Source: Trueperaceae bacterium
Lineage (GTDB): Bacteria > Deinococcota > Deinococci > Deinococcales > Trueperaceae
Direction of reading: 5' to 3'
Assembly (NCBI GenBank): GCA_002707365.1
Contig: PAMQ01000014.1
Location: 10,638-74,637 of the forward strand
Length of the DNA: 64,000 nucleotides
Translations under genes and position numbers: made by a program
Part shown: positions 1 through 64,000 of the stretch, piece after piece
Layout of the letters: each line of letters begins with the position of its first letter
Position numbering within the stretch: the first letter of the stretch is position 1
Notes under the pieces: generated by a model
Database searches by the model: none
Seen by the model: the letters and a program-made list of their open reading frames with translations, nothing else
Told to the model about the DNA's origin: nothing

Positions 1-798
1 GTCAATCGGCTTGCTCTTCACGCTGCAACGCCGGCACTAGTGCTCACTTCACTGATTAATGCGGAGATAGTATTAACCAGCGTTGCGCGTCTCTATGGCG
101 GTGCTGTACTCGCCATGATCATTATGTTTCTACTGGCACGTTTACTAGCTTCACGGGCCGAGCCGACCATTAGAAGCGGCTTCGTCGCTACATCCATGTT
201 TGGTAACGCTGCTAATCTTATGCTGCCAGTTTCCCTATTCGCGCTTGGGCCCTTGGGTCTCGAGCGCGCCTTACTCTTATTTCTTTTGATGCAGTTCTTA
301 ATGTTTGCAGTGTGCCCACTGGTGTTGGTTGGCCGAGCCGGCGCTTCACCCGAGATGCTGATTCGGCTAGCGAAATTGCCGGTCCTATGGGCAGTACCAG
401 TAGGAATTCTGTTGAGCGTACTCCCAACTCAAATACCAATAGGCTTATGGAGAGGCATGAATCTGCTATCCGATGCTGCTATCCCGCTTGTGCTGCTAGT
501 TTTAGGATTACAGGTGTATAAGACTGGACTTCACCTCCCTTCCACCCGTACCTGGGTTGCATCGCTGTTCAAGATGCTCGTAGGGCCGGTTGTGGCTTAC
601 GCAGCTGGTTGGTTGATTGGCGTCCGAGGTCTCGACCTAACAGTATTAACCCTACTCGGCGCAATGCCGCCAGCCGTGAACATCTTGATCTTGTCCCTGG
701 AATTCGGGGGTGACGCTGAGGGCGCTAGTAGCACTATCCTAGTAGCTACTCTTATTGCTCTGGTTACACTCCCCGTAGTCCTATTTTTTGTCAGCTAA
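1..798 (+). CDS. AEC (auxin efflux carrier) family transporter, 5'-truncated
   Basis: Integral membrane transporter of the AEC family, which exports organic anions or small amino-acid-like compounds; the substrate cannot be told from sequence. The frame is open to the window edge and residues upstream of the first possible start (GTG at 40) look like the family's first loop (RLALHAATPALVLTSL), so the gene begins outside the window. Hydrophobic segments run through the whole protein, and the GNAANLMLP stretch around residues 57-65 (counted from the GTG) fits the conserved family segment that follows the central loop. The AEC fold usually has ten helices in about 300 residues, so roughly 40-50 residues are missing. 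Confidence 0.8.
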   Translation, partial: VNRLALHAATPALVLTSLINAEIVLTSVARLYGGAVLAMIIMFLLARLLASRAEPTIRSGFVATSMFGNAANLMLPVSLFALGPLGLERALLLFLLMQFLMFAVCPLVLVGRAGASPEMLIRLAKLPVLWAVPVGILLSVLPTQIPIGLWRGMNLLSDAAIPLVLLVLGLQVYKTGLHLPSTRTWVASLFKMLVGPVVAYAAGWLIGVRGLDLTVLTLLGAMPPAVNILILSLEFGGDAEGASSTILVATLIALVTLPVVLFFVS

Positions 799-834
799 AG
801 GGTAATAAACTGCGCAGACTTCCCCCCAATTGAT

Positions 835-1938
835 TTAATCGAAGGTAATCACATTACGTAGCACTGAACCGCTCTCTACAACCTCAATAGCTTCATTTAT
901 TTTCTCCAGCGGATACTGACCGGAGATTAATTCATCTAACATTAAACCCCCCTGCTGGTATAAATCTACTAGTTTCGGAACGTCGACACTAAGTCGAGTC
1001 GAACCCATGAAGCTTCCCAGAATTCTCGTTGGTCCCCCATAGGAACCCGCACCCTGAACAAGGCTAGCCATTTTTATTTCGGCAGTGGCCTCGGTAGGCG
1101 GAATGCCGACAATCACGAGGGTCCCGTCCCGTCGGGTTAAAGTCAAACCCTGTTCGAGAGCTGTGGTACTACCGACCGTCACAAAAACATAATCAGCCCC
1201 TCGACCTGATGTAAGTTCACGGATGGCCTCGGCAAGATTGGTTTGGGAGGCTGCATTGAAACTGTGAGTTGCGCCGAAAGAATGGGACGCTTCTAATTTA
1301 CTTTCAATCAGATCGATAGTAATTATTGGGTGGGCACCCGATTGAACCGCACCTTGGACAGCATTAAGGCCAACTCCCCCAGCGCCGATGATCACGACCG
1401 AGCTATGTGCTGGCACCTTCGCGGTGTTTACGACTGCGCCAAAGCCAGTGATAACTCCGCAGGCCACCAACGCTGCGCTTTCGAACGGGACCTCCTTTGG
1501 GATTGGTACCAACTGGGACTGGTCAACGACAATTTCCTCCGCAAAAGCACCGGTGTATATCCCCTGATAAATGGGGTCGCCAGAGAGAGAGTGAATCCGC
1601 TGCTCCTTCTGAAGCGCGAACTCAGCCTCGCAAATATGAGAAGATCCAGTGGTGCAGTAGAAGCAGCGTCCACACGATCGGAGTAGAGAAGCCACCACAT
1701 GGTCTCCTGGATTGACGATTGTGACGTCCTCGCCAACTTCCTCCACAATGCCGGCCGCCTCATGACCAGCCACGACTGGCAACAATCTACGCCAGTCTCC
1801 TCGCAAGAGGTGAATGTCGCTGTGGCAGATAGCAGTCGCCCGCATTCTCACCCGCACTTCACCTCGCTGTGGGGCCTGGAGCGTAACCTCCTCAACCACT
1901 AGTGGCTGATCATGTTCGTAGCAGACTGCAGCTTTCAT
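835..1938 (-). CDS. Zinc-dependent alcohol dehydrogenase, MDR superfamily
   Basis: Medium-chain dehydrogenase/reductase that oxidises an alcohol with NAD(P) in the cytosol. Catalytic zinc ligands are visible at C39, H59-E60 and C160. The structural zinc lobe is complete (C89, C92, C95, C103). The Rossmann motif GAGGVG is at 185-190. At 367 residues it has the usual family length and resembles class III / aryl-alcohol type dehydrogenases with GHEAAG. A GGGGAGG ribosome site precedes the ATG. It converges with the AEC gene and stands alone. Substrate is not predictable. Confidence 0.9.
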   Translation of the reverse strand: MKAAVCYEHDQPLVVEEVTLQAPQRGEVRVRMRATAICHSDIHLLRGDWRRLLPVVAGHEAAGIVEEVGEDVTIVNPGDHVVASLLRSCGRCFYCTTGSSHICEAEFALQKEQRIHSLSGDPIYQGIYTGAFAEEIVVDQSQLVPIPKEVPFESAALVACGVITGFGAVVNTAKVPAHSSVVIIGAGGVGLNAVQGAVQSGAHPIITIDLIESKLEASHSFGATHSFNAASQTNLAEAIRELTSGRGADYVFVTVGSTTALEQGLTLTRRDGTLVIVGIPPTEATAEIKMASLVQGAGSYGGPTRILGSFMGSTRLSVDVPKLVDLYQQGGLMLDELISGQYPLEKINEAIEVVESGSVLRNVITFD

Positions 1939-2196
1939 TTAGGACCTCCCCGATCGGTGTTGGTGCAATTAGTGTTTCTGGCGTTAAAAACACAATACTC
2001 GATTCAGTTAGTCTACGTACCATGTATTAAAGCCCGAAATTGATGATTAATCCCTCTACGTAATTGTCTCGATATTTCTTAGACTACGTGTGCCCAATGT
2101 GCTCCCTGAATCGATGAAAGACTATTGGTGGTTGAATTAACTCTTCGTCTCATGCGTGAGGGTTTAAGAAGTTTTAATACGACCTCAGGCTTAAGT

Positions 2197-3972
2197 TTAT
2201 CTAGTACGTTCGCCGGTTTGTACTCGCCATAGTGCTGCGTAGGCACCACCGTACTCTAGTAATTCTTCGTGTTTACCCGACTCTACTAATTTACCTTGTT
2301 CTAGGACATAAATTAGGTCGGCATTGCGAACCGTTGAAAGACGATGAGCAATAACAACGTTAGTACGCCCGACAGCTAAGCGTTCGATTGATCGTTGGAT
2401 AGCCGCCTCAGTCTCGTTATCGACCGAACTTGTGGCTTCGTCAAGTATTAGAATTGGCGGGTCCTTTAGAACGGCTCGGGCGATAGAGAGGCGTTGGCGC
2501 TGTCCTCCAGACAACTTCTGTCCTCGTTCCCCAATGACGGTAGCGTAATCTTGGGGTAGTTCTGAAATGAACGTGTGAGCTTCAGCTACTTCAGCTGCGC
2601 TCTGAATTGCTGCGTCACTGGCACCCGGCTGACCGTAGGCAATGTTTTCCCTTACGGTACCGTGGAAAAGGAACACGTCTTGACTGACTAGGCCTATTGC
2701 TCGACGAATGTCCCTCATTCGTAGGTCCCGCAAATTGTGGCCGTCAATCGTAATCGTGCCTTGAGTTGTATCGTAAAAACGAAGTAGGAGTTTAATGACG
2801 GTACTTTTCCCAGCACCCGTAGCTCCTACGATGGCGCAATTATGACCGGCAGGGAAATTTAGGTTAAGTGAATTAAGGACTGGTGTGCCCTGGCTATATT
2901 GGAACGAAACTTTATCTAATCTGAGGTCACCACGAACCTTATTGAGCGCTAATGATTTAATTCCGTCATCCATTCCACGTGGTGTGTCAAGAAGCTCGAA
3001 AATACGGCGCGTGGAGGCCATTGCGCGTTGATAAAGATCAAAGGTCCTGCCTAAATTTGTTAAAGGCCATAGTAGTCTTTGGGTCATGAAAACTAGGGTG
3101 CTGTAGATTCCTACTAGCATGGTTCCCTCAAGAGTCCGTATGCCGCCATAAACCAAGGTAGCGGCGAATCCAAGAACAATAACAATACGAATGAGTGGGA
3201 TAAATGCTGAAGAAAGGATTATTGCGCGGCGATTATGCTCGCGGTAAGTATTGCTTTCACGGCGGATTCGTTCCACCTCAATATTCTCGGCGGTGAAACT
3301 CTTGATTGTTGCTATTCCTGCAAGATTGTTACCAAGTTGTCCGTTAAGAAGTCCAACCTGGTCACGAACTGCTCGGTATTTTGGAGCCATTAATCCCTGG
3401 AATATAAGTGATCCCCAAATGATTACTGGGATTGGTAAGAACGCCATCCAAGCGACTTCGGGTGCCGTCGCAAAAAAGAAAAAGGCTAAAGCTGTCATTG
3501 TGGTGATCATCATTATGATGTCAGCCGCGCCGACATCGAGGAAGCGTTCTAACTGGTTAACGTCATCGTTGAGGATTGCCATTAGACCACCTGTGCTGCT
3601 GTCTTCAAAGTACGCAAGTTCGAGGTGTTGGACGTGATCATACGTTTCAAGTCGAAGGTCGTGTTGTAGTGATTGAGCTAGATTACGCCATTGTAATTGT
3701 GCAATATATTCGGTTAGGGATTCCATGCCCCAAACAAAGAGAGTTAACCCTGCTAATACCCACAGCTGTGAAATAGGAGCATTTATGCCAAAAATTCGAG
3801 AGAGAATCGATTCCTGCCGCTCAACAACCACGTCCACAGCGATTCCAATAAGTAAGGGCGGAGCAAGGTCAAATAGTTTATTAAGGACCGAAAATGTTGT
3901 GGCCCAGACAATACGTGGACGGTGACGTCCAGCGTAGCGCCACAGTCTTAAGAGAGGAAGGGCAGGTTGCAT
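2197..3972 (-). CDS. ABC exporter, fused permease and ATPase (MsbA/LmrA type)
   Basis: Half-transporter that would homodimerise and export lipids, peptides or drugs across the inner membrane using ATP. Residues 1-310 form the six-helix type I exporter domain. The nucleotide-binding domain follows from about 345, with Walker [10 protein letters not shown] at 383-391, signature LSGGQRQR, Walker [10 protein letters not shown] and a switch His in IAHRLST. It has the normal length (591) and all ATPase motifs. No partner half-transporter lies beside it and no strong ribosome site precedes the ATG. Substrate unknown. Confidence 0.92.
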
Positions 3973-4097
3973 AACCCTAGGCTAACCTGAATGGGAAGCA
4001 TGCCGGTGACCGTAGGGAGAAGCAGGCTGTAGTTTCTTCAAAAACGACAGACCTAAATGCCTTTGTCATCAAGAGTTTTAGGTGTAGCATCACTCAG

Positions 4098-4778
4098 CTA
4101 AAAGTAGTCAAGAACAAGTACGCGGGTATCAAAGGGCAGGTCCTGTTTGCTTATTTTTGCCTCGCAAGAAAAAGCGAAATCGATTGAATCGTTGGAGAAG
4201 TACTTTAGAAATTCGGGGATCCAGTGCATGTTTCTAAACTTATAACGAAGAGTACGGAAGTGCATGGGAATAACGATCCGAGGTTTTGTTTCATCGATTG
4301 TCATCTTTAATTCATGGAGTTCAATACCCGGAAAGCCCCCCGCAAGAGCCAAGAGTATATCGGCCCCGCGTAAGAAATCCAACTGGGAACTTGATAAACG
4401 GTTACCCATGTCACCCATGTGTACAACTTCTAACCCATCGATTGAGAATCGATACATTGCATTTTGGTCAGGGTTGTGATCGCGGTGATGTTCGTGTTCC
4501 ATAGCTTCGATAGCTCTGAACGTAACGCCGTGGCTAGTAGCAGTTTTTCCGCTAACAGCTATTTCTAAAGCATCAACAACTCTGCTACCATTTTTTTTCG
4601 GAACTAAATGGTCGTTGTTGTGACCGTCGTCAGAAGAACTCGACTTAATAACGATGTCAGCCTGCTCAGGGAATGATCGATAGCCCGATCTATTCGGGTC
4701 GTACGGGTCAGTAACGAGGCGGATGCCAGATTCCGACTCGATACCGAAGCTTGCGTGGCCGTACCAAGTAATGCGCAA
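4098..4778 (-). CDS. Metallo-beta-lactamase-fold protein with altered metal motif
   Basis: The protein resembles the UlaG/UPF0173-like branch of the metallo-beta-lactamase fold: an N-terminal TWYGHASFGI strand pair, DPYDP, HMGDMG in the middle, and IPMHFRT near the end. The place where the family carries HxHxDH reads SSSSDDGHNN (residues 46-55), so only the last His (H53) is kept there. The enzyme may bind one metal, use other ligands or have lost hydrolase activity. Translation appears to start at TTG, which has an AAAGGAG site at good distance; no ATG fits. It stands between an ABC exporter and an SDR, so its substrate is unknown. Confidence 0.75.
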   Translation of the reverse strand: MRITWYGHASFGIESESGIRLVTDPYDPNRSGYRSFPEQADIVIKSSSSDDGHNNDHLVPKKNGSRVVDALEIAVSGKTATSHGVTFRAIEAMEHEHHRDHNPDQNAMYRFSIDGLEVVHMGDMGNRLSSSQLDFLRGADILLALAGGFPGIELHELKMTIDETKPRIVIPMHFRTLRYKFRNMHWIPEFLKYFSNDSIDFAFSCEAKISKQDLPFDTRVLVLDYF

Positions 4779-4981
4779 GATGTCTCCTTTAAATCAAGAT
4801 ATATTGTCTACCGGCACATCCTAGCCGGTCTGAGATGCAGTTGTCTCTGCATAATGGACCAGCTGTTATTAATTTTGTAGCCTCTAGTATTTTCGCTGTC
4901 TTACTTCTTTGGCGGTCTGGCAGGGTACCATCGTTGATGAAAACTCTGCTATGCGAAGTGGCAGAAGTTGAGGAGGAGCTG

Positions 4982-5743
4982 ATGTTTGATCTTACTGGCA
5001 AGGTGGCGATTGTAACTGGCGGGAATAGTGGGATTGGTCGGGGAATTGCACGTGGCCTGGCTGGAGCTGGTGCTAACGTAGCAATTGTAGCGCGGGATCA
5101 AGATCGTTCTGCAGAGGTTGTAAAAGAGTTGCAAGATATGGGTGGCTCTGCGTTAGCTGTACCATGCGATGTTACATCCCTTTCTTCCATTGAAGATATG
5201 GTCAATGCCGTCGTGACTGAATGTGGCCGTATAGATGTACTTGTCAATAACGCAGGTAGTAACATTCGTAAGGCTCCGGAAGAACTTGAGGCAGACGAGT
5301 GGCACCAAGTGATCTCCGTTAACTTAGATAGCATTTTTCTGTGCAGCAAAGCTGTGTATCCTGCAATGAAGAAGGCTGGTGGCGGCAAGATCCTGAATAA
5401 TGGGTCGATGTTGTCACTATTCGGTTCACCTTGGGGGCCAGCATATGCAGCCTCCAAAGGTGGTGTGGTCCAGCTCTCCAAGAGTTTAGCGACAGCTTGG
5501 GCGAAGGATGACATCCAAGTTAACTGTTTTTTGCCTGGATGGGTTGATACCCCACTAACGCAGGGACTCAGGGCCCAGGTAGAAGGTGTCAGTGATAAGG
5601 TTCTCGCGAGAACTCCAGCAGATCGATGGGGCCATATCGACGATTTTCAGGGGTTAGCGGTGTTCCTTAGCAGCGCTGCTTCAGATTTCATCACTGGAGC
5701 GGTTATCCCGGTTGACGGCGGGTTTTCTGCGAGCCTACTTTGA
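4982..5743 (+). CDS. Short-chain dehydrogenase/reductase (SDR)
   Basis: Classical SDR of 253 residues that oxidises or reduces a hydroxyl or keto group with NAD(P)(H). The cofactor motif TGGNSGIG is at 12-19, NNAG at 89-92, and the catalytic set S142, Y155, K159 is present; it ends with the usual PVDGG segment. The open frame extends 49 codons upstream, but the ATG at 4982 is chosen because AGGAGGAG lies just before it and the SDR fold starts there. The overall pattern recalls gluconate or 2-deoxy-gluconate dehydrogenases, which is a weak inference. A second SDR follows 130 nt downstream on the same strand. Confidence 0.88.
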   Translation: MFDLTGKVAIVTGGNSGIGRGIARGLAGAGANVAIVARDQDRSAEVVKELQDMGGSALAVPCDVTSLSSIEDMVNAVVTECGRIDVLVNNAGSNIRKAPEELEADEWHQVISVNLDSIFLCSKAVYPAMKKAGGGKILNNGSMLSLFGSPWGPAYAASKGGVVQLSKSLATAWAKDDIQVNCFLPGWVDTPLTQGLRAQVEGVSDKVLARTPADRWGHIDDFQGLAVFLSSAASDFITGAVIPVDGGFSASLL

Positions 5744-5873
5744 GTTTTCCTGGCTAGTCTTCTTATGCAATTTAGCGTCAAATCGACATTGTTAAAGGGC
5801 AGGTTGTTAGTTAGGTATTGGAAATTAACATTCTCGGTTGAGGATTAATTTTAAGGACTAAGGAGAGGTCGAT

Positions 5874-6629
5874 ATGGTGTCAAACAAGAAAGTTGCCATC
5901 GTAACTGGAGCAGGAAGTGGAATTGGTAGGGCTACGGCTGTTGCGTTGATGGAAGTTGGTTACTCTGTGACTCTAGCTGGCCGGAGGAGGGATGCATTGG
6001 AGGCAACTTCTGCGTCGGCTCCCGTTGGAGCTAGCGTTCTGATTGTTCCTACGGATGTGCGTGACATTCATTCTGTGCAGGCGCTATTTAGGAAGACTAT
6101 TGAAGCTTTTGGTCGCCTTGACCTCCTTTTCAATAATGCAGGCGTGGGTGCGCCTCCCGTGTCCATAGACGAGCTTACTCTTGAACAGTGGCAAACAGTT
6201 GTTGACATTAATTTAACTGGCCCTTTTCTGTGTACCCAAGAAGCGTTTCGAATTATGAAAGACCAGGAGCCACAAGGCGGTCGAATCATTAATAATGGTT
6301 CTATTTCTGCTCATGTACCTCGTCCTAACTCGGCACCATATACGTCTACAAAGCACGCTATAACTGGGCTTACCCGATCTACTTCGCTTGACGGCCGTCA
6401 GTACGATATTGCGTGTGGTCAAATAGATATTGGTAATGCCAAAAGTGAAATGACGGAGAGGATGTCAGCAGGTGTTGCCCAGGCTGATGGAGCCGTTCGA
6501 GCTGAACCTGTAATGGACGTAGATAACGTAGCTAATACAATTGTTCACATGGCGAGCCTCCCATTGAATGCCAACGTCCAGTTCGTGACAGTGATGGCAA
6601 CCACAATGCCCTACATCGGAAGGGGTTAA
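5874..6629 (+). CDS. Short-chain dehydrogenase/reductase (SDR)
   Basis: SDR of 251 residues, NAD(P)-dependent. TGAGSGIG is at 11-18, NNAG at 87-90, and S143, Y156, K160 form the active site. Like the SDR just upstream it reads NNGS before the catalytic Ser, but the two differ widely elsewhere. The C-terminus ends TTMPYIGRG in place of the usual PVDGG segment, so the substrate pocket is unusual. An AGGAGAGG site precedes the ATG. The pair may form a short redox operon; substrate unknown. Confidence 0.87.
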
Positions 6630-6648
6630 TCGTCAGCCTCAGGATTGA
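6622..6648. repeat. 27-bp dispersed sequence, copy 1 of 2
   Basis: This stretch spans the stop codon of the upstream SDR and the gap to the convergent gene. It matches 33409-33435 at 24 of 27 positions in the same orientation, with core TCGTCAGCCT identical. Function unknown; both copies sit at the 3' side of a minus-strand gene. Confidence 0.4.
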
Positions 6649-6660
6649 TAACTTTCTCTT

Positions 6661-7188
6661 CTAAGGGCCAGCTTTCCAAGCGTTAAGTTTTCGGCCCAAA
6701 TTAACCATACCTAGAATGTCATTTATTCCAAATCGTTCTTCGTCGCCTACTGAGAAAACGTACGGTCCTGCCCGCTTAGCGAGCTCTTCTATTTCTATAA
6801 CACATGGTCCATCAGTTGGTCCGATGGCATCAACCACACGGTAGCGATGCTCAATTTTGGAGTATGGCTCATAAAAGGGTTGATCCACTCGGGATAGTTG
6901 TTTCTTTTCAGCATTGCAAGTTGCTGTAGCAAACATTTCAAGTGAGCGGCCTAGCTCATCGTCTAGTACAAGTACTTGGACAGGAATTGTACGCTCAAGG
7001 GCTGGGATAATAAAGGTGTGGATCTCTCCATTATAAATTGTCATGTAGTATGCCTTCGAAATAGTGGGATCCTCTACTTCGAACGGTCCGACACCCTCGT
7101 AAAAACGTGGTTGATGCGCCCACCCCAATGCAGTTAATACGAGACTGAACAAGACGATCACAACAGTCAATAATCTCGAGTTAGTCAT
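6661..7188 (-). CDS. Secreted protein of unknown function
   Basis: A 175-residue protein with an N-terminal hydrophobic segment (residues 6-24) that ends in a plausible signal peptidase site after GWA, so it is probably exported. The mature part is hydrophilic, holds two Cys that could form a disulfide, and no catalytic motif is seen. I do not recognise the family. The gene converges with the SDR before it, with only about 30 nt between the stops. Confidence 0.6.
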   Translation of the reverse strand: MTNSRLLTVVIVLFSLVLTALGWAHQPRFYEGVGPFEVEDPTISKAYYMTIYNGEIHTFIIPALERTIPVQVLVLDDELGRSLEMFATATCNAEKKQLSRVDQPFYEPYSKIEHRYRVVDAIGPTDGPCVIEIEELAKRAGPYVFSVGDEERFGINDILGMVNLGRKLNAWKAGP

Positions 7189-7387
7189 GGTTGGAACATA
7201 ACGCCGATACAGCTATTAACACAGCAGGTTGAATGACAATTATTATTTAATGGTTGGACGTTACGACAGGCCTTAATGGTGAAGTTGATTGATTTCTGTT
7301 ACGGTAGCAGTCGCCGAGTCTATCTTTTCGGCGTCATCATTAGGGCTTGTGTGAGTACCTGATTATTTTGAAAAGGAAATAAGGATT

Positions 7388-8386
7388 TTGCTGGGCACAG
7401 TGAGAGTTCCTTATCCGGAAGAAAGCTGGGTATTGTCTCTTTATCTAGCGAAGAAGGGAACCTTAAAGTTGGCTGTATTTAAGCATTGGTCCGGCTTCCG
7501 ATCATTATTAACTCTTACGTTCGCAGCTTTCGTTGCTGTCGTAGTTATTAATGGTGGTGTTTCGGTAGCGGTTCGATTTAGTTATGTGGAGTTACCTACC
7601 TTCTGGGGGGCAACTTTAAGGTTCGGTGCAGCGACAATAATTTTGTGGGTCTTGCTGGCGCTCTTCAAGGGTAAAATACCCCACGGTCGAGCACTGCTCA
7701 CATCCCTACTTTTTGGTGTTCTCGGTGTGGGCGGGGCCAGTTCATTGATGTATTGGAGTCTCGAGACAATACCGGCTAGTTTGCATTCGATCATTGTTTC
7801 AGTAGTGCCCTTATTAACGTTGTTTTTCGCTTTTTTTCATCGCCTCGAAACTCTCAACCGACGCAGTGTAATCGGTGCGTTTTTGGCGGCTGGTGGTGTA
7901 GCTATTGCGTACGGCGGTACCGTTAGTGGTGACGTGTCAGTAGTAAGGCTCCTAGCTTTACTACTTGCTGCAGTATGTATGGCTGAGGCAGGAGTAGTAA
8001 TGAAGCCGTTTGCTCAGTTAAATCCGTTAGCGGTGAGCACTATAGCCGCAACTGTTGGTACCGTAATGATCGCCGTAGTTTCGATAATAGCTGGTGAGAC
8101 TTGGGTGCTGCCAAGTACAGCAGGTATGTGGTGGATTCTTATTTACTTAGCGGTCGGAACATCAGTCTTAGGTTTCCTTCTTTACCTTTACGTGTTAAAA
8201 CGCTGGACAGCATCTGCCACCTCTTACAGCATGGTCCTGATACCACTTGTAACTGTTGTTATAGCTAATGTATTGGCTGGTGAACAAATAACTTGGTTAT
8301 TCATTATCGGTGGTTTGCTGGTTCTAGGTGGAGTTTGGTTTGGCGCACTAATGCCACGACGAAATTATATCGACGAAAAAACTTGA
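7388..8386 (+). CDS. EamA/DMT-family transporter
   Basis: Integral membrane protein of the drug/metabolite transporter superfamily with two EamA repeats and about ten predicted helices, likely exporting a metabolite or amino acid. The first repeat begins near residue 40 and the second near 185, a normal layout for about 300 residues. The start is taken as TTG, with AAGGA just before it; the first 30 residues are not hydrophobic and a later start is possible. Stands alone; substrate unknown. Confidence 0.85.
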   Translation: MLGTVRVPYPEESWVLSLYLAKKGTLKLAVFKHWSGFRSLLTLTFAAFVAVVVINGGVSVAVRFSYVELPTFWGATLRFGAATIILWVLLALFKGKIPHGRALLTSLLFGVLGVGGASSLMYWSLETIPASLHSIIVSVVPLLTLFFAFFHRLETLNRRSVIGAFLAAGGVAIAYGGTVSGDVSVVRLLALLLAAVCMAEAGVVMKPFAQLNPLAVSTIAATVGTVMIAVVSIIAGETWVLPSTAGMWWILIYLAVGTSVLGFLLYLYVLKRWTASATSYSMVLIPLVTVVIANVLAGEQITWLFIIGGLLVLGGVWFGALMPRRNYIDEKT

Positions 8387-8532
8387 CGGTACTAAGAGTA
8401 ATTTATATTGGGAAAGTGTTCGATAATCTACTGAATGTTCGAACTTCGTGATCGCGTGCTACGGGGTTGAGTGCAAATAATGTGGTTCGTTGGTCGTTAG
8501 TAGCAGGTTGTAATCTATACGAAAGCTAGGGT

Positions 8533-8799
8533 TTATTCGTTTAGTTGTCTTTGACCCCATACGTCCCGACCACAGTAACGACAAACATTTGCGTCAACCA
8601 AAATGATTTCTGCACAGTGAGGGCATTTCTTCCTATCGTTTGTTAAGAGTGGTTTTGAAACAAGAACGTGTGCGAGAGCGACGGGCCATATTAGTAGTGC
8701 GTAAAGGAACCAATTAACTACATTCCTACCGCGGCTATTCGCAATTATTGCCACGATCAGGCCCATTACAATCCAAAAGATTATTACTGATACTGGCAC
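8533..8799 (-). CDS. Small membrane protein with C-terminal zinc ribbon
   Basis: An 88-residue protein with two hydrophobic segments (about 3-20 and 28-50) and a C-terminal zinc ribbon CPHC...CRYC (residues 59-76), likely facing the cytosol. It starts at GTG with an AAGGAG site. A relative with the same plan occurs at 32814-33056 in this window. No function is known to me; such proteins often sit in the inner membrane and may bind partner proteins or nucleic acid through the ribbon. Confidence 0.7.
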   Translation of the reverse strand: MPVSVIIFWIVMGLIVAIIANSRGRNVVNWFLYALLIWPVALAHVLVSKPLLTNDRKKCPHCAEIILVDANVCRYCGRDVWGQRQLNE

Positions 8800-8967
8800 G
8801 CTTCTCCTTCAGCAATTATTTGATTCGGGGATATTCTAGGATCTACCGCATACTAAATATTTTATATAACGATACTGAAATCCCCAAAATTATCATACCT
8901 CGAACACAATAAGGTATTCGGCAACCGTTTCAACTGTTATGGATCTCCGCTGTGGGATGATGGGCTT

Positions 8968-9150
8968 ATGCAAACTGTTTATGATCGGGATGGTTTTGAG
9001 GTTGTGCGGGGCGTTATTCCTGTTGGTGATCTTGAGCCGTTGCGTGATCGTATTAGTGATCAGGTGGGGCTTCATGCCAAACAGCTTCTTGATGAGGGTA
9101 AGGTTGATGATCTTTTTGAGGACCTGCCCTTTGGGAATCCGAATAAATAG
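8968..9150 (+). pseudogene. Phytanoyl-CoA dioxygenase (PhyH) N-terminal remnant
   Basis: The 60-residue reading frame opens like a PhyH family 2-oxoglutarate/Fe(II) dioxygenase (YDRDGFEVVRGVIPVGDLEP), whose full members have 250-300 residues. It stops before the HxD iron motif, and no PhyH-like sequence continues in any frame up to the next gene, so it is best read as a decayed gene. An intact PhyH gene lies at 11445-12275. The frame also reads upstream of the ATG without a stop for a short way. Confidence 0.55.
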
Positions 9151-9202
9151 GGAGTCTTACTTTCTGCCGAAGGATTATAGGCGACTCAAAATGTTCAGAC
9201 GC

Positions 9203-10294
9203 CTATTTCCAAGTATCAAAAGGATTTGTGGTTGTGCTGAGCGGGAAGGTCACGCGACTACCGGACATATGTGACGCATGAGCGGCCATGGCCCATTCTG
9301 CATGTCGGCGGGCCTCTTTTCCTTCTAGAAGGTCGAATTCGGGAGTTCGTCCCTCAATACGATCGATCATGGACTTTGCCATCCGACGATGGGCATTAAG
9401 CCACTTCAGATCATCTGGTGGCGGTTGGGTAGGTATGACTTCCCAATTTTGGTCGTTAAGAAGCTTCGGGGCAACTTGCGGATGAAAATAGACATCCGGT
9501 GTGCTGCTCATTGGCCCGTCCAGCGAGATGGTCCCCTTGGTTCCGTGTATGTCTATGCGATAGGGGAGTTCCCTATGATGGTCACCTTCGTAGGCTTCAA
9601 AGTCAGCAGCAAAATCATTGAACTGGTAGTACGCCCTAAAACCGTTACCAGCAACAAGACCCATGCCCTCTACGCCATCTTTCAGATCATCAGGCGTTGC
9701 ATCGCGACCGTCTACGGTGATGTGGGCGTGGCACCAAGAAGGATTTCCCCAGACCTGACCAAGGAAATCGAAAAAGTGAGGGTAAAGATCCAAAAACATC
9801 TGATTACCACCATGCGGTCCGTTTCGTCCATAAATCCTAGCGAGTCGTGGTTCTCCGATCTTCCCCTCTTTCAAAAGGGGAATGGCAACGTGCTGGATTG
9901 GAGGATGTCCACGCCACGGGCAGGCAACAATCAAGAGTTTTCCATTAGCATCACAAGCTTTCACCATTCTGTCCACTTCAGCTGGTGTGGCAGCCAGGGG
10001 CTTTTCGATGTAAACGTGCGTACCGATTTCCTGGGATGACAAGACTAAGTCTAAGTGATCGCCTATTTCGCGGGACGCAAAGACAGTGATGTCAGGTTTT
10101 TCCTTCTCCAACATTTCACGGTAGTCAGAGTAGGCAGTTTTCGCACCTGTTCGAACTTGAGCCTCAGCCCGTCCATCGTGGTTGGGATCAGCAAGAGCTA
10201 CGATGTTCGCTCCTTCGACACCAACGAATGCCATGTCCATGAAGTGACCGTAGCGGCCGCGATTTGTGTTTCCGACGATAGCTACTGTTTGCAC
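9203..10294 (-). CDS. Gfo/Idh/MocA family oxidoreductase
   Basis: NAD(P)-dependent sugar or polyol dehydrogenase of 363 residues. The N-terminal Rossmann domain (1-120) has an unusual glycine loop GNTNRGRYG (8-16) instead of GxGxxG; the family signature EKP is at 97-99. The C-terminal half is the alpha/beta substrate and dimer domain. Starts at GTG. It lies next to a second member of the family and a PhyH dioxygenase on the same strand, which suggests a shared catabolic route for a sugar, inositol or a modified carbohydrate. Confidence 0.88.
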   Translation of the reverse strand: MQTVAIVGNTNRGRYGHFMDMAFVGVEGANIVALADPNHDGRAEAQVRTGAKTAYSDYREMLEKEKPDITVFASREIGDHLDLVLSSQEIGTHVYIEKPLAATPAEVDRMVKACDANGKLLIVACPWRGHPPIQHVAIPLLKEGKIGEPRLARIYGRNGPHGGNQMFLDLYPHFFDFLGQVWGNPSWCHAHITVDGRDATPDDLKDGVEGMGLVAGNGFRAYYQFNDFAADFEAYEGDHHRELPYRIDIHGTKGTISLDGPMSSTPDVYFHPQVAPKLLNDQNWEVIPTQPPPDDLKWLNAHRRMAKSMIDRIEGRTPEFDLLEGKEARRHAEWAMAAHASHMSGSRVTFPLSTTTNPFDTWK

Positions 10295-10400
10295 GAACGT
10301 GCTCCGATCATGAACTGGTGACCCAATAATAAGGACATTTGCTTACTTTGTGGCGTAATGTTCTGTTTCTTAACACCGCCTAATATCCAAGTGGCACCCA

Positions 10401-11411
10401 TTATATTGTTACCGCTCTGCGAGTTTCGAATGATTCGTATATAGCGTCGATAGTTCGCATCTGGTTGATACTATCCAGCGGTGGGATGCGGTGATCTGTT
10501 TTGCCGTCTAGAACGTCACAAAGGTGCTCTATTTGCAAGATGAACTGATTGACAGGCGCGAAGTGAAAGAGGTCTGTTTTGTCCTTTGAATTGTACTGTA
10601 ACTGAACCGGAAGATTTTCATTGTTCCAGGCAAGATCTGATTCGATGCTACCTTTGGTACCGAGAATATTGAACTTTTGGCTACGCCAAGTGTCAAAGCC
10701 AACTGTGATTTGAGCAATCCCGTTATTGGGGAAAATTAGTTGGATGTCAGCCCCATCGTCTACCTCTAGGCCTGGGCGTTGGGTAGCCATTACTTCAATA
10801 GCATTGTCCCCGAAAATCCAACGCGCATGGTGGATGTTATAGCAAGCAAGATCGTAAATGCTGCCCCCACCTTTTTCTTGGCTATATCGCCAGTTCAACT
10901 CGGGTTTCCGGGCTGATAAGGGTGCGCCGGAACCCCAGCAAAAGGTGCTAAGAACAGATCTAGGTGAGCCGATAACGCCTGAGCTCAAAAGTTCTTTTGC
11001 TTTGAGATGCATTGGATGATGACGGAACTTGAACGCCTCAGCTATTAGAACATCATTATCTTCAGCTGCCTCGACCAACCTAACTGCTTCTTCAGCTGTC
11101 TGCGTAAACGGTTTCTCGCACAGAATAGCTCTTGGGCGTCTAGATTGAGCAATTTGCCGTCCCACGGATTCGTGGAATTTTCCCCAGGTGCAAATGATGA
11201 CAATATCGATATCTTCTTCCGCTAGCATTTGATCGATATCCAAATACGTGTGTTCAATCTTGAATTGCGATTTGAATCGATCTATAGAGTTTTGCGATAC
11301 ATCACACGCAGCAACAAGATTGACGCGATCTGTTTGTGACATGGCTTTTACATGTGCTCGCGCAATGTTACCCATTCCGACAATTGCAACACGATATTGT
11401 TCTTCAGGCAT
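10401..11411 (-). CDS. Gfo/Idh/MocA family oxidoreductase
   Basis: Second oxidoreductase of this family, 336 residues, with a normal GMGNIA nucleotide loop (12-17) and EKP at 99-101, and a D..C.N.HHARW segment where the family places its catalytic His. It is not close in sequence to the neighbour at 9203-10294, so this is not a recent duplication. It follows the PhyH gene by about 30 nt and is probably co-transcribed with it. Substrate unknown, likely a sugar or cyclitol. Confidence 0.9.
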   Translation of the reverse strand: MPEEQYRVAIVGMGNIARAHVKAMSQTDRVNLVAACDVSQNSIDRFKSQFKIEHTYLDIDQMLAEEDIDIVIICTWGKFHESVGRQIAQSRRPRAILCEKPFTQTAEEAVRLVEAAEDNDVLIAEAFKFRHHPMHLKAKELLSSGVIGSPRSVLSTFCWGSGAPLSARKPELNWRYSQEKGGGSIYDLACYNIHHARWIFGDNAIEVMATQRPGLEVDDGADIQLIFPNNGIAQITVGFDTWRSQKFNILGTKGSIESDLAWNNENLPVQLQYNSKDKTDLFHFAPVNQFILQIEHLCDVLDGKTDHRIPPLDSINQMRTIDAIYESFETRRAVTI

Positions 11412-11444
11412 ATTAGATTATAGTACCCCGGGTTTTCTGAGAAC

Positions 11445-12275
11445 TTAATCCTCTTTGTCACCATAGTGCTGTTTAGTCACAATAGGGTGGAGGGGATGTT
11501 CGAAGGGACCCCCGATTTCTAAACCGTCGTAGGACCCAGCTGGGTTTTCACCTACTCCAGTGAACCTGACATTGTTTGGGATGTAAATGACTGCAAAAGC
11601 TCGACGCGGTTTGTTTGTCTGGTTAGGCCCGGCAAAGTGGAAGTTGCAACTGTGGTGAAAAGTAACTCCCCCTGCTTCGAGTTCGATTGCTTCGGGGTCA
11701 GAAACATCAAAACCACGGTCTCTCATTTTCGCGACAATGTCGTCTTCATCAGATGCTAAATCAATATGTTCCTGAGGACCAAACTTATGGGAACCCGGTA
11801 TGAAGTGTAAGCAACCATTCTCAATAGTGACGTCGTCTACCGCAATCCATGCACTGAATGAATTAACTGGATCCATTGGCCAGTACGGTGCGTCTTGATG
11901 CCAGTTTGTTTGACGGCTTTCTTGTCCACCCGGCTTCACCATTGCGTGATCAATGTAAATACGGATGTGTTCAGCCTGAGAGAGGCAACGACCTGTTTCT
12001 GCAAGTCGTTTGGAGAAAGCGAACTCTTTTGCTGCTGGTGAGTCGACCCAAAGGTTGATCATTTGGTTAAAGACCTTTTCGGACTCCTTGCCATAGTATC
12101 TACCACCTTGTTCCGCTCCCAGAATGCGGTCCCGGTTTTCTGCCACAGCATGATCAATAGCAATTCGCAGCTGGGTCATCTCGGTTTTGTAGAAAAAATT
12201 CTTGTAATGGATAAAGCCCTGCGTTTGGTACGTTGCAATATCTTCTTTGGAGACACTCGCATTTAGGGTTCGCAT
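11445..12275 (-). CDS. Phytanoyl-CoA dioxygenase (PhyH) family protein
   Basis: Fe(II)/2-oxoglutarate dioxygenase of 276 residues. Iron ligands H126 and D128 are in NWHQDAPYW, the distal His is in NFHFAGPN (H213) and the 2-oxoglutarate Arg is in KPRRA (224-225), so it should be active. Members act on small lipids, metabolites and compatible solutes (ectoine hydroxylase is one), so the substrate is open. GGGAGG stands before the ATG. First gene of a probable operon with the Gfo/Idh/MocA gene below it. Confidence 0.9.
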   Translation of the reverse strand: MRTLNASVSKEDIATYQTQGFIHYKNFFYKTEMTQLRIAIDHAVAENRDRILGAEQGGRYYGKESEKVFNQMINLWVDSPAAKEFAFSKRLAETGRCLSQAEHIRIYIDHAMVKPGGQESRQTNWHQDAPYWPMDPVNSFSAWIAVDDVTIENGCLHFIPGSHKFGPQEHIDLASDEDDIVAKMRDRGFDVSDPEAIELEAGGVTFHHSCNFHFAGPNQTNKPRRAFAVIYIPNNVRFTGVGENPAGSYDGLEIGGPFEHPLHPIVTKQHYGDKED

Positions 12276-12360
12276 GGGCCGACCTCCCAGACAATACTCT
12301 TCTAATCCTAACTAATTTAGGAGAGAAAATGTTTTGACAGCGCCGGAAATTTATTAATTA

Positions 12361-12386
12361 CATTAGTGCCCAATAATGGGCTAATG
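12361..12386 (-). terminator. Stem-loop after the GH32-like gene
   Basis: Read on the minus strand, CATTAGCCCA and its near complement form a hairpin with a TTAT loop and one bulge, about 55 nt after the stop of the GH32-like gene. An AT-rich tract follows but not a clean U run, so termination is plausible and not certain. Confidence 0.35.
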
Positions 12387-12439
12387 ACGAGAAGAAGATG
12401 CTCCCTAACTAGTTATTCATGTAGGTACGGCCCTAGCTT

Positions 12440-14167
12440 TTATAAAGAGTATTGGCGATCATTAGTTGTAGGGGAATCTTCCCAAGCGGAACCAAGATGA
12501 TGGATGCGAAGATACGTGATCTTTATCTCACCTTTAGTAGACTTTAATTTTATTGCGGTATCTTTTGCTTCTGGGAAGATAACCTTGGGAATATAAACGC
12601 GACCATCGTTTCCGTAAATCTCAATAGATGTCCTGTCCAGCAATATTCGAAGGTTTATCGATCCTTCAATCGGAAACAACTTTGCGGAAACCCCACAAGC
12701 TGACAATGTTTGTTCCTGCGCGTCGTATGACACTTGTGCACCGCGAATCAGGAAAAGAATCGTTGAGGCCTTAAGCGGTTCAAATTCAATTTCTAAATCA
12801 AGAAGATTGGCCTGGATGTTGCGTAGGAGATCATCATTTTCCGAGAGATTAAAATCTGTCCATTGATGCGTCTCCTTCCGAAGCCCTTCTAGCTCCCTAA
12901 TAGGATTCATTCTCAAGCGAGGGCCGCAATTTGTTGAGTGGAGAGTGAGTTCTGATGGAATTGTCATTTGTTGGTTGAAGGCCATGCCAGGATATGTTTC
13001 GTAATTGCGCATCCAAGCAATTTGTACACGTCGATCTCTTGGCATGTTATGCCACGTCATAGTGCCGTAATAATCTCCTTGAATAACTAGGGATGAAATC
13101 CGATCATCGGTTGTAGCTGATTTACCATAAAGCGTGTAAAAGGTAGTGCCGTCAAAATCTCCTACGATGTAACTTCCGTCAATTAATATCATTACCCATT
13201 TCTTGTTGTGCGGGTTTTGATCAACGGGTAGTTCGAAGAAGTCAACGCAACCACACAGCTCGTCACCCCAGCCATCCTGTTCTACCCTACTTTCGAATCG
13301 CCACTCCGTGAGGTTTGAAGAGCTGTAGAAGCCAACGCACCGACGTTTCTCTCCGCTGGAGTTGATGAAGAAGTCGTAAGTAGGAGCAACCCATCGTTTT
13401 GTGGGTTCGTGCCAGAAAGGCCTGGGGGTATCGATTCTTGCGCCCTCATGATTAAGGACAGGATTGAGTTCGTAATCCGTGAATGTTCGACCTCTGTCGT
13501 TTGAATAGGCTAAACACAAGCCGATCTCAGTTCGCAAATAGAAGGCAACCAGAACATCTTCGTCGCCAGTTTTTTTCCTTAATTGGTTTTTACTATCAAT
13601 AAATGTCGCACCCGAGAAGCAAGTACCGGTTTCTGGATTAGGGAAAAGCACTTTCGGTAGTTCCCGCCAACGTATTAAGTCATGGCTAATTGCATGGCCC
13701 CACGTCATATTTCCCCAAGATAAGCCTGTAGGATTGTGTTGGTAGAAAAGGTGGTATTCGCCTTGGTAATAAATTAGGCCGTTTGGATCATTCAACCAAC
13801 CAGTTCGTGATGTGAAATGAAATTGTGGGCGGTATTTTTCTACGAATAAGTCGTTTTTGCTTGGGATAGAATTTGACTGTCTTATTAGGTCAAATCCTTC
13901 TTCAGTCACGTTTAAGCCAGTTATCTCGGCCTGCATACCTCTAAAACATTCGAGGGAGAAGAAGGCATACCAGTCAACGGTATCGATTGTACTTGCTAAG
14001 TTCGTGTTGTACTGAAAAACCACTTCATCGTTAACACGGAGGGACAATTGTCCTTCGGGGCCGTCATTTTGTATAGGGATGATAAGGTATGCGTCGGATA
14101 CAAAAAGACGCTTTTCAAGAAGCAATAACCCATTGTGTTCTCCTGAAAGCTCTTTACGCTCTGTCAT
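12440..14167 (-). CDS. GH32-family-like protein, catalytic residues altered
   Basis: Relative of levanases, invertases and inulinases (GH32, five-blade propeller plus beta-sandwich). There is an N-terminal beta-rich domain of about 100 residues, then the propeller. The nucleophile motif WLNDPNG is intact. The acid/base site WECPDLF is replaced by CGCVDFF, so the catalytic Glu is Gly, and the RDP motif reads RIDTP. It may bind fructans or another sugar without hydrolysis, or have a changed mechanism. No signal peptide is seen. ATG at 14167 is used; a TTG at 14212 would overlap the upstream gene by 20 nt. It faces the PhyH/Gfo genes as part of a sugar module. Confidence 0.8.
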   Translation of the reverse strand: MTERKELSGEHNGLLLLEKRLFVSDAYLIIPIQNDGPEGQLSLRVNDEVVFQYNTNLASTIDTVDWYAFFSLECFRGMQAEITGLNVTEEGFDLIRQSNSIPSKNDLFVEKYRPQFHFTSRTGWLNDPNGLIYYQGEYHLFYQHNPTGLSWGNMTWGHAISHDLIRWRELPKVLFPNPETGTCFSGATFIDSKNQLRKKTGDEDVLVAFYLRTEIGLCLAYSNDRGRTFTDYELNPVLNHEGARIDTPRPFWHEPTKRWVAPTYDFFINSSGEKRRCVGFYSSSNLTEWRFESRVEQDGWGDELCGCVDFFELPVDQNPHNKKWVMILIDGSYIVGDFDGTTFYTLYGKSATTDDRISSLVIQGDYYGTMTWHNMPRDRRVQIAWMRNYETYPGMAFNQQMTIPSELTLHSTNCGPRLRMNPIRELEGLRKETHQWTDFNLSENDDLLRNIQANLLDLEIEFEPLKASTILFLIRGAQVSYDAQEQTLSACGVSAKLFPIEGSINLRILLDRTSIEIYGNDGRVYIPKVIFPEAKDTAIKLKSTKGEIKITYLRIHHLGSAWEDSPTTNDRQYSL

Positions 14168-14192
14168 GCTAGTAGTTACTCTAGCCGAAAAT

Positions 14193-14633
14193 CTAATCTG
14201 AGATCTTATCAACCATTAAGGGTAAAACTTTTGGCGAGACAGACTGTTTCCACTCCAGGGCATTCAGGTAGGCCCAGAGTAGCGCCTTAGACGCAGAGAC
14301 TAAGCTTGCGCTGTGACGTTGGCCTGCTTGTATGACGCTGGCTTCACTAAGTCCACGAGCGTAGGTGAGTCGCCAGTGCATCTCGTGTCGTGATAGTGCT
14401 CCTTGCACGCAGCTTTGTATAACGGCATATTCAAGGGTTTTATTAGTAGTTTCTTTAAGCTCGTACCAGAACTGCTCACAGGGAGTCTCTAATTTCAGAA
14501 CGTAAGCTGTTCTGTCGTAAACAGAGTCGTGAATAGAGCGGCATATTTCAGGTTCGAGCTCATTCCAGCGCTTAAGAAGACTCTTTAGTGAGTAGTGACT
14601 CTCTTTTGAAGCAGGTATGAATGAGATTGTCAT
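14193..14633 (-). CDS. Unknown protein, last gene of the L33/FAD island
   Basis: A 146-residue soluble protein, rich in Glu, Leu and Ser, with no motif I recognise. It overlaps the FAD oxidoreductase gene by four bases (ATGA), so the two are translationally coupled and probably work together. Helical content is likely high. The downstream GH32-like gene starts just after its stop, and this is where the compositionally distinct island ends. Confidence 0.6.
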   Translation of the reverse strand: MTISFIPASKESHYSLKSLLKRWNELEPEICRSIHDSVYDRTAYVLKLETPCEQFWYELKETTNKTLEYAVIQSCVQGALSRHEMHWRLTYARGLSEASVIQAGQRHSASLVSASKALLWAYLNALEWKQSVSPKVLPLMVDKISD

Positions 14634-15856
14634 GCGGTACTTACGTCCGTAGCATCGGTTAAACCTGCGTCTTGTAGAATGGTACGCATTAACAGCGGAA
14701 GATAAAGCGTTGCGCTAGCTAATGTGTTGGCTGCGTGACCTGCTCTGGTCAGGGCGTGCACGCCCAGCGGGTAGATAGGAGGTAAGTTTTTCCAGCGTCC
14801 GGCGTCGTCCAGGATGGGGTAGTGGCGTGCTATACCGCTCACGATGATGGGCGCTTTATAGTTCCGCGCAGCATCCGTCAAATAGGGCAAGTTGCGCAAT
14901 TTGGGACTTGCGCCTGTGGTCGCCACAAGGTGATCAAAACGCTCGGCTTGCATGCCTTTGGTTGTTTTGTAGGATAACTGCACTTTGCCCCATAATTCTG
15001 TGGCGTATTGAACGCGGGCGTGGTGTAGTACGCGTACACCTATCGCTTTGGCCCTAGCGGCCATGCCCGGCATGGCTGAGGCGGGTATACGGGGCTTTTT
15101 GAGCGAGCGTTTGCGCTCTCGCCAAGATAGCTGGCTAAAAGATTGTATGAACTCTTTTTGAAACCAGAAAGGCGCAAAAGGTAGTTGACGCTCGATAGGG
15201 TTCGAGTAGCGAGACAGTAGTGTAACCTTTGCTCCTGCTTCGGCAAGCTTGATGGCTGCTTCCCAAGTGGCGACGTTACTCGAACCTAGAATCGCTATAT
15301 TGGCATCTTTAAAATCCCCGTTTGCATAGTCGAGCTGAAAAGCGTGGTGTGCCTGCTCCTGTGGTAAATGCTGCCACCAGACGTGCCAGGGTCGGGGGAT
15401 GTATAAGTGGGGTGTAAGCCCGGTAGCTAGCAGTACCACACGGGTGCTGAAGCGGCAGCCGTCAGAGAGATGAACCTGCCAGCCGTGCTGAAGAGGCTTG
15501 AGTTGCGTTACGCTGGCCCCAATGACTTGCTGGTCAGCTTTTGCACGTTTGGCAACGTAGTTAGCGTAGCGCCAGAAGGCGGCGCGAGGAGCGCGCTGTG
15601 ATTCGGTGGTTGTCTCGTTAAAGCGGTCGCAGGAGGCGTCCTGCAAACTGTAAACGTTCGCAAGGGGTTGGCTGCCGTCCTCGTCAACAAAAGCTGTCAT
15701 GGCGCGCTCGGTTTGCCCTAGGCTGAAGTCCAGCTCTCTTGGGCTGCGCAAGAAATCCGTTGCTTGCATTGGCCCGTCCGGGCCGTAAAGCGGTAGCCAA
15801 TGGGGTGCGGGGTCCACCAAGGCATAATTGCCGTTCCCTCGTGCTTGCATCAACAT
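14630..15856 (-). CDS. FAD/NAD(P)-binding oxidoreductase with missing start
   Basis: Flavoprotein of the two-Rossmann type (pyridine nucleotide-disulfide or flavin monooxygenase-like). The second nucleotide fold is clear (AILGSSNVATWEAA) and the ATG motif (LLATG) is present. The first fold, VVGGRGPHGL, lies upstream of the first usable ATG: the same frame stays open to 15970 and reads LDIPITVVGGRGPHGLVLH, but that stretch has no ATG, GTG or TTG. Either a rare start (ATC at 15907) is used, or a base change or frameshift has disabled the start. GC content is visibly higher than in flanking genes. Coupled by ATGA to the next gene. Confidence 0.65.
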   Translation of the reverse strand: MLMQARGNGNYALVDPAPHWLPLYGPDGPMQATDFLRSPRELDFSLGQTERAMTAFVDEDGSQPLANVYSLQDASCDRFNETTTESQRAPRAAFWRYANYVAKRAKADQQVIGASVTQLKPLQHGWQVHLSDGCRFSTRVVLLATGLTPHLYIPRPWHVWWQHLPQEQAHHAFQLDYANGDFKDANIAILGSSNVATWEAAIKLAEAGAKVTLLSRYSNPIERQLPFAPFWFQKEFIQSFSQLSWRERKRSLKKPRIPASAMPGMAARAKAIGVRVLHHARVQYATELWGKVQLSYKTTKGMQAERFDHLVATTGASPKLRNLPYLTDAARNYKAPIIVSGIARHYPILDDAGRWKNLPPIYPLGVHALTRAGHAANTLASATLYLPLLMRTILQDAGLTDATDVSTA

Positions 15857-15909
15857 GTGCAGGACAAGTCCGTGGGGGCCGCGTCCGCCGACTACTGTGA
15901 TGGGGATAT

Positions 15910-16182
15910 CTAACTCGGGAATTGCGCCAACCTCGGTGATAGATGGTTGTGCCGAGAATAGCCAGGTTTGCTAGGGGATGAAGCGTTAAATCCAGCGTCA
16001 AGCTGCGGTGAAACGCGAAAGTCCGCTAGCGTGGCTTCGTAGCTCTGGTGTGTCTTCGGGTTAGTAATGAAGCAGCAAATTGTTGTCCCTTTAACGGTGT
16101 CGAAGGTGACGACCCTACTTTGAACCTCAAAGTTAGATAAGTCTGTGTTTGTCATGAAAGAACGTTCCATCGAAATTGTCAT
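15910..16182 (-). CDS. Unknown 90-residue protein in the L33 operon
   Basis: Small protein whose ATG overlaps the rpmG stop (TAATG), which is strong evidence for translation. The middle (FDTVKGTTICCFITNPKT) is beta-like with a Cys pair; the last 25 residues are of low complexity and may reflect a frameshift, since the flavoprotein frame begins in the same place. It is not any ribosomal protein I know. Context suggests a role in the same stress response as the L33 copy. Confidence 0.5.
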   Translation of the reverse strand: MTISMERSFMTNTDLSNFEVQSRVVTFDTVKGTTICCFITNPKTHQSYEATLADFRVSPQLDAGFNASSPSKPGYSRHNHLSPRLAQFPS

Positions 16183-16346
16183 TAAGCTTTTGTTTCTTTG
16201 AATAGAACGTGTTTGCGCACCACCGGGTCGTATTTGCGGAGTTCTAGCTTTTGTGGGGTGTTGCGCCGGTTCTTTGTTGTGGCGTACGCATAAGCGCTCA
16301 AGCTCGATCGCATGAGAATCTTGATGCGTGGCCCGTTCTTTGCCAT
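16182..16346 (-). CDS. rpmG: 50S ribosomal protein L33, cysteine-free type
   Basis: The 54-residue product reads [15 protein letters not shown], then [19 protein letters not shown] and ends HVLFKETKA, a classic L33. It has no Cys, so it is the zinc-independent form. In many bacteria such a copy is kept in zinc-limitation (Zur) regulons and replaces the zinc-binding L33 to spare zinc. Here it is not beside secE/nusG or tRNA genes but heads an operon with a flavoprotein, behind a perfect palindrome. This makes zinc or oxidative control likely, by inference. Confidence 0.9.
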
Positions 16347-16357
16347 GGTTACCCCTA

Positions 16358-16395
16358 TCCTGCCTTATTGAGAATTGTTTCTCAATAAGGCAGGA
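16358..16395. promoter_or_regulatory. Perfect 17-bp inverted repeat, probable operator of the rpmG operon
   Basis: Two perfect 17-base arms (TCCTGCCTTATTGAGAA and its complement) with a TTGT loop end 12 nt before the rpmG start. The core TTGAGAA/TTCTCAA has the size and AT-rich symmetry of Fur/Zur family boxes. No U-run follows on either strand, which argues against a terminator. It could also fold in the 5' leader of the mRNA. Confidence 0.6.
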
Positions 16396-16398
16396 GTA

Positions 16399-16429
16399 AT
16401 ACTAACCTATTAGATGGTCGATGTGTCAA
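16399..16429 (-). promoter_or_regulatory. Candidate promoter of the rpmG operon
   Basis: On the minus strand TTGACA (16424-16429) is a perfect -35 box, and TAGTAT (16399-16404) is a fair -10 box with a 19-nt spacer, slightly long. Transcription would begin within the palindrome at 16358-16395, a typical place for a repressor operator. Confidence 0.4.
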
Positions 16430-17020
16430 CCTAGCGCCAGAAAGCTAGGCTTAATTCAGACCGCTACCTCTCAAAGAACGGCTGCACAGTAATGAAGCCG
16501 AGGCTTACAAAAGAAAGGCAGTAGGTTTTCCAGCTGTCGTTACTCTGGAGAGCTGCATTTGGATAGCACTTATCGATAATTATTCTCAAAAGGGACAAAT
16601 GTTTGTGGCATTTATCTGTAGAAACTGGAGCTATGAAACGTGATACTTCACACCGCCGGGCCTTAAGGCAAGCTTTGGAAGCTACACGGGGCCACCTAGT
16701 TCCCAGGTGGCTTTAAGGTACAAGACCATGAGTTGACTCTCTACGGACGTTATCCTACCTACCAAGCAGCTTAGATTTCGCGGAGTATCGATACGTTGAT
16801 CGTGAGTCGTGATGTGAGAGGATCTCATGTTCTCTTGCGTATCCAATATCGGTAACAAAGGTAGTGAGTAAAGTACACACGTCTCTGGGCGTCATCAACA
16901 AACACCAAAAGAATGTTAAGAGAAGAATTAGTTGCTGGTACTTATATTAGGCTAATCGATTTTATGCATCGGCACGGAAAACCTCGTTAAAAGCAAATTA
17001 GATATTTGGGCCCAGCCTGC
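16430..17020. other. Intergenic region between the HAD gene and the rpmG operon
   Basis: No convincing gene. It holds a hairpin at 16691-16711 (GCCACCT / AGGTGGC, seven-base loop) followed by TTTAAG, a possible 27-codon frame at 16633-16716 with a poor ribosome site, and copy A of the dispersed repeat (16883-16935). Confidence 0.5.
16883..16935 (-). repeat. Dispersed repeat, copy A
   Basis: On the minus strand this contains CTTAACATTCTTTTGGTGTT followed by TGTTGATGACGCCCAGAG. It matches copies at 27380-27449 and 32319-32360, and shares the upstream GCAACTAA and TTCTTC words with the second copy, with a 12-base gap. It begins about 85 nt after the HAD gene stop. Substitutions fall mostly at every third base of the frame reading LVFVDDAQ. 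Confidence 0.5.
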
Positions 17021-17704
17021 CTATTTTGTGAAAGCTAATATTGGAGATGGGTCTCGCAGGTCGTCTAAAACGACTTCTGCTCCTGCCATTTCAAGTGATT
17101 TACGACTCCATCTTCCAGTGGCAACAGCAATTGCCATACAACCGTTAACATGAGCACACTCTACGTCACGAGGGGTATCACCGACCACTATGATTTCCCC
17201 AACTTCGATTTCGGAATCGTGCAATTCGAGGTAACGCTGACGTGCTACTTCTATGAGGCCTGGTCGGGTAGAGGCTTCGTCTCCGAAAGCCCCGACAGGA
17301 AACCACAAAGGATTCAAACCAGCACTTTCGAGCTTGTGTGGCGCTGCAGCTCGATAGTTACCTGTTAGGAGTCCTAAAGACACTCCGTTCATAGCCCGGA
17401 GTGTCTCCAAAAGCGACACGACTCCAGGGAGGGCAACAATAGGTTTCTTCTTTAGTTCAGAGACAAGGATTTCTAGGTAAACCTTTTGGAAAATGTCATG
17501 GTCATTCCAAGAAATGTTTGTGTGGTCGTTAACTGCAATGAGTTCACCAAAGATCTGAGGGTCAATTTTACCAGAGGAGTCTATATCGCCAAAGCTAAAG
17601 TCGTGACCAAAAATTTGTTGACCTGCAAGCTTCATGGCGCGAGAGCCCGTCCCTTGGGAAGCGAGGAGTGTGCCATCAATATCAAACAGGAAGAGCATTA
17701 GCAC
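17021..17704 (-). CDS. HAD-superfamily phosphatase (phosphoglycolate phosphatase-like)
   Basis: Haloacid dehalogenase-type hydrolase of 227 residues with all motifs: FDIDGT (D8, D10) as nucleophile and acid/base, LLTGN as motif II, a Lys before LESAGL as motif III, and VVGDTPRDVE as motif IV. The helical cap lies after residue 15, as in the phosphoglycolate phosphatase group. It would dephosphorylate a small cytosolic metabolite. A second start (MLFLF) lies two codons in. Stands alone. Confidence 0.85.
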   Translation of the reverse strand: MLMLFLFDIDGTLLASQGTGSRAMKLAGQQIFGHDFSFGDIDSSGKIDPQIFGELIAVNDHTNISWNDHDIFQKVYLEILVSELKKKPIVALPGVVSLLETLRAMNGVSLGLLTGNYRAAAPHKLESAGLNPLWFPVGAFGDEASTRPGLIEVARQRYLELHDSEIEVGEIIVVGDTPRDVECAHVNGCMAIAVATGRWSRKSLEMAGAEVVLDDLRDPSPILAFTK

Positions 17705-17939
17705 CTAACTGATTAGACGAATTCACAGAAAATATTGCGAAACACGGTTGGTTTATGATTTGGCAGAAGGTATGGGTTAAGCTACCTGCCAGAACTGCGT
17801 TTACAAGAGACATCTACTGATAGCTTAACAGTGGTTCCGGACGTTAAATTGTAGTATGCCAAAGTTTCGAGGCCAGGTTCTCTCCTAAAATGATTTTAGT
17901 TACCTTTAGCTACTTCTGTAATGACTCATTGGATGGCAT

Positions 17940-18380
17940 ATGAGCAGGATCTTTCTAGGACTTTCCCGACTCATAGTTATAGTCCTAGTTTTTTCATTAT
18001 TCGCTTTCGGCCACGAAGGTTTTCAGGTTCGACTTCAGGATGCCGATGTAGACGGATACACAGTTACGGTACTTGACGATATCCACGAGAATGGATCTGG
18101 GCTCGTGGTGGTTTTCGTTGAGATTGACGGTTCCCCTGCACCTAAAGACACTGCAGTTTCAGTGAAACTAAAGCCATTTGGGGGTGAGGCTTTCGATTTT
18201 ATACGTGCCGATTATCGGGGTTCCCCTTTTTACCTTGAACGGAAACGTGCAATGTATATGGCTTTACCGCTCATACTTGTACAGGCCGATACTTACCAGT
18301 TGCAGGTGTACCTGAGCGGCAAGGCAGGGCAGACCGAGATTTCTCTAGATTTGAGCTTAAACACGGAGGTCCTTAAGTAG
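17940..18380 (+). CDS. Exported beta-sandwich protein, YtkA/FixH-like by impression
   Basis: A 146-residue protein with an N-terminal hydrophobic segment (8-24) ending near FAFGH, probably a signal peptide or anchor. The rest is beta-rich (YTVTVLDDIHENGSGLVVVF, then YQLQVYLSGKAGQ near the end), similar in feel to YtkA/FixH-like domains, but I cannot assign it firmly. No metal motif is evident beyond one His near the mature N-terminus. A 400-nt gap follows before the S41 protease. Confidence 0.55.
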   Translation: MSRIFLGLSRLIVIVLVFSLFAFGHEGFQVRLQDADVDGYTVTVLDDIHENGSGLVVVFVEIDGSPAPKDTAVSVKLKPFGGEAFDFIRADYRGSPFYLERKRAMYMALPLILVQADTYQLQVYLSGKAGQTEISLDLSLNTEVLK

Positions 18381-18781
18381 ACTTGAGTTATACATGTATT
18401 AACCGGGGGTGTTGATAGCGAGTGAACCCACCAAAACCTACGCGAGTAAGACACCCAAGCTAAGCTCAAACGCGATGCTTCGTCTATATGACGATGTAAG
18501 ATTATCCTAAATAAAGTAATGCTCAGTGAGACTGTATTATAAAGCTTTTTCATATAGAGATAGGGCCAGAAACAGTATGCTGAAAATTCTCTACGGGTTG
18601 TCACCCACGGAAGTTTGGGTTGGGGAGTAATCGTGGCCAAAACCCAAAAAATGGATGAAATGTATCAAGAGCGTGAGTGTTTCTTATCTGAACACCACTT
18701 TTCTCAGAATTGGACCACAGTATTCTGATGCAGGTAGGGACTACCTTTTCGGGTTCCTGAGGCCCTACTTCTGGAGGTTTA
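18381..18781. other. Intergenic region upstream of the S41 protease
   Basis: No firm gene. A 31-codon frame at 18633-18728 starts at GTG with a well placed GGGGAG and reads MAKTQKMDEMYQERECFLSE in its first part; it could be a small protein or chance. The promoter of the protease gene should lie here, but no strong -35/-10 pair stands out. Confidence 0.4.
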
Positions 18782-20137
18782 ATGAAACGCAATTGGTTGT
18801 TTGTTTCTCTAGCCGTGTGCGTTCTTATGGTTGCCCTGGTTAAGGCCCAGCTTTCCAGAGATATTGTTAATGAATTCTTGGCGACTGATTTCGGGAGAGC
18901 CTTCCTCGAGACTTACTCTGCCCTAAAGACCGATTACCTTACAGATGTAGAGGACGAGGTGATTATCCGGGGCGCGATTAACGGAATGCTTGAAGCTCTC
19001 GATGACCCCTTCACGAGTTACGAGGATGCTCAGTCCGCAGAGCTTGATGCTGAGACCCGCTCAGGCTCTTTCGGTGGGATTGGAGCCACTCTTTCTGCCC
19101 GAAATCGCAAAGAAAATAGCCTAGTCGAGATCATTAACGTTTTCCGGGATAGTCCTGCTGCCAAAGCTGGTATTAGACGGGGCGACATCTTCAAAGAGGT
19201 TGATGGAGTAAATGTTGAGGAGTCAGACCTAAGTGAGATTGTAAGTCGAGTACGGGGTCCAGAGGGTACCCAAGTCGAACTGAAGATGCTTCGTCCATCG
19301 GAAAGCGAACTAATTGAATTCACATTTACAGTGATTCGTGGCGAAATTGAAATAGTTTCGGTTGAATCAACGGTATTGCCCCAGAACGTTGGTTACCTGA
19401 GCATAAATACCTTCTCAAACGAACGTGTGCACGAACAGCTTGTTGAGCAGATCACTTCCCTCGAGAGGCAGGGCGCAACTTCGTTGATTTTAGACCTCCG
19501 GAATAACGGTGGCGGTTTACTAAGTCAGGGAATTTTAGTGGCTGACACATTTTTGAAATCTGGCGACATTGTGTTTCAGCGTTCCCGTGGGGTAACCAGA
19601 CGACTAGCCTCAGCGGATTCCGACCATTCTAGTCTTCCGTTGGTGGTATTGGTTAACGAAAATTCTGCTTCAGCGTCCGAGATAGTAGCTGGAGCACTAC
19701 AGGAGAATGGACGTGCTCTAGTAATTGGTGAAGAAACTTTCGGCAAGGGCGTTGGTCAATCCGTCAGCCGTTTAGCGGATGGTGGTCAGCTAGTGCTCCT
19801 TAATTTTGAATGGCTTACTCCTAACCGCCGTAGCATTAATAAACATGGGATAACCCCAGACATTATTGTGGATGATGTTCTTTCCAACCCACTAATCTCC
19901 GTTGAAGGCGAAGGAGCGTCGGAAGGGATGACCATTGAGTTCTTGGTTGATGGTGAGGTCATAGGTAGTGCAACTGCTAACGAAGAGGGAAGCTTTAACT
20001 TCTTCCAACCGTTCACCCGGCATGATGGAAGTGATATCCAAGGTGAAGCTATCGTGGACCTAAATTCCGATCCCGCACTACAAGTTGCTTTTGACACCCT
20101 TGTCAACCAGGTAGGGACACGGGTGGAAGATGACTGA
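18782..20137 (+). CDS. C-terminal processing protease, S41 family
   Basis: Periplasmic serine protease that trims or degrades proteins from their C-termini. A signal peptide (residues 1-22) is followed by the N-terminal helical region, a PDZ domain at about 95-185, and the catalytic core. The Ser/Lys dyad is visible as S297 in NSASASEI and K322 in TFGKG, 25 residues apart as in other family members. The extra C-terminal part (about 380-451) may be a small beta domain. A TGGAGG site precedes the ATG. It lies just before an HtrA protease, suggesting an envelope quality-control pair. Confidence 0.93.
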   Translation: MKRNWLFVSLAVCVLMVALVKAQLSRDIVNEFLATDFGRAFLETYSALKTDYLTDVEDEVIIRGAINGMLEALDDPFTSYEDAQSAELDAETRSGSFGGIGATLSARNRKENSLVEIINVFRDSPAAKAGIRRGDIFKEVDGVNVEESDLSEIVSRVRGPEGTQVELKMLRPSESELIEFTFTVIRGEIEIVSVESTVLPQNVGYLSINTFSNERVHEQLVEQITSLERQGATSLILDLRNNGGGLLSQGILVADTFLKSGDIVFQRSRGVTRRLASADSDHSSLPLVVLVNENSASASEIVAGALQENGRALVIGEETFGKGVGQSVSRLADGGQLVLLNFEWLTPNRRSINKHGITPDIIVDDVLSNPLISVEGEGASEGMTIEFLVDGEVIGSATANEEGSFNFFQPFTRHDGSDIQGEAIVDLNSDPALQVAFDTLVNQVGTRVEDD

Positions 20138-20227
20138 TTCAAAGCCTGCTAGATACTTAATCGCGGACTTAAGCCCCGCGCAATTTAGGACATGTCGAAA
20201 GTACGCTGATCAGATAAGGAGAGAGAG

Positions 20228-21493
20228 ATGAGGAAACATTTAGTCGCGATCATCATTATAGTGCTTGTGGGTGCCGGAGCGGCTTTAACGCAAGGAGTTT
20301 CTCCCATAAATTCAGCTCGGTCTCTGTTAGAAGACGAACGCAACACTATCGAGATAGTACGTGAATTCGGGCCCAGCGTAGTAGCTGTTAATGTAATCGC
20401 TCCCCTGTCTCGTGGCCAAGGGTTTAACGGTCCGCTAGGTGATTTATCCGATCGTCTGCGTGAGCGCTTACAGAGAGATCCCAAAGGCGGCTTTAAGTTT
20501 GAATTAGATGCACCTAAACAGGATCGTCCTGCGCGACAGGGGAGTGGTAGTGCATTCTTGCTTGATAGTGAGAAGCACATGGTAACTAATTTTCATGTGA
20601 TTCAGGCCGCCCTTCTCCCTGAAACTAACGAGCTTCGGGATGGCGCTGAAATCAACGTCATTTTTCCTAATGTGGAAGATCCCATCCCAGTGAAGGTGTT
20701 GGGTGCCAACCCATCTTTCGACCTTGCCATATTGGTGCCCCTAGACGGAAAATTACCTGAAGGAGCTACTCCACTCCTGTTGGGAGACTCTGATCTTGTG
20801 GAGGTTGGCCAGAAAGCTGTTGCAATCGGCAATCCTTTTGGTCTTGCCTCCACGGTCACAACAGGAATTGTTTCGGCAGTTGGCCGGACTCTACCCTCAG
20901 TTGGTCAGATCCCAATTTCAATGATCCAGATAGACGCAGCTATCAATCCTGGTAACTCTGGTGGGCCGTTACTAAACTCCAGTGGTGAGGTCGTGGGCAT
21001 AAATACCGCAATAGTTCCCGGTAACGGCGGCCCCTTCAGCCGGGGTGCATTCGCTGGCGTTGGTTTTGCCATCCCCAGTAACCTCCTAGCAGATAATCTC
21101 GAGATTCTTCTTTCTGGTGGCTTTACTGACGTGTTTGAGTCCCGACCGAGAATTGGGATTACAGTCCGTAACCTCCGAAGCTATCCCGAGAGTGTGCGAC
21201 AGAGCCTCAGTCTTCCTGATGAGGGGGTGATGGTAGTGGAAGTCCAAACCGGTGGTCCAGGTGACCTTGCGGGTCTACGTGGAGCAAATTTCACGGTTAA
21301 CGTTGAGGGACAGGAATTTCCTGCAGGAGGAGATTCTATAATAGCAGTCAATGGTCAACCTTTAGAGGATGCAACAGGTTTACAGGAGTTAGTGTTTTCC
21401 CGGGCTCCAGGAGACACTGTTGTCATCACTTTAGTAAGAAATAACGAGATAATGGAGACGCCTATCGTCCTAGAGGTGGTGCCTCGAGAGTAA
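20228..21493 (+). CDS. HtrA/Deg serine protease with PDZ domain
   Basis: Trypsin-like S1C protease of 421 residues with an N-terminal signal or anchor (5-21). The triad is complete: H123 in TNFHVI, D165 in FDLAIL and S244 in NPGNSGGP. One PDZ domain follows (about 305-415). It would act in the periplasm on misfolded proteins. An AAGGAGAG site precedes the ATG. The gene follows the S41 protease by 90 nt and may share its promoter. Confidence 0.93.
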   Translation: MRKHLVAIIIIVLVGAGAALTQGVSPINSARSLLEDERNTIEIVREFGPSVVAVNVIAPLSRGQGFNGPLGDLSDRLRERLQRDPKGGFKFELDAPKQDRPARQGSGSAFLLDSEKHMVTNFHVIQAALLPETNELRDGAEINVIFPNVEDPIPVKVLGANPSFDLAILVPLDGKLPEGATPLLLGDSDLVEVGQKAVAIGNPFGLASTVTTGIVSAVGRTLPSVGQIPISMIQIDAAINPGNSGGPLLNSSGEVVGINTAIVPGNGGPFSRGAFAGVGFAIPSNLLADNLEILLSGGFTDVFESRPRIGITVRNLRSYPESVRQSLSLPDEGVMVVEVQTGGPGDLAGLRGANFTVNVEGQEFPAGGDSIIAVNGQPLEDATGLQELVFSRAPGDTVVITLVRNNEIMETPIVLEVVPRE

Positions 21494-21629
21494 CGGTCTT
21501 AGTCGTTACTAGGGTTTGGGCTGCAACTTCGTGTAGTTCTGCAAAGGCTTACGGGATATAAGGTATTTGGTATTGGATAAGCCTAGCGGCCTATTGACCC
21601 TTTGGGGGGGATCGGGTCTAAACTTGGAC

Positions 21630-22094
21630 ATGATGAATCAGCGTGAATTCCGCAATGCTCTCGGGCACTTCGCTACAGGTATTACTGTTGTGACTATGCG
21701 CGAAGGTGACACCGTACATGGTATTACCGTGAACGCTTTCATGTCGGTTTCTTTGGACCCCCCGTTGGTTGCTGTATCGATAGATAGACAAGCTACCGCA
21801 CACCAGACACTTAATAAGACTAATCGTTATGGCGTTTCGATGCTGGGAAGTGACCAAGAACACCTCTCTAATCATTTCGCTAACCGCTTTGCAGCAGAAG
21901 TGGTTGAACCCTTCATTGAAGTCGATGGGTTCCCTCTTGTTAATGGCGCCTTGGCTCACCTGATATGTGACATAGAGGTCGCACACGAGGTTGGAGATCA
22001 CACAATATTTATTGGTCAGGTTAAGCACATTGCCGTTAATGATAAGAAGCCATTGCTTTATTACCAAGGTAAGTATGTTGGTTTAGGAGATTAG
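21630..22094 (+). CDS. Flavin reductase-like domain protein
   Basis: FMN-binding split-barrel protein of 154 residues, of the NAD(P)H:flavin oxidoreductase group (HpaC/RutF/DIM6-NTAB like). The start of the fold (FRNALGHFATGITVVT), then HGITVNAFMSVSLDPPLV and the C-terminal GDHTIFIGQV are typical. It would supply reduced flavin to a monooxygenase or reduce a substrate directly; no partner is adjacent. The frame is open upstream to a TTG at 21567, but the domain begins at the ATG used here. Confidence 0.88.
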   Translation: MMNQREFRNALGHFATGITVVTMREGDTVHGITVNAFMSVSLDPPLVAVSIDRQATAHQTLNKTNRYGVSMLGSDQEHLSNHFANRFAAEVVEPFIEVDGFPLVNGALAHLICDIEVAHEVGDHTIFIGQVKHIAVNDKKPLLYYQGKYVGLGD

Positions 22095-22278
22095 GTACTT
22101 TTGCTCACATTGTGTGGGACCTAAGTTGCTGCGTTATTGTTAAAAGTGCATTGCGAAATACCCCACAGCCAGATACTGGACCTTTACCTTTAAGCTGATG
22201 GTGACGTATAGTTCAGCTGCTATCTGGAAACTCGGCTAAGGGTGCGACTTGGCTACAGGTAAGCCAAGGAAGGTCTTT

Positions 22279-23601
22279 ATGTCATTTTCTGACTTTGGAC
22301 TCCACCCTAAAGTGGGGTCTGGTATCAATGCAGCCGGCTATTTAGAGCCTACGCCCATCCAAGAGAAGGCCATACCCTTAGTGATGGCTGGCCGGGACGT
22401 AATGGGACTCGCCCAAACTGGAACTGGTAAAACTGCCGCATTTGCACTCCCTATCCTTCACCGTCTCATCCGAGGTCGGCGAGGGCAAGTTCGAGCTCTC
22501 ATTGTGGCGCCGACGCGAGAGCTTGCTGAACAAATTAACGACAGTTTCCGCACCCTAGGTAGAGGAACTGGCTTGCGCAGCGCTACCGTCTATGGGGGGG
22601 TTGGGATGAATCCTCAAATAAGGGCTTTGGATGGGGGAGCAGAAGTCATTGTCGCCTGTCCAGGCCGGCTACTTGATCATCTTAGTAAGGATGGTTCCCT
22701 CCTTCGTGATGTGGAAGTGTTGGTTCTCGACGAAGCTGATCACATGTTTGATATGGGCTTCCTCCCCGATATACGGCGTATTCTTCGTAGCCTTCCCCCT
22801 GAGAGGCAAACGCTCATGTTTTCTGCGACGATGCCACGAGATATACAGAAGCTAGCTCAGGAGGCCCTTAAAGAACCTAAAACAGTTCAAGTGGACCTTA
22901 TAGCTCCAGCTAAAACTGTTTCTCATGCTATTTATCCCCTAGAGAAGCATCAGAAGACAGCAATGTTGAAGCACGTGCTGAAGCAGTTAGACCCCCGGGC
23001 CACCTTAGTGTTCACTCGTACTAAGCATCGAGCTAAAAGGCTTGCTCAACAGCTAGAGCGCTCTGGTTATCGCGCAGTTGCTTTGCAGGGAAACATGTCA
23101 CAGAATAAGCGCCAACAGGCTCTCGACGGCTTTCGGAAAGACCGCTATCAGATTCTAGTTGCTACCGATATTGCTGCTCGGGGCATAGACATTATTCGGG
23201 TTTCGCACGTAATCAATTACGATATGCCTTCCACTGCGGATGCGTACACTCACCGTATAGGTAGGACTGGGAGGGCTGAGCGGAGTGGTGATGCGTTTAC
23301 TTTTGTCACAACCGAAGATTCAGGAATGATTAGGATTGTCGAGAGGTTGTTAGGAGAACCACTTAAACGCGTTCGGCCTGAGGGTTTCGATTACAATACT
23401 TCCCCGCCCAAGGGGCAAGCTGAATTCGATCGCGGCTCGCGGCATCAGGGGCAGAAGGCAAACAGTTCTAAATCTACTCAGCGACGTAGTCGGTCGAACA
23501 CACGGAATCGGTCGAATTCTAGCAAGGGTTCTTATGCAAGTAATCAGCGACGCCAAAATTGGCGTCGAAGTGGTTCAAGCAAAAGCACCCGTAATGATTG
23601 A
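22279..23601 (+). CDS. DEAD-box ATP-dependent RNA helicase
   Basis: RNA helicase of 440 residues acting in ribosome assembly or mRNA unwinding. All motifs are present: Q motif (PTPIQEKAIP), AQTGTGKT, PTRELA, DEAD, SAT, ARGID and HRIGRTGRA. The tail from about residue 380 is rich in Arg, Ser, Asn and Gln and should bind RNA. The ATG at 22279 follows AAGGAAGG; an upstream TTG is less likely. A perfect 9-bp inverted repeat (CGACGCCAA) lies in the tail-coding part at 23548-23567. Confidence 0.94.
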   Translation: MSFSDFGLHPKVGSGINAAGYLEPTPIQEKAIPLVMAGRDVMGLAQTGTGKTAAFALPILHRLIRGRRGQVRALIVAPTRELAEQINDSFRTLGRGTGLRSATVYGGVGMNPQIRALDGGAEVIVACPGRLLDHLSKDGSLLRDVEVLVLDEADHMFDMGFLPDIRRILRSLPPERQTLMFSATMPRDIQKLAQEALKEPKTVQVDLIAPAKTVSHAIYPLEKHQKTAMLKHVLKQLDPRATLVFTRTKHRAKRLAQQLERSGYRAVALQGNMSQNKRQQALDGFRKDRYQILVATDIAARGIDIIRVSHVINYDMPSTADAYTHRIGRTGRAERSGDAFTFVTTEDSGMIRIVERLLGEPLKRVRPEGFDYNTSPPKGQAEFDRGSRHQGQKANSSKSTQRRSRSNTRNRSNSSKGSYASNQRRQNWRRSGSSKSTRND

Positions 23602-23818
23602 AGCCATATTACGATTCAATTAAGGGTTTTTTGGCTTAGCTTGGTAATTAGTTGTATTAGAATTGGGGTTAAACTTTAGAGTTCTTGCGGTTATAGGGTC
23701 AAACATTAACCGAGACATCTCGGGGGCGTTAGTTTCACAAGATGAACTGTGGCATTAGGACTTCGAGACCCAGTTTTGTTCACCAACCAAGGCTAGATAG
23801 ATAGAAAATTAGTGACTA

Positions 23819-25666
23819 TCAGTCCGTCCAGGCCAATACGAGACTCTTCGCCGTATCGTGGAGATTGCTTGCAGCGATTTGTCCTGTTAGGAGAAATTCT
23901 TGTGTTCCAGAAATGAATGCGGCTCTACTGTAGGGGTTACCTGGCTCGCTAAAGTCCTCTAGTAGGATTACTGTGTCGTTAATACGATGGAACCGGGTGC
24001 CGGAATGGGATTTATAGTTTTTGTCCACGAAGAGTGTTTTTAGGTCAGTGGCGCTACTCTCACGGACTACGATGTCAAGGAATTCTTTACCATTGCCAAA
24101 CTGCAGGAGTATTCCCTTAATACCGTTTTGGATCACCTCGAACACCCCTTCGATAGTGAACTGATTAGGCAAAGAAGTCGGTACCAGGTCGGTTGGGGCA
24201 TCGATTGCAATTTTCTTGCTTTTTCGGGAATTAGACCGGGTTGATAATTTAGGCGTCTTAAAGTTACTAGATGCTCGGGTTTCGACCGAAACTCGTGTAT
24301 CAATTAGAGGTCTAGCTGCAGGGCTAATGGTTACTCGGTATGTTTTCATTACAGCGGCTTCTGGTGTTAGAGCTCGACTCGGATTCAGAATAATTAAATA
24401 GAGCTTCTCGAAACGACTTGTGTTGAGCGTGACCGAATTCCCAGGCATATTGAAAAGAGTCGCTATATCACCATTTAATCCTACAACTGTTCCTTCGAGA
24501 GCACCTCCTCGCAAGGATATGGTGACGACCCCACCAGCCTCGATAGACAAATAATCAGCGCCAAGCTGAGCTACACCGTCAGCCGGTAGAAACTCCCCTA
24601 ATCCTGTAGACCCTTCGAGACTTACAGTAGGATAGTGTTCTCCCTCTTCAAAATTCCTTGTTAGTAGTGCGACGCTAAATTCTTTCACCACCGAAGCAAG
24701 AGTCGTACCGTTTTCGACTAGCGCTGCATCAATAGCAAAGTACCCGTCAAGGTAGCGAGCGTGTTCCCAGATTGCTCGGACGGCCTTGTGACCGAAACGT
24801 TCTGACAAATATCGGAAAAAAATCCATTGCCCGTACCAGCGGTCACTTCCTGTATCAATACCAACCTCAAAACCCTTTCCATTCTGGGCTAGGTCTGGAG
24901 CGTTGAATACCGTGTCGAGGTCACCGTAAATCTGATTGATATCGTCAAAAAATTCATCCTCTATCCAGTTAGCCGTTGCTTCCCATAACCAACCAGCAGG
25001 TTCTTCCCCGTCGTAACCGAACTGGATAGCATGAAAGTACTCATGAGCCACGGTAGTACGTAATAACTTAGCTGGGGATAAGCCACTGTCGTCGAGGAAG
25101 GTGTTGTCTAGTTCCATGTATGAGAATGAAGAGCGCGATTCCATAATATTTTTAGTTGCTGGGTTATCTCCCACGCGTGTTGCGCTAGCGCTGCTCTTGA
25201 CAAAGCCATAACTGTTTTCCGTCTCGAGTAGATTCCGAATGAAAATATCGTAAAGGTCGTTACCTCCCCACCCACAATCAGAAGGAGGTGGTGACCAACC
25301 GAATTCTTGCGTCGCAGTTGAACGAACGCTTTCGAGGACATCTGCGGTAGCTTGAACGTAATCTGGTAAACCATTAGCATCACGGTCGAGATCTAGAACG
25401 GCATCTTTCCCTTGAAGGGTGTAGTGAAGGCGGAAATGTTGGCTGTCGAAGTGGTTCACAGGCCCACTAAGAGTAGGTGGCATCAAAACCTCTCCAGATT
25501 CTGCAGGGGTTAAATAGAAATGATTTTCTAGGGTGGGTTTATTGCAATTATGGGAGATGCCATGTGTCGTAGAATTTACACCGTTGGAAGCACTAACCGC
25601 CAACAAGAATGTGACTAGTGCAGACGTGAGTGGTAGCTTAGTCATCTTTCCTAGACTACCTCTCAT
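23819..25666 (-). CDS. Secreted zinc metalloprotease-like protein (MXAN_6640 type)
   Basis: Large exported protein (615 residues) with a signal peptide (about 9-30). The segment LDRDANGLPDYVQ, the HEYFH zinc motif (H208, E209, H212) and WLWEATANWIEDEF with a candidate third ligand E229 match the MXAN_6640 family of putative metalloproteases. The C-terminal third is beta-rich and of unknown role. A strong AGGAGG site fixes the ATG. It stands alone between a helicase and a GH13-like gene on opposite strands. Confidence 0.8.
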   Translation of the reverse strand: MRGSLGKMTKLPLTSALVTFLLAVSASNGVNSTTHGISHNCNKPTLENHFYLTPAESGEVLMPPTLSGPVNHFDSQHFRLHYTLQGKDAVLDLDRDANGLPDYVQATADVLESVRSTATQEFGWSPPPSDCGWGGNDLYDIFIRNLLETENSYGFVKSSASATRVGDNPATKNIMESRSSFSYMELDNTFLDDSGLSPAKLLRTTVAHEYFHAIQFGYDGEEPAGWLWEATANWIEDEFFDDINQIYGDLDTVFNAPDLAQNGKGFEVGIDTGSDRWYGQWIFFRYLSERFGHKAVRAIWEHARYLDGYFAIDAALVENGTTLASVVKEFSVALLTRNFEEGEHYPTVSLEGSTGLGEFLPADGVAQLGADYLSIEAGGVVTISLRGGALEGTVVGLNGDIATLFNMPGNSVTLNTSRFEKLYLIILNPSRALTPEAAVMKTYRVTISPAARPLIDTRVSVETRASSNFKTPKLSTRSNSRKSKKIAIDAPTDLVPTSLPNQFTIEGVFEVIQNGIKGILLQFGNGKEFLDIVVRESSATDLKTLFVDKNYKSHSGTRFHRINDTVILLEDFSEPGNPYSRAAFISGTQEFLLTGQIAASNLHDTAKSLVLAWTD

Positions 25667-25826
25667 TTGGTCCTCCTTGCCGTTCAGGTGTCGAGCGTTG
25701 CTAGCGTGGGTTGAGATTTGAGTTGGTGTTGGCTAATCGGCATGAATACAAAGCTATTCAGCCCGTGAAAGACCGAGGGTCACAAATAAGCACCAGATTC
25801 TAATTGGGCAATTACTAGTGAACACA

Positions 25827-27191
25827 TCAATTCATTACTTCCAAAATTTTAAAGCCATAGCGATTTAGCTGGACTTGTAGAATACCGTTATTGACATGTA
25901 TAACTTCGCCACTAAGGTAGTTACGGAGAATTCGAATGTTTTCACCGACTATCACTTCTGTTTGGCAGGGCTCCTCATCGAAATTGAACACTGTTACTGC
26001 ACGTTTCGTTCCCCTCTCACTAGTCCTTAGGCCAGCGAATACCGTCTGTCGCTTGTCTGTCGGCAGCTCTGATAAATCACCTATTCCAAGAGCCTCTTCT
26101 TGCGAACGTAAAACGAACATTCGTTTAACAAAGCTAAATGGTGACGAAGGATCCGAGCCCTGGCGTGACATCTCCGCGTGGTCAAGGCCCCAAAACTTTA
26201 GGTCAATATCTAGTGGTGTCCTGAGTGGAGTTGGTAGAGGCTTTGATAATTTTCTTGGATAAGTAATTACACTTGCATCGACCCACACTTGGTCGGGTAG
26301 GGTTGCTTGGAACGCCACCTGTAACCTAAACATTTGACGCATAAAGAGACCGCGGTATCGTTCGAACATCCGCCTTCCGAACTGCTGAAATGGGAAAATG
26401 TTGTGTTCAATGAGTTGTTGTCGGATCGCCAAGCCACGGCGAATATGGTCAGCGTTTTGCTCGAGCATTGCCTCTAGTTCCCCGTAGAGTCGATCCCTAC
26501 GAATGCCCGTACCAGCGTTAAAGCCGCCGCAGCGGGTAATGTTATGCGCAAGGGAGCTGTGTTCCGCCGTGATAAACCCACCACGCGATTTTACGAGATC
26601 AGTAATAGCACGTAATGCTTTTACATTAACGTTCTTCCAAGACTCAATGCTGTCCACATCCCAACCAACGATTCCTTTGTCCATCCAAAAGCCTATGTAC
26701 TCGCAAAAAGCTTCGACGTATTCCTGATTACCAGCATCGGGAGCTGGATGGTCCCAGGTCAACTCTACGCTACCGTCATCATCCCATCCGAACCAATCTA
26801 TCCTCGGATCTTCCACGCCTTCGTTGCGAGCTTGTTTAGCAGCTAAATAGATTGGATGGTGCCAGCCCAAGTACTCTGGAACAGCCATGACTATGATAGG
26901 TATGTCGCGCTTATGGCATTCTGCCATCAGCCGATTAAAATCATCCATCGTGCCGAAAAGAGGATCAGTGTCGAACCAATCTTGGGAAACTAGGCCGTTG
27001 AATTCGTAATCGTCGCCAAAGCGTGTGACCTGGTGAAGCCTCAGTCCAGTCATTCCCATAGCTTGCAGATCGTCCAGGTTCTGGCGGATGCCTTCAAAGT
27101 CCCCGATGCCGTCACCGTTTGAGTCCCAACTACCAGCTACGGTGACGCTGAGAATAGTAGGATGCGTGGTCCACCAACCTTTAGGTTTCAC
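25827..27191 (-). CDS. GH13 alpha-amylase-family-like protein, divergent
   Basis: The barrel start SWDSNGDGIGDFEGI, DWF...DPLFGT and the C-terminal beta domain point to the GH13 family near oligo-1,6-glucosidase and trehalose synthase. The nucleophile strand reads GWDVDS (176-181): D180 is kept but the near-invariant Arg two residues before it is Asp. The acid E210 is kept (ITAEHS). The usual NHD segment is not seen. Activity on alpha-glucosides is therefore uncertain. No signal peptide, so cytosolic. Could instead be a sugar-binding or transglycosylating relative. Confidence 0.75.
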   Translation of the reverse strand: MKPKGWWTTHPTILSVTVAGSWDSNGDGIGDFEGIRQNLDDLQAMGMTGLRLHQVTRFGDDYEFNGLVSQDWFDTDPLFGTMDDFNRLMAECHKRDIPIIVMAVPEYLGWHHPIYLAAKQARNEGVEDPRIDWFGWDDDGSVELTWDHPAPDAGNQEYVEAFCEYIGFWMDKGIVGWDVDSIESWKNVNVKALRAITDLVKSRGGFITAEHSSLAHNITRCGGFNAGTGIRRDRLYGELEAMLEQNADHIRRGLAIRQQLIEHNIFPFQQFGRRMFERYRGLFMRQMFRLQVAFQATLPDQVWVDASVITYPRKLSKPLPTPLRTPLDIDLKFWGLDHAEMSRQGSDPSSPFSFVKRMFVLRSQEEALGIGDLSELPTDKRQTVFAGLRTSERGTKRAVTVFNFDEEPCQTEVIVGENIRILRNYLSGEVIHVNNGILQVQLNRYGFKILEVMN

Positions 27192-27379
27192 TATTTCCCT
27201 CCTTCAGCTATGAGCAGACTAACAGTATTTGCTCACGAGTCTTTCTGATGATTAACGGAGTGGCTAGTCAAATAGCTACGATGTCACAACGCCTTAAACA
27301 CACATTTTTAAACTGCTATAAACCTTTTCGCTGCTGCTCAGACCAGACTCCATACTTGCGGATTACTTATTGGCTTTGT

Positions 27380-27449
27380 GGTTCTCAGCATCATCAATAA
27401 ACACCAAATAGATTGTCAAGATCAAAGCCAGGAAGAATCCCTTAGTTGC
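27380..27449 (-). repeat. Dispersed repeat, copy B
   Basis: On the minus strand this contains CTTGACAATCTATTTGGTGT followed by TTATTGATGATGCTGAGAAC. It matches copy C over 42 bases with about seven differences and copy A over about 55 bases with one gap. It begins immediately after the imuC-like stop. It lies inside a 42-codon frame (27363-27491) that overlaps the end of imuC and ends YLVFIDDAENHKANK with a hydrophobic segment before it. Confidence 0.5.
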
Positions 27450-27450
27450 T

Positions 27451-30400
27451 TCAAGGATAGATACGGTTTGGTATTGGAGGTGATAATGCAAATACCCGAT
27501 CTAGTTTGATGGTGAGTTGGGATGCAGCGTCTACGATCGTGCCCTCAACGACTAGAACTGAGGCGTCTCGGAGAGATGCACGGCTTAATTCCCAGATCTG
27601 GGGATTGATGACGAGTTGACAGCGAACCGGTCCGTCCTCAATAACGAAAAACGCAAAACCCTTTGCGGTTCCTGGTTTTTGGCGACTGATAACGAGGCCA
27701 GCGGTCCGGACGGAACTATTCAGAGCTTGATTTTTTACACTGAGAAGAGGGATGCAGGCAAGTTCACGAAGTTGATCGCGGATTAGGTCGAGCGGGTGCA
27801 TGTCTTTTGTTGAGAAGCCGTAACTTTGGTAGTCCCATACAAATTCCTGGGAGCCGCCCAACTGTTTTAGTGGGGGAAAAGGCGGCAAGCTGGTAAGGAA
27901 ACTGCTTGTCCCTGCTTGCACGGCATTACTTAGTGATATGAGGGTATAGAGGGCTTCCCTGCGTGGGCAAAGATGGTCAAATACGCCAGCCTTAGCAAGG
28001 GCTTGGAGTTCATTGATTGGTAATGCGATACGAGAGTAAAAGGACTCAACGCTTTCGAAGTGACCACCAAGTAAACGCTCAATGACTATTGAGCGTGCTA
28101 ACTCGGTACTAACACTCTTGATAGCACTTAAGGGAGGGCGAATGTATTTGATGCCGTCAATGAGTTCGCAGCGATAATGCACACTACTTTTGTTGATATT
28201 GAGTTTAGCAAAACGAACTCCCCAGTTACGAGCTTCCTGCCGTTTTGTGCTTTGAGACCACATCCCAGGTTCCTCAGTCAGTATTGCGGCGAGGAACTCG
28301 TGCGGATAGTTCACGCGCAACCAACTACTGGCATAGGCATGAATCGCGAATGCCCATGCGTGTGACTCGGCAAAGCCATACCCTTGAAAACTCTTTACTG
28401 CGTCGAAGACTGCGAGAGCGTCTTCCTCAGTCGCGCCTACTGTTCGTTGTGCGCCTTCCAAAAACCGCTTACGTTCTGATTCGATGTTTTCTAGGTCAGC
28501 CCAACCACTAACTTTCTTTCTGAAACGGTCTGCATCTACCCAGTCCATGCCTACAAAATGCACGCAGATACGGAGGACATCTTCCTGGAAGAGCAGCACG
28601 CCATAGGTCTTCTTCAGGATCGGCTCGAGAGAAGGATGAAGATAAGTGACCTTTTCGAGGCCACATCGACGCCGAAGGTAGGGATGGACGCTTCCGGATT
28701 GTATAGGGCCTGGTCTGATCAAGGCGATTTGGTGAGCAAGATCTTGCAGGGTCCTTGCCCTCATGGTTTTGCTTGTGTGCTGCTGACTTGGGCTTTCTAC
28801 TTGGAATAAGCCAAGAGTGTTGCCGCTGCTAATGAGATCCCAGACGGGAGATTCGTCAGGAAGATTTCCTAAGTCCAGCCAAATTCCTTCAGTCCTAAAG
28901 ATTTCCTCACGGGCATGCTCGAGAGCTGACAACATGCGAAGGCCAAGAAGATCTAGTTTGATTAGGCCAAGAGCTTCGGCGTCGTCTTTGTCGAGCTGGA
29001 TTATCTTGATGCCACTGGAACTACGTTCAAGGGGGCTGTAGTAGAACAGTGGTTCCTTACTGAGTACTACTCCGCCTGAGTGCGGAGCAAGGTGACGTGG
29101 GTGCTTTGGTTCCATGTTGCTGAGTAGGTCTACTAGGGCTGCGTTGGCTGGAGAGCTACCGAGTACTTCCTCAAAGATGTTTTCAGCAGCGGCTACTTGG
29201 GGCGGGCGGAGGCCACGAAAATCTCTTCCAAGACTAGTAGTGAGCATATTTCGTAGCTTAGGCGGTATGCCCAGTGAACGGCCCAGGTCTTGGATGGCGA
29301 GCGGAAGGCGGTAGGTAATCTTATTGCAGACCATTGCTTCTGTTGTTTGTCCGAATCGCTCTTCTACCCAAGCAAGAACCTCATCGCGGCGTGAGCTGCT
29401 GATGTCGATATCAACATCAGGCATGGTGCTTTTGCCAGTGTGTAGGAAACGTTCGAATAGCAAGTTGTGCTGTACAGGATCTGTTTGTGTAATGCCGAGT
29501 AAGTAGCAACAGATGCTGGAAGCTGCACTACCCCTGCCTGCTGCAAGTATGCTGCGTTGTCGGCAGTAGTCGGTTACCTCCGCTGCGACAAGAAAGAACT
29601 CGGCAAGGTCGAGAGCTTGGATTGTGAGGAGTTCTTCCAGTAGTTTGGTGCGAGCTAGTTTAAGTTTCTCGCCTGCATATTGGTGTAGCAGCTCTTTGAT
29701 ACAGCGCTGTTCCAGGTGTCGTTGCGGTGTGATTCCGGTGGGAACATGGGCTTTTGGCGGCGCAAGCCTATCAGGCAGTAGGTCGAAGTAGCAAGCTTCC
29801 GCAAGTTGATTTGTGTTCTCAATTGCTTCCGGGAACGGTAGGCGGGTGAAGTAAGAATCAGCCGTATCGATAGCATTTTGATCATTTTGTGGGCGGTTGC
29901 GATTAGCCTGATCGACGGTAATGCCTAAGCGACTGCACATCAGAGCATCGTAGAGGTGGTAGTTGCTAGGGTCGGCATATTTGATTTGTGGTGTGCAGAC
30001 AACGGGTAATTTTTGGCTGATGGCAAAGCGTCGGATGATTCTTGATCTGCGAGAATCCCACTGGTAGTTATCGTGGTAGATCTGGACGAATAACCACTTG
30101 TGAAATCCGCCCTTGAGCTTCTCCAGGACATTTTCGAGAACCCTAAGTTGCCGGGAGATCATCATTTTGCTGATGAGGCCGTTCCTACCACCAGTGAGAA
30201 TTGCAAGGTCAGTAGTGTCTGATAGTACAACTGGTAGAGGGACGTTGCGATCTTCTCGTTCGTGAGCGTGCGTTAAGATTCGGTTTAGATTAGCGTAGCC
30301 GGCTCTGGAGCGCGCGAGTAATACAAGGTCGTAAGTTTCTTGCTCAACCAAGATTGGAACGGTAGCACCAATTAGAGCTCGGACTTTTGCTTTTTTAGCT

Positions 30401-30579
30401 GCAGAGAATAGTTCGACGCCCGCAGTTACGTTGAGATAGTCAGTGATTGCAAGGTAACTGTAGCCCCTTTCTTTAGCTCGGCGAACAAGCCGTGTTGGGC
30501 TGGATGTTCCAAGGCCGAAGCTGAAGTAACTTTGACAATTAAGTAAAGCCGTTAGTCGCCTATGCGGCTGAGGATCCAA
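27451..30579 (-). CDS. imuC: Error-prone DNA polymerase III alpha subunit (DnaE2/ImuC type)
   Basis: C-family polymerase of 1042 residues, shorter than replicative DnaE. The PHP domain is degenerate: the HxH pair near the N-terminus is NCQ and AITDH reads AITDY, so it should lack proofreading. The polymerase core is intact, with GRGSAASS (348-355), the catalytic PDVDID (387-392) and a third Asp in KLDLLGL. An OB domain lies near the C-terminus. Together with ImuB it performs error-prone lesion bypass after DNA damage. It overlaps the DUF6504-like gene by 28 nt and ends the imuB operon. Confidence 0.92.
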   Translation of the reverse strand: MDPQPHRRLTALLNCQSYFSFGLGTSSPTRLVRRAKERGYSYLAITDYLNVTAGVELFSAAKKAKVRALIGATVPILVEQETYDLVLLARSRAGYANLNRILTHAHEREDRNVPLPVVLSDTTDLAILTGGRNGLISKMMISRQLRVLENVLEKLKGGFHKWLFVQIYHDNYQWDSRRSRIIRRFAISQKLPVVCTPQIKYADPSNYHLYDALMCSRLGITVDQANRNRPQNDQNAIDTADSYFTRLPFPEAIENTNQLAEACYFDLLPDRLAPPKAHVPTGITPQRHLEQRCIKELLHQYAGEKLKLARTKLLEELLTIQALDLAEFFLVAAEVTDYCRQRSILAAGRGSAASSICCYLLGITQTDPVQHNLLFERFLHTGKSTMPDVDIDISSSRRDEVLAWVEERFGQTTEAMVCNKITYRLPLAIQDLGRSLGIPPKLRNMLTTSLGRDFRGLRPPQVAAAENIFEEVLGSSPANAALVDLLSNMEPKHPRHLAPHSGGVVLSKEPLFYYSPLERSSSGIKIIQLDKDDAEALGLIKLDLLGLRMLSALEHAREEIFRTEGIWLDLGNLPDESPVWDLISSGNTLGLFQVESPSQQHTSKTMRARTLQDLAHQIALIRPGPIQSGSVHPYLRRRCGLEKVTYLHPSLEPILKKTYGVLLFQEDVLRICVHFVGMDWVDADRFRKKVSGWADLENIESERKRFLEGAQRTVGATEEDALAVFDAVKSFQGYGFAESHAWAFAIHAYASSWLRVNYPHEFLAAILTEEPGMWSQSTKRQEARNWGVRFAKLNINKSSVHYRCELIDGIKYIRPPLSAIKSVSTELARSIVIERLLGGHFESVESFYSRIALPINELQALAKAGVFDHLCPRREALYTLISLSNAVQAGTSSFLTSLPPFPPLKQLGGSQEFVWDYQSYGFSTKDMHPLDLIRDQLRELACIPLLSVKNQALNSSVRTAGLVISRQKPGTAKGFAFFVIEDGPVRCQLVINPQIWELSRASLRDASVLVVEGTIVDAASQLTIKLDRVFALSPPIPNRIYP

Positions 30580-30800
30580 TTACCTGCCTCCTCCCTGAAT
30601 AATTCCAGGATGCTACCGTCAGTTGTTTCAATGAGGAAGTAATATCTATGTATCTCGTTTTTCCACCATTCGCTGCAGTATGTCCAGGTGTCTATGATTC
30701 GCCTGATTTTCCTCGATTTCCCGCGCCACGTGATTCTGGATTGGCTCAATATGCTTTTGTCCAGTTGGGTTACCTCGATATTTTCCATTACTATTTTCAA
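30552..30800 (-). CDS. DUF6504-like small protein of the ImuB/ImuC cassette
   Basis: An 82-residue basic protein: ITWRGKSRKIRRIIDTW, then WWKNEIHRYYFLIETTDG, close to the DUF6504 pattern known to me beside Y-family polymerases of actinobacteria and Deinococcota. It overlaps the end of imuB by 155 nt in another frame and the start of imuC by 28 nt. The recognisable domain begins at residue 23, so at least about 90 nt of the imuB overlap is real unless the imuB end is shifted. The role is unknown; probably a mutasome accessory protein. Confidence 0.7.
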   Translation of the reverse strand: MKIVMENIEVTQLDKSILSQSRITWRGKSRKIRRIIDTWTYCSEWWKNEIHRYYFLIETTDGSILELFREEAGNWILSRIGD

Positions 30801-31965
30801 TGGTTTCCTCCTCTACCGGAGTAGATAGCTTCTGTGCTTTGTTTACGATAGGTTCCAAGCGGTATCGGCGGTTGGGTGCTTGAGAGTAACGATTGGTCCA
30901 CACGAGACGGACGATTCCGCCTGGGAACCTATCTGTCACCATGGTTATAGCGTTGGCTGCTTGTTCTTTCGCGCGCCATAAAGATGGTTGTTCGAGGGTC
31001 ATTTCAAGGGTAGAGAGTCGAAGCTCGATCTCGTCAATACCTACGGGCATGGCGCGCGAGTCTTGTAGTGCTTGTAGAGCTAGTTGGTAAATGTGGCCGG
31101 GAGATGAGGCCGGATGCTTAGACAGTCGGGCGCCAAAAACAGATACACCGCTGAAAGTTGCTCTGATAATGATGCGTCGTGCCGTACGTTTATCAAGTTC
31201 TTTTGCGGCTCTATTAGCTAGGAGTGAGATGACGGGTTCAACCTCGTACATTTCGAAGACTGGGTTCTCGAAACTGTAGCTCTTGATTACTTTCTCTTTC
31301 GGTTGGTATATGGGTATGTCTGTTGTGCTTGGCCCGTGAGTGATTTGTAAGACAACTTTTGCTTCTTGGCCGAGGAAAGCTAATATTTGCTTTTGGGACC
31401 ATTGTTTCAACATTCCGATATGGCTTATTGCGAGAAAGTTGAGGCGTTCGAGAGCACGTTTAGACATGCCTAAGCGTGCGAGAAAATGGATGGGTACATT
31501 GGCAACGAATGATTCTTCGGTGTCAGCACTAAGGTTTCGATAAGAACCTGGGGTGCAAGTTGTGGCAGCAAGGTGGGAAAGTTCAAGCGATGTGGCAACT
31601 CCGACCTGCAGAATATGTGTTGTGGCCAGTTCTGACGCTTCTGTAGGAGTGATTTTGAGATGTACAATGCCGATTTTAGGAGTAAAGAGCCATGGCGTAA
31701 TCTCGTATAGCTCCTCTATAAAGGCTTCCCAGTGCACCATTAAGTCTTCGTCGTTGATGTGCACTTCCTGTAGTTTGGCGTGTTGCTGGAGCGCTCCTTG
31801 TAGTGGCATATTTTCGGTGATTCCTGCTTGAGCAGCTGCTGTGTTTCCATGAACTACGCGGTTGTTACGGCAGAAGATAGATGGTAGATCGGGCTTGGTT
31901 AGCCCTTTACGATTTGAGAGCCATATGGGAAAACTATTGAAGTAAATGGTTGCGATATTCAGCAT
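30646..31965 (-). CDS. imuB: ImuB-like Y-family polymerase homologue, non-catalytic
   Basis: A 439-residue Y-family polymerase-like protein that lacks the catalytic Asp/Glu residues (the first palm strand reads ATIYFNSFPIWLS instead of containing DxD), as in ImuB, the adaptor linking ImuC to the beta clamp. A helix-hairpin-helix region is seen around ISHIGMLKQWSQKQILAFL. The last 50 residues are encoded in the overlap with the next gene and may not belong to the conserved protein. No ImuA/SulA-like gene is adjacent. An inverted repeat lies upstream at 31995-32018. Confidence 0.82.
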   Translation of the reverse strand: MLNIATIYFNSFPIWLSNRKGLTKPDLPSIFCRNNRVVHGNTAAAQAGITENMPLQGALQQHAKLQEVHINDEDLMVHWEAFIEELYEITPWLFTPKIGIVHLKITPTEASELATTHILQVGVATSLELSHLAATTCTPGSYRNLSADTEESFVANVPIHFLARLGMSKRALERLNFLAISHIGMLKQWSQKQILAFLGQEAKVVLQITHGPSTTDIPIYQPKEKVIKSYSFENPVFEMYEVEPVISLLANRAAKELDKRTARRIIIRATFSGVSVFGARLSKHPASSPGHIYQLALQALQDSRAMPVGIDEIELRLSTLEMTLEQPSLWRAKEQAANAITMVTDRFPGGIVRLVWTNRYSQAPNRRYRLEPIVNKAQKLSTPVEEETIENSNGKYRGNPTGQKHIEPIQNHVAREIEENQANHRHLDILQRMVEKRDT

Positions 31966-31994
31966 GGAAGCGTGCTAGGGTCGAGAAGACGTAA

Positions 31995-32018
31995 ACAGCA
32001 GCTGCACGTTGTTGCTGT
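31995..32018. promoter_or_regulatory. Inverted repeat upstream of imuB, candidate operator
   Basis: ACAGCAGC and GTTGCTGT form 8-base arms with one mismatch around an 8-base spacer, 30-53 nt upstream of the imuB start. Damage-inducible control is expected for this operon, but the site does not match the LexA boxes I know exactly. Confidence 0.35.
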
Positions 32019-32318
32019 AGCGTCAGGACGTGGGGTGGGTGCATGGGCCTGGCTGGGCTAGTTGCGCCCACCCCCTTAACTAGGCTAGTAGATTTAAATG
32101 GACGGTTCTTAATTCAATGGACACCACCTCTACCTTAATAATTAAGGCATATAGGTTTAAGGATAGAGAATGCTGATTATTATGTCAAGAGCTTCGTACG
32201 ATTAATACACTACTGTCCTCAGGAGGATTATGGGGAAGGGGTGATAACACAAAAGCTTAAATTACTCGCAATATTTTGCCAGAAATGCGGAGGCGTGAGG
32301 GTCTGATATAACGCTCTA
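32019..32318. other. Intergenic region between imuB and a lipoprotein gene
   Basis: Divergent promoter region with no gene seen. A GC-rich stem-loop occupies 32032-32074 (11-bp arms GGGGTGGGTGC / GCGCCCACCCC with one G-U pair, 21-base loop). No U-run follows it on either strand. The rest is AT-rich and unremarkable until repeat copy C. Confidence 0.45.
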
Positions 32319-32360
32319 CTTGACAACGTGTTGGTGTTTGTTGATGATGCACAGAACCAT
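32319..32360 (+). repeat. Dispersed repeat, copy C
   Basis: CTTGACAACGTGTTGGTGTT followed by TGTTGATGATGCACAGAACC, the plus-strand copy of the repeat found on the minus strand at 16883-16935 and 27380-27449. It overlaps the start of the lipoprotein gene, whose frame differs from the LVFVDDA frame shared by the copies. Confidence 0.5.
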
Positions 32361-32772
32361 GCAGTTATTAACTATTTTTGTTGTTGTGTTGTTTTTAGGT
32401 GTTGCTTGCGGTCAGGAAGTCCTCATAGAGGGATTCGTTGCACAGTGCTTAGGTGAGCACTCCTCTACGGATACTTCAGTGAAGACTGCGGGTTCATCAG
32501 GTTTCAGCCTTCTCAGGGTTGACTACCGAACAAAGAGCAGCGGAGATATAGAGGTATACGGAAGAATTAGGAATGATAATACTAGAGCTTTGACCGTAAA
32601 GGTAGAAGTGATGTTACGGGATGCGAATGGCCACCTGATTGATAGTGCCTTCTTTTGGGTGAGTACTAGTAACATTATGGCAGGAAGCACGATGGGGTTT
32701 TCCTGGTTGTTTGACCCCTATAAGAATTTGTCTAGCGTAGACGTCAGTATTATCGACATTCACGAGTGGTGA
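32344..32772 (+). CDS. Putative lipoprotein of unknown function
   Basis: 142-residue protein with a lipoprotein signal: charged start (MMHRTMQ), hydrophobic stretch and lipobox LGVAC (Cys22). The mature part is beta-rich and resembles FxLYD-type domains (DIEVYGRIRNDNTRALTVKV, then VMLRDANGHLIDS), which are common in small surface proteins. ATG starts at 32344, 32347 and 32359 all precede the signal; the first gives the best charged n-region. Followed 42 nt later by a zinc-ribbon membrane protein, likely in the same transcript. Confidence 0.65.
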   Translation: MMHRTMQLLTIFVVVLFLGVACGQEVLIEGFVAQCLGEHSSTDTSVKTAGSSGFSLLRVDYRTKSSGDIEVYGRIRNDNTRALTVKVEVMLRDANGHLIDSAFFWVSTSNIMAGSTMGFSWLFDPYKNLSSVDVSIIDIHEW

Positions 32773-32813
32773 ATATACTAATCTGGGTTGTCTTGCTCTG
32801 GTAAGGAGGGTTA

Positions 32814-33056
32814 ATGCAACGAACGTCGATAGTGTTATTAGCTAGCTTGTTTTGTTTGATTTTGTCGTACTTTGCAAAGAATTGGGCACTCTCTTGGACA
32901 TTGATATTCCTTGGTTTTGTTGGGGGCTTTGTGTTGATGATCTGGAGGGTTCGGAAAAACATTAAGTCCTGGTTAGGTAAATGTCCTAACTGTGAGAAGA
33001 TCGTCCGCATAGATGCTAAATTTTGTCGTTACTGTAGTATGAAAATTTTACTATAA
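32814..33056 (+). CDS. Small membrane protein with C-terminal zinc ribbon
   Basis: An 80-residue protein with two hydrophobic segments (about 5-22 and 25-42) and the ribbon CPNC...CRYC (residues 59-75). Same architecture as the protein at 8533-8799; both place ID/VDA before the second Cys pair (RIDAKFCRYC and LVDANVCRYC). An AAGGAGG site precedes the ATG. Function unknown; the preceding lipoprotein gene suggests an envelope role. Confidence 0.7.
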   Translation: MQRTSIVLLASLFCLILSYFAKNWALSWTLIFLGFVGGFVLMIWRVRKNIKSWLGKCPNCEKIVRIDAKFCRYCSMKILL

Positions 33057-33465
33057 AGTAAGTGAATTGATTCAGGTCTCTATCAAGAATTGTTGAGTGA
33101 AGTAAGGGCACAGTTTTTAGTTAAAAGGAGTCTACCTATATAGCAAGCATAACTGAAAATTGCAAGACATGGCTCAAATATTCCCTGGTTGGTTGCCGGT
33201 ACAATTTAGACTTAATAAACTTTTTCTAGCAGTGGTCTTAATTTTAGCAATACGTTTTTAACCAGTTAGCGTCTTCCAGATAACGGTATTTATATCTTTT
33301 CTTCACGTCTTGAAATACTCCCAAATGACACCCGTAAGCTAGTAATAAGCGACTCCTAATTACACTCGTTAGTTTGCAAGATTATTACGGCTTTGTTGAA
33401 ACTGTTGGGGGGTTAGTCGTCAGCCTTAGGATTAACAGGCGAGTGAAGAAGTCAATCAAAAACCG
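33057..33465. other. Intergenic region between a zinc-ribbon gene and xth
   Basis: AT-rich, no gene seen on either strand. Near its end lies the second copy of the 27-bp dispersed sequence (33409-33435). The genes on both sides converge, so terminators are expected here, but no clean stem with a U-run was found. Confidence 0.5.
33409..33435. repeat. 27-bp dispersed sequence, copy 2 of 2
   Basis: GGGGTTAGTCGTCAGCCTTA followed by GGATTAA, 24 of 27 bases identical to 6622-6648. Lies 31 nt past the xth stop on the 3' side of that minus-strand gene. Confidence 0.4.
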
Positions 33466-34230
33466 TTATCTGATTTCCAGTATAACTGGAGCGTGGTCGC
33501 TAGCTGTAAGACCTTCCTTCTTTTTGCGATATTCTCGGTCAATCCACGCGTTAGTGGTGTCGTTCGAGACCTCGTCTGTTCCGAGAATCAAGTCGATGCG
33601 TAAACCACGATTAAAGCGAAAAGCTCCACCACGGTAATCCCACCACGAGAAATCTCTGTTCGTAGGGTATAACTCTCTGAACGAATCGTTCAGTCCCAAC
33701 TTAAGTAGTCGGGTAAGTCTTGCGCGTTCCTCTGATGTGTGGAAAATTACTTCGTTATTGTCATCAGCAAGATGACTGTCTAGATCCGAATGTACAATAT
33801 TAAAATCACCCATAATAATTTGTCTGTTGGCAAGCGATTGGCTAGATTCAATTAACGAGTCAAACCACTCTAACTTCCTAGCGTAATCTGCGTGATCTAG
33901 ACTTTTTCCATTTGGGCAGTACAGATTGGTGACTCGAATACCCAGCGTGTCAGCTACTATTCGCCGACTCCCGAACATATCCTGACCAGAAAGGCCAATT
34001 TCCACCACGTCGATAGGCCCTTTGGATAAGACGGCAACGCCATTCCAAGCTTTCTGGCCATACGCGACAGCTTGGTAACCGAGATCTGAAAATTCATCAA
34101 ATGGGAATACTTCTTCTTCCATCTTTAGTTCATGTAAACCAACAATGTCTGGTTTCCGGTCCGTAAGCCAGATCTTCAGGAAGTCAAGTCTTGCCCTTAA
34201 GCCATTTATGTTCCAGCTTGCGATCTTCAC
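33466..34230 (-). CDS. xth: Exodeoxyribonuclease III / AP endonuclease
   Basis: EEP-fold nuclease of 254 residues that cleaves at abasic sites and trims 3' blocked ends in base excision repair. WNINGLRAR, a metal-binding Glu in LHELKM (usual LQETK), GDFNIVHSDLD, a Trp-rich WWDYRGG and SDHAPV with the catalytic His are all present. The start is GTG with AGGAGG six bases before it. Alone on the minus strand. Confidence 0.92.
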   Translation of the reverse strand: MKIASWNINGLRARLDFLKIWLTDRKPDIVGLHELKMEEEVFPFDEFSDLGYQAVAYGQKAWNGVAVLSKGPIDVVEIGLSGQDMFGSRRIVADTLGIRVTNLYCPNGKSLDHADYARKLEWFDSLIESSQSLANRQIIMGDFNIVHSDLDSHLADDNNEVIFHTSEERARLTRLLKLGLNDSFRELYPTNRDFSWWDYRGGAFRFNRGLRIDLILGTDEVSNDTTNAWIDREYRKKKEGLTASDHAPVILEIR

Positions 34231-34416
34231 GGAGTCCTCCTAAAGATACCTCTCGTATGTTGATTGTTTTGCGATTGCATTAGTCTAAGGAGAATCTAGA
34301 TCATTGAGACCATGCGAGTTAACGTGTGCAACTCAATTGTGAAAAATGCGAGAGGCCAAACATCAGGCTATTATCATTTACCCCACCGGGCTAGTTCCTG
34401 TAAAAGGACTTTTCGC

Positions 34417-36375
34417 TTAACGGACGATGCTTCCATCGGTCACATCGTGGTCAAATGTAGCAACTGCTAAATTACCTTCATCGTCCTCTGCCGCAAGTAC
34501 CATTCCCTGCGAGTTCACCCCACGTAGTTTAGCTGATTTTAGGTTTGCAACCATGATGATTTTCTTGCCGATAAGTTGTGTGGGCTGGTAGTGCTGTCGA
34601 AGACCCGCAACCACTGTGCGCTCTTCGGGCCCAACTTTGACTTTAAGCACAAGGAGCTTGTCGGCATCTGGATGAGGCTCAGCTGAGAGCACAGTAGCTA
34701 CTCGCAGCTCTAGCTTGCCGAAATCGTCAATCGTAATCTCGTCCTTATGCTCCAAAGGGGGCTCCTCTGGGGTATTTAGTTGGTCCTCAAGAGCTTCAAG
34801 GTCGATTCGGGGAAAGAGAGGTTCTCCTGGACGGGTCAGTGTTCCTGGTGGTACGAGATTCCATTTGCCAGCACTATTTAGAGTGAAAGGCTCTAGGTGA
34901 ATACCTAATTGTTTGCGTAGCTCGTGCATCTTGCTGGGCATTATTGGGTCGAGGAGGATACTAGTACACCGCAGCGCCTCAACTGCTGTGTTCAGAACTG
35001 TGTCGAGGCGATCTGTTGATTTTTCATCTTTTGCAAGTTGCCATGGTTCGGTGTCGCTAATGTACTTGTTCGCCGCTCTCACACCGTTGAGGATTGACTC
35101 AACTGCCCGGTCATATTGAACATTGTCGAAGGCCTGAGTAACCTCTGTCGGAAGTTTATTAAACCGTTCTATTAGTTGGTCATCTATAGCTTTGCAGGAG
35201 GAGGCAGCTGGCACCTTACCATTACGGTATCGACCCACCATACCCAGAGTCCGGTTTAGGAGGTTTCCTAAGTCGTTAGCGAGATCGGCGTTGACGCGCT
35301 CAGCTAAAGACATCTCAGTAAAGTTTGCGTCAAGCCCAAAAGTAATATCTCTGACTAGATAGTAGCGGAAGGCATCAATACCGTACTTCTGTTGTAGGTT
35401 TAGTGGCTCTACGACATTGCCCAAGCTTTTGCTCATTTTTCTTCCGTCTACAATCCAATGACCATGAACGTTAAGGTGTTTGTAGAGAGGTAGATTCGCT
35501 GCTTTGAGCATCGTTGGCCAAAACACCCCGTGGGGTTTCAAGATGTCCTTGCCAATAAAGTGGTTCACGCCACTCCAGTAACGCTTTTCCAGTTCTTTTG
35601 ATTCCAGAGCTGAATAATAATTTATTAGAGCGTCAAACCATACATAACACACGTGTTCTTCGTCCCAGGGTAGTGGTATGCCCCACGGCACTCGTGAAAT
35701 GGGTCGGCTAATACTTAAGTCGCCGATTGGTTCTTTTAAGATAGATAAAACTTCATTGCGATAACGTTCAGGTCGGATCAGATTGGGATTACGTTCAATA
35801 GTTTCTCGTAGCCAAGGGCGATACTTTTCCATACGGAAGAAGTAATTTGCCTCACTGCGGTATTCTGGTGGTTGGTTGCTGTCAGGACATTTGCCATCAA
35901 CAAGTTCCTTCTCGGTTACAAATCGTTCTGCGCCTACACAGTAAAGGCCTGAGTACTCTCCGTAGAAAATGTCACCATTGTCATAAACACGTTGTAGGAT
36001 TTCCTGAACTACCTTTTTATGTTCCAGACCAGTAGTGCGCATGAATTCGTCATATTTGATTCCCATTTGATCCCATGTGGCTTGGAATTGCCCAGCTACT
36101 AAGTCGACGTACTCTTGTGGAGTTTTGCCAGCTGCAGTAGCTGCTTTTGCTACTTTTTCTCCGTGTTCATCCGTGCCAGTTAGGAAATAGGTGTCATCGC
36201 CTTTAAGACGATAGTATCGCGTTACTACGTCGACAAGGATGGTGGTATAGGCGTGACCTAAGTGTGGTTCGGCATTGACGTAGAAGATCGGAGTAGTTGC
36301 GTAAAATGATGCCTGTTCTGTAGAACCTGGTGAGGTTTCCCTCCTTCCAGACAAGGGTTTCGAAGTATCTTTCAT
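34417..36375 (-). CDS. metG: Methionyl-tRNA synthetase with C-terminal tRNA-binding domain
   Basis: Charges tRNA-Met. Class I motifs HLGH and KMSKS are present, and the sequence closely follows the Thermus enzyme (VNAEPHLGHAYTT, EYSGLYCVGAERFVTEKEL, EPIGDLSISRP). Thermus MetRS binds zinc with Cys-Cys-Cys-His; here the second Cys is Ala (YCVGAERF) and the His region reads PDSNQ, so zinc binding appears lost. The last 110 residues form the dimerising EMAP-like tRNA-binding domain (FGKLELRVATV). ATG at 36375 follows TTTGGAGGAG; a TTG four codons upstream is unlikely. Confidence 0.95.
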   Translation of the reverse strand: MKDTSKPLSGRRETSPGSTEQASFYATTPIFYVNAEPHLGHAYTTILVDVVTRYYRLKGDDTYFLTGTDEHGEKVAKAATAAGKTPQEYVDLVAGQFQATWDQMGIKYDEFMRTTGLEHKKVVQEILQRVYDNGDIFYGEYSGLYCVGAERFVTEKELVDGKCPDSNQPPEYRSEANYFFRMEKYRPWLRETIERNPNLIRPERYRNEVLSILKEPIGDLSISRPISRVPWGIPLPWDEEHVCYVWFDALINYYSALESKELEKRYWSGVNHFIGKDILKPHGVFWPTMLKAANLPLYKHLNVHGHWIVDGRKMSKSLGNVVEPLNLQQKYGIDAFRYYLVRDITFGLDANFTEMSLAERVNADLANDLGNLLNRTLGMVGRYRNGKVPAASSCKAIDDQLIERFNKLPTEVTQAFDNVQYDRAVESILNGVRAANKYISDTEPWQLAKDEKSTDRLDTVLNTAVEALRCTSILLDPIMPSKMHELRKQLGIHLEPFTLNSAGKWNLVPPGTLTRPGEPLFPRIDLEALEDQLNTPEEPPLEHKDEITIDDFGKLELRVATVLSAEPHPDADKLLVLKVKVGPEERTVVAGLRQHYQPTQLIGKKIIMVANLKSAKLRGVNSQGMVLAAEDDEGNLAVATFDHDVTDGSIVR

Positions 36376-36697
36376 GATCTCCTCCAAAGATAGGCATCGT
36401 GATGCGCGATGTCCCTATGCTCTAAGAATAATTTAGCTACCTGCCTTGCACTAGACTAGGCCTTCTATCGCCAGGGAGTATAGCAGACGAGATTAACCTG
36501 AATAGTTGGTTTCTTTGCGAGAAACCCGATTGGGTTAGGTTGTTAGGTTCGAATTATAGTTGTAACTTTGACACATGTTTTTGTTAAGGCAACATTAATT
36601 CTAACTTTCTACAAACCTATCTCCGGTTTTGCTATTCAATTGAAAAGTTGCCAAGAATTAGCTGTTTTAACTTGCTTTTCGGCATTGTGATAGATGT
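36376..36697. other. Intergenic region between metG and a DCC protein gene
   Basis: No gene seen. A short perfect hairpin (GGTTTCT / AGAAACC, loop TTGCG) lies at 36508-36526, possibly the 3' end of the upstream minus-strand transcript or part of the metG leader; no U-run follows. Confidence 0.4.
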
Positions 36698-37105
36698 CTA
36701 GCGATCAGTATTGGGACCAAAGTAATGAGTTCCGCAGGACCCGTCTTCGCACTCCTTGTTTCGCCCAAACCAGCGGTAGCGGTTTCGAGCAATCCAGGCA
36801 TAGGTTAAGTCTGCTAGTTGATGGAGAAGGGGCAGATTGTAGAACCGTCGTAAAGGCCAACCAAGCCAAGGGGTACCAAGTTCTGCAAGTCGAACTAGTG
36901 CATCCACTCCCCCACGAATGGCTCCATCCCTATCGACGAGAGTAATTTCTCTACGTACATCCTCTGGCGTTAGTTTAGGAAAGCGATATGCGAGACTCTG
37001 GAGTGGGCCAACTTCTACTTGTCCGCGTCCCAGGCGGTACATGTTTAATGCTTGGGCTCGACATAAGTTGCAAGCTGCATCGTAAAGAATAATGGGGTCT
37101 CCCAC
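36698..37105 (-). CDS. DCC-family thiol-disulfide oxidoreductase-like protein (DUF393)
   Basis: A 135-residue thioredoxin-like protein with the family motif at the N-terminus, here DAACNLC (C12, C15) in place of the common DGxCxxC. The C-terminal half (PLRRFYNLPLLHQLADLTYAWIARNR) is typical of the family. Its physiological partner is unknown. It sits between metG and the divergent proS. Confidence 0.85.
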   Translation of the reverse strand: MGDPIILYDAACNLCRAQALNMYRLGRGQVEVGPLQSLAYRFPKLTPEDVRREITLVDRDGAIRGGVDALVRLAELGTPWLGWPLRRFYNLPLLHQLADLTYAWIARNRYRWFGRNKECEDGSCGTHYFGPNTDR

Positions 37106-37310
37106 AAACCAACATTATCAAATACGGAGTTTGACATGAGTTGCTACATGTCACAAGGGATGGACTCGCCTCCAAAAGTTTGATGGTGCCGTTGGGTTAA
37201 TTAGGGTACTTTTCGGAAACTTAGGCTTTCCAACCTAGCTTATAGAAGGTGTATGTTGGGTGTATATAGACTCTGTGATGTACTAGCTGAGGAGTCTTCT
37301 GATACTCTAG

Positions 37311-38765
<1,455 letters not shown>

Positions 38766-38790
38766 TTTTCTGGTTCCCTGGGGTATTAAC

Positions 38791-38807
38791 GAAACCGTTT
38801 TGGTTTC
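38791..38807. terminator. Stem-loop between convergent proS and ilvE
   Basis: GAAACC and GGTTTC pair around a GTTTT loop, 25 nt after the proS stop and 28 nt after the ilvE stop. The flanks are AT-rich on both sides, so it could serve both genes; there is no long U-run. Confidence 0.35.
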
Positions 38808-38834
38808 ATAATTAATCAAAATTGATGGTTATGC

Positions 38835-39791
38835 TTATTCTCCAACGTAGGTTAGCCACTCGTTAAACTCTGGAACGCCTCCACAAACCACATCCAGGTA
38901 CACTTTTCTCATCTTTAGTGAAAATGGGCCAGCTGCACCAGAACCGATTGGCCGACGATCAATCGAGGCTATTGGGGTAACCTCGGCAGCTGTACCAACC
39001 ATGAAAAGCTCATCGGCTGTGTAGAGCTCGTCTCTGGTTGCCATAGTGCTCTCGACCGGGACATCCATCCAGTTTGCAATTCTAATTACTGAGTCACGGG
39101 TAATTCCTCGAAGGTTTACAGAGTGCGAGATCGGCATAAGGACACCATTTTGGTATAAGAAAATGTTCTCACCTGACCCCTCAGCAACAAAACCTTGACT
39201 GTCCAAGAGTAGCGCTTCATCGAAGCCGTTGTCTCGAGCTTCTTGGTTAGCTAGGACTGAATTCACATAATTTCCACCAACTTTTGCTTTAGTGGGCATG
39301 ATGTCGCCCGAACTTCGCCTCCAACTTGAGGTCATTAGGGCTGCACCTTGCTGGACCGCTTCTTCACCTAAATAGGTACCCCATTCCCAGGTTGCCACCA
39401 TGAAATGTACCTGGTTCTGACCTGGGTTTACTCCGAGGGACTCAGCTCCATACCAGATGAGAGGGCGTATATAGCACGATCGTCGGTTGTTATGGCGAAT
39501 GGTCTCAATAATCGCTTGCTCTATTTCCTCTGCAGTGACTGGTGGAATCATCCCCATGATCTTTGCTGAGTCTAGCAATCTCTTGGTGTGTTCCTTCAGT
39601 CGAAATACTGCTGGACCATTAGCTGTTTCGTACGCACGGATACCCTCGAAAACACTTGTACCGTAATGAAGGGCATGGGTCAGAGCTGATACCGTAGCTT
39701 GCTCCTGAGGAACGATTCGGCCGTCAAACCACACATATCCAACATCAAGCACAGCAGAACTAGAGGGGACCGATTTACTTTTCACCTCCAT
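38835..39791 (-). CDS. ilvE: Branched-chain amino acid aminotransferase
   Basis: PLP-dependent class IV aminotransferase (318 residues) for the last step of Val, Leu and Ile synthesis. The PLP Lys lies in KAKVGGNYVNS; EGSGENIFL and GTAAEVTPI are diagnostic of BCAT rather than ADCL. AGGAGG is placed six bases before the ATG. No neighbouring isoleucine/valine genes. Confidence 0.94.
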   Translation of the reverse strand: MEVKSKSVPSSSAVLDVGYVWFDGRIVPQEQATVSALTHALHYGTSVFEGIRAYETANGPAVFRLKEHTKRLLDSAKIMGMIPPVTAEEIEQAIIETIRHNNRRSCYIRPLIWYGAESLGVNPGQNQVHFMVATWEWGTYLGEEAVQQGAALMTSSWRRSSGDIMPTKAKVGGNYVNSVLANQEARDNGFDEALLLDSQGFVAEGSGENIFLYQNGVLMPISHSVNLRGITRDSVIRIANWMDVPVESTMATRDELYTADELFMVGTAAEVTPIASIDRRPIGSGAAGPFSLKMRKVYLDVVCGGVPEFNEWLTYVGE

Positions 39792-39966
39792 GGAGGGCCT
39801 CCTGGGCGCGCGCCTTGAAACACAACATTTGTAAGGCCGCGGTATTTTCTCTGACTAGCATCATAACTAACGCCTTCACCTTAGCGCACGTAATTATTTT
39901 AAACCAAGTTCAGTGTATTTTTTGGAAAGGCCTCTATGCTTCGGTAGGGGAGTTAAACTAGGGATC

Positions 39967-40950
39967 GTGAATATCCTCGTAACCGGAGGAGCTGGTTATA
40001 TCGGTAGCGTAACTGTTGAGGCGCTTATAGCCCGCGGTCACGATGTGACTGTATTAGATAACCTCTCGACCGGCCATCTTGGGGCTATTCACCCTCAAGC
40101 AACTTTTTTGAGAAGCGATTTACACAATGTCAGGGAAATTAGCAAGGCAATCCGGTTAGGTGGTATTGATGCTGTTATTCACTTTGCAGCTAGTTCCCTT
40201 GTTGATGAGTCTATGAAAGAACCAATCCGGTACTTTGACAACAATGTGGTGGGGACAATATGTCTTCTCCAGGCTATGCTTGAACAGGGAGTATCTCGCT
40301 TTGTTTTCTCGTCAACTGCGGCGCTATTCGGGACTGGTGGATATAACCCGTTACGAGAAGAAGCTCCGAAACAGCCGACGAGCGTATATGGTGAAACTAA
40401 GCACTTGATTGAGCGTATACTGCGATGGTTACCTCAGATTAATGATCTCGGTTACACGTCGCTTAGGTATTTTAATGCGGCTGGTGCATCGAGTACCTAT
40501 GGAGAAGATCACCGACCTGAAACTCACTTAATTCCGTTGACGTTACAAGTGGCTATAGGTAGTAAGAACTCGATCAACATTTATGGCCAAAACTACGATA
40601 CGCCGGATGGCACTTGTATTCGTGATTATGTGCATGTTCTTGATTTGGCTCAAGCCCATGTGCTGGCTATTGAAGATGTTAGACCTGGAGAGGTTAAGGC
40701 CTATAATGTGGGCAACGGTACCGGGTTTTCAGTACAGGAGGTTATACATGCCTGTCGCCACGTTACTCAACATCCGATTCCAGTTCACTTAAAACCACCG
40801 AGGGTTGGAGATCCCCCATTTCTTGTTGCTGACTCTTCTCGTATTAGGAGTGAGCTTGGATGGGACCCACATTTTACGGATTTGGAAGGGATCATTATCT
40901 CGGCTTGGGATTGGCATAAGCGGCATCCAAGGGGATATGGCATCGATTGA
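39967..40950 (+). CDS. galE: UDP-glucose 4-epimerase
   Basis: Extended SDR enzyme that interconverts UDP-glucose and UDP-galactose for polysaccharide synthesis or galactose use. NAD motif GGAGYIG is at the N-terminus, catalytic Ser/Thr in SSTAALFG, YGETKHL gives the Tyr and Lys, and RYFNAAGA is conserved. The frame opens earlier (39913), but GTG at 39967 puts the Rossmann strand (MNILVTGGAGYIG) at residue 1 and gives the normal 327 residues. Confidence 0.93.
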   Translation: MNILVTGGAGYIGSVTVEALIARGHDVTVLDNLSTGHLGAIHPQATFLRSDLHNVREISKAIRLGGIDAVIHFAASSLVDESMKEPIRYFDNNVVGTICLLQAMLEQGVSRFVFSSTAALFGTGGYNPLREEAPKQPTSVYGETKHLIERILRWLPQINDLGYTSLRYFNAAGASSTYGEDHRPETHLIPLTLQVAIGSKNSINIYGQNYDTPDGTCIRDYVHVLDLAQAHVLAIEDVRPGEVKAYNVGNGTGFSVQEVIHACRHVTQHPIPVHLKPPRVGDPPFLVADSSRIRSELGWDPHFTDLEGIIISAWDWHKRHPRGYGID

Positions 40951-41108
40951 GTGTGGAAAAACACACCTCAAGGACGGTTGTAATTCAAGGTACAGTTGTA
41001 TTATTGCGATGTGGGGTTTAGCGAGAGGTTTTTAAAGGATCTGTAAAGGTCCAATAAACGCGGATTCCATTCAAGATATGCTACGCTATCGCACGTTTGG
41101 AGAGCGTC

Positions 41109-41708
41109 ATGAAACGAAATTTCCTGGTTATTGTTGGGTTGTTGCTTATGGCAGGCCTGGGTCTTTCTCAATCCAGCTCAACGATTCGAGGCGTTATAAA
41201 GAGCGAGAATCTTCTTCCTGAGGGGACTCGGGTGGCTATTCATGTGGTGGACAATAACGGTGTCTGGGGATACGAAGTAGCGAGCGTAGCACCAGTCGCT
41301 GGTACATTTAGCATTGAGGGGTTGCCTGTCCCTAAAGAGGAATTACGGCCTTTGCGTAGCGGAACAGTGCTCCTTCCTGGCCTCCAAAACGAATACCGGA
41401 TCGGACCTGAAGACGTCAATTTTGCTCTTGGAAGAGTCAACATGTACGTTGATAACAACGCTAATCTCTTATTTGACCGTGGGGGAGTTGACTCCTTTTT
41501 CATTGGAGTTTCGAGTTTAGAAGAACCTGTCGGCTTCTTTTCTTTACTCTATTTGGATAAGGCTGCAACTATGACAGGCTCAGGAGTCGAGCTAGCTTTG
41601 GAGCCTGGTTGGAACATCTTCTCGGTGCGTTTTCCCGAAGGCCAAGGGCCAGAATATCGAACCCAAGTACTTGTTGAGGATGCTGTTTTAGACGTCTTTT
41701 TACCCTAA
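41109..41708 (+). CDS. Secreted protein of unknown function
   Basis: 199-residue protein with a clear signal peptide (MKRNFLVIVGLLLMAGLGLS). The mature part is beta-rich with Asp-Asn rich turns (YVDNNANLLFD) and no Cys or enzyme motif. I do not recognise the family. GGAG precedes the ATG by six bases; a TTG four codons earlier is unlikely. Confidence 0.65.
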   Translation: MKRNFLVIVGLLLMAGLGLSQSSSTIRGVIKSENLLPEGTRVAIHVVDNNGVWGYEVASVAPVAGTFSIEGLPVPKEELRPLRSGTVLLPGLQNEYRIGPEDVNFALGRVNMYVDNNANLLFDRGGVDSFFIGVSSLEEPVGFFSLLYLDKAATMTGSGVELALEPGWNIFSVRFPEGQGPEYRTQVLVEDAVLDVFLP

Positions 41709-41751
41709 CTGGTTGGCCACAAATACCCTTGTATAGGTCGTTAATTTGGTA

Positions 41752-42450
41752 TTAAATTTCCAGGTAGTCGACCGCAGGGCCAAATCTTGCTCGTCGCTGG
41801 AACTTTTCGGCGAATTTCACACCCGATTCACGGCCTTGTAAAGATGCTCTTTGCAAAAATTGTTCCTTAGAAGATGGCCACTTATAAAACTCTTGATAGA
41901 ACTGGAACAGTTCACCCACAAGTTCGACTTCATCTTCGATATTAACGTGCACGTAGGGACGTTTTGATTCCGAGGAAGGGTATTGAAAAAATTGGACAGG
42001 TTTGCGGTGAGGTGAAAACTTCTCTTCTTCTGGTACTCCCTCATTCAAGATCTTTGGAATTCGGGCAAGGGTAATTGCGTCGAAAGCTATTTTGGCAGTC
42101 ATGCGGTGATCAGGATGAGGATGATCGTCACTCCAAGTGATGATCGCATCAGGTTTGAAAGAAGAATAAAACCGTGCAATCTGAAGGGCTTCTTCTCGAG
42201 CACCTGTCATTCGGGAATCACCCATGTCGAAAAAATGACCAGCACCGCCGATCTTTTCCGCTACCCAGTGTCCATGTTCATGACGAATTTTACGGACTTC
42301 GGGGTCGGTGTGGTTAACGAACTGGCTAGCCATTTCTCCGTGTGTTGTCCAGATCAAGGCCACATTGTCGCCCCTTTTTGCATGCTTGGCGAGAGTGCCG
42401 ATGCAGGATAGCTCGTCATCTGGATGAGAAAAAACTGCTAAAATATTCAT
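41752..42450 (-). CDS. PIG-L/LmbE-family deacetylase
   Basis: Zinc-dependent N-deacetylase of 232 residues with the metal motif SHPDDE (8-13) and the second motif HPHPDHRM. The family deacetylates GlcNAc-containing compounds, including steps in mycothiol and bacillithiol synthesis (MshB/BshB) and antibiotic or cell-surface pathways. Bacillithiol synthesis is attractive for a Deinococcota-like organism, but no bshA or bshC is here and the C-terminal half is not the BshB1 pattern I know. Confidence 0.85.
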   Translation of the reverse strand: MNILAVFSHPDDELSCIGTLAKHAKRGDNVALIWTTHGEMASQFVNHTDPEVRKIRHEHGHWVAEKIGGAGHFFDMGDSRMTGAREEALQIARFYSSFKPDAIITWSDDHPHPDHRMTAKIAFDAITLARIPKILNEGVPEEEKFSPHRKPVQFFQYPSSESKRPYVHVNIEDEVELVGELFQFYQEFYKWPSSKEQFLQRASLQGRESGVKFAEKFQRRARFGPAVDYLEI

Positions 42451-42540
42451 TGTTTGACCAGTTTACATTGTCTAAAAAACCAGGGATTGTAAACAGATGA
42501 CTTGTATTAAGCCAAAAGCATACTAACTAACACTTCCAAT

Positions 42541-42612
42541 CAGGGGTGGTACGATTGCCCCGCAACCTTAGGTTAAGGTGCCAGGCGAATAATCTGTCCG
42601 GTTAATTCTGGC
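42541..42612 (+). promoter_or_regulatory. Structured leader upstream of ctaA, riboswitch-like
   Basis: A run of complementary segments precedes ctaA: GGGG/CCCC (42543-42561), a perfect ACCTTA/TAAGGT hairpin with a GGT loop (42565-42579), and GCCAG/CTGGC (42580-42612). The words GGTACGATTGCCCCGCAACC and GGTGCCA resemble conserved core words of S-box (SAM) riboswitches, and less so of cobalamin ones. Outer stems of those classes are not obvious. Could be a shortened variant, another regulatory leader or chance. Confidence 0.3.
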
Positions 42613-42645
42613 TTCCTCGTAATTGGTTGTAATTTTGACGTTGCG

Positions 42646-43638
42646 ATGGTGCAAACGATGAAGGTTTCCCGTCTCATTTCAATTTCACCCCTAGCGTGGG
42701 TTGTTATTGTTGCTACTACTTTGGTGATGCTCCAGGGAGCTCTTGTGCGGGCGACCGGTTCTGGTGCTGGCTGTGGAAGCCATTGGCCTACCTGTAATGG
42801 CAATGTAATCCCATTAACCGGGAGCGCCGAAACTCTTATGGAGTATAGTCACAGGATACTTTCACTACTAGTGCTTGTGCTCGGAGTGCTACTGCTTGTG
42901 AAGACTTGGAAATGGCGTCATAGTCGACCTGGTTTATTCGTATTTGCAACGATAGCTTTTGTGTTTTTAATTTTCGAAGCATTGCTTGGGGGCGTAACAG
43001 TGCTTCTTGGTCTTACCGGTGATAATACCACCGTGGCCCGAGGGATCATGGTGGCTTCGCACCTAGTTAATTCACTCTTATTAATAGGAGCTCTAACTGG
43101 GACTATTCTGTATGCTCAAGAAAAATCACCAATTTGGCCCCTTGGCATAAAACGACAAGGGGTTTTGGCTTCGGTCATAGGTTTAGGTCTTATAGGGATG
43201 TTCATTCTCATGTTTAGTGGTGGTATTGCCGCCATGGGGAACACTATGTTTCCTACTGAATCTCTGGCAGAGGGATTAGCAGCTGATTTCACGGCTTCCT
43301 CTCACCCACTTATTAGGTTGCGTATCCTGCATCCAGTTATAGCAGTTGGGGTTGGCATCTACCTATTTTTGAGTTTGGGACTTGCGTGGCGGATCAAACC
43401 AGTTTCCCAAGCACTTCGTTTAGTGCAATATCTATGTGCCGTATACGTCGTGCAACTTGTCATTGGTGCTGTTAACGTCACTCTGTTAGCGCCGGTAATA
43501 CTTCAGCTTTTGCATCTTACATTTGCTATTCTGGCGTTTGCACTCCTTTCAGCAGTTTTTATTGTCGAGTTGGGGTTTCCCGCAAACAAGGCAGTTGTCG
43601 GCCTTGGCAAGTGGGCGAAGACAGAGAAGCGTGTCTGA
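42646..43638 (+). CDS. ctaA: Heme A synthase (CtaA/COX15)
   Basis: Membrane enzyme oxidising the heme O methyl group to make heme A for cytochrome oxidase. About eight helices in 330 residues. Four conserved His are visible in YSHRIL, ASHLVN, RILHPV and LLHLTF, and an extracytoplasmic Cys pair in GCGSHWPTC. First gene of ctaA-ctaB-surf1. A second ATG lies four codons in and neither has a strong ribosome site. Confidence 0.93.
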   Translation: MVQTMKVSRLISISPLAWVVIVATTLVMLQGALVRATGSGAGCGSHWPTCNGNVIPLTGSAETLMEYSHRILSLLVLVLGVLLLVKTWKWRHSRPGLFVFATIAFVFLIFEALLGGVTVLLGLTGDNTTVARGIMVASHLVNSLLLIGALTGTILYAQEKSPIWPLGIKRQGVLASVIGLGLIGMFILMFSGGIAAMGNTMFPTESLAEGLAADFTASSHPLIRLRILHPVIAVGVGIYLFLSLGLAWRIKPVSQALRLVQYLCAVYVVQLVIGAVNVTLLAPVILQLLHLTFAILAFALLSAVFIVELGFPANKAVVGLGKWAKTEKRV

Positions 43639-43639
43639 G

Positions 43640-44548
43640 ATGTGTCCCAAGGCTCCGCTAACTAGAGCTAATTGGCGAGACTATATTACTTTAACTAAGC
43701 CTAGGGTCATTAGTCTCCTGCTTTTTACGACCGTAGGTGCAATGTTTATTGCAGCCCGGGGATTTCCAGGTTGGTTACCCCTTGTAGGGTTGTTGATAGG
43801 CGGTTATATGTCGGCCGGTGCAGCAGGGGTCTACAATATGATTTACGATCGCGATATTGATGCAGGTATGAAGCGGACGTCCTTGAGGCCAACCGTCACA
43901 GAAATGGTTCCAATTTTTAATGCACTGGTTTTCGCGATAATCTTAACGGTTGTTTCTTTTATATTGATTGCCTTATCAACAAATCTACTAGCTGCGATCC
44001 TTTCCTGGTCCGGAATTGCTTTTTACGTAGTCGTATACACTATTTGGCTAAAAAGGAGTACTTGGCAAAACATAGTTATTGGTGGAGCTGCTGGCTCAAT
44101 ACCACCGTTAGTCGGCTGGGCTGCCGTCACGGGTGAGCTTAGCCTGTTAGCCTGGTGCCTTTTTGCGCTAATTTTTGTTTGGACCCCAGTTCATTTCTGG
44201 GCGCTTGCACTTATGATTAATGACGACTACACAGCAGTTGGAGTACCTATGGCTCCTTCCGTTATTGGTGTGCGGGCAACGGTTCTCCAGATGATGATCT
44301 ACACCGTGCTGACGATTATCCTGACAATTATTCCGTTTGTTCTTGGTGAATTAACCTGGGCATACTTGGCTATAACTTTGTTGTTAAACGTTTTACTTGT
44401 TCATCGTATAGTTAGGCTTTGGCGTCAGGCCAAGCTTGGTACTAAGATTGACAGGGCTATAGCTCTTCCCGTTTACAAGTATTCTATGATCTATCTAGCC
44501 CTAATCTTTTTAACTATGTCCTTAGACCGGATTCTACTTCCAGTTTAA
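43640..44548 (+). CDS. ctaB: Protoheme IX farnesyltransferase (heme O synthase)
   Basis: UbiA-superfamily membrane prenyltransferase adding farnesyl to heme B to form heme O. The first Asp-rich motif is YDRDIDAGMKRT, the second region HFWALALMINDDY, with TKPRVISLLLFTT at the start. The ATG lies one base after the ctaA stop; a GTG nine bases earlier overlaps it, so translation is coupled either way. Length 302, normal. Confidence 0.94.
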   Translation: MCPKAPLTRANWRDYITLTKPRVISLLLFTTVGAMFIAARGFPGWLPLVGLLIGGYMSAGAAGVYNMIYDRDIDAGMKRTSLRPTVTEMVPIFNALVFAIILTVVSFILIALSTNLLAAILSWSGIAFYVVVYTIWLKRSTWQNIVIGGAAGSIPPLVGWAAVTGELSLLAWCLFALIFVWTPVHFWALALMINDDYTAVGVPMAPSVIGVRATVLQMMIYTVLTIILTIIPFVLGELTWAYLAITLLLNVLLVHRIVRLWRQAKLGTKIDRAIALPVYKYSMIYLALIFLTMSLDRILLPV

Positions 44549-44561
44549 CTGGGTTGCTGTT

Positions 44562-45305
44562 ATGTCGTATCGTTTCCTTCTCTCTTTTCGTTGGATTGTT
44601 CTGCACTTGGTTGTGACACTCGTGGTGATTTTGTTTGTCAACTTGGGATTATGGCAGCTGAGGCGGCACAATCAGGTACTAACCCGGAACAATTTGATTG
44701 TTTCACGCATTGCAGCCGAACCTGAGTTATACGAGGTGATTCTAGATCGCTATGATCTTGGCGCCTTACCGGTTGATTCTGGAGCAGCTACCTACCGTCG
44801 TACTGTGGTTACCGGTTACTTTGACTCAGAAAATGAAGTTCTTCTCCGGTCTCGTTCACGGGATGGAGAACCGGGGTGGCACGTTCTTACCCCTTTACTC
44901 ATGAGGTCGGGACAAGCCCTTCTTGTAGATCGTGGTTGGGTCCCGTACGAACTAGACGACACCGTGCTTGAACGAGCTTTTCCACCCATAGACAGGGTAA
45001 ATGTTATTGGTACCCTCATGCCCGGTCAGATACCACGTGGACGGTTTTCAGCGCGTGATCCTCCTGAAGGTGAACTTGAGGCGGTGTTTTGGGTTGATTT
45101 GTCGCGGATTGAGAAACAACTCTCTTACGATTTAGAGCCCCTTTACCTAGAGATGGCTACTCAGGATCCACCCCAAAAAATGTTGCCTCTGCCACCTAAA
45201 GAGCCAGAATTAACTAATGGTCCGCATCTCGGATACGCGATTCAGTGGTTTGCTTTTTCTTTGATCGTATTAGTGGGTTATGGGGTGTTGATCCGGAAGA
45301 CCTAG
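44562..45305 (+). CDS. SURF1-family cytochrome oxidase assembly protein
   Basis: 247 residues with one helix at each end (about 12-32 and 223-243) and a periplasmic domain between, the standard SURF1 plan. Family motifs are GLWQLRR near the first helix, LVDRGWVP in the middle and GYAIQWFAF at the second helix. It helps insert heme A into oxidase subunit I. It follows ctaB by 13 nt in one operon; the oxidase subunits themselves are not in the window. Confidence 0.92.
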   Translation: MSYRFLLSFRWIVLHLVVTLVVILFVNLGLWQLRRHNQVLTRNNLIVSRIAAEPELYEVILDRYDLGALPVDSGAATYRRTVVTGYFDSENEVLLRSRSRDGEPGWHVLTPLLMRSGQALLVDRGWVPYELDDTVLERAFPPIDRVNVIGTLMPGQIPRGRFSARDPPEGELEAVFWVDLSRIEKQLSYDLEPLYLEMATQDPPQKMLPLPPKEPELTNGPHLGYAIQWFAFSLIVLVGYGVLIRKT

Positions 45306-45678
45306 AAACTTCAGTATTAGAGGTTATTTGGTTGTTAGGGTGGGAAAAGTGAGTACGAGTTTCTACACAGGTATTAGTGACGTCCTGGACCTAGCTTGTT
45401 TTGATCCCCAAAGCCTCGTCCAAAGTAGTGAGAGAACAAGAAGTCCTACGAATTGATCTATTGCCCTGGACCGCCACCGATCTGGCCGAAAACCTGTTAC
45501 CAAATGTAAAACATAATCAGGTAAATTCGTAACGACCTACCGTAGGTTACGGATCCTGTGAAAATAGCGACCTTACGATCTAGAAGATAACTTTGTGTCA
45601 AAGTTTATGCGTTCGGTTCTTAATAACGTTCTTCTAGTGCCATCTCCTCACCCTAAGTCCTGAATCAGGTAGGGTCAT
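45306..45678. other. Intergenic region between surf1 and transaldolase
   Basis: The flanking genes converge. A hairpin at 45528-45551 (CCTAC/GTAGG extended by CGTAA/TTACG with a bulge) may serve as terminator. A 35-codon GTG frame at 45349-45456 follows GGGTGGGAAAA but shows no recognisable sequence. Nothing else seen. Confidence 0.4.
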
Positions 45679-46800
45679 TTATCCCGCTGCTTTGTTCACC
45701 GCTTCAGCTAGAGTGCCCATTAAGCTGTCGAAAGGAGAGATGAACTTCGCCACGCCTTCGTCCTCGAGTTGCTGGGTGCATTCGTCAAGATTTATACCTA
45801 GCCCTGGAAGTGTAGCTAAGGCTTTGCGTGAGTCATCAATACCCGTTTCCATCCTATCCGCAGGCTCACCATGATCCCTGTACGCATCAAGGGTGTTTAC
45901 TGGAAGAGTATTAACTGTGTCCTGACCAATTAGCGGTTCGATGTACATTACGTCTGCGTAATCGGGATTTTTAGTACTTGTTGAGGCCCAAAGTAAGCGT
46001 TGTGTTGCTGCTCCAGCATTAGCAAGGGAGCTGAACTTTTTGGTGCTAAAAACTTCCTTGTATATTTGGTACGCTTCCTTGGCGCTAGCAATTGCGATTG
46101 TTCCTCTTAAGGCAAGGATATCTTTGGCAGACATACTATTTTGTTGAGCAGCTTTCTCAAGCATGGGGTCTAGCAGCACATCAATGCGGCTTAAAAAGAA
46201 ACTTGCTACCGATGCAACCTTTTCGACAGAATGTCCTGCTGCGTGCCTTTGTTCCAAGCCAGCTACGTATGCCTCAGCAACCTCGCGATAACGCGGTAGG
46301 CCGAAAAGCAGAGTCACATTCACGTTAATACCCTCTTTTATGAGGCTAGTTATGGCAGGTAACCCTGCAGCTGTACCCGGAACTTTTATGAAAACATTTG
46401 GCCTCGCTAGCCTGGTCCAGAGATGACGTGCTTCGCGGATAGTGCCTTCAGTGTCGTGGGCTAGGTGCGGGTTTACCTCTAAGCTTACGTAACCAAAGCG
46501 GCCACCACTGGCGTCGTAGGTGGGGCGAAAAAGATCCGCAGCTACTTGAATGTCCTCAACGACAAGGTCTTCATATATATCTATTACTTTCATTCCATCC
46601 TTAACCCGTTTAGCGATAGCATCGTCGTAGTCATTAGTTTCGGCAATTGCCGTTTGGAAGATTGCTGGGTTTGAAGTAACACCACGCAAGCCGTCACGAT
46701 CGATTAGGGTTTGCAGAAAGCCATCAGTAAGCATGCTCCTGCGGATTTCATCCATGTACACGGATTGTCCGTAGGTCTGTAGAGCCTTTAGTGGGTTCAT
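45679..46800 (-). CDS. tal: Transaldolase
   Basis: Pentose phosphate enzyme moving a dihydroxyacetone unit between sugar phosphates. The 373-residue form with TSNPAIFQ near the N-terminus, the strand FIKVPGT and STSTKNPDYADVMYIEPLIG is the long TAL type of actinobacteria and Deinococcota. GAGGGAG stands eight bases before the ATG. Alone, no other pentose phosphate gene next to it. Confidence 0.93.
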   Translation of the reverse strand: MNPLKALQTYGQSVYMDEIRRSMLTDGFLQTLIDRDGLRGVTSNPAIFQTAIAETNDYDDAIAKRVKDGMKVIDIYEDLVVEDIQVAADLFRPTYDASGGRFGYVSLEVNPHLAHDTEGTIREARHLWTRLARPNVFIKVPGTAAGLPAITSLIKEGINVNVTLLFGLPRYREVAEAYVAGLEQRHAAGHSVEKVASVASFFLSRIDVLLDPMLEKAAQQNSMSAKDILALRGTIAIASAKEAYQIYKEVFSTKKFSSLANAGAATQRLLWASTSTKNPDYADVMYIEPLIGQDTVNTLPVNTLDAYRDHGEPADRMETGIDDSRKALATLPGLGINLDECTQQLEDEGVAKFISPFDSLMGTLAEAVNKAAG

Positions 46801-47122
46801 TTAATATTCTCCCTCGTTACCAATGTCGATTTGGGGCTAATTTGCCCAGCTGGCGACATGTTACTCCATACAATACCGGCTGTGGCGACCGAGGTGCGTT
46901 ACAGATACACCAAGGACTTGTCTCAAATATAAACTGTTCGAATATTTTGAGAGCAGAAAGTGGTGATTTAGATGTCGAGTTGGTATAATCTAAATCTCAA
47001 ATAATTGCGTATTTGAAGGCTATTGGCATACATAAAAGATCGGGATTACGTCTTTCGTGGAGATCTTTATTTTGCACCTATAACTTTGACTTCGTCCTAC
47101 TTCATGTTCAGAAGAGGTAGCC
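46801..47122. other. Intergenic region upstream of transaldolase
   Basis: AT-rich region with short inverted repeats built on CTCAAATA words (46923-46953 and near 47000) and a TATAAT at 46984-46989. It should hold the tal promoter on the minus strand; no gene seen. Confidence 0.4.
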
Positions 47123-47695
47123 CTAGGTCTCATAATCCTGTAATAGTTTAGCGTCCTCCATAGTGTCTACATCCCACCCATTTTCAAGTTTTACGGCAGT
47201 AACCGGTTTTTCTGGTCTATCGAGAGATTTAGCTCCATTCTCTCCCCGTAATTCTAGGAGAGCAGAAAAGTAGGGGCGGGCTATAACCGCGGGAGCCCCA
47301 CGGACGCCCTGATAGCAAGAGAGCACAAGTGGAGCTCCATTTGTTTTATGGGTTTTTAGAAGGGATCTAAGGTGGCTAGTTGGGACAAAAGGTTGATCAG
47401 GCAAGATCACAAGGATTGCCTCAACTTCTGGTTCTAGGTTTCTTACAGCTGTCCGGAGGGATGAGGACAAGCCCTCGGTCCAATTCGGATTTTCCACAAC
47501 AATAGCCCCAGAACATTCAGCCTCTCGTCGGTAAATATCACCATAAGCACCAACTACAGTTAACACTTGATTAGTTACGCAGGAAGCCCGCTGTATTGCG
47601 TTCGCTAGCAATGTTTTTCCACGGTGCTCAAGCAAAAGCTTTGGTTGTCCCATCCGCCTGCTTTTCCCTCCAGCCATTACCACAGCAGTAATCAT
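47123..47695 (-). CDS. MobA/MocA-like molybdenum cofactor nucleotidyltransferase
   Basis: GT-A-fold nucleotidyltransferase of 190 residues with AGGKSRRMGQPKLLLEHRGK at the N-terminus, LPDQPFV as the metal-binding region and GVRGAPAV near the C-terminal third. This pattern fits the MocA branch (CTP addition to molybdopterin) better than MobA. The start at 47695 has GGAGG just before it. It is divergent from xdhC, whose product inserts molybdenum cofactor into xanthine dehydrogenase-type enzymes, so the two likely serve the same enzyme. Confidence 0.85.
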   Translation of the reverse strand: MITAVVMAGGKSRRMGQPKLLLEHRGKTLLANAIQRASCVTNQVLTVVGAYGDIYRREAECSGAIVVENPNWTEGLSSSLRTAVRNLEPEVEAILVILPDQPFVPTSHLRSLLKTHKTNGAPLVLSCYQGVRGAPAVIARPYFSALLELRGENGAKSLDRPEKPVTAVKLENGWDVDTMEDAKLLQDYET

Positions 47696-48166
47696 CGGTC
47701 CTCCGCAAGGCAATTTTTAAAGATTGGCATGTTTTCAAAATCATAGGTTGAAATGTACATATAGCTGAATGGAACAACAGTATTAATGCTAGTAGTTATT
47801 GAAAGGTGCCCTAGGTTTCTAGCAAGGGGGTTCAGCCGTACACGTTTAGTGTCCTGGTGTTTAATGGTTTTCATAATAAAACGAAAAAGCCTCCAGAATC
47901 CTACCGTCTTAGCCTGTTACTCACTGCAGTCGATGGATCCACGATATTCTTTTGTCTCCAGTACTGGCTGGCAATTAGTTAGTATATATAAGTCGATGGA
48001 AAATCTGAACACTTTGGTGAAGATGGATAAATATAAATATTTCTGGGAAATTATCAATAAATTGGTTCTTAATATGATCATTTACAGACGCCTCCGGTAG
48101 TAGCATGCTTTTGAGGGTTACTCTTTGGACTAGACTTGTTAGCGGAGGTTTGCATCGGGAGTTCAT
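47696..48166. other. Divergent promoter region of the MocA-like gene and xdhC
   Basis: AT-rich, with no frame showing a recognisable protein. Long open frames on both strands here look random in composition. A GGAGG lies in the last 30 nt before xdhC. Confidence 0.45.
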
Positions 48167-49249
48167 ATGATCGAAACGTTTAGATTGATTGAGCAGGCAA
48201 AAGAAGCGGTAGATGAAGGGTATAAGGTTGCGATGGCTACAGTAGTGGCTGTTGAAGGTTCCGCGTATCGCCACGAGGGTGCCAAGTTAATTATTTTTGA
48301 CGAAAGGCCACCCTTAGGACTCATTTCAGGTGGTTGTCTAGAGGGAGAAGTTGCGGCAATTGCTCGGGAGGTCTTTAGGGAAGGGCAGGTTCAGCGTGAA
48401 AGTTTTGATCTTCGAGAAGATGAAATTTTTGGCCTTGGTTCTGGATGTGGTGGCGTAATCGACATCGTCATAGAAGAGCTTGGCCTAAACAATGTCTTTG
48501 AGTTTTGGAGTACTGCAGTTATTGCTCGGCTTCCCGTTGTGCGGGTTCTGATAATTTCCTCAGAACGCCAGGATGTTGTACTAGGAGAGGACCTTATCAT
48601 TGTTGATGGGGAGGTGCCTGTTGGAAGTCTCGTTGATCCTATCCTCAAAAAATTCGCAATGAAGACTGCCGAAGACCTTCTTTCTCAGAGAAATCCAGAA
48701 ACTAAATCGGTAAACATAAATGGTGTTGAGATGTTGTTAGACGTTACCCTACCGCCTCCAGAATTTACTTTGTTTGGGGCGGGATTAGATGCCCAACCAG
48801 TGGCAAACTTGGCGAGACGCTGTGGTTTCCAAGTTACGGTTGTTGACCCTCGTCAGGACTTCTTGAGTCAGGACCGTTTCCCGGGTGCAACTCTCATCCA
48901 AATTCACCCAGTTGCTTACCAGGAGCAACTAAACTTCGGTTGCAACACTGCAGTTGTCATTATGAATCATCATTATGAGCGGGATCGTCATGCTCTTCGC
49001 TTCGCCTTGCAATCGAGAGCGCCTTATGTTGGCGTACTAGGACCCAGTCATAGGTTTCACAAACTCTTAGAAGAGCTCAAAGGTCAAGGGTTTGTGCCGA
49101 CTAAAGAGCAGTTAGATAAGGTTTATAACCCTATTGGACTAGCTATCGGCGCTGAGGGCCCAGAGGAAATTGCGGTTAGCGTTGTAAGTGAGGTTCTTGC
49201 TTTTTTACGTGGGAAAAAGGGCGGCATGCTAAGAAAAGCTTTTGAGTAA
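48167..49249 (+). CDS. xdhC: XdhC/CoxI-family molybdenum cofactor insertion protein
   Basis: 360-residue protein binding molybdenum cofactor and delivering it, in sulfurated form, to xanthine dehydrogenase-family enzymes. The N-terminal domain has AYRHEGAKL, SGGCLEGE and GLGSGCGG; the C-terminal half is a Rossmann domain with FTLFGAGLDAQPVANLA and VVDPR. The enzyme it serves is not in the window. Confidence 0.92.
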   Translation: MIETFRLIEQAKEAVDEGYKVAMATVVAVEGSAYRHEGAKLIIFDERPPLGLISGGCLEGEVAAIAREVFREGQVQRESFDLREDEIFGLGSGCGGVIDIVIEELGLNNVFEFWSTAVIARLPVVRVLIISSERQDVVLGEDLIIVDGEVPVGSLVDPILKKFAMKTAEDLLSQRNPETKSVNINGVEMLLDVTLPPPEFTLFGAGLDAQPVANLARRCGFQVTVVDPRQDFLSQDRFPGATLIQIHPVAYQEQLNFGCNTAVVIMNHHYERDRHALRFALQSRAPYVGVLGPSHRFHKLLEELKGQGFVPTKEQLDKVYNPIGLAIGAEGPEEIAVSVVSEVLAFLRGKKGGMLRKAFE

Positions 49250-49304
49250 TCAAAACTGGTGCGGGTTCCTGATCAACATTTAATGAAGGGTATCTGTGGC
49301 TCCA

Positions 49305-51107
49305 CTAGGGTTTAGGTTGTTCTGATGCCACTATCACAATTTCTAACACGTACATACCTCCGTTACGGTCTGAAATGTAAATCCAAGGCTCTCCCGGGAC
49401 TTTGTGTACGCCCCAGATATCCTGGTCGCCACCGTTGCTCAACCGAAAAGAGGGCCCGCTGGTCCGATATCGGCTAATCTCTACTGGTTTGTAGGGATTG
49501 CTAATATCTAAAACTACGAGACCTTCGGCATACCACGAGATATAAGCTAGGTTATCTTCGACGATTACGTTATGACTTGAGAGGATACCTCGTGCACAAG
49601 TATTTGTGTCAGGATTAGCACTGCACTCGGTGTTGAATGTCGAAGCTAGAATAGGAACCCTTGGATCAGTGTAATCCCAAATCCTTACACCCCCCCAACC
49701 GTTAGGGGCTGTCTTAACTCGTATAGTGGCCCCAGTAGTACCCGGAGTTAGTTGGTTAATATGTTTGACTCCACCGAGAGCAAGGCCTGCTCCGTGATTT
49801 ACAAAGACTGCAGGTAGATTAACTTGGTTTCTAGCCCCCATTGTGATTGTTTCGGCACCACCAGTTTGATGGTTGAATACGACTGCGGCAGTGTATCCAA
49901 GGTTCAGCGCCTGGTCTAGTTTTGAGGAAAAGGAACATTCACCTCGTAGAATTAGGGCTACTTGCCCCTTACTAGTTGGTTTGCTCATAGAATCACAACC
50001 AAGGCCAAGGTAGACGGTTGGTCCTGACAATGACTCTTCTGGAAGTGTTTTTATGCGCCGAGTGAACGTCCCCTCTACAGCTGGGTATGATTGAGCTTCT
50101 TCCGTATTCATAATTGTGACTTCTGTGCCGTGGGAATTAAAGTCTTCTGCTCCCTCAACTACGATCCGGCCATCGTCAGTCGGCCACACCGAATGACTGT
50201 TGACTTCGCCGTGGCCACTGTCTAGTTCAAGTGCCACTGATAGTACTTGTGGCTGAGAGAGGTCTGCGAGGTCCAAGAGAATCAGGCCAGCATCCCAGTG
50301 AGCTAGGTAAGCAAGTTTCCCATCAGGTGTAACGTAAAGGTCGTGCAGGTTTCGGCCTCGCATTTGCCCAAAACCTCCCGCTAGATAACTTTCTACCTCA
50401 TTTATAAATTCCAGATCACTAGTTGTTTCCCAATTTACATATGGCCAACGTAATGCTTCAGCACCGAAATAACCGATTCGATTGACATTACTAGGGTTGC
50501 TAATGTCGAAAATTTGGAAAGATCCAATAGTTGTATTGACTTGTGAAGCAACGTAGTCACTTCCTTCACGGTGGAAAAGATACAAGTTGTGCACTCCCAC
50601 ATTAGTTTCGCCGACATTAGTGCGGGAAAACTTGTTGACTGAATTGGTTTCCACGTGGGCTAAGTGTATGGGTAGATGCGGATCGGACACATCGTAAACT
50701 TCGAACCCGCCAGGCCCTCCTGGCTCACAGGACTCATTTGAATGTACTAGGCGCACCCCGCCCACCATGGCAGCCACCTTTACATCGTTGCTTCGGCTAC
50801 CCTTTACAGAAGGAAGAGCACCAATTCTTTGGGGGTTTTTAGGATCATCAACACTGTAAATTTGAATTCCTGAATCATCTACTTCACCAGTACCACAGTG
50901 CCTTTCCGATGTTCCCAGATAGGCGACTCCATCATGGGTCCAAACATCGGTATTGCCCAGGGGTATAAGACGTTCTGCATGTCCTACAAGTTCTAAAATC
51001 ATTGTTGAATTGTTTCCCGGTCCATTACTTATGATGTTGTTCGTGGCTTTGGCATAAGTAGTAATCGAGAAGCAGATTAGGGTTATGAAGGCAAGTATCA
51101 ATACCAA
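49305..51107 (-). CDS. Secreted LVIVD beta-propeller protein with PA domain
   Basis: 600-residue exported protein with an N-terminal hydrophobic signal (1-19). LVIVD-type blades are seen as IQIYSVDDPKNPQRIG, FEVYDVSDPHLPIHLA, FQIFDISNPSNVNRIG and LVVLDISNPYKPVEIS, forming a propeller. A protease-associated (PA) domain is inserted at roughly 365-460 (SGPTVYLGLGCDS, then VALILRGECSFSSKLDQA). Likely a surface binding or scaffold protein. It sits downstream of the Rieske gene with about 95 nt between, but is probably not part of the ccm operon. Confidence 0.8.
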   Translation of the reverse strand: MVLILAFITLICFSITTYAKATNNIISNGPGNNSTMILELVGHAERLIPLGNTDVWTHDGVAYLGTSERHCGTGEVDDSGIQIYSVDDPKNPQRIGALPSVKGSRSNDVKVAAMVGGVRLVHSNESCEPGGPGGFEVYDVSDPHLPIHLAHVETNSVNKFSRTNVGETNVGVHNLYLFHREGSDYVASQVNTTIGSFQIFDISNPSNVNRIGYFGAEALRWPYVNWETTSDLEFINEVESYLAGGFGQMRGRNLHDLYVTPDGKLAYLAHWDAGLILLDLADLSQPQVLSVALELDSGHGEVNSHSVWPTDDGRIVVEGAEDFNSHGTEVTIMNTEEAQSYPAVEGTFTRRIKTLPEESLSGPTVYLGLGCDSMSKPTSKGQVALILRGECSFSSKLDQALNLGYTAAVVFNHQTGGAETITMGARNQVNLPAVFVNHGAGLALGGVKHINQLTPGTTGATIRVKTAPNGWGGVRIWDYTDPRVPILASTFNTECSANPDTNTCARGILSSHNVIVEDNLAYISWYAEGLVVLDISNPYKPVEISRYRTSGPSFRLSNGGDQDIWGVHKVPGEPWIYISDRNGGMYVLEIVIVASEQPKP

Positions 51108-51201
51108 AACGAGATTGACCCGTAATTTCGTTAATAACGAATAGTTTGGGGTTACGCGAAGCAGAAAATAGGAGACTATGTAGGTAGGATACTACTCCTG
51201 C

Positions 51202-51801
51202 TCACGTTTCTCGGCCTGTTGCCCATACTTCGTTACCGCGAAGCTCAAGTCGTATACGAGGTAAAGGGAGGACGGCCGGGCCACTTAAAACCTTTCCTGC
51301 TTTCCCTGGGTCAAAGACACTCAGATGGCATGCACAGGTTAATGCTGGGCTGTAGACCCTCTGGTTAAAAGCTACGGCTATGGATTCTAGATTCCGATTC
51401 AGATTTACTAAGCACCCTTGGTGAGTACAGATGCGGCTGAAAGCGATTAGGTAAACCCCGTCCTGAATTTTGATCCCACCTGGAACTAGTGTAGTCAATC
51501 GTAATGCGATAGATGGCACATTATCAAAAGTGAATCCCTGTTCACTCCAAGGTTCTGCAAAATTTGACAGGTCGGAAACAAGAACTTCCGGACCTTCATC
51601 AAATTGAGGGCGCTCTGCAGGTCGGCCTTTATTGAAGTGGACTCTGTAAGCCCGATAAAATCCGTAGGTTCCACCTAAGAGTGCAGCTAAGACTGGGAGC
51701 CTCCACAACCAGGAAATAAACCACCGCCTTTTCTCATCGATCGGTTTATCTGAGCTGGGCTTAAAAGCGTCAAAGTTTTTGCTAGCATTCTTTTTTCTCA
51801 T
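51202..51801 (-). CDS. Rieske [2Fe-2S] domain protein at the end of the ccm operon
   Basis: 199-residue membrane-anchored Rieske protein. The N-terminus has KRRWFISWLW before a hydrophobic segment, a Tat-like signal or anchor. The cluster motifs are complete: CTHQGC and CACHLSVFD. It may be a quinol-oxidising subunit or an electron carrier to c-type cytochromes. No cytochrome b gene is adjacent. Its ATG overlaps the CcmI/cytochrome gene by four bases. Confidence 0.88.
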   Translation of the reverse strand: MRKKNASKNFDAFKPSSDKPIDEKRRWFISWLWRLPVLAALLGGTYGFYRAYRVHFNKGRPAERPQFDEGPEVLVSDLSNFAEPWSEQGFTFDNVPSIALRLTTLVPGGIKIQDGVYLIAFSRICTHQGCLVNLNRNLESIAVAFNQRVYSPALTCACHLSVFDPGKAGKVLSGPAVLPLPRIRLELRGNEVWATGRET

Positions 51802-53282
51802 GGAGTGGTCGTAACTCCCTTTGCAACCCTATTAACCACGTAATCGACAAGTGTTTCAATGTCTGAATCCGATAGCTTTAAGTCGAATCCTGGCATAAGA
51901 TTGCGGCCAAACCGGATGATGTCACGCACGTTGGCTTTCCGTTCGGCATTTGGGTTGTTGGCCAGGGTGGTTCCTGAACCACCCTGGCCAAATGAACCAT
52001 GACACGTTGCGCAGTGGCTTTCGTAAAGTTGCTGACCTGAAAATGATGACGCCTCGAGCAGCATCTCTGCCCTAGCAATAAGATCAGGGACTGGTCCAGA
52101 TTCAATGGCGATTATTAGGTAGGATTCCCAAGTTTCTATAGCTTTGGCAAGGTTTTGCAGGTTGAAGTAACAGTGACCTAACATTAGTAGGCTTTCAGCG
52201 TCAGCTTCACCAATTGTTGTTAGGCGTTCCAACAGAACAACGGCTTCTTGAAGTCTGCCTGACAGGAAAAGAGATTGGCTAGCTCGCTTAAGTGCAAGTG
52301 GCTGGTCAGGATTTGATTCAGCCAATATTTGGAAATAGGTTTCGGTTGCGAGTAACTCATTGTCATGATTCCAGAGAGCTTCTGCCAAAGCTAGTCGGTT
52401 GCGTTCACTCGGGTTTTTTAAAGCCGTGGCATAAAGGGGTTCAATCTCACTTAGTGTTTCAAGACGAGCACTTATGTCAGACTCATCTTCTCCTCCTGAT
52501 TGAATTAAAAACTCCTGCCATGCTTGCCGGGCCTTGGTTAATCGTCCTAGTGAGTAGTAGAGCTCTCCTAGCGTGAAAAGGGTTTTAAGGTCCGTGGGTT
52601 CTACGGCTCTTGATAACTCTAATAGGTCAGTAGCGCCTTCTAGATTAGTTTGGAGGGTTAGGAAACCAAGGCGGCGGTATGCAATAGCTGGTACGGGCAG
52701 AGAACCATTAACTATCCTTTGATATATTTCTCCTGCCTCAACAACTTCACCTAGTTGCCAATAGGCATCAGCTAACGCTAGGAGGTTTTCGTTATTAGGT
52801 TTCTTGGTTGCTGCTCGTTGTAACTGCTTGATGGTACGACTTGCTTCTAAGTCTTTATCAAAGAAGGTGGTGATAGAAGAGTTTCCTACCCGGGGAAGCA
52901 CAAACGAACTTAGGGAGGCTGCGCTCGCTACAACAAATACCAACAAACTTATCAGCACTACCGGGGGACGACTTGAGACTGCTATTTGGCGAGAGGTCTG
53001 CGATCCGTCCAGGTCATGTTCTCGGGTATCGAGTGCCCGAAGGACTAGAGTAGCTTTTGCTTCGTAACGAGCTCTTAGGGCATCACGTTGGCTTTTAGGA
53101 AGATCTTCGCGAGATTCCAGTTCTAAGATGGCTTGGAAAAGAGCATCCCTTTCCTCTTCAAGATCTTGGAGAACAGGGTCATGAAGATCCGGTAAGGGGT
53201 CGGATTGATTAGAAAAGATCATTGGTAGGGCTACGTAAGCAGTAAGAATTACCGTGAACAAAACCAGGAGGATTTCGGTCAT
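51798..53282 (-). CDS. CcmI-like TPR protein fused to a c-type cytochrome domain
   Basis: 494-residue fusion. Residues 1-130 have two helices flanking a cytosolic coiled coil, the CcmI plan. Tetratricopeptide repeats run from about 145 to 400, and the C-terminus is a class I cytochrome c domain with CATCH (424-428) and an axial Met in MPGFD. CcmI presents apocytochrome to the heme lyase; here the chaperone carries its own heme domain. It overlaps ccmH and the Rieske gene by ATGA junctions. Confidence 0.88.
   Translation of the reverse strand: MTEILLVLFTVILTAYVALPMIFSNQSDPLPDLHDPVLQDLEEERDALFQAILELESREDLPKSQRDALRARYEAKATLVLRALDTREHDLDGSQTSRQIAVSSRPPVVLISLLVFVVASAASLSSFVLPRVGNSSITTFFDKDLEASRTIKQLQRAATKKPNNENLLALADAYWQLGEVVEAGEIYQRIVNGSLPVPAIAYRRLGFLTLQTNLEGATDLLELSRAVEPTDLKTLFTLGELYYSLGRLTKARQAWQEFLIQSGGEDESDISARLETLSEIEPLYATALKNPSERNRLALAEALWNHDNELLATETYFQILAESNPDQPLALKRASQSLFLSGRLQEAVVLLERLTTIGEADAESLLMLGHCYFNLQNLAKAIETWESYLIIAIESGPVPDLIARAEMLLEASSFSGQQLYESHCATCHGSFGQGGSGTTLANNPNAERKANVRDIIRFGRNLMPGFDLKLSDSDIETLVDYVVNRVAKGVTTTP
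51959..51990. repeat. Perfect 15-bp palindrome inside the CcmI/cytochrome gene
   Basis: TGGCCAGGGTGGTTC and its exact complement are separated by two bases. It encodes the Gly-rich loop FGQGGSGTTLAN just after the CATCH heme motif. Confidence 0.75.
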
Positions 53283-53776
53283 CTCCGAGCCTCCTCAACA
53301 GCCTTTCGTACTCTATTGAGATTGGCGTTATCAAGCTCAATAGAGTTTTTAGCAACGTTTTGCCATCGACGGAAGGAAACCGCTAGAAAGACTAAACCTA
53401 ATAGCGCAGCAAGAATTGGTAGGAGCCACAGCATCAGATGTACTCCCCGTTTCGGGGGGTCTAACAAAATCCAGTCGCCATAACGAGATTGAAAAAACGC
53501 GAGTATTTCTTGTTCACCTAGCCCCTGTTCTAGCTGTTCTTGAATTTTCCATCGCATTTCTATTGCTATCTGTACAGAGGATTCCGCCACGGATTCGGCT
53601 GTGCAAACTGGGCAACGCAGCTTGCGCCCAATGTCGAACACTTGCCGCTCGAGCTGCCTAACAGAATCCATTCGAGATTTAGCTTCTTCGGACTGCACGC
53701 TGTCTGCAATTGCCAATCCACCAATTACAGCCAAAAGGCCTAAAACCTGCCGCACAGAATTCGAGAGGTGCCTCAT
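53279..53776 (-). CDS. ccmH: Cytochrome c maturation protein CcmH
   Basis: Membrane-anchored thiol protein that reduces apocytochrome c heme sites with CcmG. LRCPVC (C55, C58) is followed by the usual IAIEMR helix and RYGDWILLDPP, with a C-terminal helix (about 115-135). A signal or anchor is at the N-terminus. ATGA overlaps on both sides. Confidence 0.92.
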   Translation of the reverse strand: MRHLSNSVRQVLGLLAVIGGLAIADSVQSEEAKSRMDSVRQLERQVFDIGRKLRCPVCTAESVAESSVQIAIEMRWKIQEQLEQGLGEQEILAFFQSRYGDWILLDPPKRGVHLMLWLLPILAALLGLVFLAVSFRRWQNVAKNSIELDNANLNRVRKAVEEARR

Positions 53777-54312
53777 CGGACTAATTTTCCAATTTGATTA
53801 TCAAGGGTAATTTTACTTAATGGGCCAGTATGTCGGTAAATAACTAAGCCTTCTGAATTTACAAAAAAGGTCTCAGGAACTCCGAACAAGCCATAATCGA
53901 TACTCAGGCTGCTTTGGGAGTCAAAAACGTTAGGGAACCCAAGGGCGAACTGGTCGACAAACTTCTGTCCTTCGTCACGCCTACCGGGGTCCTGTGTTTG
54001 GACTCCCACAAATAGAACTTCTGTGCCGTACTTACGCCAAGCCGTTGCTAATGCGGGTGCCTCTTGAAAACAGGGTGGGCACCATGAAGCCCAGAAGTTT
54101 ATGACCATTGGCTGGCCCTTATGCTCGGCTAAAGAAAAGTTCTCACCCAGGTTTTCCGCAAAACCTTTGTGTAAGGGAAGGGTGAAGTCCGGGGCGTGCT
54201 TACCGATAAGGTTCGAGGCGATTTCGCGGTCGGGCTTTCCTCGAAGTAACCCAAATAAGAATAGAGCACTCAGAACACCCGTGATTGCCACGATAAATAA
54301 CCAACGAGTCAT
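53773..54312 (-). CDS. ccmG: Thiol-disulfide protein CcmG/DsbE
   Basis: Thioredoxin-fold protein of 179 residues with an N-terminal anchor (4-21) and FWASWCPPC (C78, C81). It passes electrons from CcdA to CcmH or apocytochromes in the periplasm. GVPETFFVNSEGLV contains the cis-Pro loop. Coupled by ATGA overlaps to ccmF and ccmH. Confidence 0.93.
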   Translation of the reverse strand: MTRWLFIVAITGVLSALFLFGLLRGKPDREIASNLIGKHAPDFTLPLHKGFAENLGENFSLAEHKGQPMVINFWASWCPPCFQEAPALATAWRKYGTEVLFVGVQTQDPGRRDEGQKFVDQFALGFPNVFDSQSSLSIDYGLFGVPETFFVNSEGLVIYRHTGPLSKITLDNQIGKLVR

Positions 54313-56306
54313 GGTTTCAGCTTTCTCGATTTTTTGCGATGATTACTCGTTTCACCTGTTGGGTAAAGAGCAAAGCCTGTCCCTAACACCACTATTAGGC
54401 CACCGACCCAAATCCAGGCAATTAGTGGGCTCTGTATAGCTCGGATTACGACAAAGTCTGCATCAGGATCAATTGTACTAGCGATGCTTAGATAAAGGTC
54501 GTGCTGAAACCTGTAAAGCACAGCTGGTGAAGGCACTAGTTGGGAGTTCTGGCCAAACATATTCAATCGTGGTCTTAATGTGGCTAACCTTTTTCCGTTA
54601 CGCTCAATTAACACCTCAGCACCAGCACTGATTCCCCTCGGGGTCCGTCTCATGAAGTGGTCGATAGCTATTAGTTCATATGCCTGGAAAGGTACAGCGG
54701 TGCCGAAGTCTAAACGGACCTGTTCATCGATACGGAATGCTGAGCTAGCCATTACCCCTAAGGACACTACGACTATGCCAAAGTGCACAATCATGCTGCC
54801 AAAGCGTCGACGATTTTCAAACGGATAACTGCGCAAGATAGCCACGATGGGCTGTTTAGATATTTTTGCTCGTGGGACGATCACCCCCAAAAGCAATAAG
54901 ACGAGACTAATAATGTTGTACCCTGCCAAACCTAGGGTCAGCAGTGGGTAGACACCTCGGAGGCCTAGCGCGAATCCAATTAACCCAACAATAAGGCCGC
55001 CACCTATAAGCCAAGTTAAGTTAGTCCATAATTTTTGATTGTTGGCACGGCGCCAAGGTAATAGCGGCCCTATGCCCATTAGAAAAAGCACAAGCATCCA
55101 AAGAGGGAGAGTGACCTGATCAAAGAAGGGTGCGCCTACCGTTACTTTGTTCCCACTTATTGCTTCTACGATAAGTGGGAACAAAGTTCCCAAAAGGATT
55201 GTAAAGGCGATAGCGAGGAAAAATAGATTGCCAGCCAAGATACTACTTTCGCGACTTACGGTTGCATCAAGTTCCGCCCGATCTCTAACTTGATCCCATC
55301 GAAGAGCAATTAGCCCAAATGCGGTAATTACAACAACCACAAAGAAAACAAGGAAGATTGGGCCGACTGGTCCATCCCCAAATGCGTGAACCGAAGATAT
55401 GATTCCAGATCGGATCAGGAAGGTGCCGAGGATTGACAGTGCAAATGTCAGCGTAATTAATAGTGCGTTCCAGGCCTTCAGCATATGGCGGCGCTGTTGC
55501 ACCTGCACGCTGTGGATGAAAGCGGTGGCCGTTAGCCACGGGAGTAAACTCACGTTTTCGACGGGATCCCAGGCCCAGTATCCGCCCCAGCCAAGTACTT
55601 CGTAACTCCACCAACCCCCGGCAATAACACCTGCCGACAAGAATCCCCAGCCTGTAAGAGTCCAGCGACGTGTCTGCGTCATCCATTCGCTACCAGGATT
55701 TCGTACTATTAGTGCTGCCATGGCATAGGCAAATGGGACTGTTAAGCCAACGAATCCCAGGTATAGCAGGACCGGGTGGATCGCCATCATCCAATGATTT
55801 TGGAGCAAGGGATTGGGGCCAGGACCGTCCAAAGGCGGTAATGCTAGTACAACGAAGGGGTTTGCTGCGGTTGCGACTACCCCAAGGAAGAACACCTGTA
55901 CCAATTGCATAATTACAAGGGCCCATGGCCGGAGAGTATTTAAGGGTGCCGTTACGGCAAGTATCGCGCCGTAGAGTGTAAGTAGCCAAGCCCAGAGTAA
56001 TACTGAACCCTCGAGAGCTGCCCAGAGTGTGACGACTTTAACCCATACGGGGGAAGCTATCCTAGATTGTTCAGCTACGTATTGGACACTAAAATCATCA
56101 CTGAGTAGGGCAGCCTCCATAAGTACGATAGCAAGGGTTGTAGCTAGAAAGGTGGCTACAGCAGATAGGCGGGCCGAGGTTTGTAAGCGTGCGTCGTGAC
56201 GTAGGCAGCCGAAAATCCCTGCTATCGCACCGTACAAAGCTAAGGCGGTAGCTAGTAAGGTGCTTCCAGAACCGAGCTGGCCTAGGTTTATTTCAAAAAG
56301 CTGCAC
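54309..56306 (-). CDS. ccmF: Cytochrome c heme lyase subunit CcmF
   Basis: Large polytopic membrane protein (665 residues, about 15 helices) that joins heme from CcmE to apocytochrome c. The tryptophan-rich heme site GWGGYWAWDPVENVSLLPWL is intact, as are the flanking His-containing segments. A perfect 17-bp inverted repeat lies inside the gene (55144-55187). It overlaps ccmG by four bases and follows ccmE by 24 nt. Confidence 0.95.
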   Translation of the reverse strand: MQLFEINLGQLGSGSTLLATALALYGAIAGIFGCLRHDARLQTSARLSAVATFLATTLAIVLMEAALLSDDFSVQYVAEQSRIASPVWVKVVTLWAALEGSVLLWAWLLTLYGAILAVTAPLNTLRPWALVIMQLVQVFFLGVVATAANPFVVLALPPLDGPGPNPLLQNHWMMAIHPVLLYLGFVGLTVPFAYAMAALIVRNPGSEWMTQTRRWTLTGWGFLSAGVIAGGWWSYEVLGWGGYWAWDPVENVSLLPWLTATAFIHSVQVQQRRHMLKAWNALLITLTFALSILGTFLIRSGIISSVHAFGDGPVGPIFLVFFVVVVITAFGLIALRWDQVRDRAELDATVSRESSILAGNLFFLAIAFTILLGTLFPLIVEAISGNKVTVGAPFFDQVTLPLWMLVLFLMGIGPLLPWRRANNQKLWTNLTWLIGGGLIVGLIGFALGLRGVYPLLTLGLAGYNIISLVLLLLGVIVPRAKISKQPIVAILRSYPFENRRRFGSMIVHFGIVVVSLGVMASSAFRIDEQVRLDFGTAVPFQAYELIAIDHFMRRTPRGISAGAEVLIERNGKRLATLRPRLNMFGQNSQLVPSPAVLYRFQHDLYLSIASTIDPDADFVVIRAIQSPLIAWIWVGGLIVVLGTGFALYPTGETSNHRKKSRKLKP
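55144..55187. repeat. Perfect 17-bp inverted repeat inside ccmF
   Basis: ACTTTGTTCCCACTTAT and its exact complement are separated by ten bases. On the mRNA this forms a strong hairpin in the part encoding LFPLIVEAISGNKVT. No U-run follows. Confidence 0.75.
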
Positions 56307-56330
56307 ATTACATCACCACCTCGGAAGCTC

Positions 56331-56759
56331 TTAGTTAAGCGAGTCTTTTAAAGCTTCCACGTCGATCGGTTGTCCGTCATCTGGCGCCTGATACACTTCC
56401 GTGTGTTTGACCAGTAAATTATCACTCATGAACACACCATTTTGGAAACTCCCCTCGATCACTACGCCACCGTTCTCTTTGAACATATCGGGAGGACTTC
56501 CAGTATGGTTCACCTCGTAGCTTTCGATACCGTCACTTACAACAAAGATTAACTGAAGGTTACTACTATCAAAAGAAGCTGATCCTTTCTCCACAATTCC
56601 TGCGAGGCGGATCCGGCGGTCAGCGTATTCGCTGGGTCTTTGGGCATACTCATTCGGAAGTACAAAGTAAACTAATGATTCGTTCAGAACTCGGTAGATC
56701 ATGAGTCCAGCAGAAACCAAAATTACTGCTGCGATTAAGTAGTAGGCGGTGCGTTTCAA
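56331..56759 (-). CDS. ccmE: Cytochrome c maturation heme chaperone CcmE
   Basis: Periplasmic heme carrier with an N-terminal anchor (5-22) and OB-fold. The heme-binding HxxxY motif is H119-Y123 (KHTEVY) in the usual place. The start is TTG, which overlaps the ccmD stop (ATTGA), so translation is coupled. Length 142, normal. Confidence 0.9.
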   Translation of the reverse strand: MKRTAYYLIAAVILVSAGLMIYRVLNESLVYFVLPNEYAQRPSEYADRRIRLAGIVEKGSASFDSSNLQLIFVVSDGIESYEVNHTGSPPDMFKENGGVVIEGSFQNGVFMSDNLLVKHTEVYQAPDDGQPIDVEALKDSLN

Positions 56760-56869
56760 TCGTCATCCTTCTCAAGTTGGTTACCCCGCCACCGCAAATA
56801 AAGCAGGTAGGCGCCGTAGGCGAGGACAAGCTGTGACCAGGCAATAATTACCCATCCCCAGCTAGACAT
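56756..56869 (-). CDS. ccmD: CcmD-like small membrane protein
   Basis: 37-residue protein starting MSSWGWVIIAWSQLVLAYGA, followed by YLLYLRWRGNQLEKDDD: one helix followed by a charged tail, as in CcmD, which releases holo-CcmE from the CcmABC complex. Its ATG lies inside the end of ccmC (8-nt overlap) and its stop overlaps the ccmE start, exactly the ccmC-D-E order of other operons. Confidence 0.85.
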   Translation of the reverse strand: MSSWGWVIIAWSQLVLAYGAYLLYLRWRGNQLEKDDD

Positions 56870-57629
56870 GTATGGTCTCTCCATCAGTTTCATTCAGCGT
56901 TTTGTCCTTGTGGCGATTTTTTTCTATTCTACCCACGCGTACCCGCTCTAACAAAAGATACAAGAAGCTGAGTGCCGCCACACCAGTATTGAATAATAGG
57001 ATTCGTAAGAATAGTGGTTGCATGGTGACTCCTGAACCGTCAAGATTAATGCTCTTGGCGGGGTGCAATGTGCGAAACCACTCGGCACCTAGATAGTTGA
57101 ATGGCAGGCTCACCAGCACTACAAGCATTATGACGGCCGCAACCCGGCCACGACGCTGGTTATCCTCAATTAAACTCCTCACAACGAAATACCCGACTAG
57201 TAAAGCTAGCAGTAGAGCAGTGAGTGTTAGTTTTGCGTCCCAAGTCCAGAAGACTCCTAGAGTCGGCTTGCTATACGTCATGCCCCCAACTATTGTAAGG
57301 GTGGCGAAAAGCAATGCCCCTTCAGCACTAGCTGTCGCCCACAGGTCGTACACTATTCTTGGTTTCCATAGGAAAAGCGATCCGAAAAATGCGCTCAAAA
57401 ATACTGCTAGAAAGCATACCCAGGCCACTGAAACATGGGCATACATTATTCGGATAAGATCACCTTGGTTTTCGTCAGGAGGACTCGTAACTAGTGCAAG
57501 ATAAATGCCGATACCAAACGCTATAAAAGTTAAAGCACCTAGTATATTTAGCCACGGCGTTGGTCTCATAATCATGTTCAATGCAACTCCTAGATTCCTG
57601 TAAGATGCCCTAGTTAACGGTGTCGACAT
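56862..57629 (-). CDS. ccmC: Heme-handling membrane protein CcmC
   Basis: 255-residue, six-helix protein that loads heme onto CcmE. The Trp-rich segment FWTWDAKLT and the His in IMYAHVSVAW and in RTLHPAKSI fit the family. The first ATG (57629) has no good ribosome site; a later ATG at 57575 follows AGGAG at 12 bases and would begin at the first helix, so the start is uncertain. Confidence 0.92.
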   Translation of the reverse strand: MSTPLTRASYRNLGVALNMIMRPTPWLNILGALTFIAFGIGIYLALVTSPPDENQGDLIRIMYAHVSVAWVCFLAVFLSAFFGSLFLWKPRIVYDLWATASAEGALLFATLTIVGGMTYSKPTLGVFWTWDAKLTLTALLLALLVGYFVVRSLIEDNQRRGRVAAVIMLVVLVSLPFNYLGAEWFRTLHPAKSINLDGSGVTMQPLFLRILLFNTGVAALSFLYLLLERVRVGRIEKNRHKDKTLNETDGETIHV

Positions 57630-57670
57630 ATATAAATGGGTTTAATCGTAACCGTTCTCAAAAGAAAATA

Positions 57671-58354
57671 TTACTCCTCTATTATGAAGGGAAATAGAGC
57701 AACGCATACTACAAGATAAATCAGGTCAAAACCCAGTATCAATTGTACCCAAGAACTTGCTAGATCAGGGTTTCCTTCTCCTAAACCAAATATTGCGGAA
57801 GTCGCTCTCACAGCTGCCAAAAGAATAGGAACTATTACCGGAAGGGTTAGTACCGGTAGTAACAGTTCTCGGGCAGGTAGCCTAGTGGTGAGAGCTGCAT
57901 AAAACGTAGCGATGAGTGAAAAGCCGAACGATCCTACAGCTAAAGTAAGCAACATTAATAACCAGCTACCTCTTAGACTCACGTCAAATAGGAAAGAGAT
58001 TACCACTAGAAGAACAACTCCCAGGACAAGCATTTCTAACCAGTTAGCCAGCAACTTGCCAATGTAAATAACTGACCGTGGGATCGGTGAGACCAGAAGT
58101 TGCTCGAATGAGCCGTCTATAAGTTCGGTTTGGTAACTCTGGGCTGCCGATATTAAACCAGCGAAAGTGAGGGCAACCCAAAGCATGGCTGGTGCTGCAC
58201 GATGTAAGTCTTCTGGCGCTGGTCCGAGGGCGAAGGCAAGTATTAGCACCGTGATGCAGGAGAAAAAAATCATGGCAATGATAATTGATTTGCTCCGAAA
58301 CTCTTGCATTAAATCCCTCCGTGCTATGGCAAGAGCTAATGCGAAATCAGACAT
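57671..58354 (-). CDS. ccmB: Heme exporter permease CcmB
   Basis: 227-residue membrane subunit with six helices of the CcmAB ABC complex that powers release of holo-CcmE. Family segments are LFAGLISA-like (TFAGLISAAQSYQTE), LEQLLVSP-like (FEQLLVSPIPR) and LPVLTLPVIVPILL. Its ATG overlaps the ccmA end by 8 nt. Confidence 0.92.
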   Translation of the reverse strand: MSDFALALAIARRDLMQEFRSKSIIIAMIFFSCITVLILAFALGPAPEDLHRAAPAMLWVALTFAGLISAAQSYQTELIDGSFEQLLVSPIPRSVIYIGKLLANWLEMLVLGVVLLVVISFLFDVSLRGSWLLMLLTLAVGSFGFSLIATFYAALTTRLPARELLLPVLTLPVIVPILLAAVRATSAIFGLGEGNPDLASSWVQLILGFDLIYLVVCVALFPFIIEE

Positions 58355-59009
58355 GATTTACCTTTGAATCTCGGGTGCATAGCCTTCCGTTGACCAGTTC
58401 CAAGGTTGCTTCATTAGGAAAAGGTGAATCCTCAAGAGCATGCGAAGTAAAAATTACCGTTTTTCCATCTTCAAGCGCATCAAAGAGCAGATTATTGACA
58501 AGCGTCGTGCCTTCCTGATCAAGGCCTGCATACGGCTCGTCTAATAACCATAGGTCAGCCGGGATGAGGAGGAGCCTGCCAATCCCCAGTCGCTTTTTCA
58601 TTCCTGTGGAAAAGGTCCTTACGGTACGATCTGCTGACTTTGTGAGGCCAATCACCTCTAAGACCTGGTTGATATCCGGTATCGGGGCCCCGTAGACCTT
58701 TGCGCTAAAGCTAAGGTTTTCACGAGCAGTTAGAATAGGACTGTTCCCACTAGCAGAACCCAAATACAATAAGCGTCTACGGGCCTTGTCCGCTTCGCCA
58801 ACTAGGTTTGCACCATATATAAGTCCAGTTCCTTTGCTTGGCTGGAGTCCTGTGGCGAGAATTCTTAGAAGAGTGGTTTTACCTGCACCGTTCCCACCAG
58901 TAATTCTTAAGATCCGTCCTGAATTGACCACCAAATTAATGTTGACCAAAACTTTTTGGCGACCATAGCTGCGATATAGGGAGTTCAGTTGGACAGCGGG
59001 TAAGGTCAC
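58347..59009 (-). CDS. ccmA: Heme exporter ATPase CcmA
   Basis: 220-residue ABC ATPase with Walker A GGNGAGKTTLL, signature FSTGMKKRL and Walker B LWLLDEPYAGLD. It pairs with CcmB. The start is GTG, overlapping the ccdA stop (CTGTGA), so it is coupled to ccdA. Confidence 0.94.
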   Translation of the reverse strand: MTLPAVQLNSLYRSYGRQKVLVNINLVVNSGRILRITGGNGAGKTTLLRILATGLQPSKGTGLIYGANLVGEADKARRRLLYLGSASGNSPILTARENLSFSAKVYGAPIPDINQVLEVIGLTKSADRTVRTFSTGMKKRLGIGRLLLIPADLWLLDEPYAGLDQEGTTLVNNLLFDALEDGKTVIFTSHALEDSPFPNEATLELVNGRLCTRDSKVNHV

Positions 59010-59710
59010 AGCCTAGATATCAACCATTCAGGTGTGAGTCTTATGAGGAAAGTGTTCAGGCGGGTAAAGTTACCACTAAGCATTAAGAGCCCTGCAACTA
59101 CCAGTAATGTACCAGCGATCCGCTCCAACGCAACTATGCGTCGGCGCAATTGTTTTGATAATTGCATGAAGCGGTCCATGATTAGGGCGGCCAGCAAAAA
59201 TGGCAATGCTAAGCCCAGTGCGTAGCTACCTAGCAACAATACTCCCTGAGTAAGGGTACCCACTGTTGCGGCGAGGGTTAGTATTCCGCCTAAGACTGGT
59301 CCTATGCATGGGGTCCAGCCTGTTGCAAACGCCATCCCCAGAAGCATTGCTCCCCAAGGGTTTCCAGCTGTTTTAGGGACGCTAGGTCGCGTGTCCCGAT
59401 AGATCCAGGCGAATCGAAATACGCCAAGCATGATCAAGCCGAAAAAAATCATTAACAAGCCACCCGTTATTGACAGGATAGTTTGGTTAGCTCGGAGTAA
59501 CGCTCCAAAAACACTTGCCGAAGCCCCAAGTGATACAAAAATGATGGAGAATCCAGTTGAGAACAACAGGGCATTACGAAGTATTAGTACTCGTCGAGCC
59601 TGGGAGCTACCTCCCACGTACGCCAAGTAGGAGGGTACTAAAGGTAGGACGCAGGGTGACAAGAACGACAAAATTCCCGCGGCAAATGCGATTGACAAGG
59701 AAGGGATCAA
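59006..59710 (-). CDS. ccdA: Thiol reductant carrier CcdA (DsbD family)
   Basis: 234-residue six-helix protein carrying electrons from cytosolic thioredoxin to CcmG. The two redox Cys are C20 in SFLSPCVLP and C135 in TGWTPCIGP. It is the first gene of the long minus-strand ccm operon, so the operon promoter should lie just upstream of 59710. Confidence 0.94.
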   Translation of the reverse strand: MIPSLSIAFAAGILSFLSPCVLPLVPSYLAYVGGSSQARRVLILRNALLFSTGFSIIFVSLGASASVFGALLRANQTILSITGGLLMIFFGLIMLGVFRFAWIYRDTRPSVPKTAGNPWGAMLLGMAFATGWTPCIGPVLGGILTLAATVGTLTQGVLLLGSYALGLALPFLLAALIMDRFMQLSKQLRRRIVALERIAGTLLVVAGLLMLSGNFTRLNTFLIRLTPEWLISRL

Positions 59711-60208
59711 GGGGATGCCACGGTTGACCGAGCAATACTTACCATCACGGCATTATGCCCGACGAGAAATCATTAAAGGAGTGGATCTTAGACATTTCTT
59801 GTTCCAATACAAATCTCCTGTGTTGGATTCGCCCCAAGCTTAAAGTACAACGAAGCAAAGGCAGAGTGTTGTTATTGAAGATTGTTCGGGTCGGAGCCTC
59901 AGAGAACGTAACGGCTATACGGTAAGAAATAGAGCCCCGATGATTTTAGTGTTTTGGGGGAGTCATATTCCAGTATCTATGTGGGGTCTATCGGTCTAGA
60001 GTAAGGGTTTATCAACTGTACATAGAGTGGTGGCTTTTTTGGGCTGTCCATGGGATTATGTAGTTTGAGTTCGGCCAGGTTGGTCCGAGATTAATCATAA
60101 AGGTGTCGTTATTTGGCTAGTTGGCCAAATTGGGTAAAGTTCTTGGGCCTAAAATCAAACAAAGCCGGATTTTACTTTTTATATCGCGCCAAAGCTAGGG
60201 GGGAAAGC
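59711..60208. other. Divergent intergenic region between ccdA and a metallopeptidase
   Basis: Promoters for ccdA and the peptidase gene should lie here. A 56-codon ATG frame at 59756-59926 (starting MPDEKSLKEWILDISCSNTN) has no ribosome site and no recognisable family. No structured element stands out. Confidence 0.4.
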
Positions 60209-60898
60209 GTGTTTATGATGATAGATACAGGCAGCATGATTATTTTTGCTGTGACTATGGTAGCAACCCTACTGGTGCAAATGTATCTCAAAAATACGTA
60301 CAACCGGTGGGGTAAAATTGCGAATACTGCTGGACTTACCGGGGCTGAGGTTGCTCGGGTCGTTCTTGACAGTAATGGGCTTGAAGAAGTACCTGTTGAG
60401 AAGGTTCGGGGAGTTTTAACCGATCATTATGATCCTTTTAAGCGTGTAGTTCGCCTCTCAGCTGTTAACTACGAACAGGCCAGTGTTGCTGGTGCTGCGG
60501 TTGCGGCGCATGAGGTGGGGCATGCCATACAGCATGCAGAAGCGTATGGCCCGCTAAGGTTCCGTAGTGCATTAGTACGTCCTGCAAATATAGGAGCCCA
60601 GTTTGGTCCGTGGCTGCTAATTGGGGGATTTGTGCTCAATATTGCTAATTTGGCTCAGGTCGGTATATTACTGTTTGCAGCTGCAGTTCTCTTCCAACTT
60701 GTAACGCTACCAGTGGAGTTCGATGCTAGTCGTAGAGCGCTCAGGCAAATGAATAATCTCGGGTTGGTAACTCAAAGAGATGCAAACGGTTCAAAATCTG
60801 TGCTTAACGCTGCTGCACTTACTTACGTCGCTGCTGCAGCTGCCTCCGTTGCAACCCTCCTCTACTACGTGATGATGTTCTCGGGCAGGAGAGATTAG
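60209..60898 (+). CDS. Membrane zinc metallopeptidase, YugP type
   Basis: Neutral zinc metallopeptidase of 229 residues with an N-terminal helix, the zinc motif HEVGH (101-105) and three C-terminal helices (IGAQFGPWLLIGGFVLN onwards). GLTGAEVARVVLDSNGL and DPFKRVVRLS are typical of the family, whose substrates are not well known. GTG at 60209 has AGGGGGG five bases before it; ATG codons follow two codons later. Confidence 0.88.
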   Translation: MFMMIDTGSMIIFAVTMVATLLVQMYLKNTYNRWGKIANTAGLTGAEVARVVLDSNGLEEVPVEKVRGVLTDHYDPFKRVVRLSAVNYEQASVAGAAVAAHEVGHAIQHAEAYGPLRFRSALVRPANIGAQFGPWLLIGGFVLNIANLAQVGILLFAAAVLFQLVTLPVEFDASRRALRQMNNLGLVTQRDANGSKSVLNAAALTYVAAAAASVATLLYYVMMFSGRRD

Positions 60899-61005
60899 AT
60901 ACGAAGGTCCCAGGGTAACTACTTCTTTGCAGGGGAATCAACCTTACATTTTTTCAATCTTGTTTATGTGGCCGGCGAATCTCGTTCCAGGTGGTAATTT
61001 AGGGT

Positions 61006-61731
61006 ATGGGACGAGACTTGACCAATAAAGTAGCTCTAGTAACGGGTGGTAGTAAGGGGATAGGTTTTGGTATAGCCGAAGCTCTTGTAGATTCTGGCGT
61101 GAATGTTACGATTACTTCTCGGTCTAAATCTGAAGTGGAGGCAGCAGCAGCGGGACTCAATGCTCGGGGTGGGGGTTCAGTTCTGGCATTGACTTGTGAT
61201 GTTCGCGATTTTGAAGCACAACAAAATGTGGTTACCGCAACAGTGACCACATTTGGTGGGCTCGATGCGCTGATCGCAAACGCTGGTGTAGGCATGATGG
61301 CTCCAGTAGATCTTCTTTCCACGGATGACTGGCACACCATGATTGATACTAATCTTACGGGAGTGTTTTATAGCGTCAAGGCTGCCGTTGAGGATTTGAA
61401 AAAGACTCGTGGAACTATCATTACCGTAAGCAGTTTGGCTGGTACCAATTTTTTTGCTGGCGCTTCTGGTTACAACGCAACCAAATTTGGCCTCACGGGA
61501 TTCAGTCAAGCTATTATGCTGGACTTGCGTCGTTACGGTATTAGAGTTTCAACCATTATGCCTGGAAGTGTTGCTACTTCTATGGGTGGCCGGCAGTCAA
61601 CTGAGGGCAATGAGTGGAAGTTGCAACCAGAAGACATGGGTGAGATGGTCGTATACCTTCTCTCTACTAATTCTCGTAACTTACCTAGTAAAATCGAGGT
61701 CCGCCCTAGTTTCCCTCCTGGGACCAGTTAG
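61006..61731 (+). CDS. Short-chain dehydrogenase/reductase (SDR)
   Basis: 241-residue SDR: TGGSKGIG at 13-20, NAG at 92-94, Ser142/143, Y156 and K160. It lacks the usual PVDGG end and instead has YLLSTNSRNLPSKIEVRPS, a terminus seen in 3-ketoacyl-ACP reductase-like and sepiapterin reductase-like members. Next to msrA on the same strand; substrate unknown. Confidence 0.88.
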   Translation: MGRDLTNKVALVTGGSKGIGFGIAEALVDSGVNVTITSRSKSEVEAAAAGLNARGGGSVLALTCDVRDFEAQQNVVTATVTTFGGLDALIANAGVGMMAPVDLLSTDDWHTMIDTNLTGVFYSVKAAVEDLKKTRGTIITVSSLAGTNFFAGASGYNATKFGLTGFSQAIMLDLRRYGIRVSTIMPGSVATSMGGRQSTEGNEWKLQPEDMGEMVVYLLSTNSRNLPSKIEVRPSFPPGTS

Positions 61732-61802
61732 ACTAGTGAAATTCCTAGGGTTCTACTGGACCAGATGGCAATCATGTATGAGGACGGAGACTATAAAACA
61801 CG

Positions 61803-62369
61803 ATGTCTAATACTGGAGACTCCATGGGGCTATCGACTGACATAGCTACTCTCGGCGGTGGATGCTTTTGGTGCCTTGAGGAGATTTTCAAGGATCTGAG
61901 GGGTGTAGAAAGTGTTATTTCAGGTTATGCCGGGGGTAGCGTGAAGAATCCGACCTATAAAGAGGTTTGCACAGGAACTACGGGTCACGCCGAAGTGGTC
62001 CAGATTGTGTTTGATTCCAAGGAAATAACCTTCAGCGATCTTGTACGTATTTTTTTCGTTATTCACGACCCTACTACCCTTAACCGACAAGGTGGAGATG
62101 TTGGGTCCCAGTATCGGTCAGTGATATTAACTCGTAATGAATCCGAGGCCAAGGTGGCCTATGACGTTATGCGTGAAGTTGGGGAGCAGGGCCTGTGGTC
62201 AAATCCAGTCGTTACCGAGGTAACGCCACTTGATAATTTCTACCCTGCAGAGGCGTATCACAAGGACTACTTTGTTAACAATCCGGATCAGGGTTACTGT
62301 CGCGTAGTGATAGCTCCCAAGGTATCTAAGTTCCGTAAGGAGTATTTAGAGTACCTTAAGAACCGTTAA
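61803..62369 (+). CDS. msrA: Peptide methionine sulfoxide reductase A
   Basis: Repairs the S-form of methionine sulfoxide in proteins and free Met. The nucleophile motif GGGCFWC (C21, C24), SGYAGG, TGHAEVV and HDPTTLNRQGGDVGSQYRS are all present. It lacks the long C-terminal Cys tail of the E. coli enzyme, so resolution may use C24 or a thioredoxin directly. About 70 nt after the SDR. Confidence 0.94.
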   Translation: MSNTGDSMGLSTDIATLGGGCFWCLEEIFKDLRGVESVISGYAGGSVKNPTYKEVCTGTTGHAEVVQIVFDSKEITFSDLVRIFFVIHDPTTLNRQGGDVGSQYRSVILTRNESEAKVAYDVMREVGEQGLWSNPVVTEVTPLDNFYPAEAYHKDYFVNNPDQGYCRVVIAPKVSKFRKEYLEYLKNR

Positions 62370-62438
62370 CCACTTGGCTCAGGAGGCGGTTTATTTTCTT
62401 TTTGATGCTTCCGTGACGGATACGCACTAATTTTTAAT

Positions 62439-63188
62439 CTAGGCGGTTCTTCCGCCATCCACCGGAAAATCGATGCCGGTTATAAGGTCTGCAGCATCAC
62501 TAGCCAAAAAGATGGCCGCATTGGCAATATCCCGCGGTTGTGAAAAGCGTCCCAATGGAATGGATGCTTTAAACTTGGCTCGATTTTCCGGTGTGTCCTG
62601 ACCCATAAAATCAGCTATGAGTCCAGTTTCTCCCATAACTGGGCTGATGGCATTGACGCGTATGTTGTCCTCAGCTAGTTCCAAGGCCATTCCCTTGGAG
62701 ATAGTGTTGACGGCACCTTTAGTGCCCGAATACCAGACCAGACCTGGTCGTGGGCGCATGCCAGCGGTGGAAGCGATGTTGAGGATTACCCCGTACTTCC
62801 GTTGGCGCATAAGAGGGATGACGGCCCGGGCCATATGAAAGATCGACTTTACATTAACCGCAAAAATACGGTCGAAAGTCGCCTCGCTCACCTCTAGGAG
62901 TGAACCGTTTGGATGGGTTGTACCAGCGTTGTTGACCACTATGTCAGGCACCCCGAAGGTAGAGACACAGTGCTCTACCAGGGCAGAAACCTGAAGCCCT
63001 TCAGCAACGTCACATTGGAAGGTCGAGGTCCCAGCGCCCAGGTCTTCGGCCACGGCTTGAGCGTTTTTCAAATTTAAATCAGCCAGGACGACCCGGGCGC
63101 CCTCAGCGGCGTAAGCCTGGGCAATGCCCGCGCCAAAGCCGTTGCCTGCGCCAGTGACGATTGCGATTTTATCGGTCAGTTGCATCAT
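62439..63188 (-). CDS. Short-chain dehydrogenase/reductase (SDR)
   Basis: 249-residue SDR with TGAGNGFG (12-19), NNAG at 86-89, S140, Y153, K157 and a terminal PVDGG. It resembles the glucose/ribitol or 3-ketoacyl reductase group. The frame is open 26 codons upstream, but ATG at 63188 follows AGGAGA and starts the fold. It follows an enolase-superfamily dehydratase by about 90 nt on the same strand, which suggests a sugar-acid pathway. Confidence 0.9.
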   Translation of the reverse strand: MMQLTDKIAIVTGAGNGFGAGIAQAYAAEGARVVLADLNLKNAQAVAEDLGAGTSTFQCDVAEGLQVSALVEHCVSTFGVPDIVVNNAGTTHPNGSLLEVSEATFDRIFAVNVKSIFHMARAVIPLMRQRKYGVILNIASTAGMRPRPGLVWYSGTKGAVNTISKGMALELAEDNIRVNAISPVMGETGLIADFMGQDTPENRAKFKASIPLGRFSQPRDIANAAIFLASDAADLITGIDFPVDGGRTA

Positions 63189-63278
63189 TTCAGATCTCCT
63201 AACTGAAGTTGCAGGGGTGGGTGAAGCAGTTCTAGGCGTCGTCAAGTGCACACAACGCCACTTCAAAGCTTAACAATC

Positions 63279-64000
63279 TCATGGCCGGGTTGAACTACCA
63301 TCAGGAAGTCGCGTCTGAGTCCAGGTTTCCACAGAGTCCTTGCAAGGAAATTTAGCGGCAAGACTCTCGTTTACATCTATACCCAGTCCTGGTATGGCGT
63401 TGGGATACATGTAGCCGTTTCTAACCTCGGGCGTACCAGGGAAGATTTCGTAAACAATTTCTGGAAATTGACACCACTCCTGGACGCCGAAATTATGTGC
63501 CCACAAGTCGAGATGTAAATTTGCGGCATGACCCACTGGAGAGGTATCAGCAGGTCCATGCCAAGCAGTTCTAATGCCAAACATTGAGGCGAAAGCAGCT
63601 ACTTTCCAAGCAGGCGTGATTCCCCCCATTTGACTTACGTGCATCCTAATGAAGTCAATTAATCTTTCAGTAATAAGGGGTTGCCACTCACGGGGATGGT
63701 TGAAGAGCTCGCCCATCGCCAAGGGCGTGGCTGTCTGTTGGCGGACAAAACGGAACCACTCAAGATCTTCTGGTGACAGAACATCCTCAAGGAAAAAAAG
63801 TCGAAACTCCTCAACATCTTTAGCAAACTGGACACCATCCACGGGAGCGAGTCGCTCGTGAACATCATGTAAAAGTTCGATGTTATCGCCGATCTCGCTT
63901 CTCACGTGCTCAATCATATTGAGAGTGTTGCGGGTGTAGCTACGTGGGTCAAAATAGGCTCCGCTCTGGGCCCCTTCAGGTTTAATTAGATCGGAAGCCT
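63279..64000 (-). CDS. Enolase-superfamily sugar acid dehydratase, 5'-truncated
   Basis: C-terminal part of a mandelate racemase/muconate lactonizing-type enzyme, close to the D-mannonate or galactarate dehydratase (RspA/ManD) group: VDGVQFAKDVEEFRLFFLED, a Glu in MGELFNHP, HVSQMGGITPAWK, AWHGPADTSPVGHAANLHLD. The frame continues past the ATG at 63917 to the window edge (PRSYTRNTLNMIEHV), so the N-terminal domain and some metal ligands lie outside. It probably dehydrates a hexonate, with the downstream SDR acting on the same route. Confidence 0.85.
   Translation of the reverse strand, partial: ASDLIKPEGAQSGAYFDPRSYTRNTLNMIEHVRSEIGDNIELLHDVHERLAPVDGVQFAKDVEEFRLFFLEDVLSPEDLEWFRFVRQQTATPLAMGELFNHPREWQPLITERLIDFIRMHVSQMGGITPAWKVAAFASMFGIRTAWHGPADTSPVGHAANLHLDLWAHNFGVQEWCQFPEIVYEIFPGTPEVRNGYMYPNAIPGLGIDVNESLAAKFPCKDSVETWTQTRLPDGSSTRP

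Follow-up and report, generated by a model that had tools for sequence, protein, structure and literature searches.

The 5' flank of rpmG, one of two genes for ribosomal protein L33 in the genome of a Trueperaceae bacterium (Deinococcota, order Deinococcales), raises the question of what a perfect inverted repeat contributes at the head of a ribosomal protein operon. The repeat, TCCTGCCTTATTGAGAA-TTGT-TTCTCAATAAGGCAGGA, is complementary at 17 of 17 bases across a 4-nt loop, exactly as an earlier sequence-only reading had described it, and lies in a window of 64,000 nt (the whole stretch of DNA analysed, C14:10638-74637 of an assembly of 2.08 Mb in 19 contigs, 97% complete). That reading noted a resemblance to Fur- or Zur-type symmetry and left two options, the operator of a regulator or a structure in the 5' mRNA. 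The analysis described here indicates that the palindrome's inner 24-26 bp very probably form the operator of a Zur-type zinc repressor of the Fur family, with the binding protein, the metal and the direction of regulation judged from the genomic context.

The rpmG promoter and operon

The palindrome is situated between a TTGACA-type promoter and the start of rpmG, in agreement with the sequence-only reading (Table 1). The TTGACA and TAGTAT hexamers are separated by 19 nt, and an automatic promoter scan that allows spacers of 16-18 reported no promoter here. Transcription is predicted to start at about 16391-16393, within the first bases or at the edge of the palindrome, and the Shine-Dalgarno-like AGGGG is followed, after a gap of 5 nt, by the rpmG ATG. 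The roughly 600 bp upstream of rpmG (16400-17020) hold no convincing gene or Rfam match. An intrinsic terminator, consisting of a GC-rich stem and a U-run, is ruled out as the identity of the palindrome because neither strand carries a T-run after it; no terminator is predicted there, and the earlier judgement that one was unlikely for want of a U-run holds. A known cis-regulatory RNA element was likewise rejected, as no Rfam covariance model matched the palindrome.

Two further reading frames follow rpmG on the same strand. For the first, of 90 residues, no relatives were found by family search or in the relatives' loci examined. The second encodes an FAD/NAD(P)-dependent oxidoreductase and is probably a member of the rpmG operon; in relatives its orthologue is found after rpmG or before zigA. 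The oxidoreductase frame (14630-15965) possesses no ATG, GTG or TTG at the position where the relatives' genes start, and this gap may reflect an unusual start codon, a frameshift out of the frame at 15910-16182, or an error in the sequence. The L33 encoded in the window is of the zinc-independent (C-) type, without cysteine, and exists beside a tuf-linked paralogue that carries a CxxC...C arrangement (CSEC...YC). The tuf-linked copy (L014:1319-1483) seems to have lost the fourth zinc cysteine, with YCRWD in place of the usual second CxxC. Scanning genome contigs with rpmG brought up mostly L33 genes of proteobacteria.

Table 1. Features of the rpmG locus, places of the exact core among the genomes searched, and the candidate regulator gene
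Feature	Position	Strand	Basis or context
Perfect 17-4-17 inverted repeat	16358..16395	none	Sequence, RNA fold
Putative conserved operator, CTTATTGAGAATTGTTTCTCAATAAG	16364..16389	none	znuA/mntC box of G007; relatives' rpmG, zigA and regulator boxes
Inner 7-2-7 unit	16369-16384		Within 16364..16389
Outer arm extension, not conserved in relatives	16358..16363 and 16390-16395		Relatives' rpmG upstreams; own zigA box
-35 hexamer TTGACA, rpmG promoter	16424..16429	-	Sequence; TTGAC(A) similarly placed before most relatives' rpmG
-10-like TAGTAT	16399..16404	-	Sequence
Shine-Dalgarno-like AGGGG, just outside hairpin	16352..16356	-	Sequence
rpmG, cysteine-free L33, 54 aa	16182..16346	-	Pfam Ribosomal_L33 9e-19
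ORF overlapping rpmG stop (TAATG), 90 aa, without recognisable family	15910..16182	-	Reading frame
FAD/NAD(P)-dependent oxidoreductase gene	14630..15856, frame open to ~15965	-	Domain match; relatives' gene order
Exact core, own genome (G000)	Two places		Before rpmG-FAD and before zigA
Exact core, G007			Before znuA/mntC-like transporter operon; box CTTATTGAGAATCAGTTCTCAATAAG
Exact core, G028			Before rpmG-zigA
Exact core, G030			Before L33-like gene with zigA
Exact core, G096			Before AztD-like gene
Exact core, G101			Before rpmB-zigA
Fur-family regulator, 124 aa	G000:C7:4373-4747 (L009:4373-4747)		Pfam FUR 6e-20

Recurrence of the core before zinc genes

A genome scan for the 14-base core, proposed by the sequence-only reading, gives the most direct indication of function. 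Over 2.08 Mb the exact core TTGAGAAnnnnTTCTCAA occurs at only two places, one preceding rpmG and the other about 15 bp ahead of a gene for a ZigA-type COG0523 GTPase, a count that rules out a common dispersed repeat unrelated to metal genes, the outcome which that reading had set against its own proposal. Searching the genome with TTATTGAGAAnnnnTTCTCAATAA at up to three mismatches yielded four places. Beside the palindrome itself, these comprise TATTGAGAATGCATTCTCAATA at C7:354028, 15 bp before the COG0523 GTPase gene, which the contig end truncates and which matches ZigA over its first 83 positions with 163 bits; a copy of the core with three mismatches at C7:2761, where a ZnuA-family gene starts whose best score is with AztC, 1.6 kb away from a gene for a Fur-family regulator; and a fourth place in an unrelated context. 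A search for more targets in the genome with TTGATAATnnATTATCAA, again with up to three mismatches, gave 8 places as against 10 for the reversed control, and is thus no more than noise apart from the three known sites. The start of contig C7 falls within a znuC-like gene and its end within zigA, so that parts of the zinc genes are absent from the assembly.

The same association extends across the phylum. Among 111 genomes searched with the exact cores TTGAGAAnnnnTTCTCAA and TTGATAATnnATTATCAA, all seven places precede zinc or metal-uptake genes, and the box of G007, CTTATTGAGAATCAGTTCTCAATAAG, is identical to that of the window except in the 4-nt spacer. Considering genes with usable upstream sequence (one further gene, at a contig end, was left out), the box is present before 11 of the 12 cysteine-free rpmG genes that are not linked to tuf or secE, as compared to none of the six that are; counting against the operator reading, one relative, G073, has a cysteine-free rpmG that lacks the box. 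Eight genomes (G075, G076, G079, G080, G081, G103, G109 and G110) possess a regulator orthologue divergent from rpmG and less than 1 kb from it, with the box between the two, and in the Deinococcaceae-like G025, G028 and G031 the box is just before the regulator gene. The boxed operons of G103 and G110 include the FAD oxidoreductase and an AztD-like gene, whose scores of 143 and 162 bits stay below the cut-off, accompanied in G103 by zigA, while the boxed ABC-transporter genes of G007 and G031 score best with the Deinococcus MntC model, below its cut-off. The closest relative, G101, carries a second boxed operon in divergent orientation, made up of an L28 gene and zigA (L100:1903-2190, L157), and in G104-G108 L28 genes are located about 1.3 kb or less from the regulator. 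The gene set behind the box and the linkage to a regulator gene support the Fur/Zur resemblance suspected earlier, and this context points to Zur as the probable binder.

The candidate regulator and its metal

Two Fur-family genes are present in the genome, one, 1.6 kb from where the ZnuA-like gene starts, encoding a protein of 124 residues with CxxC twice and an HHHH motif, the other a protein without such cysteines that may be an alternative binder. The 124-residue protein aligns with the solved structures of Streptomyces coelicolor Zur (7e-14) and Mycobacterium tuberculosis Zur (1.8e-13), and slightly better with a Fur (3e-15). Across 13 regulator orthologues E69, H75-H78, C81, C84, C94, H111, C119 and C122 are invariant, and the Fur-family fold is thus accompanied by the four structural cysteines (C81, C84, C119 and C122). 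In reviewed Zur proteins the sensory site consists of two nitrogen, one oxygen and one sulphur ligand, and C79 is essential in S. coelicolor Zur (PMC6103462). The position aligned with the sensory-site cysteine of the S. coelicolor and M. tuberculosis proteins is not cysteine in the 124-residue regulator, making C94 a candidate sulphur ligand. C94 is invariant in this branch of the Fur family and additional to the four structural cysteines. With the NCBIfam Zur model PRK11639, which we take to represent the enterobacterial type of Zur, the protein obtains 23.4 of 167 bits and does not reach the cut-off; it scores higher with PerR/Fur models, likewise below cut-off.

By its residue positions the regulator also resembles DR0865, its probable counterpart in Deinococcus radiodurans, which has been reported as a manganese regulator (PMC4171365). 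Because the Zur sensory cysteine is missing and DR0865 is reported to be manganese-responsive, the case for zinc rests on the target genes and not on the protein. The box could be the operator of the same Fur-family regulator answering mainly to manganese, in the manner of Mur, or to both metals, a reading consistent with the matching metal-ligand positions of DR0865 and with the MntC-like scores of the boxed transporter genes in G007 and G031. However, the genes that recur with the box, namely those for cysteine-free L33, L28-ZigA, ZigA and AztD-like proteins, are zinc-economy genes, and AztC gives the highest score for the binding protein of this genome; a response mainly to manganese, or to both metals, is improbable.

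Architecture of the operator

The conserved unit of the putative Zur-type operator is an even palindrome, TGA(G/T)AAT-NN-ATT(A/C)TCA, with a 7-2-7 arrangement. When the half-sites TGA(G/T)AAT and ATT(A/C)TCA were sought in 300-nt upstream sequences with spacers of 0-10 and up to two mismatches, a spacer of 2 dominated (9 of 18 L33, 9 of 26 zigA and 5 of 30 regulator upstreams, versus 0-0.2 in shuffles) and the classical 7-1-7 spacer of 1 was found in one L33, no zigA and one regulator upstream, counts that include several congeners and are therefore not phylogenetically independent. A second peak at spacer 8 is due to boxes that have an additional half-site upstream, such as TTGAGAATGAGAGTGCGTTCTCAA, and would fit overlapping sites 6 bp apart. 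The preference for spacer 2 over 1 departs from the published symmetries of Zur boxes (7-1-7, 9-1-9 or 23-bp). Located at the promoter of zinc-economy genes, the palindrome is best classed as a probable Zur-type operator of lineage-specific pattern rather than as a match to a published box.

Relatives retain only about 10-12 bp per arm, often imperfect, and do not conserve the bases that make this hairpin longer. At the outer end of each arm, 6 bp (TCCTGC/GCAGGA) are specific to this genome, and since they are absent from G101 and from the genome's own zigA box, which has 11-bp arms, they represent a local lengthening, possibly produced by quasi-palindrome correction. This pattern bears on whether the palindrome might instead act as a 5' hairpin of the rpmG mRNA, in the role of a stability element or of translational control. 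Folded on the rpmG strand the repeat reaches -29.4 kcal/mol (z = -6.8, with 0 of 200 shuffles as good), in a stem that begins at the predicted 5' end. Yet what relatives keep is a DNA motif with short arms, a motif that also precedes zigA, znuA and the regulator gene, and the AGGGG lies outside a stem that finds no Rfam counterpart. An mRNA hairpin as the primary function is rejected because the outer arm is not conserved, and as an overall reading it is highly improbable; of the two options left by the sequence-only reading, the operator stands, as the box recurs before the same genes, and the mRNA structure is not required.

Perfect hairpins with arms of at least 13 are not rare in this genome, with 3 in the window and 10 more (arms 13-31) in the 400-kb genome sample from which the background was estimated, against none in shuffles. 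Thus perfection alone proves little, and the argument depends on the conserved inner 24-26 bp. Least probable of all is an accidental, functionless hairpin of this common kind. Quasi-palindrome correction could account for the outermost 6 bp on either side, yet different genera and families share the inner 24-26 bp in front of the same genes. Other long perfect hairpins (51958-51991, 55144-55187 and L196:12598-12667, with arms of 16, 17 and 31) are also without a following T-run, and the two in the window sit inside reading frames; quasi-palindrome correction or an assembly artefact may have produced such hairpins.

A model for zinc-dependent control

If the palindrome is a Zur-type operator, ample zinc would lead a metal-loaded regulator dimer, probably of the 124-residue protein, to bind the half-sites TGAGAAA/TGAGAAT. 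As these are immediately downstream of the -10 and over the predicted rpmG transcription start, a bound dimer would block RNA polymerase. Zinc shortage would release the repressor, and the cysteine-free L33 would be made, probably together with the downstream FAD oxidoreductase; the new L33 would take the place of the zinc-binding form from the tuf-linked gene, sparing ribosomal zinc. The same regulator would also switch on the ZigA GTPase and a zinc importer. Control of this kind would extend zinc-starvation control of ribosome composition to the Deinococcota, for which no description was found in the literature searched; nothing relevant turned up on Zur in Truepera either. The present analysis also supplies a searchable operator consensus and enlarges the candidate regulon by a conserved FAD oxidoreductase; to our knowledge, such an enzyme is not known from other Zur regulons.

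A broader and distinctly tentative idea is that the zinc sensors of the Deinococcota form a separate branch of the Fur family, with a sensory site that departs from the standard (perhaps involving C94), an even 7-2-7 operator, an exchange of L33 and in some cases L28, and control of the FAD oxidoreductase. Were this true, DR0865, described as a manganese regulator, would be partly or wholly a zinc regulator. With the operator proposed here, it can be tested directly which metal the Deinococcus 'Mur' regulator senses.

Comparison with known systems

Zur regulons are known from actinobacteria, bacilli, enterobacteria and cyanobacteria (reviewed in PMC6103462), where, as proposed here, palindromic operators cover the promoters of genes for zinc-independent ribosomal proteins, COG0523 GTPases and zinc importers. 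Unlike those boxes, which are odd (7-1-7 or 9-1-9) or of 23 bp, the box of the window is even, with the half-site TGA(G/T)AAT in a 7-2-7 arrangement. A ZigA-type gene directly behind the box is also a feature of the COG0523/ZigA zinc GTPase regulons (PMC2770081), a paper in which Deinococci are not mentioned. The AztABCD zinc import system finds a parallel in the AztC-like binding protein of this genome and the AztD-like genes in relatives' boxed operons, with all of these scores below curated cut-offs. DR0865, or Mur, of D. radiodurans (PMC4171365) belongs to the same phylum and the same Fur family and has matching HHHH and two CxxC pairs, but it is reported to respond to manganese, and the context of the window box argues for zinc. 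The proposed mechanism is one known from other bacteria; in this phylum the box has a slightly different spacing.
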